Under the pieces are notes generated by a model. The model searched no databases and had not been told where the DNA came from. It saw only the letters and a list, made by a program, of their open reading frames with translations. A stretch of DNA of 36,503 nucleotides from assembly GCF_020630935.1 (NCBI RefSeq), contig NZ_JAHDIG010000051.1, positions 1 to 36,503 of the forward strand, in the 5' to 3' direction. Below, in pieces: positions 1 to 36,503 of this stretch. The position numbers and the translations under genes were made by a program. This DNA is from Bernardetia sp. GTDB lineage: Bacteria > Bacteroidota > Bacteroidia > Cytophagales > Bernardetiaceae. Each line of letters starts with the position of its first letter. The first letter of the stretch is position 1.

Positions 1-341
1 TGTTGAGACTTACTAAACCTATGAATTTCATCAATAAAAAGAATCGCTCGTGTTTGTCTTTTAGCTTTTTCTATCACCTCTCTAACATCTTTCACTCCCG
101 CACTAATCGCACTTAGCGTATGAAAAGGACGTTTTAAAGCCTTTGCAATCAACAGAGCAAGCGTAGTTTTGCCAATCCCTGGTGCGCCCCAAAGAATCAT
201 TGACGGAACTGCTCCAGAAGAAATTACACGAGCCAATACACCATTATTTCCAATCAGATGACTTTGTCCAATCACTTCCTCTAAACTTTGAGGGCGCATT
301 CGTTCGGCTAACGGTGGATTTTGAGAAGTTTGAGAAAGCAT
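1..341 (-). CDS. rarA: Replication-associated recombination protein RarA (MgsA), 5' part only
   Basis: This is the N-terminal ~113 residues of a AAA+ ATPase of the RarA/MgsA/WRNIP1 family; the rest lies beyond the window edge. The start is the ATG at 341 and the protein opens with MLSQTSQNPPLAERMRPQSL. Visible motifs are the family opening 'LAERMRP..LEEVIGQ', Walker A GAPGIGKTT near residue 48, and Walker B FIDEIHRF near residue 103, followed by SKSQQ. The family acts at stalled replication forks and gaps, binding ssDNA-dsDNA junctions and SSB. Only the first half of the ATPase domain is visible, so integrity of the C-terminal half cannot be judged. The identification rests on the arrangement of the opening and Walker motifs. 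Confidence 0.93.
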   Translation of the reverse strand, partial: MLSQTSQNPPLAERMRPQSLEEVIGQSHLIGNNGVLARVISSGAVPSMILWGAPGIGKTTLALLIAKALKRPFHTLSAISAGVKDVREVIEKAKRQTRAILFIDEIHRFSKSQ

Positions 342-375
342 TTTGAGCGTGTTTTTATTGAGTTTGTTTTTAGCC

Positions 376-451
376 TGTAAAATAACTCAATTACATTTTC
401 TTATCAAAATCGTATCAGATGAGTTTTATTTTACCCATTCCACTATCTATT
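376..451 (-). pseudogene. Remnant of the 3' end of a short-chain dehydrogenase gene
   Basis: This stretch closely matches 3577-3656, which contains the last codons, stop and downstream DNA of the SDR gene at 3620-4333. On the minus strand it still reads IDSGMGKIKLI then TGA (stop at 415-417), against IDGGMGKIKLV then TGA in the intact gene. The match breaks up upstream near 452-465, where an in-frame stop appears, so only a gene tail remains. It sits just downstream in transcription direction of nothing recognisable and upstream of rarA. Either a duplicated SDR gene decayed, or this is one side of a direct repeat made when the intervening DNA was inserted. Confidence 0.75.
376..451. repeat. 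Direct repeat, left copy (76 bp; partner at 3577-3656)
   Basis: Aligned by eye with 3577-3656, the two copies differ by a few substitutions and one 3-4 bp gap. They share an exact block of about 22 bp (398-419 against 3603-3624) and another of 20 bp starting AGTTTTATTTTACCC (422-441 against 3626-3645). Both lie in the same orientation and flank ~3.1 kb holding two STAS-like genes, an IS remnant and an SDR gene. Confidence 0.8.
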
Positions 452-540
452 TAACCCCTATCAAGTCTGAATATTTACCAAACTGATAGGGTGTAGGCTT
501 TACTGAATTTTTTTTTTTACAAAAATTATCACAGATTCAC

Positions 541-945
541 TTATTCTTGTAACCATAATAGAGCTTTATCTTCCTTATCAAAATAATGTGTGATAAACTC
601 TGCTTCAGTATTGTCTTCTATAAGCTGTTCAATAGATATTTGTGAAAAAATATCTGAACTCAAAATAATTGCAAGTTTAGATACTCCTATGTTCTTAAAA
701 ACAGGAAAAACTAATTCATTATGCCATTCTTGCATATTAGGTGTAATCACAAAGCTCATTTGAGTAGTTCGTGCCAAAATGTTAGTAGGTTTGTATTCTT
801 TTATAGCTACTATTTCAGCTTGAATTTCATTTTTAAACTCTTCTTCTGTCATGTCTTCCGAATCAGAAAGCCACTCAATAATTAGAAGTTCCTTTTTTGG
901 AAGAATGTTAATAGATACGAATTTACTTTTATATATATTTTGCAT
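541..945 (-). CDS. STAS/SpoIIAA-like hypothetical protein (copy 1 of 3)
   Basis: A protein of about 134 residues, starting at the ATG at 945; an upstream TTG at 957 adds only four residues and is less likely. No catalytic motif or membrane segment is visible. It has the same plan as the protein at 1884-2315: an N-terminal beta section, a segment predicting where an 'acidic, T-E/D-E-E-F' helix starts, a central strand 'Y.P.NILARTTQMSFVI' matched by 'Y.VQYILDDTRDFTFTI', then 'Q.W..N.VFP.F...G..K.AII.S...ISQ.SIEQ' and a C-terminal 'HYFD.ED.A..WL'. The shared ISQxSIEQ and QYFD/HYFD blocks show homology. The layout resembles the SpoIIAA-like/STAS-like families of Bacteroidota, whose roles are mostly unknown; the fold assignment is inference. 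Confidence 0.75.
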   Translation of the reverse strand: MQNIYKSKFVSINILPKKELLIIEWLSDSEDMTEEEFKNEIQAEIVAIKEYKPTNILARTTQMSFVITPNMQEWHNELVFPVFKNIGVSKLAIILSSDIFSQISIEQLIEDNTEAEFITHYFDKEDKALLWLQE

Positions 946-973
946 AATGTTGTACAATTTGATTGTAGGCTTA

Positions 974-989
974 GAACTTGTTTAAGAAT
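974..989. repeat. Solo copy of the IS terminal repeat (direct repeat of 1138-1153)
   Basis: GAACTTGTTTAAGAAT occurs here and again, identical and in the same orientation, at 1138-1153, where it forms the left end of the IS remnant. The DNA between (990-1137) is less AT-rich than its surroundings and holds the perfect 14-bp palindrome TCAGCATATGCTGA at 1030-1043. The arrangement looks like the left end of an earlier, related insertion, or a nested insertion. Confidence 0.6.
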
Positions 990-1137
990 AGTTTTCTAGT
1001 GCAAGATTGCATTTGTGCTTACCGTTTCGTCAGCATATGCTGATGAACTGAAAGTCGGCGTAGCCAAAAAGTGCGCTTGAACGAGAAATAATAAATAAAA
1101 TTTATTTTATACTTCATTCAAGCTACTTTTTTACATT

Positions 1138-1422
1138 GAACTTGTTTAAGAATGTAGATTTATGTTATCAAAAAAAGAGGTCAAAATAGTTATCATTGTA
1201 AATAACCACATTTGCAACGTAACCATTTTTTCCTCTATGTACGTAAACCTATCAAAAAAAATTATAACAGAAAATATTTTACCTTATTTAGAGCAATTTT
1301 CCAAAGGTCGTCGGATAAAAGTCGCTCTTTGGCGTATTATTAAAGCTATTGTTTATCGTTTAAAATCAAGTTGTCAATGGCGAGAACTTCCAATGAAACA
1401 ATTTTATTCTTAAAACAACTTC
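1138..1422 (+). mobile_element. Internally deleted IS5-type element (285 bp, MITE-like)
   Basis: The left end is GAACTTGTTTAAGAAT at 1138-1153. The right end at 1406-1422, ATTCTTAAAACAACTTC, is its reverse complement apart from one inserted A and one substitution. Between them lies only the N-terminal part of a transposase, whose stop codon is supplied by the right repeat. The element is therefore a deletion derivative that kept both ends and lost most of the transposase gene. No convincing target-site duplication was seen. It could be mobilised only by an intact relative elsewhere. Confidence 0.72.
1162..1413 (+). pseudogene. Truncated IS5-family (DUF4096-type) transposase
   Basis: An open frame of 83 codons whose second half matches the start of DUF4096 transposases: 'ILPYLEQFSKGRRIK' followed by a hydrophobic helix and then 'IVYRLKSSCQWRELPMKQF', the typical CQWRxLP signature. 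The likely native start is the internal ATG at 1237 (MYVNLSKKI). The frame ends FYS-stop inside the right terminal repeat, so the whole DDE catalytic domain is missing and the product cannot be an active transposase. A truncated product could at most bind DNA ends, which is speculation. Confidence 0.82.
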
Positions 1423-1883
1423 TTAGGAAAAGTCTAAGCACAAAAATCAATTTCTTTATTTATAAATTTTTAAGATATTATCAAAAATTCTACGTCTTTA
1501 TGAATTTGGTTTCAATTTGAAATTATTTTATATCTTTCAAGGGTGCTTATATTACCATTCATTATTTTTAATAATTGATGCTTGACAAGTTAAAGTAAAA
1601 CATTTATCTCTTGTCAAATACTTTCTTGGAAGAAAAAAACGTTGGAAATGAAATAAAATCATATAGAGACAAAAGTTTTGAAAAGTATAAAAAACAACAA
1701 AAGATAACTATGATTAAGCCTTATCATGATTATTTTTTTTAAATTCATTTTCCATAGCATTGAGGGTTGCATACTCAACGCTATGAAGAAATAAGCACGA
1801 TGCGATTTTTAGTAAATAATTGATAATCAGTCACGTAAAAAACTGTGATAACCTTTGTCATATTTTTTGCTTTCCCTATTTTT
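1423..1883. other. Non-coding stretch between IS remnant and STAS-like gene
   Basis: No gene is supported here. It holds an 8-bp inverted repeat TTGACAAG (1582-1589) / CTTGTCAA (1610-1617), and an 11-of-12 bp hairpin CATAGCATTGAG (1753-1764) / CTCAACGCTATG (1774-1785) about 100 bp past the 3' end of the minus-strand gene at 1884. That second hairpin lacks a T-run on the minus strand, so a terminator role is uncertain. The rest is AT-rich with stops in all frames. Confidence 0.5.
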
Positions 1884-2315
1884 TTAAATAGAACTAATGT
1901 CAGAAGATGAACGGTTCATAATCCAGTTATTAGCCTCTTCTGTATTGTCAAAATATTGTACTTCAAAGCTTTGACTTCCTGCATCACCTTCCATGGTCTG
2001 CTCAATAGAAAGCTGAGAAATAAATTCTTTTGATACTATAATGGCATATTTTTTCAATCCTGCTGCTATAAAGCGTGGAAATACCTCGTTATCTACCCAA
2101 TTCTGTAACTCTACGGAAATTGTAAACGTAAAGTCACGTGTGTCATCTAAAATGTATTGAACTTTATATTCTTCAGTATATTCTGCAATCTTAATAACTT
2201 CAGAAGAAAAAGTATCTTCATCCAAATCTTCTGTTTTAGATGTCCAAGATTTTGAAAGAATAGATTTTGTCTTGTCAAAGTTAATAGTTTGATATTCACT
2301 ATTGTAAATTTCCAT
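1884..2315 (-). CDS. STAS/SpoIIAA-like hypothetical protein (copy 2 of 3)
   Basis: 143 residues from the ATG at 2315. It is a clear paralog of the protein at 541-945: 'Y.VQYILDDTRDFTFTISVELQNW', 'NEVFPRFIAAGLKKYAIIVS', 'ISQLSIEQTMEG' and 'VQYFDNTEEANNWI' line up block by block. It has no signal peptide or membrane helix, so it is probably cytoplasmic. The C-terminal 'YFD..EEA..W' block recurs in a third protein at 18996-19424. The pair is separated by the IS remnant, so it may be an old tandem duplication split by insertion. A small alpha/beta STAS-like fold involved in protein-protein signalling is inferred from layout only. Confidence 0.78.
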   Translation of the reverse strand: MEIYNSEYQTINFDKTKSILSKSWTSKTEDLDEDTFSSEVIKIAEYTEEYKVQYILDDTRDFTFTISVELQNWVDNEVFPRFIAAGLKKYAIIVSKEFISQLSIEQTMEGDAGSQSFEVQYFDNTEEANNWIMNRSSSDISSI

Positions 2316-2717
2316 GATTATGATATTTTGGTTATAATGATATATTTAACTCTGCGCTAAAATAAATATTTTAGAGTGAAAAAAATAACTATAAAATGAA
2401 AATTAACTGCTTATGTATTGTTTTGGTAAATAATTTAAGATTTAAATTGATTTATTATTTTATAGTAATTAGGTTAGTGTAAATTTATTGAAACAAGGAA
2501 ATTCTTATGGTAGAAAAAAAGAAAATATTGTATATATTGCGCTAGCTAGAATATTGGGTATGAACAGATATTTGTTCTGTGTATCACAGAATAGGGAAAA
2601 AGTACCATTCGTTGTTGTTTTAGCATAGCGACACCAACAACTTTTATCTCAATGTCTAGTAATTTAATATTGCATTTCAATAAATTCTATTCTAATTAAA
2701 TAAACCAATTTAGATAT
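2316..2717. other. Intergenic stretch holding a miniature-element copy
   Basis: This divergent intergenic region is AT-rich and lacks an open frame of interest. Its main content is miniature element copy A3 (2544-2666). The remaining ~60 bp to the SDR start at 2718 must contain that gene's start signals, but no clear TAnnTTTG was found. Confidence 0.55.
2544..2666 (+). mobile_element. Miniature element family A, copy A3 (degenerate, full length)
   Basis: Same order of parts as copy A1 at 5431-5551: a degraded left end (TAGAATATTGGGTATGA against TAGAGTACTGGACATCA), then the hairpin TTCTGTGTATCACAGAA, then TTGTTGTTTTAGCATAGCGA with ACACCAACAAC, and a right end ATGTCTAGTAATTTA against ATGTCCAGTACTCTA. 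Flanks ATATTGCGCT (2534-2543) and ATATTGCATT (2667-2676) match at 8 of 10 positions and may be a worn target duplication. More substitutions than A1 or A2 suggest an older insertion. Confidence 0.7.
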
Positions 2718-3479
2718 ATGTCAAGATTTCAAGGTAAAGTTTGTATTGTTACAGGAGGGGGAAGTGGTATTGGATTAGCTGCTGCCCGTTTATTTTTAGC
2801 AGAAGGAGCTAAAGTTATGATTACTGGGCGTACACAGGAAAAACTTGATACTGCTTGTCAAGAACTTGCAAGTGATAATGTACGTGGTATAAAAAGTGAT
2901 ATTTCAGTCTCTGAAGATCGTAAACTTTTAGTAGCAGAAACTGTAAAGGCTTTTGGAAAGATTGATATATTATACATCAATTCAGGTATAGCCAAAGCTG
3001 CTCCTATTGAACAAATGACAGAAGAAATGTATGATGAAGTTTTGGCTATTAATTTGAAAGGGCCTTACTTTTTAATTCAAGCAGCTCTCCCACAAATGAA
3101 TGATGGAGGATCAATTATATTTACAGGTTCTATTTCTAATCAGATTGGACAACACTCACTAAGTGCATATGCTGCTAGTAAAGCAGGACTACGTTCTTTA
3201 GCCCGTACTCTGAGTACTGAATTATTACCACGCAATATTCGCATCAATATGGTTAGTCCTGGTGTTACAAAAACTCCTATTCTTGATATGCCTGGACTTT
3301 CAGCAGAGCAAGTGCAAGAAATGATACAATCTCTAGCTTCTCAAAACCCTATGAAACGCATTGCTCAACCTGAAGAAATTGCAAAGGCAGCACTATTTTT
3401 GGCTTCTAATGATGCATCTTACATGTTAGGAACTGAAATTATTGCTGATGGAGGTTTTACACAATTACAACTTACATAA
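2718..3479 (+). CDS. Classical SDR-family oxidoreductase
   Basis: A 253-residue NAD(P)-dependent short-chain dehydrogenase with a complete active site. The Rossmann nucleotide motif TGGGSGIG is at residues 12-19, with GRT after strand 2. The NAG-type motif appears as NSG (88-90), the structural Asn is N112, and the catalytic Ser, Tyr and Lys are S138, Y151 and K155 (S-x12-Y-x3-K). The C-terminal 'ASYMLGTEIIADGGF' is typical of the family. Length matches single-domain SDRs. The substrate cannot be read from sequence; FabG-like or sugar/alcohol dehydrogenase roles are equally possible. The ATG at 2718 gives the standard N terminus 'F.GKV.IVTGG'. A strong hairpin terminator follows at 3499-3529. 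Confidence 0.92.
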   Translation: MSRFQGKVCIVTGGGSGIGLAAARLFLAEGAKVMITGRTQEKLDTACQELASDNVRGIKSDISVSEDRKLLVAETVKAFGKIDILYINSGIAKAAPIEQMTEEMYDEVLAINLKGPYFLIQAALPQMNDGGSIIFTGSISNQIGQHSLSAYAASKAGLRSLARTLSTELLPRNIRINMVSPGVTKTPILDMPGLSAEQVQEMIQSLASQNPMKRIAQPEEIAKAALFLASNDASYMLGTEIIADGGFTQLQLT

Positions 3480-3498
3480 AATGTGCTAAAAAAAAGTA

Positions 3499-3529
3499 AG
3501 CTCTCACTCACATTTTGTGAGTGAGAGCT
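3499..3529. terminator. Perfect 14-bp hairpin after the SDR gene
   Basis: AGCTCTCACTCACA (3499-3512) and TGTGAGTGAGAGCT (3516-3529) form a perfect 14-bp stem with a 3-nt loop, starting 20 bp after the SDR stop. There is no T-run right after it on the plus strand. On the minus strand the complement of the A-run at 3488-3495 gives a T-run, so it could also stop minus-strand transcription. It lies between convergent genes, fitting a shared terminator. Confidence 0.7.
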
Positions 3530-3576
3530 ACGTATTCAGCTCCCAACCGTATATTTTTTAGTTCTAACGTTATAAT

Positions 3577-3656
3577 TGTAAAACAACTCAGTCAATTACG
3601 GTTTCTTATCAAAATCGTATCAGACAAGTTTTATTTTACCCATTCCTCCATCTATT
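3577..3656. repeat. Direct repeat, right copy (partner at 376-451)
   Basis: This covers the last codons, stop and downstream flank of the SDR gene at 3620-4333. It is the likely parental copy, since here the reading frame continues into an intact gene. See the left copy for the shared exact blocks. Confidence 0.8.
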
Positions 3657-4333
3657 CCTATTACTTGTCCTGTTATCCAAGTGCTTTCATCGGAGAGTAA
3701 AAAGGCAGATGCAGCAGCTAAATCTTCGGCTGTTCCTACTCTTCCCAATGGATGGCGTTTGTCAGAGGCTTCTCGTTTATCTTCTGTGGAAAGTAGAGCC
3801 TTCGCTAGTGGTGTATCTGTGAGTGAAGGTGCAAGTACGTTTACTCGTATTTTTTGAGAGGCTAATTCAGCTGCCAACGATTGTCCTAAACCTTCGACGG
3901 CTGATTTTGCTGTGGCAATACTGGCGTGAAAATTCATCCCTACTTTTGAGGCTACTGTACTAAACAAGACAATACTGCTCGTATCGGCTTTTTTTAAGGC
4001 TTTAAGGCTGTGTTGGATTACTTTTACTGCTCCCAAAACGTTTATCTGAAAATCTTTTTCAAAATCCTGTGTTTTAAGCCTTGCAAAAGGTTTTAAATTG
4101 ATACTTCCTGCACAATATACCAATCCGTGTAGCACGTCTGGAAGTTCTAAATTATCAATTTCTCCTGTTATGTCTAGTTCTGTGTGTGTGGAGGTAATTC
4201 CTTCTGGCTTGGAGCGTGAGGCTGTAAAAAGTGTTGCTCCAGCAGCTTCAAGTTGTTTGGCTAGTGCGTGTCCGATACCAGAACTTGCGCCAATGATTAA
4301 TATATTTTTACCTTCAAAATTAGTGTTGCTCAT
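3620..4333 (-). CDS. SDR-family protein with altered active site
   Basis: 237 residues with a clear SDR Rossmann fold: GASSGIG at residues 15-21, DIT after strand 3, YCAG (73-76) in place of NNAG, and a C-terminal 'TWITGQVIGIDGGMG'. Using the S-x12-Y-x3-K spacing, the catalytic Ser is T126 and the catalytic Tyr is I139, while K143 and N98 are kept. The Tyr position lies in 'HASIATAKSAVEGL', where ordinary SDRs have 'YAASKAAVEGL'. Loss of the Tyr general acid suggests altered chemistry, a nearby His (H136) standing in, or a binding role. Related Bacteroidota SDRs with this 'FHAS..A.AK' variant exist as far as I recall, so it may be a lineage trait rather than decay. The start ATG at 4333 fits the fold. 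Its 3' end is duplicated at 376-451. Confidence 0.88.
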   Translation of the reverse strand: MSNTNFEGKNILIIGASSGIGHALAKQLEAAGATLFTASRSKPEGITSTHTELDITGEIDNLELPDVLHGLVYCAGSINLKPFARLKTQDFEKDFQINVLGAVKVIQHSLKALKKADTSSIVLFSTVASKVGMNFHASIATAKSAVEGLGQSLAAELASQKIRVNVLAPSLTDTPLAKALLSTEDKREASDKRHPLGRVGTAEDLAAASAFLLSDESTWITGQVIGIDGGMGKIKLV

Positions 4334-4468
4334 TATTGAAAAAATAAGTTTGAAAAGTGGGTTGTATTTTGCTTCACTAAGAGAATGTAGGTCTAAATTG
4401 TTTTCTTAATTAAAAACAAATAAGACGAGGAAGGCTGTAACATAAAAGGATTTTAGCCGACTTTTCAA

Positions 4469-4476
4469 TACCTTTG
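4469..4476 (+). promoter_or_regulatory. Candidate -7 element of the DUF6132 gene
   Basis: TACCTTTG fits the Bacteroidota TAnnTTTG -7 consensus, 57 bp before the ATG at 4534. A clear TTG -33 box at the usual distance was not found. Confidence 0.5.
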
Positions 4477-4533
4477 CAAAAAATAGGGGAAGATTCATAA
4501 TAATCTTCAAACAAACAAAATCAACATTCAATT

Positions 4534-4740
4534 ATGAATATTTTAAATAAACAAAAACTTATTATTATTGGTGCAGCAGTAGGCGCAATCGTTGGATTCT
4601 TTTATTGGAAAGAAATTGGTTGTCTTTCTGGAAGCTGTGCTATAAAATCAGTTTGGTACAACATGACAGGCTACGGATTGGTTATGGGTGGACTTTTAGG
4701 TTCAATTATTCAAGAGCAGATTAAAAGAAAAAATAAATAA
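4534..4740 (+). CDS. DUF6132 family small membrane protein
   Basis: 68 residues. A short basic start is followed by one hydrophobic helix (about residues 8-25, IIIGAAVGAIVGFFYWK), then the two-cysteine motif GCLSGSCAI (Cys 33 and 37 by count), a second hydrophobic stretch rich in Gly (MTGYGLVMGGLLGSII), and a basic tail QIKRKNK. The 'G..YWK..GC.SG.C.I' core is what I recognise from DUF6132 proteins of Bacteroidota, which have no assigned function. The paired cysteines between helices could be a disulfide or metal site. It probably sits in the inner membrane. A strong hairpin follows at 4746-4772, so it looks monocistronic. Confidence 0.8.
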   Translation: MNILNKQKLIIIGAAVGAIVGFFYWKEIGCLSGSCAIKSVWYNMTGYGLVMGGLLGSIIQEQIKRKNK

Positions 4741-4745
4741 TATTT

Positions 4746-4772
4746 GTCGTTGTTGGAGACACCAACAACGAC
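4746..4772. terminator. Perfect 11-bp hairpin after DUF6132 gene
   Basis: GTCGTTGTTGG (4746-4756) pairs perfectly with CCAACAACGAC (4762-4772) around the loop AGACA. It starts 6 bp after the stop codon. The stem and the AGACACCAACAAC text resemble the second internal hairpin of miniature element family A (TTGTTGGTGT / ACACCAACAA), so it may be a relic of that element reused as a terminator. Confidence 0.6.
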
Positions 4773-4898
4773 GTAGATAATGCGATTTTAACTGATTAAT
4801 CATCATAAAATAGAATTTTTAATTATAAGCTAAAATTTATTCGTAATTAGCTTCGCTGCTTTAGCAGGTCGTAATTAATTAATTCGTAATTAAAATAT

Positions 4899-5423
4899 AT
4901 GGCAATTATAGGACTTTTTTACGGAACAGATACAGGAAATACAGAAACCGTCTCTATGCAAATTAGAGAAATGCTAGGAGAAGAGTTTATAGATTTATAC
5001 AACTTTGGCGAACATGACGCACAAGCTGTTATTCCTTATGAATATTTAATTTTTGGCGCACCTACTTGGTACGATGGCGAGCTTCAAAGCGACTGGGAGG
5101 AAATCTTGCCAGAGTTTGAAAATATAGATTTTACTGGAAAGAAAGTGGCAATTTTTGGTCTTGGCGACCAGTGGGGTTATGGCGAGTGGTTTTGTGATGC
5201 TATCGGAATGATTGGTGAGGTAATAGAGCAAAAAGGAGGAGAACTTGTAGGTTTTTGGTCTAAGGAAGGTTACGATTACGAAAACTCAAAAGGTGAGCGT
5301 GATGGAGTTTTTATGGGACTTCCCATAGATGAAGACAACCAGCCAGAAATGACACAAGAACGTCTAAATGCGTGGCTTCCACAAATTTTAGAAGAGTTTG
5401 GCTTAGAAGTAGAGACGGAATAA
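4899..5423 (+). CDS. fldA: Long-chain flavodoxin
   Basis: 174 residues, the normal length of long-chain flavodoxins. The FMN phosphate loop is GTDTGNTE (residues 9-16). The first isoalloxazine loop is PTWYDGELQSDW (Trp near residue 58). The second is GLGDQWGYGEWFCDAIG, where the Tyr that stacks on FMN in the E. coli protein (DYAEYF) aligns with the Tyr of GYGEWF. The long-chain insert 'WSKEGYDYENSKGERDGVFMGLPIDEDNQ' is present. It is a cytoplasmic one-electron carrier able to replace ferredoxin, often under iron limitation. It stands alone; copy A1 of the miniature element begins just after its stop. Confidence 0.95.
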   Translation: MAIIGLFYGTDTGNTETVSMQIREMLGEEFIDLYNFGEHDAQAVIPYEYLIFGAPTWYDGELQSDWEEILPEFENIDFTGKKVAIFGLGDQWGYGEWFCDAIGMIGEVIEQKGGELVGFWSKEGYDYENSKGERDGVFMGLPIDEDNQPEMTQERLNAWLPQILEEFGLEVETE

Positions 5424-5430
5424 TATTTTT

Positions 5431-5551
5431 TAGAGTACTGGACATCAATATATTTGCTGTTCTGTGAGTCACAGAACAGAGAAAAAACACCGTTTGTTGG
5501 TGTTTTAGCGTAGCGACACCAACAACTTTTTATATCATGTCCAGTACTCTA
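5431..5551 (+). mobile_element. Miniature element family A, copy A1 (best preserved)
   Basis: A 121-bp non-coding element. Its ends are perfect inverted repeats, TTAGAGTACTGGACAT (5430-5445) and ATGTCCAGTACTCTAA (5537-5552). Inside are a perfect hairpin GTTCTGTGA (5459-5467) / TCACAGAAC (5469-5477) and a second 10-bp stem TTGTTGGTGT (5494-5503) / ACACCAACAA (5516-5525). Flanks AATATTTTT (5422-5430) and AATATTCTT (5552-5560) match at 8 of 9 positions, consistent with a target-site duplication. It encodes no protein. Ends, size and flanks fit a MITE moved by an unseen IS transposase. Confidence 0.85.
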
Positions 5552-5583
5552 AATATTCTTTCCTCTACAGATAGTTTTTTATG

Positions 5584-5611
5584 AGGCAGAACTTCGGTTC
5601 TGTCTTTTTTT
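5584..5611 (+). terminator. Intrinsic terminator with TTCG loop
   Basis: AGGCAGAAC (5584-5592), loop TTCG, GTTCTGTCT (5597-5605): nine pairs including one G-T wobble, followed by a run of seven T. It is a textbook intrinsic terminator that probably ends flavodoxin transcription after reading through A1. Confidence 0.8.
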
Positions 5612-5692
5612 ATATTTTATGATTCTTAGCGATTTGCTAATTTTATTACAGAAACTTTGTTCTTACTCCTTTTAGTATTGCATTTAGTTTCT

Positions 5693-5700
5693 TACTTTTG
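5693..5700 (+). promoter_or_regulatory. Candidate -7 element of the transglycosylase gene
   Basis: TACTTTTG matches TAnnTTTG, 39 bp before the ATG at 5740. No -33 TTG at the usual spacing is obvious. Confidence 0.5.
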
Positions 5701-5739
5701 AATATAAATTAATTTCCTCGTATTCTTTTATTTCTTTCT

Positions 5740-6777
5740 ATGAATAGCCGTCTTACTACTGGTTTACTCTTACTTGCTGTTGCTTTTTTGTTAGGATATA
5801 TTTTGATAGAAAAGTTTAGCCAAGTAGTTTTGGGAAGTGAAATGAAGACGCTACCAGAAGGTTATCATAATGTTCTTGTTCGTGTACCCACTACTTTTGA
5901 GTTTTGTGGGGAGCAAGTGCCATTATACGATGAAGAAGTCAGAGAAAGTTTTGACAAAGAACTCTATATTAATGTTTTTCGCCATTCTTCTACAAGCCTT
6001 ATTATCAAGCGTTCTGAAAAGTTTTTTCCTATTATTGAAAAAATTTTAAGAGAAGAAGGTGTTCCAGAAGATATGAAGTATATCGCTGTTATTGAAAGTG
6101 GGCTTGAAAATGTGCGTTCTCGTTCTGGAGCAGACGGATATTGGCAGTTTATGGAAGAGACAGCAAAAGAATTTGATTTAGAAATTGCAAAGGAAGTAGA
6201 TGAACGTTATCATATAGAAAAATCTACTCGTGCAGCTTGTAAGTATTTAAAACGTTCGTATAAAAAATTTGAAAACTGGACACTTGTAGCAGCGTCTTAC
6301 AATCGTGGAATGGGAGGAATGAATGCTGCCCTTCGCAATCAGAATGCAATTTCTTATTACGATGTAGCTCTAAACCCTGAAACAGCTCGCTATATCTATC
6401 GTGCTTTGGCATTTAAGGAAATTATGCAACATCCAGAAAAATACGGTTTCGTTATTCCTAAAGAGTTACGTTATCCTCCAGTAGAATATAGAAAAATTAC
6501 GCTTGATAGCACCATCAATGATATTTCGGCTCTTGCTACAAGATATGGAATGAGTTACAAAACGCTCAAATATCATAATCCTTGGCTTTTAATGAACACT
6601 CTTACTTTTTCTAAGAAAGACTTGAAAGAAGGTAAAACATATACACTTTTTGTTCCTCAAAATCCACCTATTCCACATTCAAATATTTTGGCTCAAGAAT
6701 CTTTAGCTATGAAGGAAATGCTTGATTCTATTCTCAAAGAAGAAGATACTGTTATCGATATTCAAGATATAAAATAG
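5740..6777 (+). CDS. Membrane-bound lytic transglycosylase (MltD-like)
   Basis: 345 residues. An N-terminal hydrophobic segment (about 7-23) anchors or exports the protein. A GH23/SLT catalytic domain follows (about 90-235): 'VPEDMKYIAVIESGLENVRSRSGADGYWQFMEETAKEFDL' carries the catalytic Glu (E119, in IES) and the GYWQFM motif, and 'AASYNRGMGGMNAAL' is the usual AYNAG-type motif. The C-terminal ~100 residues (247-315) resemble a LysM peptidoglycan-binding repeat: 'DSTINDISALATRYGMSYKTLKYHNPWLL'. It should cleave the MurNAc-GlcNAc bond in periplasmic peptidoglycan, giving 1,6-anhydro products. The gene is bracketed by inverted miniature elements A1 and A2; A2 was inserted at its stop codon. 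Confidence 0.9.
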   Translation: MNSRLTTGLLLLAVAFLLGYILIEKFSQVVLGSEMKTLPEGYHNVLVRVPTTFEFCGEQVPLYDEEVRESFDKELYINVFRHSSTSLIIKRSEKFFPIIEKILREEGVPEDMKYIAVIESGLENVRSRSGADGYWQFMEETAKEFDLEIAKEVDERYHIEKSTRAACKYLKRSYKKFENWTLVAASYNRGMGGMNAALRNQNAISYYDVALNPETARYIYRALAFKEIMQHPEKYGFVIPKELRYPPVEYRKITLDSTINDISALATRYGMSYKTLKYHNPWLLMNTLTFSKKDLKEGKTYTLFVPQNPPIPHSNILAQESLAMKEMLDSILKEEDTVIDIQDIK

Positions 6778-6780
6778 ATT

Positions 6781-6900
6781 AAAGTATTGGACATTATATA
6801 AAAATTTGTGGGCGTAGCTATACTAAAACTCCAACAAACGATATTTTCTCCCTGTTCTATGGCTTACAGAACAGCAAATACATTGGTGTCCAGTACTCTA
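6781..6900 (-). mobile_element. Miniature element family A, copy A2 (full length, inverted)
   Basis: This is the reverse-orientation counterpart of A1. It runs from AAAGTATTGGACAT to GTCCAGTACTCTA and contains the same internal blocks reversed (GGGCGTAGCTATACTAAAAC, CCAACAAACG, CTGTTCTATGGCTTACAGAA). Exact 10-bp direct repeats AAAATAGATT flank it at 6771-6780 and 6901-6910, a clean target-site duplication. The left copy contains the TAG stop of the upstream gene. The ends are less perfect than in A1, but the duplication is exact. Confidence 0.85.
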
Positions 6901-6984
6901 AAAATAGATTTTTTCTTGATAGTAATAAAAAAACGAATAAAGCTAAACACCTTATTCGTTTTTTATGAAATACTGAATATTTAT

Positions 6985-7377
6985 CTATTCTTCTGAATGC
7001 TTTACAGAAACAAGATTAAAGTTCAAATCAATAGATTCAATGTAATCTTCGCCATTCTCTAACATATCATAATCATCTTCTCTATAATGCCAGTTGATGG
7101 TTACGTCTCCTCCTTTTTCCTTTTCATATAATTCTAACGTTTCTAAGAGGTCTTGGAAACGCCTAGAAGTTGCTGTATTAAAATAAGAAAGGCGAAAGTT
7201 AAGAGTAATTTTCCTTTTAGGAGTTTGTAGATAACGCTCTAACCAATCAAAAACAGGCGCAAATACTTCTTCTGCGTGTTCTGGATAAGATTGTCCTTCT
7301 ATACTCAAAATCCCCTCTTCCCCATTAAAGTCAATCGTTGGGGTAAACTTTTGTCCTTTGAAAAAAAAATTTTCCAT
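6985..7377 (-). CDS. siaC: SiaC family regulatory phosphoprotein (DUF1987)
   Basis: 130 residues, matching the DUF1987/SiaC family in length and layout: 'T.DF....G.L.I.G.S.PE...F..P...WL..Y' followed by 'LNFRLSYFNTATSRRF..LL..L'. The Thr of YFNT falls at residue 68, the same number as the phosphorylated Thr68 known in Pseudomonas aeruginosa SiaC. In that system the kinase SiaB phosphorylates SiaC and the phosphatase SiaA removes it; unphosphorylated SiaC activates the diguanylate cyclase SiaD. Here the neighbouring minus-strand gene at 7490-8059 is a SiaB-like kinase, but no SiaA or SiaD is near. The ATG at 7377 has a good upstream promoter (7427-7460), so siaC can be transcribed separately from siaB. 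Confidence 0.9.
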   Translation of the reverse strand: MENFFFKGQKFTPTIDFNGEEGILSIEGQSYPEHAEEVFAPVFDWLERYLQTPKRKITLNFRLSYFNTATSRRFQDLLETLELYEKEKGGDVTINWHYREDDYDMLENGEDYIESIDLNFNLVSVKHSEE

Positions 7378-7426
7378 AATGGTTTGCTATGTTTTTGATA
7401 GCTTATGCTTTTCTTAGTAGTTGTAT

Positions 7427-7460
7427 CAAAATTAAGAATAGAAAATGAATCTAAGCTCAA
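7427..7460 (-). promoter_or_regulatory. Candidate siaC promoter
   Basis: On the minus strand TAATTTTG (7434 down to 7427) fits the -7 consensus TAnnTTTG. A TTG at 7460-7458 lies 23 bp upstream, near the usual -33 spacing. The -7 box is 50 bp before the siaC ATG. Confidence 0.55.
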
Positions 7461-7489
7461 TTTATATTAATTTTTAGTATATCTTTTTT

Positions 7490-8059
7490 TTATGTATCTG
7501 TTGGTTGCCAGTCTTTATTTACTGTTACAGTAATTGAAAAAAAGCTAAGATGTTCTGAAATAGTATCAAAACGTATTTTTAAAGGATTGCCAGAGCGTCT
7601 TACCATATCTATTAACCCTACATGTGCACCTGTGCTTGTTTTGCCTTTGGCGTTTTTTCTTTCTTGTCTATAATACGCTGTTAAGCTCTCTTTATCCAGA
7701 CCGTTTATGTAATTGCAACGCTCTTCTAAGGCTTCTCGCTGATGCTTTTTTACCATATTTCCAGCACTCAATGAGTAATGGTTTCCCAAATCACGAATAG
7801 AAACAATGCCTACTCCAATGTGTGAATCAGTAGTATGAAAGTGTTTTTTTTCAGCTGAATGATGATAAATATTTTGAGCCAGTTCAATAAAAATGGCAAA
7901 AATTTTACTTTTTATTGTTTCTCGGTCAGATATTTTTTCTTTTAAGTTCTCTGCAATTTCTGATAATACAGATTGCGACAAAGCACCTTGAAAAATAGCA
8001 GTAACACCATTTTTATTAAACTCGTTGTAATATTTAGTAATCTGAAAATCGTCGTGCAT
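7490..8059 (-). CDS. siaB: SiaB family protein kinase (DUF6272)
   Basis: 189 residues with a GHKL/HATPase-like layout. The N-box is 'IFAIFIELAQNIYHHSAE' (about residues 53-70), and 'GVGIVSIRDLGNHYSLSAGNMV' and 'STGAHVGLIDMVRRSGNPL' supply later ATP-lid-like segments. 'ELAQNIYHHS' and 'GLIDMVRRS' are what I recognise from SiaB-type kinases, which act as anti-sigma-factor-like Ser/Thr kinases on SiaC. It lies 112 bp upstream of siaC on the same strand. No membrane segment is seen, so it should be cytoplasmic. The ATG at 8059 is followed directly by 'HDDFQITKYYNEF', a reasonable N terminus. Confidence 0.88.
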   Translation of the reverse strand: MHDDFQITKYYNEFNKNGVTAIFQGALSQSVLSEIAENLKEKISDRETIKSKIFAIFIELAQNIYHHSAEKKHFHTTDSHIGVGIVSIRDLGNHYSLSAGNMVKKHQREALEERCNYINGLDKESLTAYYRQERKNAKGKTSTGAHVGLIDMVRRSGNPLKIRFDTISEHLSFFSITVTVNKDWQPTDT

Positions 8060-8450
8060 ATTATGCCGAAATATAGGAGAATTAATTAAATAATAGATTC
8101 AACGAATAATAAAAAAGTATTCGCTTTGTTTAGTGTTCTAATGTATTGGTAAAAGTAGTTTCTAATTTATTTTTGAAAAATAAAATTAGGATATGTATAT
8201 CAATGATATTCTTAAACCAAATCTTTAATCAGCATCTTATATTAGATAAGCTATGCACAATTTAACATATATAAATCAGAAATCAAATACTTTTTATTAA
8301 AAAGCTCAACACTTTATACAAGATATAAAATATATTTTGTAAGTGTTGAAGTGAATACCTTTTGATAAGAACAGATTTATATTTTTACAGATAACAAGGG
8401 TACAAATATATGTTTTATAATCCAATACTCAAATAAAGGCAGAATACAGG
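8060..8450. other. Non-coding stretch between siaB and a membrane-protein gene
   Basis: About 390 AT-rich bases without a plausible gene. A hairpin TCAACACTT (8306-8314) / AAGTGTTGA (8341-8349) lies ~100 bp past the 3' end of the minus-strand gene at 8451. On the minus strand it is followed by CTTTTTAAT, so it may terminate that gene. The siaB promoter should be in the left part, but no good TAnnTTTG was found. Confidence 0.5.
8306..8349 (-). terminator. Possible terminator hairpin
   Basis: A nine-pair stem TCAACACTT / AAGTGTTGA with a long AT-rich loop. On the minus strand the stem is followed by GAGCTTTTTAAT. The distance of about 100 bp from the gene end and the large loop lower confidence. 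Confidence 0.4.
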
Positions 8451-8963
8451 TTATTTTTCTATGACCTGATAAGCATTTAATAATTTTTTTAATTTCTTTT
8501 TATAAGAAGAAACAAGAAGTGTTTGGTTGTTTTTTGGAGAAAGCATACTCAAAAATAGTATTCCTACAAGTAGCAATGCTATCCATAAATCATCCCTAGC
8601 TTCTAAATACATGATAGCTCCAAGTCCAAGAATTAACCCTCCTAATACGATTAATAAAATTTTGCGCCATTTTTTAGATATAAACTCATCATATTCAAAA
8701 GTTACTTCCACTTTAGTATATTCAGCCTCTCTGACAAAGAAGCCTTTTAAAATATGCTCATATTTACCTCTAGTTTTAAGATGAAATGAATTATGTGAGA
8801 TTGTTCCCTCAAAGTGTAAACCACTTTTAAGAGCTTCTACAAAGTTTTGTTTCTGACTCTCTTCTGCAACTCCATTTTTCAGATGAGCAACGATTTGCTC
8901 TGGTGTGAGTTTGGTAAAATAAACTAAATATTCGTCGGACAGGACTTTATCTTCATTTTTCAT
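8451..8963 (-). CDS. Hypothetical membrane protein with two central helices
   Basis: 170 residues, not recognised. A soluble N-terminal ~100 residues contains 'FTKLTPEQIVAHLKNGVAEESQKQNFVEALKSGLHFEGTIS' and a beta-rich part 'FHLKTRGKYEHILKGFFVREAEYTKVEVTFEYDEF'. Two adjacent transmembrane helices follow (about 103-119, ILLIVLGGLILGLGAIM, and 127-142, WIALLLVGILFLSML). A basic tail SSYKKKLKKLL suggests a cytoplasmic C terminus, hence both ends inside. The hairpin topology with a cytosolic N-terminal domain resembles generic membrane-anchored sensor or PH-like proteins; that is only a guess. The ATG at 8963 is clear. Confidence 0.75.
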   Translation of the reverse strand: MKNEDKVLSDEYLVYFTKLTPEQIVAHLKNGVAEESQKQNFVEALKSGLHFEGTISHNSFHLKTRGKYEHILKGFFVREAEYTKVEVTFEYDEFISKKWRKILLIVLGGLILGLGAIMYLEARDDLWIALLLVGILFLSMLSPKNNQTLLVSSYKKKLKKLLNAYQVIEK

Positions 8964-9361
8964 AATGTGAAAGAATTAAAATAAAATAATAGGTGGGTTA
9001 GGGAAAGTCAAGTTTTATCTTCAATTAGAATAACTATACAAGTATGGATTTTCTTCTCATAATTTCCATATTGTAAAACCATAGGTAGTATTTAATTTTT
9101 CAACAAAAATGACTTACAAACTGTCTATATTTCCAAAATTGTCGTTTTTGCGCTATATTTGCATATTATTTTTCCGACTTTTTACTAGAAGTAGGTCGTC
9201 TTGTTTTAAATATTAAATAGAAAGCAAGTAAAAAATCAGTACAATAACGAAAAAATAATTGAGCCGTAATAGAATAAAATAAATATATATTCAAATAAAA
9301 AAACTCAATTATCCATTTCAAAAGTCGCTATATCAAAAACCATTAACTAAAAAGATACAAC
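8964..9361. other. Divergent intergenic region with long leader
   Basis: A nearly 400-bp AT-rich region between divergent genes. A -7 element TATATTTG at 9154-9161 would give the synthase gene a leader of ~190 nt. No riboswitch or strong hairpin was recognised in that leader. Confidence 0.5.
9154..9161 (+). promoter_or_regulatory. Candidate -7 element of the alpha-oxoamine synthase gene
   Basis: TATATTTG fits TAnnTTTG. No clear -33 TTG at the right distance. It would leave a long untranslated leader before 9362. Confidence 0.4.
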
Positions 9362-10606
9362 GTGGATTTATTCGAAAAATTAAAAACTAATCGTGGACCT
9401 TTAGGTCAGTTTTCTTCTGTTGCACACGGATATTTCGCATTTCCAAAATTAGAAGGAGAAATTAAGCCTCGTATGAAATTTAGAGGAAAGGAAGTATTGA
9501 CATGGAGCTTGAACAATTATCTAGGACTTGGCAATCATCCTGAAGTACGCAAAGCAGATACAGAAGCGACAAAAGATTGGGGACTTGCCTATCCGATGGG
9601 CTCACGTATGATGTCTGGAAATTCGAATACGATTGAAGAGTTTGAATCACAGCTTTCTGATTTTGTTCAGAAAGAAGATACCTTTATCTTAAATTATGGT
9701 TATCAAGGAATTATGTCTGTTGTAGATGCTCTCCTTGACCGTAAAGATGTAGTAGTATATGATTCTGAGTGTCATGCTTGTATCATTGATGGACTTCGTA
9801 TGAGCCTTGCCAAGCGTTATGTATTTCCTCATAATGATATTGAAAAGTGTGAAAAACAATTAGAAAGAGCCACTAAATATGTAGCAGAAACAGGTGGAGC
9901 TATTTTAGTGATTACAGAAGGTGTTTTTGGAATGCTCGGCGACCAAGGCAAACTCAAAGAGATTGTAGAACTTAAAGAAAAATTCCAATTCCGTTTGTTG
10001 GTGGATGATGCACACGGCTTTGGTACAATGGGAGAGACAGGTATCGGAACAGGAGAGGCACAAGGTGTTCAAGACCAAATCGATATATATTTCTCTACTT
10101 TTGCTAAGTCTATGGCAAGTATTGGAGCATTTATTTCAGGTCCAGAAGACGTAATCAATTATTTGCGTTACAATATGCGTTCACAGATTTATGCAAAAAC
10201 ACTTCCTATGCCACTTGTAGTGGGTAATATGAAGCGTTTGGAAATGCTTCGTACTATGCCAGAGCTAAAGGAGAATCTTTGGAAAGTCGTAAATGCTCTT
10301 CAAAATGGTTTGCGTGAAAACGGGTTTAATATCGGAGAAACTAACTCACCAGTGACTCCAGTATTTTTGAGTGGAGGAAATAACGAGGCTGGAAATCTTA
10401 TTATTGACCTTCGTGAAAACTACCACATCTTCTGCTCTGTGGTTATTTATCCAGTTGTGCCTAAAGATGTAATTATGTTACGTCTTATTCCAACAGCAGC
10501 GCATACTTTAGAGGATGTAACAGAAACTATTGAGGCGTTTAAAGCTGTTTCTGACAAACTCAAAAATGGAGTGTATGCTAATAGCGAAATTAGTGCAGCT
10601 ATATAA
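9362..10606 (+). CDS. PLP-dependent alpha-oxoamine synthase (serine palmitoyltransferase / cysteate acyltransferase-like)
   Basis: 414 residues, the size of the fold-type I alpha-oxoamine synthases (AONS, KBL, ALAS, SPT). Family landmarks: 'SLNNYLGLGNHPEV', 'GSRMMSGNS', 'DSECHACIIDG' with the PLP-stacking His, 'LLVDDAHGFGTMG' (Asp215/216, His218) and the PLP lysine in 'FSTFAKSMASIGAF' (K249). These enzymes join an acyl-CoA or acyl-ACP to an amino acid with loss of CO2. In Bacteroidota the likely product is a sphingoid base (serine) or a capnine-type sulfonolipid base (cysteate); the sequence alone does not decide. The start is GTG at 9362, giving MDLFEKLK; no better ATG is upstream. It stands alone and ends in a strong terminator. 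Confidence 0.85.
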   Translation: MDLFEKLKTNRGPLGQFSSVAHGYFAFPKLEGEIKPRMKFRGKEVLTWSLNNYLGLGNHPEVRKADTEATKDWGLAYPMGSRMMSGNSNTIEEFESQLSDFVQKEDTFILNYGYQGIMSVVDALLDRKDVVVYDSECHACIIDGLRMSLAKRYVFPHNDIEKCEKQLERATKYVAETGGAILVITEGVFGMLGDQGKLKEIVELKEKFQFRLLVDDAHGFGTMGETGIGTGEAQGVQDQIDIYFSTFAKSMASIGAFISGPEDVINYLRYNMRSQIYAKTLPMPLVVGNMKRLEMLRTMPELKENLWKVVNALQNGLRENGFNIGETNSPVTPVFLSGGNNEAGNLIIDLRENYHIFCSVVIYPVVPKDVIMLRLIPTAAHTLEDVTETIEAFKAVSDKLKNGVYANSEISAAI

Positions 10607-10920
10607 TTTAACTATTTCTAGGTCATTTTCTTACTTCTAAAGAATTGGAAGAGCATAATTCAAGTTATTATAAATCTTTGTGTTTCAGTAATTTATAATA
10701 ATTATTCTCTGATAGTTAGGAAAGCCCTATTTTTTTTATGAAAAAAATAGGGCTAAAATTGAAAAAAAATGCCTTTAAACGCTGTTTTTGACAGTTTTGT
10801 TAGTATATTGTCATTCAAATAGAGCATATATGAGCTAAAAAGATATTTTATCTAATACGTTCTTTGCTCATCAAAAATATATTTTAATTAAATTTTATAA
10901 CCTTCAATTTACTTTTCACT
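10607..10920. other. Intergenic stretch with terminator
   Basis: It holds the terminator at 10723-10754 for the upstream gene; the rest is AT-rich leader or promoter of the histone-like gene. No consensus TAnnTTTG was identified with confidence. Confidence 0.5.
10723..10754. terminator. Perfect 14-bp A/T-tailed hairpin
   Basis: AGCCCTATTTTTTT (10723-10736) pairs perfectly with AAAAAAATAGGGCT (10741-10754) around TATG. Its distance from the synthase stop (~115 bp) fits termination of that transcript. Confidence 0.7.
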
Positions 10921-11115
10921 ATGGGTCGTTATCAAGAAGTCGAAGACTTAATTACAGGATTACAAGAAGATTTTTCTAAGTTCTACGAAAAAGACAACCA
11001 AGCTGCTGGAACTCGTATCCGTAAAGGAATGCAAGAGCTTAAAAAAATTGCACAAGAAATCCGTACAGAAGTACAAGAAACTAAAAATAAACGTGCAGCA
11101 GAAACTAAGAAGTAA
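10921..11115 (+). CDS. Histone H1-like (Hc1-type) DNA-binding protein
   Basis: 64 residues, highly charged: an acidic amphipathic first half 'DLITGLQEDFSKFYEKDN' and a basic half with 'AAGTRIRKGMQELKKIAQEIRTEVQETKNKRA'. The block 'F.KFY.K.N.AAGTR.RKGMQ.LKK.AQ.IR..VQE.K' is the Hc1-like histone core found as a short single-copy protein across Bacteroidota. It is expected to bind DNA in the nucleoid; the exact role is unknown. It is monocistronic with its own terminator at 11140-11177. Well-conserved coding and A-rich upstream sequence agree with strong expression, which is inference. Confidence 0.88.
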   Translation: MGRYQEVEDLITGLQEDFSKFYEKDNQAAGTRIRKGMQELKKIAQEIRTEVQETKNKRAAETKK

Positions 11116-11139
11116 TCCTAACTTTATAGTTTTTACAAT

Positions 11140-11177
11140 AAAAAACCATTTCTACTTTTTGCTAGAAATGGTTTTTT
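11140..11177 (+). terminator. Intrinsic terminator after the histone-like gene
   Basis: AAAAAACCATTTCTA (11140-11154) pairs perfectly over 15 bp with TAGAAATGGTTTTTT (11163-11177), loop CTTTTTGC, followed by more T. Because the arms are A- and T-rich it can also act on the convergent minus-strand gene at 11203. Confidence 0.85.
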
Positions 11178-11202
11178 GTTTTTTGTAAAATATAACTTTA
11201 TT

Positions 11203-12147
11203 TTATAAATGAACTTTCTCATCTTCTAAGCTATCATCCGTATCTAGCTCCAAGGTAGCGTGATGTACAGAATGATGTAAGAGTTCATGACGAATCATGA
11301 GCTTTAGATTTTCCCAATGTTGTATTATGTTTTCTGTGTCCTCAAAAACAGATTCTTTCAATACTACATGTACAGTCATTGCATTTTCTGTACTGCTCAA
11401 AGCCCAAACGTGCATGTGATGAACACTCTCTATTTCATCTATTTCTAAAAGAGATTTTTCTATTTCTTCTAATTTTATGCTTTTGGGTACACCGTCTAAA
11501 ACAAGTCTAATGCTTTCATTGAATAAATTCCATGTAGAAATTAAAACAATTATTGCAATTACGCAGCTAATAATTGGGTCGATGATTTTAAAACCTGTAA
11601 AATAAATGATTGTGCCTGCTATAACTACACCTACTGAAACCAGTGCATCAACAAGCAAATGTAAAAAAGCTCCTTTTACGTTGATGTCGTCTTCCTGCCC
11701 TTTAAAAAATAAAAAAGCAGAAATTGTATTTATCACAACCCCAATCCCAGACACCATAATAATTGCAGTGCCAGCTACTGGAGAAGGCGTTGAAAAACGT
11801 TCCACTGCTTCATAAATAATTCCTCCAGCTACAAAAACGAGCAATATAGAGTTAATAAGAGATGCCAATAAAGAAGCCTTCTTAAATCCATACGTATAAC
11901 TAAGGGTCGCTGTCTTTTTTGCAAGTTTCATCCCTATAAGAGCCAAAATTAGACTTCCTACATCGCTTAAGTTATGTGTAGCGTCAGATAAAAGAGCAAG
12001 TGAGTTAGTAGCATATCCATAAAAAAATTCTATAGCTGTAAATATAATATTTAACGCAATACCAATGTAGAAAGCTACGTTTATATTTTCTAAACTTTTG
12101 GGTGCATGCTCGTGGTTATGCCTTTCTTGATGGTGTGAGTGTGTCAT
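11203..12147 (-). CDS. Cation diffusion facilitator (CzcD/ZitB-like)
   Basis: 314 residues with six transmembrane helices and a C-terminal cytoplasmic domain. The metal site is of the HD-HD type: H58 and D62 in 'LLSDATHNLSD' (helix 2) and H163 and D167 in 'HLLVDALVSVG' (helix 5). The N terminus is His-rich (MTHSHHQERHNHEH) and the C-terminal domain has 'VHHMHVWALSS' and 'HHSVHHATLE'. It should export Zn2+ or a related divalent cation by proton antiport from the inner membrane. The arrangement fits CzcD/ZitB more than ferrous-iron exporters. The gene is alone, convergent with the histone-like gene. Confidence 0.93.
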   Translation of the reverse strand: MTHSHHQERHNHEHAPKSLENINVAFYIGIALNIIFTAIEFFYGYATNSLALLSDATHNLSDVGSLILALIGMKLAKKTATLSYTYGFKKASLLASLINSILLVFVAGGIIYEAVERFSTPSPVAGTAIIMVSGIGVVINTISAFLFFKGQEDDINVKGAFLHLLVDALVSVGVVIAGTIIYFTGFKIIDPIISCVIAIIVLISTWNLFNESIRLVLDGVPKSIKLEEIEKSLLEIDEIESVHHMHVWALSSTENAMTVHVVLKESVFEDTENIIQHWENLKLMIRHELLHHSVHHATLELDTDDSLEDEKVHL

Positions 12148-12218
12148 TAGGTTAAAAACAGGATAGAAATCAAGTTATGCTTATAAAACTACTAAATAAG
12201 TGATGTAAATTTGCTAGA

Positions 12219-12253
12219 TTGATATATTATACATGTAATTTGACTTAATTTTG
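12219..12253 (+). promoter_or_regulatory. Candidate promoter of the TlpA-like gene
   Basis: TAATTTTG at 12246-12253 fits the -7 consensus with TTG at 12219-12221, 24 bp upstream. The -7 lies 38 bp before the preferred ATG at 12291. A second -7-like box TAAATTTG is at 12206-12213. Confidence 0.45.
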
Positions 12254-12290
12254 TTTAATATAGTTGTATTTTTTTAAGAATTTTATACTA

Positions 12291-13772
12291 ATGAGGGTGT
12301 TTATACGTTTGAGAACTGTCTTACATTTTTGTGTTTTTGATTTCATTATTTTTTGTTGTTTTCTGCTGCCAACATTGAGTTTGCCTTGTAATGCTTTAGC
12401 TCAATTTTCAACCATTTTGGAAGGCAAAATTAGCCCCGTAGCTTCTTATGAGGTGGTTATAGAATACCAATATCAGTATCTAACATATCAGCCAAAAAGG
12501 CAACTCTTGACAACAAATGATAAGGGAGAATTTAATTTTAATATTCCATTGAAAAAATCTACTTGGCTCACATGGAAATGTAAAGACAAAAAAGGGCAGA
12601 TTTATCTTCACGTAGGAGATAGCTTAAATATGCAAATAGATATTGGAAAGCCATTTTCTAAGGTAAAATTTTCTGGCTTAGGAGCATCAGAAAATAATTT
12701 TCTTTGGCAGTGGGAAGCTGAATTTGGACAGACTTCAAAAAATGCACTCTATCCGAGAAAATATAAAGAGTTGAAAGAGAAAAATTTTAAGAATGAGGTA
12801 GAAAAATTGAGAAAAAATCAGTACAAACTATTAGAAGAAGCAATAGGTAAAAAGCCTCTTTCTGATGATTTTATACTTGCCCTAGAACATCGAATTGCCT
12901 ATGAAAATGCAAATCATTTGGCAGAATATCCTGTCCTACATGCTTATTTAAACAAGCAAAAACCACAAAATATGTCCAGTTCATATTATTCTTTCTTCGA
13001 AGAAATAGTCATTCAGACTCCATCTGCTCTTAATCAAACGGCTTACCTACGTTTTTTGAGAAATTATTTGGAGTTTCGCTACACACAGTATCACAATGAA
13101 AACTATTTGAAGGCATATTCGAATTTGTATTATCCTCTCTTATTTGAAATTGTAGAAAAAGAACTGCAAGAAAGCGTTCAAGCACACGCACAGGCTATTT
13201 TATTATTAGAATTGATGGGGAAAGGCGATAAAAAACTCTACAAGAAATATTATCAAAAATATATCAAACAACATAAAGAAGATAAATCAGCACCAGTAGT
13301 AAGAGAGTTTTTTGAAAAATCTGAAAAAATAAGCTATGGAAAAACAGCACCTAATTTTTTACTACAAGATATGACTAATAAAAATGTACAACTATCTGAT
13401 TTTAAAGGAAAAGTTGTTTATTTATTTTTTAGTCCGTTAGAAGGTTTTGTACTAAACAATTACTTAGAAGGTTTTGAATATCTTACTAATCAGTTGAGTA
13501 GAGAAAATAAGCAAAACAAAGTGGCATTTCTTTGGATTCAGACTGAAGCATCAAATATTTCAGATACAGAGAAAGAAAAAATGGGAGAAAAATGTGATAA
13601 GCTCAATATTATTCGTCTTCCTTGCTATTTTTTAGATACTTTAGGCTACAATATCCATACACTTCCTATTGCATTTTTAATAGATAAAGAGGGGAAAATA
13701 GCTTATTCTACAACTAAGTTGCCTACTGATGCAGGACTTTTAGAAGATATTGATTATTTGACAAAAAAATGA
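12291..13772 (+). CDS. Exported thioredoxin-fold protein lacking the CxxC
   Basis: About 493 residues from the ATG at 12291; an in-frame TTG at 12264 would add nine residues before the signal peptide and is less likely. The N terminus has a long hydrophobic signal ending in 'LSLPCNALAQ'. Residues ~15-120 after the signal form a DUF4369-like beta domain; the middle is helical and Lys/Tyr-rich. The C-terminal ~140 residues follow TlpA/AhpC-TSA layout: 'YGKTAPNFLLQDMTNKNVQLSDFKGKVVYLFFSPLEGF', then 'FLWIQTE' and 'LPIAFLIDKEGKIAY', the cis-Pro loop being TLPIAFLID. Where TlpA has WCxPC this protein has SPLEGF, so it cannot do thiol-disulfide exchange. It is probably periplasmic or lipid-side; function unknown. 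Confidence 0.82.
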   Translation: MRVFIRLRTVLHFCVFDFIIFCCFLLPTLSLPCNALAQFSTILEGKISPVASYEVVIEYQYQYLTYQPKRQLLTTNDKGEFNFNIPLKKSTWLTWKCKDKKGQIYLHVGDSLNMQIDIGKPFSKVKFSGLGASENNFLWQWEAEFGQTSKNALYPRKYKELKEKNFKNEVEKLRKNQYKLLEEAIGKKPLSDDFILALEHRIAYENANHLAEYPVLHAYLNKQKPQNMSSSYYSFFEEIVIQTPSALNQTAYLRFLRNYLEFRYTQYHNENYLKAYSNLYYPLLFEIVEKELQESVQAHAQAILLLELMGKGDKKLYKKYYQKYIKQHKEDKSAPVVREFFEKSEKISYGKTAPNFLLQDMTNKNVQLSDFKGKVVYLFFSPLEGFVLNNYLEGFEYLTNQLSRENKQNKVAFLWIQTEASNISDTEKEKMGEKCDKLNIIRLPCYFLDTLGYNIHTLPIAFLIDKEGKIAYSTTKLPTDAGLLEDIDYLTKK

Positions 13773-13775
13773 AAT

Positions 13776-15020
13776 TTATCCATGGTTTGTATTAGGGTCG
13801 TAAGCATCTCTCAATCCATTTCCTAAAAGGTTGAAAGCAAGCACTAAAAGGCTGATACAAAGACTTGGAAAGACAATTAAATGCCAACTATTGCTTGTTC
13901 CGATAACAGAATAACCTTCAGAAACCATCATTCCCCAAGAAGGAGTCGGAGGCTTTACGCCTAGTCCTAGAAAGCTCAATCCTGCTTCTATTAATATAGC
14001 TGCTGCAAAATTTGAGGTGGTAACGACTACTATTTCCCCCAACATATTTGGTAAAATATGACGGAATATAATTCTCCAATGGCTCATACCAAAAGCGTGA
14101 GTTGCCTCAATGAAAGGTTTTCTCTTGATAGCTTTGATTTTACCTCTTACGATACGTGCAATTTCTACCCACATGGTAAGTCCGACTGCTACGAAAGCTA
14201 CCCAAACTCCTTTGCTTTGAAGTACAATCGTAATGGCAATAACAAGCATAATACTAGGTATTGACCAGACTACTGTCATAAACCAATGAATGGCATTATC
14301 TATCCAACCATCAAAATATCCAGATAAAGCTCCTAGAGTTACACCCAAAGCCAAAGAAATCAAGACAGCTATTGTTCCAATCATCAGAGAAATACGTGTT
14401 CCGTACATCAAACGACTTAGAATATCTCTGCCCAAACGGTCTGTTCCTAGCCAATAGGTGCGAGTTTCTATATTTTCTTTTTGAAATTCTTCTTTGAGTT
14501 CGAAAAGTGTTGTTGTTCTGATGCGCTTCTGAATATCTACATAACGTACTGTATCGCCCTTAATTTGGTAATTATAATGGAGTGAGTCGTCGGAAAGCAA
14601 ATTAGAATGCCCAGTAAAGACAGGTTTAGTTGCATAAATGAGAGAGAAGGCTTCTTCTTCTTGCTTTTTACCATATACTTTGTAGAAAACTGTATCACCC
14701 ACAATTCTGAAAGTATCGATAGGAGTAATGATGTAATCTGTTTCGTCTCCGTTATAAATGCTTTCAAAAAAACCTGCGTGTTGAGTTTCTAGCCTTTTTC
14801 TAAACTTTAAAATTTTGGTTTCAAAAATAGGCATTTGCTTGCTTATCTGTATTGCCCCATCGTTGGCATCAGGGGTTTTGTCTGGCATAATGGTATGTCC
14901 AGCAAGAGCAATAAAAATAGCAAACAGAATTACAATAAGTCCAAACATAGCAGGCTTATGACTCAATAAGCGTTTGCGTATTTGTGAGGAAGGTGATATA
15001 TGCTCAAATTCTGAAGCCAT
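13776..15020 (-). CDS. Oligopeptide/dipeptide ABC transporter permease (OppC/DppC-like) with enlarged first loop
   Basis: 414 residues against ~300 for ordinary OppC/DppC. It keeps the N-terminal 'SQIRKRLLSHKPAMFGLIVILFAIFIALA' with the first helix, then a long insert (about residues 50-185) before the family motif 'LGTDRLGRDILSRLMYGTRISL' (191-212). The remaining helices and the EAA loop ('EATHAFGMSHWRIIFRHILPNM') are intact, as is the C-terminal 'PSWGMMVSEGY'. The insert lies between helix 1 and the permease core and so should face the periplasm. It is the inner-membrane half of a peptide importer, but no OppA, B, D or F gene is adjacent; scattered subunits are common in Bacteroidota. It converges with the TlpA-like gene, only 3 bp apart. 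Confidence 0.88.
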   Translation of the reverse strand: MASEFEHISPSSQIRKRLLSHKPAMFGLIVILFAIFIALAGHTIMPDKTPDANDGAIQISKQMPIFETKILKFRKRLETQHAGFFESIYNGDETDYIITPIDTFRIVGDTVFYKVYGKKQEEEAFSLIYATKPVFTGHSNLLSDDSLHYNYQIKGDTVRYVDIQKRIRTTTLFELKEEFQKENIETRTYWLGTDRLGRDILSRLMYGTRISLMIGTIAVLISLALGVTLGALSGYFDGWIDNAIHWFMTVVWSIPSIMLVIAITIVLQSKGVWVAFVAVGLTMWVEIARIVRGKIKAIKRKPFIEATHAFGMSHWRIIFRHILPNMLGEIVVVTTSNFAAAILIEAGLSFLGLGVKPPTPSWGMMVSEGYSVIGTSNSWHLIVFPSLCISLLVLAFNLLGNGLRDAYDPNTNHG

Positions 15021-15195
15021 TTAATAAAGGAAAGCGCAGTATATATAATATTATGATATGCTAATTATTTGTTCTCAAGGTATATTTGTAATGAGAAACA
15101 TTCTTTAAGCGACTAATTTACTAAGAAAGATACATAAAAACTATTCTTATTTCAAAATAAAAGTGGCTAACGTGATATTACCCAATATTGCCTAA

Positions 15196-16344
15196 TTATT
15201 TTGTTTGTCTGCCTTTCCACTGATAGCCTTTTTTTTGTGCTACGATTCCAAAAAAAATAGCATAGAAGCTATAAAATATCCACCAAAAAGGCAGCGTAAA
15301 AATTACTCTTTTTTGTTTTAAGAAAATTAAAATAGAAAATAAGAAAATTAATTCTGTAAGCATTCTGATAAAAAAAGTACAGTACAAATAGTTTATATAT
15401 TCTACATCAAATACTTCAAAGTTTGCATTCATTAATGTTGAAGTCATAGAAACTAATGTCAGTAATGTCAAGACTTGTACGACAAATACAAAAACACTGA
15501 TGGCTGCATGGCTTATTTTTTTGTGTTGATTCCATTTACTTGCCCAGCGTTTTCGTTGGTGGTAAAACTGTTTCCAAGTCTTTGTAGCTTCTGTTTCTAC
15601 AATGGCTTTCTTTGATTTTAAGAAAAATATATGTTGAGCGTATTTTTTATGAAACTTGTGAAGTAAAAACTCATCATCTCCAGAAGAAATTTTATACCCT
15701 TCATCCTTGTTCGTTTCATCACTCTGATAACCTCCTAGTTCTATAAATTTTTCTTTTGAATATGCCATATTTGCACCATTGCAAGTAAAAGGAAAGCCTA
15801 GGTTTAGAGCTGCCCCACCAGTTCCAATCAGCGTAGCAAATTCAGAGGCTTGCAGAGCTGCAAAAAAATCTCTTGTATGATTTAAGCGAACTGCGCCAGC
15901 AATGAAAAATGCCTCTTGACTTGTCTTAGACTTACTTTCTATGAAATTAGAAAAGGTAGAAAGCCAACTTTTATCTACTCTACAATCTCCGTCTGTGGTA
16001 ATAATATACTCATATTTTGCTTTTGAAACTCCTAAAGTAATAGCTCGTTTTTTATGTGCAGAGCCAGCAGCAGGAACTGAAATAAGCTGCAAAGAATAAG
16101 GAGCTTTTGAAATGAAATTTCTAACAATTTCGGCTGTATTGTCTTCTGAATTATCATCTAAAACTAAGACTTCGAAATTTGATGTGTCTAAATCTTGTAA
16201 GGCTAAATCATTTAGAAGATTAGTAATATTTTCAGCCTCGTTCCGAACAGGAATCAAAACAGAAAAACGAATCTTACTATTTTTATTTGTTTGTTTAGGA
16301 ATAAAAATAGGTGTTCTATGCCAGCCATAAATCAGAATAAGCAA
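15196..16344 (-). CDS. Family 2 glycosyltransferase with C-terminal membrane helices
   Basis: At least 382 residues. GT-A motifs are clear: 'SVLIPVRNEAENI', 'VLDDNSEDNT' (D63/D64), the DxD in 'TTDGDCRVD' (D118, D120), 'SSGDDEFLL' (D223/D224) as catalytic base region, and 'QRKRW' (263-267) as the QxxRW motif. Three hydrophobic segments follow near the C terminus, ending 'YQWKGRQTK'. It should transfer a sugar processively or semi-processively at the inner membrane. No ATG is available: the TTG at 16344 starts mid-way in a hydrophobic helix that continues upstream in frame to a stop near 16405 (reading ...FYLTLLIFWLYILA). The true start is probably a non-ATG codon upstream, or an error or mutation removed it. 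Confidence 0.85.
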   Translation of the reverse strand: MLILIYGWHRTPIFIPKQTNKNSKIRFSVLIPVRNEAENITNLLNDLALQDLDTSNFEVLVLDDNSEDNTAEIVRNFISKAPYSLQLISVPAAGSAHKKRAITLGVSKAKYEYIITTDGDCRVDKSWLSTFSNFIESKSKTSQEAFFIAGAVRLNHTRDFFAALQASEFATLIGTGGAALNLGFPFTCNGANMAYSKEKFIELGGYQSDETNKDEGYKISSGDDEFLLHKFHKKYAQHIFFLKSKKAIVETEATKTWKQFYHQRKRWASKWNQHKKISHAAISVFVFVVQVLTLLTLVSMTSTLMNANFEVFDVEYINYLYCTFFIRMLTELIFLFSILIFLKQKRVIFTLPFWWIFYSFYAIFFGIVAQKKGYQWKGRQTK

Positions 16345-16455
16345 GGCTAGAATGTAAAGCCAGAAAATTAGGAGAGTGAGGTAGAAAATACTGTTTCTTG
16401 ATTGTTAAAGGATTGGTAGGATTTTTAGGATGAAAGGCAGGATGAGGTTATATTT

Positions 16456-16522
16456 TTAGATACTGGACATGAGGTGAAAAGTTGTTGGTGTCGCTACGCT
16501 AAAACACCAACGAACGGCAAGA
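16456..16522 (-). mobile_element. Miniature element family A, copy A4 (truncated)
   Basis: TTAGATACTGGACATGAGG, then GTTGTTGGTGTCGCTACGCT and AAAACACCAACGAACGGCAA: this is one outer end plus one internal hairpin of the family, in the minus orientation. It stops just before the TAA of the gene at 16525; the other end and the TTCTGTGA hairpin are absent. Confidence 0.75.
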
Positions 16523-16524
16523 AT

Positions 16525-17127
16525 TTAATTTCCTTTCTCCTCAATTTCAATTACCCCACCCAAAACAGCTTCATAGCCATATTTTAGATAGGCTTCTAAT
16601 CCTTTATAAATAGTAATGTTATAATCTATAGAATCTTCTAATTTAATTTCCCTTGCTAGTCTTTTTCTTTCTTTGCGTGAGTATTGTCGATATTCCTTTC
16701 CATTAAACACAAAAACCATTTTATGTTTGTTCTTTCTAATATCTTTCTGTTTTACGTAAACACGATTATCTTTTTTATCAATGATTGCTTTTTCATCAAT
16801 TTCCAAAACAATGTCTTTTTCAAAATAATAAGATGGAATATTTTTCAAAAGAAAAGTATCTTGCATTTCTATGTTTGCTTTTTCTATGTATATGATATTA
16901 TCTTTTTGCTCATACTTCATTTTTACATAGTATCTCCCATAACCAATATGAAATGGAACATAATGAAATTCAAGTATAGAATCATTTTCAAATGTTAATC
17001 CATTTGTCCTTGATAAGCTATCAGAAGAATACCCTACATAAACAGTATTCAATTTTTGTGAATAGGAAGCAGTAGTGAGTAAGTAGAAGCAAAGTACAAA
17101 GCCTATTTTTACTAAAATATTTTTCAT
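16525..17127 (-). CDS. Small exported protein with a plug-like C-terminal motif
   Basis: About 200 residues from the ATG at 17127, chosen because it gives a clean signal peptide MKNILVKIGFVLCFYLLTTA ending in SYSQ; a frame open to 17292 overlaps the neighbouring gene and reads as non-coding. Mature protein is charged and beta-rich, with 'YRQYSRKERKRLAREIKLEDSI' near the end. The last ~30 residues, 'ITIYKGLEAYLKYGYEAVLGGVIEI', resemble the start of a TonB-receptor plug ('..VLKG..A..YG..A.GGVI.I'). No further family was recognised. It begins 14 bp after the MBOAT stop, so the two are probably one transcript. Truncated element A4 lies directly at its 3' end. Confidence 0.7.
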   Translation of the reverse strand: MKNILVKIGFVLCFYLLTTASYSQKLNTVYVGYSSDSLSRTNGLTFENDSILEFHYVPFHIGYGRYYVKMKYEQKDNIIYIEKANIEMQDTFLLKNIPSYYFEKDIVLEIDEKAIIDKKDNRVYVKQKDIRKNKHKMVFVFNGKEYRQYSRKERKRLAREIKLEDSIDYNITIYKGLEAYLKYGYEAVLGGVIEIEEKGN

Positions 17128-17141
17128 TTTATCTAATATTT

Positions 17142-18743
17142 CTAAAACTGAAAATAAATAAAAGGCTGAATCCCTGCTGTTTTGAATTGGAAGACAAATA
17201 AAATAATCGCTACAATGATAATCGCTTTTATGAGGTCTGGAAGCTCTGCGAAGGTAGTTTTTGTAGCTGTTTTGATGTCTTCTGGAAGCCAATGGATTAC
17301 AAAACCTAACAGCATGACGGAAAAAATAGTCTTATATGCTGCAAGCCTTTCAAAAACTCCTGCTACTTCAAACTTATAGAAAATTTGTTCTAGCATTAGG
17401 TTTACTGTAGCTACATCAGCAGCACGGAAATACATCCAACACAAACAAACAAAGTGAAACGTAATGATGAGCATGACAAGATTATATACTTTTGATTTCT
17501 GCCACGTTTCTGGAATATCTACGAAGGTAAGCCAAAGTTTATGAACAGCTAGAGCAACACCATGAAGCGCACCCCAAATCACGAAACGCCAAGCATTACC
17601 GTGCCAAAGCCCACCCAAAAGCATGGTCAAGAATAGGTTTACGTAAGTTCTTACTTTGCCTTTTCGGTTTCCTCCAAGTGGAATATAAAGATAATCTCTT
17701 AGCCAAGAAGAAAGCGAAATGTGCCATCTACGCCAAAAATCTGTAATACTGGTTGCCTTATAAGGTGAGTTGAAGTTGATAGGCAAACGAAAGCCTAAAA
17801 GCAATGCCACTCCAATTGCAATGTCTGTATAACCCGAAAAATCGCAATAAATCTGAATCGCATAGCCATAAACTGCCATCAAGTTTTCAAAACCTGTATA
17901 TTGAAATGGCTCTGCAAAAACTCTATCAACATAATTGGCAGAAATATAATCCGAAATCATCATTTTCTTTACCAAACCATTAATAATCAGAAAAATGGCT
18001 TCGTTGTATTCTGTTTCAGAGAGTTTATATTTTTGATAAATCTGTGGGACAAACTCGGATGCTCTTACAATTGGTCCTGCAACGAGTTGAGGGAAAAAGC
18101 TAACATAAAAACCAAAATCAATAATATTATTTACAGGCTTGAGTTCTCTTCTGTAAATATCTACCGAATAACTAATGGTTTGAAAAGTATAAAAAGAAAT
18201 GCCGACAGGAAGAAAAATAGTATCTGTTTCGAAATAAGGTTTTCCTACTACAAGGTTGAGGAAATAGGCTAAATAGTCTGTTTTCGCAAGTTCCCACGAC
18301 GTTCCTGTAAGCCATTCGGAAGTGGTGTTGAGAGAATCTACAAAGAAAAAAGTATATTTGAAATAGGCTAAGACAGACAAATTTATGATTACACTAATTG
18401 TAACAAGAAGTTTTCTATGCTTTTCGTCATCACTTTTAAAAATTCCTTCTCCAATAAAATAATCTACCACCGTAGAAAAAATGAGTAGCAAAAAGAACCA
18501 TCCACTTGAAAGATAGTAAAAATAGAGGCTGAAAACAGCAAGAAAAAGAGTTCTGGCAATCTGTGAGGTTTCTTTTCTTCCAAACGAATCTCCAGAGAGT
18601 TTGTACTTTACGCTATTGATGCTTCCATCTTTAACAAACTGATAAATGAAAAGTACGAACGCAAACAAAACCCAAAACCAAACATTGGTAAAAATGAGAG
18701 GTTCGTTTTTTTTGTACGAAAGGATTTCCCAAACACTTTCCAT
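17142..18743 (-). CDS. MBOAT O-acyltransferase (AlgI-like)
   Basis: 533 residues with about 11-12 membrane helices. MBOAT landmarks: 'LPVGISFYTFQTISYSVDIYR', 'FGFYVSFFPQLVAGPIVRASEFVPQ', 'YAIQIYCDFSGYTDIAIG', 'DFWRRWHISLSSWLRDYLYIPLGG' and 'MLLGGLWHGNAWRFVIWG', whose His (about residue 380) is the catalytic histidine. AlgI/PatA/DltB-like members move an acyl group across the membrane to a polysaccharide, lipid or teichoic-acid-like acceptor. Usually a partner SGNH/AlgX-like protein is encoded next door; here the next gene is a small exported protein instead. Likely substrate: an envelope polysaccharide, possibly made by the glycosyltransferase further downstream. Inferred. Confidence 0.95.
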   Translation of the reverse strand: MESVWEILSYKKNEPLIFTNVWFWVLFAFVLFIYQFVKDGSINSVKYKLSGDSFGRKETSQIARTLFLAVFSLYFYYLSSGWFFLLLIFSTVVDYFIGEGIFKSDDEKHRKLLVTISVIINLSVLAYFKYTFFFVDSLNTTSEWLTGTSWELAKTDYLAYFLNLVVGKPYFETDTIFLPVGISFYTFQTISYSVDIYRRELKPVNNIIDFGFYVSFFPQLVAGPIVRASEFVPQIYQKYKLSETEYNEAIFLIINGLVKKMMISDYISANYVDRVFAEPFQYTGFENLMAVYGYAIQIYCDFSGYTDIAIGVALLLGFRLPINFNSPYKATSITDFWRRWHISLSSWLRDYLYIPLGGNRKGKVRTYVNLFLTMLLGGLWHGNAWRFVIWGALHGVALAVHKLWLTFVDIPETWQKSKVYNLVMLIITFHFVCLCWMYFRAADVATVNLMLEQIFYKFEVAGVFERLAAYKTIFSVMLLGFVIHWLPEDIKTATKTTFAELPDLIKAIIIVAIILFVFQFKTAGIQPFIYFQF

Positions 18744-18804
18744 AAAAAGTTAAAAAGCAATATAGATTTTTAGATGGAGTTAGAAGCTATTAGCAAAGCA
18801 GTTT

Positions 18805-18812
18805 CAAAACTA
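18805..18812 (-). promoter_or_regulatory. Candidate -7 element of the MBOAT gene
   Basis: On the minus strand TAGTTTTG matches TAnnTTTG, 62 bp upstream of the start at 18743. No good -33 box. Confidence 0.4.
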
Positions 18813-18995
18813 CTAAAAAAAAGGATTCTATTTTAGAAAAATTTAAAATTAAAGATGAAAAGAGCATAAAATTAGGTTTTTGGATTCTAAAATCTTAATC
18901 AGAGATATTTTTTGTGTATTTTAGTATCGTAGAGGTATAATTTTATTTCCTCAGACTACTATTTCCCCAGCTACACATTAAAAGAAAGTTAAACA

Positions 18996-19424
18996 ATGAA
19001 TCTACTGTATAAAAGCTCTGATGAGAGTGCTACTTCATATATTTGCGATGAAACGGGCTATTATCTCATCCGTTTACAAAGCAAAGTAAGCGAACAAAAC
19101 TATAAAGCTGCCTATTCTGCTGTATTGGAAAGCGCAAAGACAAAACCGTATCAGAAAATTATTTTATCTGTTATAGATGATGATGAGAATCCTCTTTCTG
19201 TACCTTTTTCGGCTCGTAGTTGGTTTGCATCTTATTTTAGCCCCCAATTTTATAAACTAGCACAGAATCAAGTAGATGTTGGGATAGTAAAACCCAAAAC
19301 AAAGCTACAAACAAACATGATGCATGTTATATTAGGAGTTGTTGAAAAAACAAATATCAAAATCAATGCAGCCTATTTTGATAAGGAAGAAGAGGCAAAA
19401 GAATGGATGAAGTGTCCAACCTAA
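18996..19424 (+). CDS. STAS-like hypothetical protein (copy 3 of 3, divergent)
   Basis: 142 residues from the ATG at 18996, without signal or membrane segment. It shares size and layout with the two proteins at 541 and 1884: a strand 'PYQKIILSVIDDDENPLSVPF', then 'RSWFASYFSPQFYKLAQNQVDVGIVKP' and the C-terminal 'INAAYFDKEEEAKEWM', matching 'VQYFDNTEEANNWI' and 'THYFDKEDKALLWL'. Overall identity is low outside the final block, so homology is probable rather than certain. Small cytoplasmic alpha/beta proteins of this sort in Bacteroidota have no proven role. A hairpin terminator follows at 19450-19490. Confidence 0.7.
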   Translation: MNLLYKSSDESATSYICDETGYYLIRLQSKVSEQNYKAAYSAVLESAKTKPYQKIILSVIDDDENPLSVPFSARSWFASYFSPQFYKLAQNQVDVGIVKPKTKLQTNMMHVILGVVEKTNIKINAAYFDKEEEAKEWMKCPT

Positions 19425-19449
19425 ATCTCAAAATTATAATGTACTTGAT

Positions 19450-19490
19450 AAGCAGATTAATTAGAGCATATACTCTGATAATCTGCTTTT
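19450..19490 (+). terminator. Hairpin terminator after the STAS-like gene
   Basis: AAGCAGATTA (19450-19459) pairs with TAATCTGCTT (19479-19488), a perfect 10-bp stem continued by TT; the loop itself contains AGAG/CTCT. It starts 26 bp after the stop at 19424. Confidence 0.65.
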
Positions 19491-19604
19491 TAGGTTTTAG
19501 AGTTTATCAAGAATTATAATTTATTAGTAATTATTGCCACAAAAGAAGCTCATCTTACGTATCCATATTAATTTGTTTAATAGAATAATGATTACTGATT
19601 TGCT

Positions 19605-20447
19605 ATGTCTTATATTATCTATATTAAAAATCTTTTTTTGCTCATTACTATTTTTTACTGTACAACAACTCTATTAGCACAAAATACAACTACATCTTAT
19701 GATACCATCTATACAAAACGGAAAATTAAACTAATAAACAAAGACTTAGTATCAAGTAATTATAAAGCAGGGGATATAGATATTTATTTTTCTCCACTTG
19801 CACTGATCGAACCACGCCCAACTATATATATAGGAGGAGAATATTTTCTCAAGGATAAACTCTCTCTTTTTGTAGATTTGGGATATATGGTAAATATCAC
19901 AGGTGCAGAATTAAATACTCAAGTAGATAGAACTGTATCTGCACAGGAAGATGCCACAGACCAAACTATTCTAAATTCTGCAAAGGCAAATTATACCATT
20001 AAACCTGAAATTCGTTGGTACAGACAAAATAGTAACTCAAAAGATGCCTCTTATTACGGTCTGCGCCTAATATGGAGAAATGTCAATTATTTGAAAAATC
20101 AGAGAGTGCATGAAGAATATGCTTTTAGTACGCTTACAAATACTTGGTCAGCCATAGGAGATGAAAATATGTCTATTTATAGGGTAAAACGACAAACACT
20201 AGGGCTTCAATTTCTTATAGGAACTAAAAAAAGATTCATCAAAGGAATAAATTCCAATCTTTATGCAGGTGTAGGAGTACGTTATATTTCTAACCAGCCA
20301 GAAAACAAAGCTTTCAATCCACTACAAGCTGAAGACAATCTTCTTGAAGAGTTAAACTTAGAGTTTCTTGCTTTTAACAAAGCCTATAAAATTATTACTA
20401 TGGATTTTGCACTCGGCGTGCGATTTGGTGGAATAATAAAAAAATAA
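19605..20447 (+). CDS. Exported beta-rich protein, tandem paralog 1
   Basis: 280 residues: an N-terminal hydrophobic signal (about 1-25, ending LLAQ), then a beta-strand-rich body. 'DIDIYFSPLALIEPRPTIYIGGEYFLKDKLSLFVDLGYMVNITG', 'YTIKPEIRWY', 'YYGLRLIWRNVNYLKNQ', 'GLQFLIG' and 'NLYAGVGVRYISNQP' have the alternating pattern of a small outer-membrane beta-barrel, and the end 'ITMDFALGVRFGGIIKK' fits a final barrel strand. It is a clear paralog of the next gene. DUF3575-like barrel is a possible family; not certain. Location outer membrane, function unknown. The ATG at 19605 starts the signal peptide. Confidence 0.82.
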   Translation: MSYIIYIKNLFLLITIFYCTTTLLAQNTTTSYDTIYTKRKIKLINKDLVSSNYKAGDIDIYFSPLALIEPRPTIYIGGEYFLKDKLSLFVDLGYMVNITGAELNTQVDRTVSAQEDATDQTILNSAKANYTIKPEIRWYRQNSNSKDASYYGLRLIWRNVNYLKNQRVHEEYAFSTLTNTWSAIGDENMSIYRVKRQTLGLQFLIGTKKRFIKGINSNLYAGVGVRYISNQPENKAFNPLQAEDNLLEELNLEFLAFNKAYKIITMDFALGVRFGGIIKK

Positions 20448-20493
20448 ATATTTGATTTAGGTTAAATAACAACATATCAATCAATAAAAAAAC

Positions 20494-21288
20494 ATGAAAA
20501 AACAACATTTTCTATCTCTATTACTTTTTTTGCTTACATATTTCACAACAGACCAATTTTTACTTGCTCAGAAAGACACAGTAAATTATTATTATGAATA
20601 TGATACTATCATTGTAGAGCGCAAAATCAAAAAGCTAAGATTTTCTGAATACAAAAGAGCAGATATGGATTTTTATTTATCTCCTCTAGCTCTTTTTGAG
20701 CCTTGTCCTACGATTTATTTTGGAACAGAATATTTCTTAAAAGATAAACTATCGATTTATACTGATATAGGTTATATTTTTAATCTAACAGGAAGCCAAA
20801 GTGATAATAACAGAAATCTATATTCTTCCTACCCTAGTTATGCTATCAAGCCAGAAATACGTCTTTATACGAAAAGCAATCCTCAAAAAGCATCATATCA
20901 CGCCATAAAACTAATGTTTCGCAATGTAAATTATAAGGAAAACCAGTTTGTATATGAAGAGTATTTATTTGATGAAAACACGCAAAGTTGGTCAGTGTTT
21001 GGAGAAGGAATGGAAACAGATTATAGAGTAAGAAGGCGTTCGGTAGGGTTACAGTATATAAAAGGTTGGAAGGGGAGGTTTGCCAAAACTTGGATAAGCA
21101 ATTTTTATTTTGGCGTTGGGTTTCGATATATTGCCAATACGCCTATAGATAAACGTCCTACACCTTTTGAGTTGAATGATTGGGGTTTGTTCAATCTAGA
21201 GTACTTAGAGTTAGAAAAAAAATATAAGTTTATGATGATAGATGTTGCTTGTGGCTTTCGAATTGGCTCAAAATTGAAGAAAAGATAG
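20494..21288 (+). CDS. Exported beta-rich protein, tandem paralog 2
   Basis: 264 residues with signal peptide MKKQHFLSLLLFLLTYF...LLAQ. It aligns over its whole length with the preceding protein: 'RADMDFYLSPLALFEPCPTIYFGTEYFLKDKLSIYTDIGYIFNLTG', 'YAIKPEIRLYTK', 'YHAIKLMFRNVNYKENQFVYEEYLF', 'RRRSVGLQYIKG', 'NFYFGVGFRYIANTP' and 'FMMIDVACGFRIGSKLKK'. The two genes are 46 bp apart and probably co-transcribed. Divergence shows an old duplication. Outer-membrane barrel is inferred. Confidence 0.82.
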   Translation: MKKQHFLSLLLFLLTYFTTDQFLLAQKDTVNYYYEYDTIIVERKIKKLRFSEYKRADMDFYLSPLALFEPCPTIYFGTEYFLKDKLSIYTDIGYIFNLTGSQSDNNRNLYSSYPSYAIKPEIRLYTKSNPQKASYHAIKLMFRNVNYKENQFVYEEYLFDENTQSWSVFGEGMETDYRVRRRSVGLQYIKGWKGRFAKTWISNFYFGVGFRYIANTPIDKRPTPFELNDWGLFNLEYLELEKKYKFMMIDVACGFRIGSKLKKR

Positions 21289-21638
21289 TAGCAATGGCAG
21301 TGTGCTTGTGCTTATGTAAATAAACTTTTATTGAAATAATGCAATTTTTGTTTTGTTTAAGCGTTTGAAAATCAAAGGTTTTTTATCAGATGTATAAATA
21401 AATCATAATTCTGATAGCTTTTTAATGAAGCAATAATTTGCTTTTTTAGCAGAAAAAAACCAAATTGCTTCCTTAAATACATAAAAACAAAAGTATTTGG
21501 TTATATTCAATGCTTAGCATTAATAGAAATCATCTGATAATACTATCCTATACTATTAACTTAGAAGAAATTTATTTACGAATTAAGAGAGAGAGTTTTT
21601 TAAAAACAAACTATTTTAATTGATAATACACACTAATT
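21289..21638. other. Non-coding stretch before the bactofilin gene
   Basis: 350 AT-rich bases. It contains an 8-bp inverted repeat GAAGCAAT / ATTGCTTC around 21427-21472 with a T-rich centre, which may end the paralog operon, and the short palindrome AATGCTTAGCATT near 21510. No gene and no clear TAnnTTTG was found. Confidence 0.5.
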
Positions 21639-22103
21639 ATGGCTATGTTCCAATCAAAAAAACAAACAGTAAGTTCGGCAGAAGTGGAAGCAAATAATAT
21701 CATAGGTAAAGGCACAAAGATTATAGGAGATTTGCTCACACAAGGAAATATAAGAATAGATGGAGAAATAAATGGAAATATCACTTCTAAATCTAAGGTA
21801 GCGTTAGGGGCTGGTTCTAAGCTAGAGGGAAATCTAGTATCTAGCAATGCAGAGATAGAAGGTGAGGTTACAGGAAACATTTTTGTAGCAGAATTGCTTA
21901 TTCTAAAAGCCAATGCAGTTATCAATGGTGATGTATGCACACTAAGAATGATAACAGAACCAGGGGCTAAAATAAATGGACAGTGCAAAGTTGGAGAAGC
22001 TCCAAAAGTAACAACTTCTCTATCAAGTTCTGCACTAAACGGAACATCTAAACCTGTACTAAATGGCAAACCAAAAGAACGAGAACTCGCAACCTCAAGA
22101 TAA
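21639..22103 (+). CDS. Bactofilin (polymer-forming cytoskeletal protein)
   Basis: 154 residues with the bactofilin beta-helix core (about 20-115), rich in Gly and Val/Ile at regular spacing: 'NIIGKGTKIIGDLLTQGNIRIDGEINGNITSKSKVALGAGSKLEGNLVSSNAEIEGEVTGNIFVAELLILKANAVINGDV'. The polar N and C tails are short and disordered. Bactofilins polymerise without nucleotide and act as cytoplasmic or membrane-bound scaffolds for cell-wall enzymes. The last 41 bp overlap the start of the next gene in another frame, so translation of the two is probably coupled. In Bacteroidota this gene pair commonly precedes the ATP synthase operon. Confidence 0.92.
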   Translation: MAMFQSKKQTVSSAEVEANNIIGKGTKIIGDLLTQGNIRIDGEINGNITSKSKVALGAGSKLEGNLVSSNAEIEGEVTGNIFVAELLILKANAVINGDVCTLRMITEPGAKINGQCKVGEAPKVTTSLSSSALNGTSKPVLNGKPKERELATSR

Positions 22104-22632
22104 TGCTCAAAATAAAGATGATAATCTAGAAGATGAACTCTATAAAGAATTAGAAAAAAGACTGGATGGCATAGAAGATAAGTTTGAACAAAATGTCAGA
22201 AACCATCTAAATTCTAAGGAAGAGGAAAAAGAAAAGCACTATCACTTTCAAGAGGATTCTTTGAATGATTTTGAAGTAGAAGAAGAAACTGAAGTAAATA
22301 TTCCTATTTCTCCAAAAAAAATAGAACCAGAACCTACATTCAAAAATTCTTATACAGAAAAAATTAATATAGCTTCTAAAAAAAGAGAAGAGGCTTTAGC
22401 CAAACCACCCAATAAATATCTCAAATATGGAGGTATTGGTGCAGAAATGATAGGTTCAGTGATTTTGGGAAGTTTTGCAGGAAATTGGCTAGATAAAAAA
22501 ATGGAACTTGATTTTCCTGTTTTTACTATTGTACTGATTTTCTTAGGTCTAACAGCCACCTTCTATCACCTCATAAGGCAACTCAATGCCGACCAAAAAG
22601 AAGACGAAAACACTAAAAATACAAAAGACTAA
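22063..22632 (+). CDS. atpZ: AtpZ/AtpI-like protein with long acidic N-terminal extension
   Basis: 189 residues. The C-terminal ~75 residues match AtpZ: 'NKYLKYGGIGAEMIGSVILGSFAGNWLDKKMELDFPVFTIVLIFLGLTATFYHLIRQLN', two transmembrane helices joined by a loop with Asp-Lys. AtpZ is normally ~75-100 residues; here a hydrophilic, Glu/Lys-rich N-terminal ~115 residues ('QNKDDNLEDELYKELEKRLDGIEDKFEQ') is added, with heptad-like spacing. AtpZ (with AtpI) has been tied to Mg2+/Ca2+ uptake or assembly of the F1Fo ATP synthase. Here the gene overlaps bactofilin by 41 bp but no atpB or other ATP synthase gene follows; a DUF349 gene does. Confidence 0.85.
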   Translation: MANQKNENSQPQDNAQNKDDNLEDELYKELEKRLDGIEDKFEQNVRNHLNSKEEEKEKHYHFQEDSLNDFEVEEETEVNIPISPKKIEPEPTFKNSYTEKINIASKKREEALAKPPNKYLKYGGIGAEMIGSVILGSFAGNWLDKKMELDFPVFTIVLIFLGLTATFYHLIRQLNADQKEDENTKNTKD

Positions 22633-22694
22633 ATCTTTAGTTTTTTGTATTTTTTTATTTACTCAAAAACTCATTCATTTCATTTTATTTTTTC

Positions 22695-22702
22695 TAACTT
22701 TG
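22695..22702 (+). promoter_or_regulatory. Candidate -7 element of the DUF349 gene
   Basis: TAACTTTG matches TAnnTTTG between the AtpZ stop (22632) and the DUF349 start (22843), implying separate transcription. No -33 TTG at the usual spacing. Confidence 0.45.
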
Positions 22703-22842
22703 CTAATGAGTGTAGTAATGCTACTACATTCTGTTAAAACTGCATTATGTATATTGTTTGATAGACTATTTTTTAAAAATCAAGAGAATAGCAACAGACA
22801 ATATTTTATTAATTATTTGCCGATTTTTATCTTGTAACTATT

Positions 22843-25041
22843 ATGATGAACGAAGAAAACGAGAACCTAAACAACGCAAACACAGAGCAAAACAACACGA
22901 CTCAAACTACAAAAAACAGTATTGAAGACAATACAGAAAATATTGAAGTGGGAAGTGAAGCAAGCGTAAGTATGGACAATGCAATTTCTAAGGAGATTGT
23001 CCAAGAAGCTGAAAGCAACAGAGAAGAAACAGAACTAAAAGACGAATCTGCTGAAGAAGTAGATGATGAAGTAAGCCAAGAAGACTTAGATGCTATCAGA
23101 AAAGAAAGCGAAGAAATCAATGCTTCAGAAGAAGAAAAAACAGATGATACAGAAAAAGAAGATTCTGAATCAGAAAAAAGAGAAATAGAAACGCTCCCTC
23201 AAGAAGATTACTCTACTCTTACAAAAGAAGAGTTAGTTTCAAAAAGTGCAATGTTTGCAGCACAGGCAAAAGAAGGAGAGAATCAGAAAGTAAATTTTCG
23301 TTATTTAGACGACCAAGTTTCTAAAATCAGAGAGTTTATAGATGCTTTTACAGAACAAGAAAGAGAAGAAGCACGCAAAAAATATGAAGAATCTGCTCAA
23401 AATGAAGAGGAAAAAGAAGGTTTCTCATTCCAACAAGATGACCTTACAGGAATGTTCTATGAGAACTTCAAGGCGATAAAAGAGGCAAAACGCAATCATT
23501 ATCAAAAGCTAGAAAGTGAAAAACAGAACAACCTCAAGAAAAAACAAGCTCTTATAGAAGAACTTCGTTCGCTTACAGATACATCTAAACCAAGTGAGCT
23601 TTCAAGAAAAGGAGAATTTGATAGAGTAAAAGAAATTCAAACAGAGTTCAAAAGCATTGGTTATGTTCCGATGCAAGAAGCTGACGAAATCTACAGAAAC
23701 TACAAGGCTTTATTAGACCTTTTCTACAATCAGAAATCACAAGAAAGAGAGCTTTTAGCCCTTGACCGTGAGCGTAATTTGAAAGCAAAAACAGCTTTAG
23801 TAGTTCGTGCAGAAGAGCTTTTAGAATATGAAAAAATAAACGAAGCCGTAGCCGAACTTAACCGTTTACACCAAGAATATAAGCGCATTGGTCCTGTGCC
23901 GAGAGCAGACCGTGAGCAGCTTTGGGAACGCTTCAAAGTAGCTTCTGATAAAATTTATGATGCTCGTAGAGAGTATGCAGAAAATTTCAAAGCGCAGTTA
24001 CAAGAAAACATGAAAATCAAACAAGACCTTTGTTTGAAAGTAGAAGAGTTTGTAAACTTTGATGCAGACAGAATCAGAGATTGGAACAACAAAACACAAG
24101 AATTGGTAGAGCTTCAAAAGCAGTGGGATGCTACAGGACCTGCTCCTCGTGAAGTAGCCAAGAGCTTGAACAAGCAGTTTTGGGATAATTTCAAATTATT
24201 CTTCCAACACAAATCAGAGTTTTTTGAAAAATTAGATGCTGCTAGAGAAGAAAACTTAGCCAAAAAGCAAGAGCTTATCAAGAAGGCAGAAGAGCTAAAA
24301 GATAGCACAGATTGGAACAATGCAGCTAATCAGTTGAAGGCGTTGCAAAGTGAGTGGAGAGAAATCGGACATGTTCCAGAGAAGCACCGTGAAACAGTTT
24401 ATCAACAATTTAAAGGAGCTGCTGACCACTTCTTTGAGCGTCGTCGTAATCGTTATAAAGAACAAGATGCTGCACAGGAAGCTAACTTGAAACAAAAGCA
24501 GGATATTTGTAACCAAATTGAAGAACTTGCAAAATCAAAGTCAAATGATACTAAAAAATTGCAAGAGCTTCATTTGAAATTCCACGAAATCGGTTTTGTT
24601 CCTCGTAAGAATATTCGTAGCATACAAGACCGTTTTGATGAAGTGAATGCTTTGTTTATGAAAAACTCTGAACTAAGTGCAGAAGAAGCACAGTCGTTCC
24701 ACTTCAAAACACAAGCAAAGGCGATTGAAAACAATCCAAAAATGGCTGGAGACTTTAAGCAGAGCGAAAACAAACTCAAGCGTAAAATCACAGATTTGGA
24801 AAATGAAATCAATCTTTGGCAAAACAATATTGAGTTTTTTGCAAAATCTAAAACGGCTGATAAACTTCGTGAAGAGTTTAACGACAAGATTGCAAAAGCA
24901 AAGGCTGAAATTGCAGCTATCGAAAATCAGCTTAAAATTTTGACAACTCCTCCAAAAGAAGAAAAAAATGAGGAAAATGCAGAAGAATCAAAAGAAGTAG
25001 AAGCAAATGCAGAAACTTCTAAAGAGGATGCTGAAAACTAG
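22843..25041 (+). CDS. DUF349 repeat protein
   Basis: 732 residues. The first ~130 are very acidic and low-complexity (Glu/Asp/Asn/Ser runs), and the rest is helical and coiled-coil rich. At least five DUF349 units at a period of ~70-75 residues are marked by 'IQTEFKSIGYVPMQEADEIY', 'LHQEYKRIGPVPRADREQLW', 'LQKQWDATGPAPREVAKSLN', 'LQSEWREIGHVPEKHRETVY' and 'LHLKFHEIGFVPRKNIRSIQ', the (W/Y/F)xxxGxxP signature. The C terminus again is Glu-rich. DUF349 proteins of other bacteria have no firm biochemical role; the fold suggests an RNA- or protein-binding scaffold. It is followed by a strong terminator. The start ATG is at 22843; a second Met follows directly. Confidence 0.9.
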   Translation: MMNEENENLNNANTEQNNTTQTTKNSIEDNTENIEVGSEASVSMDNAISKEIVQEAESNREETELKDESAEEVDDEVSQEDLDAIRKESEEINASEEEKTDDTEKEDSESEKREIETLPQEDYSTLTKEELVSKSAMFAAQAKEGENQKVNFRYLDDQVSKIREFIDAFTEQEREEARKKYEESAQNEEEKEGFSFQQDDLTGMFYENFKAIKEAKRNHYQKLESEKQNNLKKKQALIEELRSLTDTSKPSELSRKGEFDRVKEIQTEFKSIGYVPMQEADEIYRNYKALLDLFYNQKSQERELLALDRERNLKAKTALVVRAEELLEYEKINEAVAELNRLHQEYKRIGPVPRADREQLWERFKVASDKIYDARREYAENFKAQLQENMKIKQDLCLKVEEFVNFDADRIRDWNNKTQELVELQKQWDATGPAPREVAKSLNKQFWDNFKLFFQHKSEFFEKLDAAREENLAKKQELIKKAEELKDSTDWNNAANQLKALQSEWREIGHVPEKHRETVYQQFKGAADHFFERRRNRYKEQDAAQEANLKQKQDICNQIEELAKSKSNDTKKLQELHLKFHEIGFVPRKNIRSIQDRFDEVNALFMKNSELSAEEAQSFHFKTQAKAIENNPKMAGDFKQSENKLKRKITDLENEINLWQNNIEFFAKSKTADKLREEFNDKIAKAKAEIAAIENQLKILTTPPKEEKNEENAEESKEVEANAETSKEDAEN

Positions 25042-25066
25042 AATTACTCAGTAAATTGATTTTATC

Positions 25067-25105
25067 AAAAGCATTCTATTCAATAATTTTGAGTAGAATG
25101 CTTTT
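25067..25105 (+). terminator. Intrinsic terminator after the DUF349 gene
   Basis: AAAAGCATTCTATTCA (25067-25082) pairs with TGAGTAGAATGCTTTT (25090-25105): 16 pairs with one wobble, 7-nt loop, continuing T-run. Located 26 bp past the stop. Confidence 0.85.
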
Positions 25106-25125
25106 TTATTAAACCTAATTATCAA

Positions 25126-25455
25126 ATGAAAAAAGATATTTTCTTCAATGTTCTAGTCCTTGTTTTAGGCATTCTGTTTTTTGCTTTTCAGCTTACAACA
25201 GAATACACTATTTACCAGATGCTTCAAGAAACGTTACAAAAAGTCGCACAAAAAGGAGACATACAACCTTCTTTAGTAACAAAAGGAATCGGACAGCGAA
25301 CACTCTTTGGTATTATTCTTATCATCATTTCTATTTTGACGATAAGAAAATCTGCCACTTTCAAAATAGCTGGAAAGATTGGAGTTTTTATGTTATTTTT
25401 AGGGATTTTGCTTCCTTGGTTTTTCTTGGCTTTTGCTATTTTTCAAATAGCCTAG
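25126..25455 (+). CDS. Small hypothetical membrane protein (three helices)
   Basis: 109 residues. Three hydrophobic segments: 'IFFNVLVLVLGILFFAFQL' (5-23), 'LFGIILIIISILTI' (60-73) and 'IGVFMLFLGILLPWFFLAFAIF' (85-106), with a polar loop 'YQMLQETLQKVAQKGDIQPSLVTKGIGQR' between the first two. No family was recognised. It starts 21 bp beyond a strong terminator, so it needs its own promoter, which is not evident. The ATG at 25126 fits the first helix. Confidence 0.65.
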   Translation: MKKDIFFNVLVLVLGILFFAFQLTTEYTIYQMLQETLQKVAQKGDIQPSLVTKGIGQRTLFGIILIIISILTIRKSATFKIAGKIGVFMLFLGILLPWFFLAFAIFQIA

Positions 25456-25457
25456 CT

Positions 25458-26525
25458 TTACTTAAAACAAATGTCATTTGGAATAACACCCACTTTGTAG
25501 CGTTCGACCTCTCTTTTGTTTGCTAAATCGTATTCAAAAATATAGCCTTCTTGTTGGTAATCTAAGGCATCAGCAAAGAGCAAACGTCCATTTTTAGGGG
25601 AAATAACAGCATTATAAATGAGTGTATTTTGAGTTCCCAAACCTTCAATAAATGGAATCTGTGGCAGACGAGAATCTATTTGAAAACTAGAAATTTGATA
25701 TAAGTTGTTATCCATAATCCAGTACAAATCATTATTGTACATACTCAAAAACTGTGGACGCTGATTTTCTTCAAAAACTCTGCTCTCACTACTTCTTACA
25801 TCAGAAAGTGAAGATGTGATGAGCCTTGCTCGCTCTGTATCTGAACCTGTTGCCAAAATCCAAATTCTGTTTTGAGCTTCGTCTGCTACAATGGTTTTTG
25901 AGCCTGTTGGTGTTGTAACAGTATGAATAATTTCATCGCTATTTGTATCTATAACCCAAACTTTATCAGCATCGTGAGAAGTTACCCAAACATAGTCGCC
26001 TAATTTTACCATTTTTTCTGTCCAGTCTGTCGTACGAATTTCTCCAGTAATTTGATTGCTTTCCAAATCAACTATATAAATTAAATCTCTGTAAATGGTT
26101 GTGATATAGGCTTTTGTGTCATTTATTCCAACAAAATAACGAGGAGAGTGTAGGTTTGCGATGGTAGCTACTTTTTCCAATGTTGTAGGATTTACCACTT
26201 CTACTTTCTGTGAATTATTAACTACAATATAGCCCATTCCATTATGGATGGTCATTGATTGCGCCACATTTCCCAAAGGCTCATTATTTACTCTTTCGAA
26301 AATGTTATTTTCAACTGTTCCTTTGTCAATTCCATTTTGATGGATAAAAGTGAGAGTGCCTTTTCCCCAACTAAAATTTCCTTCATTGACCACAAAAAAG
26401 CCATTCTGATAATCTCTTGAAGGTTCGCCTTCATCCGTTCCGATAGGCGATTGGCTATCTATTTCACAAGAAAATAATGAGAGAGAAAGAAGAAAAAAGT
26501 ACGAAAGACGTAAGATATTTTTCAT
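25458..26525 (-). CDS. Surface/outer-membrane beta-propeller lipoprotein (DUF5074/YncE-like)
   Basis: 355 residues. Signal peptide of lipoprotein type: 'LLSLSLFSC', with Cys at residue 20 followed by EIDSQ, a negatively charged tail typical of surface-exposed Bacteroidota lipoproteins. The remainder is a beta-propeller with repeats such as 'VEVVNPTTLEKVATIANLHSPRYFVGINDTKAYITTIYRDLIYIVDLESNQITGEI' and 'DKVWVIDTNSDEIIHTVTTPTGSKTIVADEAQNRIWILA'. DUF5074 proteins of this shape include vitamin B12 binders next to BtuB in Bacteroides, but no TonB receptor or cobalamin riboswitch was seen here, so the ligand is open. Convergent with the small membrane gene (2 bp apart). Confidence 0.83.
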   Translation of the reverse strand: MKNILRLSYFFLLSLSLFSCEIDSQSPIGTDEGEPSRDYQNGFFVVNEGNFSWGKGTLTFIHQNGIDKGTVENNIFERVNNEPLGNVAQSMTIHNGMGYIVVNNSQKVEVVNPTTLEKVATIANLHSPRYFVGINDTKAYITTIYRDLIYIVDLESNQITGEIRTTDWTEKMVKLGDYVWVTSHDADKVWVIDTNSDEIIHTVTTPTGSKTIVADEAQNRIWILATGSDTERARLITSSLSDVRSSESRVFEENQRPQFLSMYNNDLYWIMDNNLYQISSFQIDSRLPQIPFIEGLGTQNTLIYNAVISPKNGRLLFADALDYQQEGYIFEYDLANKREVERYKVGVIPNDICFK

Positions 26526-26600
26526 TGAAATTTATGATTTGATAGGATTTGAAATTTTTGTTTTAGTTAGAACAAGAAACTTGCCGTAAGAAAAAATATA

Positions 26601-26656
26601 TTAGACATAAAGATATCTTTGAGGTTCTGTGAGACACAGAACAGGGCAAAGTTGGG
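26601..26656 (+). mobile_element. Miniature element family A, copy A5 (truncated)
   Basis: TTAGACATAAAGATATCTTT, then GGTTCTGTGAGACACAGAAC and AGGGCAAAGTTGG: the left end and the first internal hairpin of the family in plus orientation (compare A1: GTTCTGTGAGTCACAGAAC). The second hairpin and the right end are missing. Confidence 0.65.
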
Positions 26657-26698
26657 GTATTAATTCAAAGTGAACTTGGGATTATATTTTATATCGGT

Positions 26699-26752
26699 AC
26701 TGACCTATCGGTCTGACCTTAATAAAGTTAGGTCAGTCTCGTTAGAGTAGAC
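26699..26752. repeat. Nested inverted repeats upstream of the beta-propeller gene
   Basis: ACTGACCTA (26699-26707) pairs with TAGGTCAGT (26729-26737), a perfect 9-bp stem. A competing pairing joins CTGACCT within the loop to AGGTCAG, and GGTCT (26710) to AGACC (26748). The region separates the ABC exporter's 3' end from the lipoprotein's 5' end, so it may be a terminator for the exporter or an operator; neither is proven. Confidence 0.4.
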
Positions 26753-26802
26753 CAAAGTTTTAATCCCTAGTTCCTTATAATTTACCATTCACAATTCATC
26801 AT

Positions 26803-28656
26803 TTACTTATACCCCTCTGCCTGTAAATTAAATAGTTCAGCATATTTTCCATTTTTTTCTATGAGTTCTTCGTGCGAACCAATTTCCAAAACACTACCAT
26901 TTTGAAGTACCAAAATACGGTCTGCCATTCTTACCGTTGAAAAACGGTGCGAAATCAAAACGGCAGTTTTTCCCTCAATGAGTTTTGAAAAACGCTCAAA
27001 AACTTCGTGTTCGGCTCGTGCGTCTAGTGCTGCTGTGGGTTCGTCCAAAATATAAAGCTGTGCATCACGCATATAAGCACGTCCTAAAGCCACTTTTTGC
27101 CACTCTCCACCAGAAAGCGAAACGCCACCAATAAATTTTCTACCCAACATTTGTTCATATTTTTCTGGTAACTTTTCTACTACACTATCTGCCAAACTCT
27201 TGTGAGCCGAATCTGCAATAAGTGTTTTATTTTCTCGCTCATTTATATTTCCAACAGCTATATTTTCAGCAGCCGTAAGTTCAAATTTTACAAAATCTTG
27301 AAAAATTACACCTATTAGGTTGCGAAGTTGAGTGGGATTGTATTCTCTTAAATCGTGTCCGTCTAATAAAATTCTACCTTCGGTTGGGTCATAAAGACGA
27401 GCTAAAAGTTTTACAAGGGTTGTTTTTCCTGCTCCATTTTCTCCGACAAGTGCTAGTTTTTCGCCTTTATGAAGTGTAAATGAAAGATTTTTGATAGCAT
27501 AACGCTCTTGATTTTGATATTTGAACCCTACATTTTCAAAAACAAATCCTTCTTTGATAGGATTAGGAACATCTCTTTGTGCTTCTGTAACAGGAATGAG
27601 AGGTTCTAATTCCAAAAATTCAAATAAATCTTTCAAATACAGTGCGCTTTGTGCAATACTAGAAAAGCGATTCATAATCTGTTGGAGCATTTGGCGTAAT
27701 CTTTCAAAAGAACCAGCCAAAAATGTCAAATCTCCTAGTGAAATAACTTTTGTAATTGTCTCAACAATGATAATAACATACGCCACATAATAAGACGCTG
27801 TTCCGATAACTGAAAAAACGCTTCCCCAAAAAGCTCGTTTTTGAGTGAGTTTTTTGTTTTCATTGTAATAATTATCAGAAAGGTTTTTAAAACGATTGGC
27901 TAAAAAATCAGACAAGCTAAATACTTTGAGTTCTTTAGCTGAAAAATCGCTTGCCCCAATATAGCGTAAGTAGTCCAGTTCTCGCCTTTCGGGTGTCCAG
28001 TTGAGGGAAAGAGAATACGCACGTTCGTTGAAATGAGTTTCTCCCAAAAAGGCAGGAATAAGAGCCAGTGCCAAAATCAGAATCAGCCACCCATTGAAAG
28101 CTACCAATCCGATGGCAAGTGAGACGAGCGTAATAATATCTTGTCCTTGAGATAAAACTTGAGACATCAGAATAATTCGTCCTGCTGTTTGTTGTCTGGC
28201 TCGCTCTAGCTTGTCGTAAAAAGTAGAGTCTTCAAACTGTTCTAAATCTAGCTTTGAAGAATGCCTAATAAGCAAAACCGAAGTATGATTAGCCACCAAA
28301 TCTCCCAAAAGGTTATCTGTCAGCGTAATCATTCGGCTCAAAATCTCTGAAAAAACAGTTAGTCCAAGTTCTATTCCGACCAGTATCCAAAGGTATTTTG
28401 TGTCTTCTGAAATAAGTTCAAAGGCAGTTTCAGAGTTTATTAATCTGACAATCTCATCTATGATAAGTTTGCCTACATAAAGTGTAATGAGTGGAATAAC
28501 TGCTTTAAAAACTCTGAGAATGAGTGTTGTAAAGGCAAAACGTGGGCTGGTTTGCCAAATCAGTTTAAAAAAACGAGGCAGGTAATTGAGAGCCTTCGCT
28601 TGTTCTTTGAGTGTTAGTTTGTCAGTTTTTTTTTGAGTACCATCAAGTTTAGCCAT
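26803..28656 (-). CDS. ABC exporter, fused permease-ATPase half transporter
   Basis: 617 residues: an N-terminal domain of about six membrane helices (residues ~30-350) followed by an ATPase domain. Walker A is GENGAGKTT (~400), the signature is LSGGEWQKVALGRA (~512), and Walker B is LYILDEPTAALDARAE (~533), followed by 'LISHRFSTVRMADRI' with the switch His. It works as a homodimer exporting lipids, peptides or drugs; the substrate is not deducible. Start ATG at 28656. On the minus strand TAAATTTG at 28701-28708 suits its own promoter, divergent from pafA. Confidence 0.92.
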   Translation of the reverse strand: MAKLDGTQKKTDKLTLKEQAKALNYLPRFFKLIWQTSPRFAFTTLILRVFKAVIPLITLYVGKLIIDEIVRLINSETAFELISEDTKYLWILVGIELGLTVFSEILSRMITLTDNLLGDLVANHTSVLLIRHSSKLDLEQFEDSTFYDKLERARQQTAGRIILMSQVLSQGQDIITLVSLAIGLVAFNGWLILILALALIPAFLGETHFNERAYSLSLNWTPERRELDYLRYIGASDFSAKELKVFSLSDFLANRFKNLSDNYYNENKKLTQKRAFWGSVFSVIGTASYYVAYVIIIVETITKVISLGDLTFLAGSFERLRQMLQQIMNRFSSIAQSALYLKDLFEFLELEPLIPVTEAQRDVPNPIKEGFVFENVGFKYQNQERYAIKNLSFTLHKGEKLALVGENGAGKTTLVKLLARLYDPTEGRILLDGHDLREYNPTQLRNLIGVIFQDFVKFELTAAENIAVGNINERENKTLIADSAHKSLADSVVEKLPEKYEQMLGRKFIGGVSLSGGEWQKVALGRAYMRDAQLYILDEPTAALDARAEHEVFERFSKLIEGKTAVLISHRFSTVRMADRILVLQNGSVLEIGSHEELIEKNGKYAELFNLQAEGYK

Positions 28657-28700
28657 ATTTTATTATCAATATTCAGTCTGATTATTTTGTATTTCTCTTA

Positions 28701-28708
28701 CAAATTTA
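28701..28708 (-). promoter_or_regulatory. Candidate -7 element of the ABC exporter gene
   Basis: Minus-strand TAAATTTG fits TAnnTTTG and lies 45 bp upstream of the start at 28656. Confidence 0.4.
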
Positions 28709-28728
28709 AGACAAAATAGTTTAAGTAG

Positions 28729-28764
28729 TTTGGAGGACAAAGATTCAAAAAATACCTACCTTTG
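28729..28764 (+). promoter_or_regulatory. Candidate promoter of pafA
   Basis: TTTG at 28729-28732 and TACCTTTG at 28757-28764 are 24 bp apart, 38 bp before the ATG at 28802. It matches the Bacteroidota promoter pattern. Confidence 0.6.
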
Positions 28765-28801
28765 CAGTCAATATAAAACCAGTAATAATTTAAAATAAAA
28801 T

Positions 28802-30478
28802 ATGAATTTATTTACAAAATCAGTAGCTTTTTTTAGCTTTTTATCTTGCTTTTTTGTTGCTAATGAGCTTTTTAGTCAAACAGAAAAAAAAGATAATTTA
28901 ACTCAATCACGTCCTAAGTTAGTTGTAGGTATTGTTGTCGACCAAATGCGTTACGATTATTTGTATCGTTTTTATGACCACTATTCTGATAATGGTTTTA
29001 AGAGGCTTTTAAATGAAGGTTTTTCTTGTGAAAATACGCACTATAACTATACGCCCACCAACACAGCTCCTGGTCATGCTTCTATTTTTACAGGGACAAC
29101 ACCAATGAATCATGGAATCATAAACAACTATTGGTATAGCAGAGCAGAAGACAGAATGTTTTATTGTGCAGAAGACAACACTGTAAAAGGTTTGGGAACG
29201 GCAAGTCCAGAAGACAAGAGTGGGAAAATGTCGCCTCTCAATTTAAAGACGAGTACAATTACAGACGAACTTCGTTTGGCAACTAATCAACAAGCGAAAG
29301 TAGTAGGAGTTTCAATAAAAGATAGAAGTGCAATTTTGCCAGCAGGACATATTCCTAACGGTGCGTATTGGCATGATGCAAGTTCTGGAAAGATGATTAG
29401 TAGCACTTATTATTTTGATGAATTACCTAAATGGGTAAAAGAATTTAATGATAAAAAATTACCAGATGCCTATATGAAAAAGGGCTGGGAGCTGCTTTTG
29501 CCTTTAGAAACCTATACAGGAAGCCTTGCTGATGAAAATAAATATGAAAAGCATCCAACAAAAGAGAAAAAAGCAACTTTTCCCTATTTTATAGATGAAT
29601 ATGATAAAGATAGAAAATACAGACAGTTTCCTTATACAGCACTAGCTAATAGTTTTTTGAAAGATTTTGCCCAAGAAGCTATTCTAAAGGAAGAATTAGG
29701 AAAAGATGCAGTTACAGATTTTCTAACACTTAGTTTTTCAGCCACAGATTATGTAGGGCATCGTTATGGTATTTATTCAGTAGAAGTTCAAGATACATAT
29801 TTGAGACTGGATAGAGATTTGGCTTCTTTTTTTGAGTTTTTAGACAAAAATATTGGAGAAGGAGAATACACTGTGTTTCTTACAGCCGACCATGCAGGTG
29901 CACCCACACCATCACATTTACACGATTTAAAATTTGATGCTGATTATATAGAATGGGATTCTATGAAAATAGAACTAAATAATTATTTAGAAGATATTCA
30001 CGGCGATGGAGAGTTTGTGAGCTATATGGGCGACCAAGACGTGTTCTTAAATAGAAAACTATTACTTGAAGAAAATATTTCGTTAGAGGAAGTACAAAAG
30101 CAAGTGAGTGAGTTTCTACTTACTAAAAAAGGCATCTTACAAGCCATTACAGCTACTGAACTGAGTAAACAAATACAACGTACAGGATTCTTACAGCTTA
30201 TCCAAAATGGATTTAATCCAAGACTTTCTCCAGATGTTTCCTTCTTGTTTCAGTCAGGCTATATGGATTCGTATTATAAAAAAGGGGGAACAACTCATGG
30301 GACTCCTTATACCTATGATACGCAAGTGCCACTTCTATTCTTTGGTAAAAATATTAAGAATGGCAAAACCTATCGCAGAGTAGATATTACAGATATTGCT
30401 GCTACTATGGCAGCTCTACTAAAACTTCAGCAACCAAGTGGATGTATAGGAAATCCTGTTGTAGAAATTTTCGAATGA
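28802..30478 (+). CDS. pafA: PafA-type alkaline phosphatase
   Basis: 558 residues with a signal peptide (MNLFTKSVAFFSFLSCFFVA). The catalytic domain is of the NPP/alkaline-phosphatase superfamily: D47 in 'VVGIVVDQMRYDY' is a metal ligand, T88 in 'YTPTNTAPGHASIFTGT' is the nucleophile, N109 in 'GIINNYWYS', and K173/R175 in 'VSIKDRSAILPAGH' match the N100/K162/R164 set of PafA. Later metal ligands are in 'SATDYVGHRYG' and 'TADHAGAP'. PafA is a periplasmic Ca-independent phosphomonoesterase with broad substrates that supplies phosphate from organic phosphate. Length and motif order fit the family closely. The gene has its own promoter and terminator. Confidence 0.92.
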   Translation: MNLFTKSVAFFSFLSCFFVANELFSQTEKKDNLTQSRPKLVVGIVVDQMRYDYLYRFYDHYSDNGFKRLLNEGFSCENTHYNYTPTNTAPGHASIFTGTTPMNHGIINNYWYSRAEDRMFYCAEDNTVKGLGTASPEDKSGKMSPLNLKTSTITDELRLATNQQAKVVGVSIKDRSAILPAGHIPNGAYWHDASSGKMISSTYYFDELPKWVKEFNDKKLPDAYMKKGWELLLPLETYTGSLADENKYEKHPTKEKKATFPYFIDEYDKDRKYRQFPYTALANSFLKDFAQEAILKEELGKDAVTDFLTLSFSATDYVGHRYGIYSVEVQDTYLRLDRDLASFFEFLDKNIGEGEYTVFLTADHAGAPTPSHLHDLKFDADYIEWDSMKIELNNYLEDIHGDGEFVSYMGDQDVFLNRKLLLEENISLEEVQKQVSEFLLTKKGILQAITATELSKQIQRTGFLQLIQNGFNPRLSPDVSFLFQSGYMDSYYKKGGTTHGTPYTYDTQVPLLFFGKNIKNGKTYRRVDITDIAATMAALLKLQQPSGCIGNPVVEIFE

Positions 30479-30520
30479 ATCATTGATGGATAAAGAAGAT
30501 TAATGAAGTTAATTTAAAGG

Positions 30521-30549
30521 CAGTTTCCCAAAAAGAAACTGTTTTTTTT
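30521..30549 (+). terminator. Intrinsic terminator after pafA
   Basis: CAGTTTC (30521-30527) pairs with GAAACTG (30535-30541) and is followed by eight T, 43 bp after the pafA stop. Confidence 0.75.
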
Positions 30550-30634
30550 AGATAAAAATGTTAAAAATTAAGTTAATAGGTGCTTTTGCCAAATATTCTT
30601 ACAAATAGCTTTATGAATCTGAAAAAAAATATTA

Positions 30635-30642
30635 TATTTTTG
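30635..30642 (+). promoter_or_regulatory. Candidate -7 element of the M43 protease gene
   Basis: TATTTTTG fits TAnnTTTG, 90 bp before the ATG at 30732. No -33 TTG at the right spacing. Confidence 0.4.
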
Positions 30643-30731
30643 TCGGAAACTAATGAATAGCAACTCTGCACTAGATGAGTTATTCAAGTTATTTATAATT
30701 TTTTATTTTAATCTTACTAATCAAAATAGTC

Positions 30732-33700
30732 ATGAGAAAATTACTACTACCTATGTGGGGAGTGATTTGTATTATGCTCGCTTGCATAAATACTTCTTTT
30801 GCACAGCAAAATGGAGTAATCCGTTGTGCAACCATGGAGCAAGATGCAATCTTAAGAGCAAACAATCCCAATTTAGGAACGCTAGAAGAGTTTGAGCAAC
30901 GTATTGCTCCTATCATAAAGGAAAACAAGGAAACAGGACAAGGTGGAGCAAATTTCCATATTGTAGATGGAGTGTATATTATTCCTATCGTGGTTCATGT
31001 CATTCATGATGGAGAACCTATTGGAACAGGCGATAATATCTCTTATGCTCTTATAGAATCTCAAATTGAAACATTGAATGATGATTTTCGTCGTCGTACA
31101 GGAACAAATGGTTTTAATAATCATCCAGACGGAGCAGATACAAAGATTGAGTTCCGTTTAGCACAAAGAAGACCAGATGGTTCAGGTTTTGGAGCAGAAA
31201 TAGGAGTGAATCGTATTGATAGAAATGCACAAGGTTGGGGTGCGCCTCCTTATGGAACAGGTTTTATTGATGGCACTATTAAACCATTTACTACAGTAAC
31301 ACAAGGTTATGATGGTGCAGTATATATGAACTTTTGGTGTGTAGATATTAGTGGAGGAATTCTAGGATATGCACAGTTTCCACAAACTACTTTGGGTGGA
31401 ATGGATTGTGATCCTGTAGACATGACAACTGATGGAGTAGTGATGACGACAAGCTCTGTTGGAGGAGAAACTCTTCCAAGTGGAGGTGCGCCTTATAACT
31501 TAGGAAGAACAGCTACTCACGAGATTGGACACTGGCTTGGTCTTCGCCATATTTGGGGCGATCCACCAGGAGGTGTAAATGGGTGTACAGTAGATGATTT
31601 TTGTGCAGATACTCCAAATGCTGCTAGCTCTAATTTTGGATGTGCTACAGGTACAAACTCTTGTACTGACTCGCCAGTAGATGCGCCAGATATGGTAGAA
31701 AACTATATGGATTATTCGGATGATGCATGTATGAATATTTTTACGAATGACCAAGCTATTCGTATGCGTACTATCTTAGAAACATTCCGTTTTTCACTTA
31801 TCAATTCTGAAGCAGCTATTCCACCAAATGCTGATGATGCAGGTGTTTTAGCTGTCTTGAATCCAGTTGGGGATGCTTGTAGCAGTACAGTTACGCCTTC
31901 TATTCGTATCAAAAACTATGGAACAAGCAATCTTACAAGCATCACGATAGAGTATGGATTAGATGGTTCTTTTTCTGAGACGCAAACGTTTAATACAATA
32001 AATGTAGCTCAAAATGGTACTTTAGACCTTACTTTAAATGATATTACTGGTGTAACACAAGGAGCACATACTTTTGAAGCTCGTTCAGTTCTTCCAAATG
32101 GTGTAGCTGACCCTTTCACAGATTCTGATTTGTCTGATTCTGACTTTACCTTAGGGAATGGAGCTTTGCCTATTGTAGCTGACTTTGAAGGTAGTTCGTT
32201 TCCTCCTGCATCTTGGCAAGTACAAAACCCAGATAATGATTGTAACCTTTGGGTAGCTGATGGCACGCCTACTTTGGTTGATTCAGATGGAAATCGTACT
32301 GTTGCTGCTCTATTAAGACATCACTCTTATACAGGTTCAGGACAAGAGGATATTTTGGTGTCTCCTGCTATTGACCTTACTGGTGCTGGCTTGGCAAGTG
32401 CAGCAGTAGAGTTTGATGTTGCTTATCGTAGAAGAAATGCAACAGCAAGTGAAAGATTAGTTATTGAAGTTTCAACAGATTGTGGAGTTACTTGGAATCC
32501 GACAGCTATTTATGATAAAGCAGGAGATGCCTTGGCGACAGTTACACCTGCTTCTACGTCAGCATTTTTTCCTACATCAGCAACGAATTGGCGCAGAGAA
32601 TCAGCGTCTTTAAATGCGTATATCGGACAAAGTATCAAAGTAAGATTCGTTACCACAAATGATAATGGAAATAATCTTTGGATTGATAATATCAGAATTT
32701 ATGATGCTCGTCCAGAGGTACAGTTTAATGCTACTACAGGTACTATCACAGAAAACTCTTCTACTGGAACAGTAGATTGTAGAGGTTATCAAGATGTAAG
32801 CATTCCAGTAGATATTAGTCTCGCTCCTCCTTCTGATGTTACAGTAAATGTAACAGCAACAGCAGGAACTATGACAGCAGGACAAGATTATGTGCTTCAG
32901 ACTCCAACGCTTACTTTTACTAATGGATCTGCTACATCACAAAATGTAGTAGTAAGAGTATTTGATGACAATGCTTTAGAAGCAGTTGAAAATCTTGAGC
33001 TTACACTTGCAGTAGTAGGAACAGATGCTATTTTGGGTACAAATAATGTACACACACTTACTGTAAATGATAATGATGATATCACACTTTTAGTAACTCA
33101 AACTTTATTTGAGGAAAATTTTGAAGGACAAACACTTGGGGTGCCATCAGCAGGCTGGACGGTAGCAGATGTTACAACAGGAAGTAATGTTTGGGTCTTT
33201 GGTGAGAATGGAGGCATAACAGGTAATAATAGTGCATATATCACTAACAATACTACTAGCCGTTTGCCAGAGTATTCTACTGGTAGTACTTCAAGAACTC
33301 GTTTGGTATCTCCTGCCATCAATACAGTAGGATCAACAAATTTACAACTTAGCTTCAACTTTAAAGTAGATGGTGAGTCTTATAGTTCTGGTAATGTGTA
33401 TGATTATGGACGTTTAATGTATTCTACCTCACCAACAGGTCCTTTCACAAATATTACTGGTCCTGCTGATAATGTAAATGGAACACCTACTACAGTTACT
33501 TTGGTTGATCCTTTTGTAGATAATCCCAATACTACAGCATATTCAGTTACACTTCCTGCTGCTTGTGAAAACCAAGCTACGCTATACTTAGTATGGAGAT
33601 GGGATAATGATGGTTCTGTTGGAACGAACCCTCCTTTTACGATAGATGATATTGTGTTGACAGGAAGCAGTTTGCAACAATATCCAGTAGAAGATGCTAC

Positions 33701-36188
33701 TGCTTCTAAGCAAGTATACTTAGGACCAAACAGTACAGTTTATGTTATTAGCTCTAACAATAAAGTAATGGCTAAACTGGAAAATACTACTACTCATGAT
33801 TATGGTTGTACAACAGTAGCTATCGATAGAGCAGGTACAGGACAAGTTGCATATACAAATGCTGGAGCATCAAATGGACTTACCGAAAAGTCTTTGCTTA
33901 TCACACCAACTACTCCATCTACAGAAAATATAGGAGTTACTCTATATTACACAGATGCTGAAAAAACAGGTTGGGAAACTGCAACAGGCAAATCTTGGAC
34001 AACAGATGCTAAAATGCAACGTACTGGTGGAGCTATTAGTAATGTAACTCCAGCGACACCAAATGCAAATGGAGCTACTAATACAGCACATGCTATCACA
34101 AGCTCGGCTTATCTTACAACAAACCATGCTGTTGCTGCAACTATTAACAATGGATTTGGTAATGGAAATGCTGCTGGTGGATTGGCTATCGGAGATCCTC
34201 TTCCTTGTAGTATTACAGGAATTTCTTTAGTAAGCCAAACAGCTTGTGCTAATGATAGATATACAGCAACAGTTACAGTTACGTATAGTAACCCTGCTGG
34301 AAGTTTGGTAGTTAATGGACAAACATTTACTACGACAACAAGTCCACAGACTGTAACACTAACAAATCTTGTTGCTGATGGAAATGATGTAGATGTAACA
34401 GCATCTTTCAGTACAAGTTGTACATTTACTTCTACAGCTTTATTTACAGCACCTGCTGCCTGTGGAATTACTGGAGGTGGTGGTGGAGCTCCACCAGTAA
34501 CAGTAGGTACTCCAACACAATTTAGAGCAGAAGGTATTTCTACTTCTCAAATTAATTTGTCGTGGACGGCTGTAAGTGGAGCTACTGGCTATGTACTTTA
34601 CATAGGAAATACTGTAATCTCCAATATTACTTCTGGAGCTACAACGTCGTTTGAACATACTGGATTGAATCCAGATACTTTCTATTCTTATAGACTTATT
34701 GCTTTAAATGGTGCTGTTCAGTCTCAAGCTGCGCAAGCAAACGCAAGTACATTCCCAGAAGCTCCAACTGTTGTATCTACTACATCAACTTGTGGAACAG
34801 GATCTGCTAAAATTGTACTTAGTGGTAGTGGTTCTGTATTTAATGTCTATGTGGAAGAAACAGGAGGCGTACTTGTTGCTCAAACAGCTAATGCTACTTT
34901 TGTAACGCCAACAATTAGTCAAAATACAACGTACTACATCAGTGTTGTAGGACTCAGAGGTTTAGAAAGTTCACGTACAAGAGTAGAAGCTATTGTAGAA
35001 ACACCTATTGAAGCTACAATTGAAGAAGGCACAAGTATCCGTAGCTGTGATGCAAGTACAACGCTTACTGCAAACAGAGTAGATAGTGCTACGTATGCGT
35101 GGCTTGTAAATGGAGTAGTAATAGATGATACTAACTCAAATGTATTTACTGTTACTCGTAATGGAAATTATCAAGTACGTATTACGAGAGGTATTTGTAC
35201 AACAACATCTTCGTTTACTAACGTAACACTTAACTATGCACCTACTGCTGAAATTATAAATGGTGTAACAGCTAATTTCTGCGATAATGGAACACTTAGA
35301 GCGGTAGAAGCAGCCAATGCAACTTATTCTTGGACGCTAGATAGTGTAGTAGTAGGAACAGAGCGAGAAGTATTTGTTACAGAATCTGGACAATACACGC
35401 TTACTGTTACAGAAGATGGATGTTCAGCTACTGACCAAATCCAAGTAGTAGTTACTTCACTGCCTTCAGTTTCTGTTGTCGCTTCTGATTCTACATTCTG
35501 TCCAGGTAGCGAAGTAACACTTACAGCAGACGAAATTGCTGGAGTAACTTACAACTGGAGTAGAAATGGTAGAGTAGTTCGCCGAGATGCTGGAAATTCT
35601 ATTGATGTCAGTACAGCAGGAGAATATATTGTTACAATTGAGCAAAATGGTTGTAGTAGATCTTCTGCTAGTATAAATATAGAGCGTTTGAGCGTTCCAC
35701 CTGCTTATCTTCGTGAGACAGAAGAAACTCTTTTTGTAGAATCTGAAGCTACGATTTCAAATGTTGTTTGGGTATTTGAAGGTGAACAAGATGCTTCTCT
35801 CTCTGGAGAAACAATTACGCCAACTGAAAGTGGTAATTATTCTGCTTTGGTTACGTATGAAAATGGTTGTTCTATTCAAACTCGTACCGTATTCTTTAGA
35901 GTGCCAGACCCAGTAGTAGTAGGAGAGGAAGAAGAAGTTATTAAAGCTCTTCGTATCTATCCAAACCCTAGTGCAGATGGTATCTTCCAAATTGATTTAG
36001 GACAAAATACAGACCCTATTACACTTATTTTGACTGACCAATTAGGACGAGTTCTAGAAACTATTGAATTGCCTAAAGATGCTACATCATATCAATTAAA
36101 TTTGACAAAGTATGCTTCAGCTCTTTATACAATTCAGCTCAAATCTGAAAAAGGAGTCGTTACTCGTAAGATTGTTATTGAGAAATAA
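30732..36188 (+). CDS. Type IX-secreted M43 (pappalysin-like) metalloprotease, multidomain
   Basis: 1818 residues. A signal peptide (MRKLLLPMWGVICIMLA...SFAQ) is followed by an M43 zinc-protease domain (~75-350): 'IPIVVHVIH', HEIGHWLGLRH (H263, E264, H267, H273) and the Met-turn 'VENYMDYSDDACM' (M~326). Then come a choice-of-anchor-J-like domain (~480-660), a Calx-beta-like domain (~660-780), a second choice-of-anchor-J-like domain (~790-980), a Thr/Asn-rich region, a fibronectin type III domain (~1258-1343, 'QINLSWTAVSGATGYVLYI'), and three or four Ig/PKD-like repeats with 'C...Y.W...G' motifs (~1420-1690). The end is a type A T9SS sorting domain (~1738-1818): 'LRIYPNPSADGIFQID', 'DQLGRVL', 'Y.LNLTKYASALYTIQLK', 'RKIVIEK'. 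It should be secreted or surface-attached and degrade extracellular protein. Confidence 0.92.
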   Translation: MRKLLLPMWGVICIMLACINTSFAQQNGVIRCATMEQDAILRANNPNLGTLEEFEQRIAPIIKENKETGQGGANFHIVDGVYIIPIVVHVIHDGEPIGTGDNISYALIESQIETLNDDFRRRTGTNGFNNHPDGADTKIEFRLAQRRPDGSGFGAEIGVNRIDRNAQGWGAPPYGTGFIDGTIKPFTTVTQGYDGAVYMNFWCVDISGGILGYAQFPQTTLGGMDCDPVDMTTDGVVMTTSSVGGETLPSGGAPYNLGRTATHEIGHWLGLRHIWGDPPGGVNGCTVDDFCADTPNAASSNFGCATGTNSCTDSPVDAPDMVENYMDYSDDACMNIFTNDQAIRMRTILETFRFSLINSEAAIPPNADDAGVLAVLNPVGDACSSTVTPSIRIKNYGTSNLTSITIEYGLDGSFSETQTFNTINVAQNGTLDLTLNDITGVTQGAHTFEARSVLPNGVADPFTDSDLSDSDFTLGNGALPIVADFEGSSFPPASWQVQNPDNDCNLWVADGTPTLVDSDGNRTVAALLRHHSYTGSGQEDILVSPAIDLTGAGLASAAVEFDVAYRRRNATASERLVIEVSTDCGVTWNPTAIYDKAGDALATVTPASTSAFFPTSATNWRRESASLNAYIGQSIKVRFVTTNDNGNNLWIDNIRIYDARPEVQFNATTGTITENSSTGTVDCRGYQDVSIPVDISLAPPSDVTVNVTATAGTMTAGQDYVLQTPTLTFTNGSATSQNVVVRVFDDNALEAVENLELTLAVVGTDAILGTNNVHTLTVNDNDDITLLVTQTLFEENFEGQTLGVPSAGWTVADVTTGSNVWVFGENGGITGNNSAYITNNTTSRLPEYSTGSTSRTRLVSPAINTVGSTNLQLSFNFKVDGESYSSGNVYDYGRLMYSTSPTGPFTNITGPADNVNGTPTTVTLVDPFVDNPNTTAYSVTLPAACENQATLYLVWRWDNDGSVGTNPPFTIDDIVLTGSSLQQYPVEDATASKQVYLGPNSTVYVISSNNKVMAKLENTTTHDYGCTTVAIDRAGTGQVAYTNAGASNGLTEKSLLITPTTPSTENIGVTLYYTDAEKTGWETATGKSWTTDAKMQRTGGAISNVTPATPNANGATNTAHAITSSAYLTTNHAVAATINNGFGNGNAAGGLAIGDPLPCSITGISLVSQTACANDRYTATVTVTYSNPAGSLVVNGQTFTTTTSPQTVTLTNLVADGNDVDVTASFSTSCTFTSTALFTAPAACGITGGGGGAPPVTVGTPTQFRAEGISTSQINLSWTAVSGATGYVLYIGNTVISNITSGATTSFEHTGLNPDTFYSYRLIALNGAVQSQAAQANASTFPEAPTVVSTTSTCGTGSAKIVLSGSGSVFNVYVEETGGVLVAQTANATFVTPTISQNTTYYISVVGLRGLESSRTRVEAIVETPIEATIEEGTSIRSCDASTTLTANRVDSATYAWLVNGVVIDDTNSNVFTVTRNGNYQVRITRGICTTTSSFTNVTLNYAPTAEIINGVTANFCDNGTLRAVEAANATYSWTLDSVVVGTEREVFVTESGQYTLTVTEDGCSATDQIQVVVTSLPSVSVVASDSTFCPGSEVTLTADEIAGVTYNWSRNGRVVRRDAGNSIDVSTAGEYIVTIEQNGCSRSSASINIERLSVPPAYLRETEETLFVESEATISNVVWVFEGEQDASLSGETITPTESGNYSALVTYENGCSIQTRTVFFRVPDPVVVGEEEEVIKALRIYPNPSADGIFQIDLGQNTDPITLILTDQLGRVLETIELPKDATSYQLNLTKYASALYTIQLKSEKGVVTRKIVIEK

Positions 36189-36215
36189 AATCTTCTAACA
36201 TATTTTTTCAAACTA

Positions 36216-36247
36216 AAAAAGCAACCTTAGAAATAGGGTTGCTTTTT
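36216..36247 (+). terminator. Intrinsic terminator after the M43 protease gene
   Basis: AAAAAGCAACC (36216-36226) pairs perfectly with GGTTGCTTTTT (36237-36247), loop TTAGAAATAG, 28 bp after the stop. Confidence 0.85.
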
Positions 36248-36299
36248 ACTTTATGGAATTTAAGTAGCTTATTTAAAAAATTACAATAGTAGAAAACGT

Positions 36300-36452
36300 T
36301 TAAGTAGTTAACTGGTATAATTTTGTTATTTTCAAAAGCTAGTGCAATTTTATAAAAAGTTGAATTTTAACTTTGTCAAGGGTCTTTTCGAAGAAAAAAA
36401 CAGACCTTGACAATAGTTTTTATAAACTAAATTGTACTACTCAACTACTTAA
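36300..36452. mobile_element. Long imperfect inverted-repeat (MITE-like) element, family B
   Basis: Outer ends TTAAGTAGTT (36300-36309) and AACTACTTAA (36443-36452) are perfect inverted repeats. Further in, TAGTGCAATTTTATAAAAA pairs with the reverse complement of TTTTTATAAACTAAATTGTA with a 3-nt gap, and TTGTCAAGG (36373-36381) pairs with CCTTGACAA (36405-36413) about the centre. The left arm carries an extra ~30 bp. No coding capacity and no clear target duplication. Distinct from family A. Confidence 0.6.
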
Positions 36453-36503
36453 TTTCACAAAAAAGCAATTTTTGATAGTTTAGATACCCAAGACTGCAAA
36501 AGG

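Follow-up and report, generated by a model that had tools for sequence, protein, structure and literature searches.

A Bernardetia miniature element with IS4-type ends and a REP-type core whose hairpin recurs in miniature elements of other insertion sequence families

The window analysed here is the whole 36,503-bp stretch of contig 51 in the draft genome of a Bernardetia sp. (G000; 4.75 Mb, 153 contigs, 97.4% complete), which was compared with six congeners of the genus Bernardetia (G001-G006), giving seven genomes in all. It contains copies and remnants of MITE-A, an element of about 121 bp with 15-bp inverted ends TAGAGTACTGGACAT that enclose two hairpins. The features in the window are as follows.

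2547..2666, plus strand: degenerate copy of MITE-A, whose recognisable end begins at 2547, preceded by a 4-base TAGC repeat
4746..4772, no strand: palindrome with a short loop and the REP stem GTCGTTGTTGG / CCAACAACGAC, standing alone
5422..5430, no strand: left target duplication AATATTTTT, 8 of 9 bases equal to its right partner AATATTCTT
5431..5551, plus strand: full copy of MITE-A, both 15-bp terminal inverted repeats perfect
5457..5479, plus strand: hairpin 1, CTGTTCTGTGAGTCACAGAACAG, which in other species is also part of MITE-B and MITE-D
5489..5526, plus strand: hairpin 2, a REP-type palindrome with the foot ACC at 5489-5491 and stem and loop at 5492-5526
5552..5560, no strand: right target duplication AATATTCTT, partner of 5422..5430
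6771..6779, no strand: left target duplication AAAATAGAT, exact
6780..6900, minus strand: copy of MITE-A in inverted orientation, both ends present
6901..6909, no strand: right target duplication AAAATAGAT, exact
16457..16515, minus strand: truncated MITE-A with one end and a hairpin 2 that has the MITE-A-type bulge
26622..26644, plus strand: remnant of MITE-A, hairpin 1 only

Hairpin 2 of the copy at 5431-5551 has a stem with a single bulged base and the loop TTTAGCGTAGCG. Hairpin 1 occurs at four places in the window (each counted on both strands) and at none in 100 shuffles. A sequence-only reading of the window had described three full copies, two truncated copies and flanking duplications of 9-10 bp. 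The full copies at 5431-5551 and 6780-6900 were recovered, the latter beginning one base to the left of the 6781 given there, whereas the third, given as 2544-2666, is degenerate and recognisable only from 2547. Both truncated copies are real, one (16457-16515) with an end and hairpin 2 and the other (26622-26644) with hairpin 1. As to the duplications in the window, the match is 8/9 at 5431-5551 and exact at 9 bp at 6780-6900, and 2547-2666 has at best a possible 7/9 pair, ATATTGCGC/ATATTGCAT, if a TAGC preceding the left end is accepted. An exact 10-bp flanking duplication was found at none of the window copies. That the hairpins are separate repeats, common to other MITEs, had gone unnoticed.

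The dispersed family with inverted repeats is borne out by the whole G000 genome. The 14-base end of MITE-A was found at 80 places exactly and at 180 places with up to 2 mismatches, against 37 for a reversed-pattern control. Half of the difference (180 - 37) is about 70 elements, and the copy number is estimated at roughly 70-80, which does not agree with the many hundreds predicted from the window. To sample the duplications, end positions were taken from 100 listed of the 180 end matches, and 60 fetched G000 stretches together with the window gave 57 paired copies, of which 42 measure 121-124 bp; nine further G000 copies on C64, C73, C86, C87, C89, C90, C103 (two) and C111 stand outside the sample. 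The target duplication is 9 bp long, being exact in 32 of the 57 paired copies and within one mismatch in 41, while across 500 shuffles, at up to one mismatch, the mean was 0.84 and no shuffle exceeded 6 of 57. Among the same 57 copies, exact matches were absent at all other lengths between 5 and 13 bp, so that of the proposed 9-10 bp only the 9 bp was retained. The copies have decayed, with a mean column identity of 81% over 48 rows. Another set, labelled as MITE-A outside its own genome (15/25 exact at 9 bp), is not relied on; it includes the G000 loci L024, L031 and L038 and alternative pairings of the nested copies L113, L118 and L121.

An element-free site, which the sequence-only reading had proposed to look for, was found for the copy at 6780-6900. 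The same gene junction is present without the element in G001, G002, G004 and G006 (one site tested), where the spacer is too diverged for a single 9-mer to be visible. Among the matches returned, the junction is not kept in G003 and G005. When the full-length MITE-A was searched against 38 relatives, with no more than 22 candidates scored per genome, full-length matches were present in G004 only, five other congeners matched at hairpin 2 with no full-length match, and the 32 genomes outside the genus gave 0 matches. G001, G002 and G006 contain elements with MITE-A-like ends but other cores.

The search for an insertion sequence with matching ends was also successful. An IS4-family IS with 1208 bp between the ends TACAGTACTGGACAT exists in G001 (two copies), G002 (five) and G003 (one). 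Its ends and those of MITE-A are equal at 14 of 15 bases, with a difference at the third base (TAGAG against TACAG). The G001 copies carry a 383-residue open frame that matches PF01609 (1.2e-16) and, below its curated cut-off, the IS4 model NF033591 (8.5e-37), and the five G002 copies have one TAA within the matched stretch. An exact 9-bp duplication flanks 6 of the 8 IS copies, and in the two G001 copies the duplication is shared crosswise between them. Together, the nearly identical ends, the fixed 9-bp duplication and the element-free junction support the earlier proposal that MITE-A is a MITE derived from an IS4-group element by shortening.

The 1208-bp IS has no match in G000 (draft, 153 contigs), G004, G005 or G006. 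Full-length MITE-A was found in G000 and G004, and matches to the parent transposase in neither. Because of this and of the different third end base, the true helper is possibly an unseen IS. Current activity of MITE-A in G000, which had been suggested, is doubtful, since the parent transposase was not found in the draft genome. At two unpaired ends in G000 (L083 and L085), other DNA adjoins the end, and the ORFs there include no transposase by eye.

Hairpin 2 is not confined to MITE-A. It is present in all seven genomes, at 24-139 places each with up to 3 mismatches, against 0 for the reversed pattern. A profile search with PF01797 gave 57 Y1 transposase hits, with all seven genomes represented. 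When the 39 of these 57 hits that map to fetched loci were inspected (the remaining 18 are outside the count), hairpin 2 was found to adjoin four, one each in G000, G001, G003 and G006, and none of the other 35. Three of these four RAYTs form one branch and the G003 protein is nearer to a sister branch; that sister branch has four RAYTs, in G001, G003 and G004, whose flanking palindromes share the stem of hairpin 2 but differ in the loop. The G000 RAYT has the motifs NHIH, WQ and YIHANP and scores slightly below both the NCBIfam and the Pfam cut-offs (NF047646, REP_Tyr_transpos: 2.7e-21, 76 bits, cut-off 80). Its flanking hairpins have the loop GCGATAGCGA, which is slightly longer than in most MITE copies.

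In the 17 hairpin-2 copies that have neither MITE-B nor MITE-C ends, a GCC foot is conserved on the 5' side only (its three positions in 15, 14 and 16 of 17). Their closing pair is matched in 17/17 (GC 7, TA 7, CG 3), and the right flank varies. The closing pair is also matched in 6 of 7 RAYT-flanking copies and mismatched in one. In MITE-A, hairpin 2 has the foot ACC or GCC and one bulged base. The guide sequence GTAG is not present 5' of hairpin 2, where the foot is GCC/ACC, and hairpin 2 is therefore not classed as a classical GTAG REP. Because of the adjacency to RAYT genes, the one-sided 5' foot and the matched closing pairs, hairpin 2 is best read as the REP of a RAYT group that has a member in G000, with REP marks apart from GTAG.

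The same hairpin 2 lies inside MITEs of other IS families. In G001, where 47 of 66 hairpin-2 places were read, 29 copies have both MITE-B or both MITE-C ends, 7 have one end and 11 have neither. MITE-B has the ends GAAGTTGTTTAAGAAT and a 3-bp duplication, exact in 14/19 (shuffled maximum 6), whereas the ends of MITE-C are close to G[AG]TGGTGTTGTAAAAAGTATGAT and its duplication is 8 bp long, exact in 14/25 (shuffled maximum 3). For both, an IS with the same ends was identified in G001. The IS with MITE-B ends is 947 bp long and IS5-like, with two frames (NF033580, 78.8 bits, cut-off 110), and a 3-bp repeat flanks 2 of 3 copies. The IS with MITE-C ends is an IS1 of about 820 bp (NF033558, 119 bits, cut-off 100), and the single full-length copy read showed no 8-bp duplication by eye. 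The closing pair of hairpin 2 is specific to the family, TA in 22/22 for MITE-B and GC in 26/28 for MITE-C, and this difference favours separate captures. Neither hairpin occurs in any of 12 bodies of parent ISs that were checked (8 IS A, 3 IS B and 1 IS C).

Hairpin 1 was found near none of the Y1 genes at the 36 loci scanned with up to 2 mismatches, and is therefore called REP-like only. By eye, it lies beside MITE-B ends in G001, G002 and G005. It also occurs in MITE-D, a fourth short element with the ends CTGATGTTACGC, in which two copies of hairpin 1 are present in 3 of the 5 elements seen. Two G000 copies of MITE-A (L056 and L081) have neither hairpin and carry instead a hairpin pair resembling the flanks of another RAYT (L238 in G000, L241 in G002), and MITE-A copies in G001 carry short-loop versions of the hairpin-2 stem. 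These cores, and the sharing with MITE-B and MITE-D, indicate that one set of ends encloses different REP-like hairpins and that one hairpin is enclosed by several ends.

The best explanation, to which we give a probability of about 80%, is that MITE-A is an IS4-family MITE with a REP-type core, and that the same REP has been captured by MITEs from three different IS families, through which it now spreads. MITE-A would be a non-autonomous element in which 15-bp IS4-family ends surround a non-coding core, and an IS4-type transposase would move it in trans, making the 9-bp target duplication. The core would consist of REP-type hairpins and not of residual IS sequence. IS5-like- and IS1-derived MITEs would have taken up the same hairpin 2, the direction presumably being from REP into MITE, and it is this uptake that points to MITEs as carriers of REPs. 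The distribution of hairpin 2 suggests that capture was repeated; a capture intermediate was not seen. By carrying REPs, the MITEs would multiply them by a RAYT-independent route.

The REPs could instead be targets of the IS ends, so that ISs flanking REP pairs lost their middle and became MITEs. REPs are reported as IS targets (PMC1525189), and one G004 copy of MITE-A (L121) has inserted into a hairpin-2 REP, within its loop, and is flanked by the 9-bp duplication TTTAGCGAT, which shows that MITE-A and the REP do meet. This is a single case, however, and the flanks of the 57 G000 copies are not REP-like (by eye, 12 bases on each side). We consider this origin unlikely, and it would be a route for capture rather than a full alternative.

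The genomic placement of MITE-A bears on whether the hairpins are a selected RNA or DNA signal (a 3'-end stabiliser, a terminator or a protein site), with the carrier MITEs retained as less harmful. None of 56 copies falls within an ORF of at least 100 aa, which speaks for such a signal. However, their neighbour genes are divergent in 19 cases, tandem in 25 and convergent in 12, so that the copies are neither all at gene ends, as the sequence-only reading had it, nor limited to 3' ends, and a role at 3' gene ends is not favoured. Over 48 copies, 90.0% of cells are paired in hairpin 2, 93.5% in hairpin 1 and 93.8% in the inverted ends; a hairpin 2 structure without the bulged base, in which the outer pairs are misplaced, was rejected at 76.5%. 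The overall paired percentage (92.5, shuffle mean 92.0) was equalled in 0/500 shuffles, and the count of cells with two-sided changes was reached in 3/500, both in favour of a signal. In contrast, three of five pair measures on the 48 copies fall inside the shuffle range, structures slid along the alignment reach as many two-sided changes, and hairpin 1 is paired no better than the inverted ends. Rfam gave no family at gathering score over 2400-7050, where its matches, two in number, are sub-threshold, and a known Rfam RNA was rejected. One of the two overlaps the last 10 bases of 6780-6900. The supply of 3' hairpins or RNA-processing sites, which had also been proposed, thus has no specific support, and a selected signal is an improbable explanation of the hairpins.

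Still less probable is a plain IS4 MITE with hairpins of its own, whose free hairpins are decayed remnants and whose sharing came from MITE-MITE recombination: the decay of MITE-A (81% over 48 rows) and at least one MITE end near 36 of the 47 G001 hairpins read would fit it, but in four species hairpin 2 adjoins RAYT genes of one group, a one-sided foot and three kinds of matched closing pair persist in the 17 copies that lack MITE-B and MITE-C ends, each of these MITE families has its own closing pair (MITE-B TA 22/22, MITE-C GC 26/28), and the five congeners without a full-length MITE-A match among the candidates scored, at most 22 per genome, do have hairpin 2.

A MITE with a captured REP would combine traits of known systems. 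IS-derived bacterial MITEs include RUP, NEMIS, ERIC and Nezha (PMC3733652). Like them as described there, MITE-A is short and non-coding, has IS-type inverted ends and a fixed duplication, and lies outside genes; unlike them, its core consists of REP-type hairpins common to MITEs of other IS families. As in the REP/RAYT systems (PMC3116915, which treats REPINs; PMC6006769; PMC2817692), hairpin 2 is abundant, is a palindrome in the REP size range of 20-40 nt, flanks RAYT genes and has a one-sided 5' foot. According to PMC6006769, the TnpAREP subclass 2.6 of Bacteroidetes has the motifs NH[LIV]H, WQ and YIH[QN]NP and is flanked by 'atypical secondary structures'; the G000 RAYT resembles this subclass, with one motif letter different. 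In contrast to the known REP/RAYT systems, 36 of the 47 G001 hairpin-2 copies adjoin IS-type MITE ends and the foot is GCC/ACC, not GTAG. A similar arrangement is described for A. variabilis and H. neapolitanus, where a further palindrome surrounds REP pairs (a section of PMC3733652). That section does not tie these outer palindromes to an IS, whereas the three kinds of ends in Bernardetia match ISs and have three duplication lengths. In the open-licence literature, no report was found of one REP common to MITEs of several IS families.

The usual view is that REPs spread through their own RAYT. With 36 of the 47 copies read in G001 beside IS-type MITE ends, unrelated transposases can set the numbers and positions of a REP. 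A further and rather doubtful idea is that MITEs favour REPs as cargo. At least three unrelated IS families, with MITE-D as a fourth case carrying hairpin 1, would then have given rise to MITEs built around RAYT-recognised hairpins because the RAYT, acting on single-stranded hairpin DNA, helps the MITE to excise or form. If so, one element would be addressed by two unrelated transposases at once. The arrangement in Bernardetia also shows that MITE cores can be modular, and the way in which such cores arise becomes testable, since seven related genomes allow ISs, REPs, RAYTs and their composites to be set side by side.

A MITE-A copy (L121), belonging to the ~121-bp IS4-family element, interrupts the loop of a hairpin-2 REP in the congener G004 (contig 17, around position 1028), and the target duplicated by this copy is TTTAGCGAT. 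MITE-A-like ends at a wider spacing, about 2.1 kb apart, were observed at one site per genome in G006 (L115) and G002 (L116). Palindromes of the hairpin-1 type, which resemble REPs, are carried by a fourth short element, MITE-D, in the following copies:

L264, L268, L270, L272 and L275: MITE-D, 71-102 bp, ends CTGATGTTACGC

At 3489-3564 of the window (minus strand), a weak match to PyrG_leader of Rfam was detected (38.3 bits versus a gathering threshold of 65), which is probably a chance match on a stem between two genes.

Closely similar copies of a RAYT-like Y1 protein (MSEYRKTYEGG...) were found at eight loci of G001 (L222-L229). This contrasts with the description in PMC6006769, where RAYT genes are generally one per REP type. 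In the same genome, two copies of the IS4-type candidate parent (L102 and L103, 84560-98175) lie in opposite orientations with 11 kb between them. Their outer sides share the 9-base flank ATTCCCAAA, which is the arrangement expected of a composite transposon.
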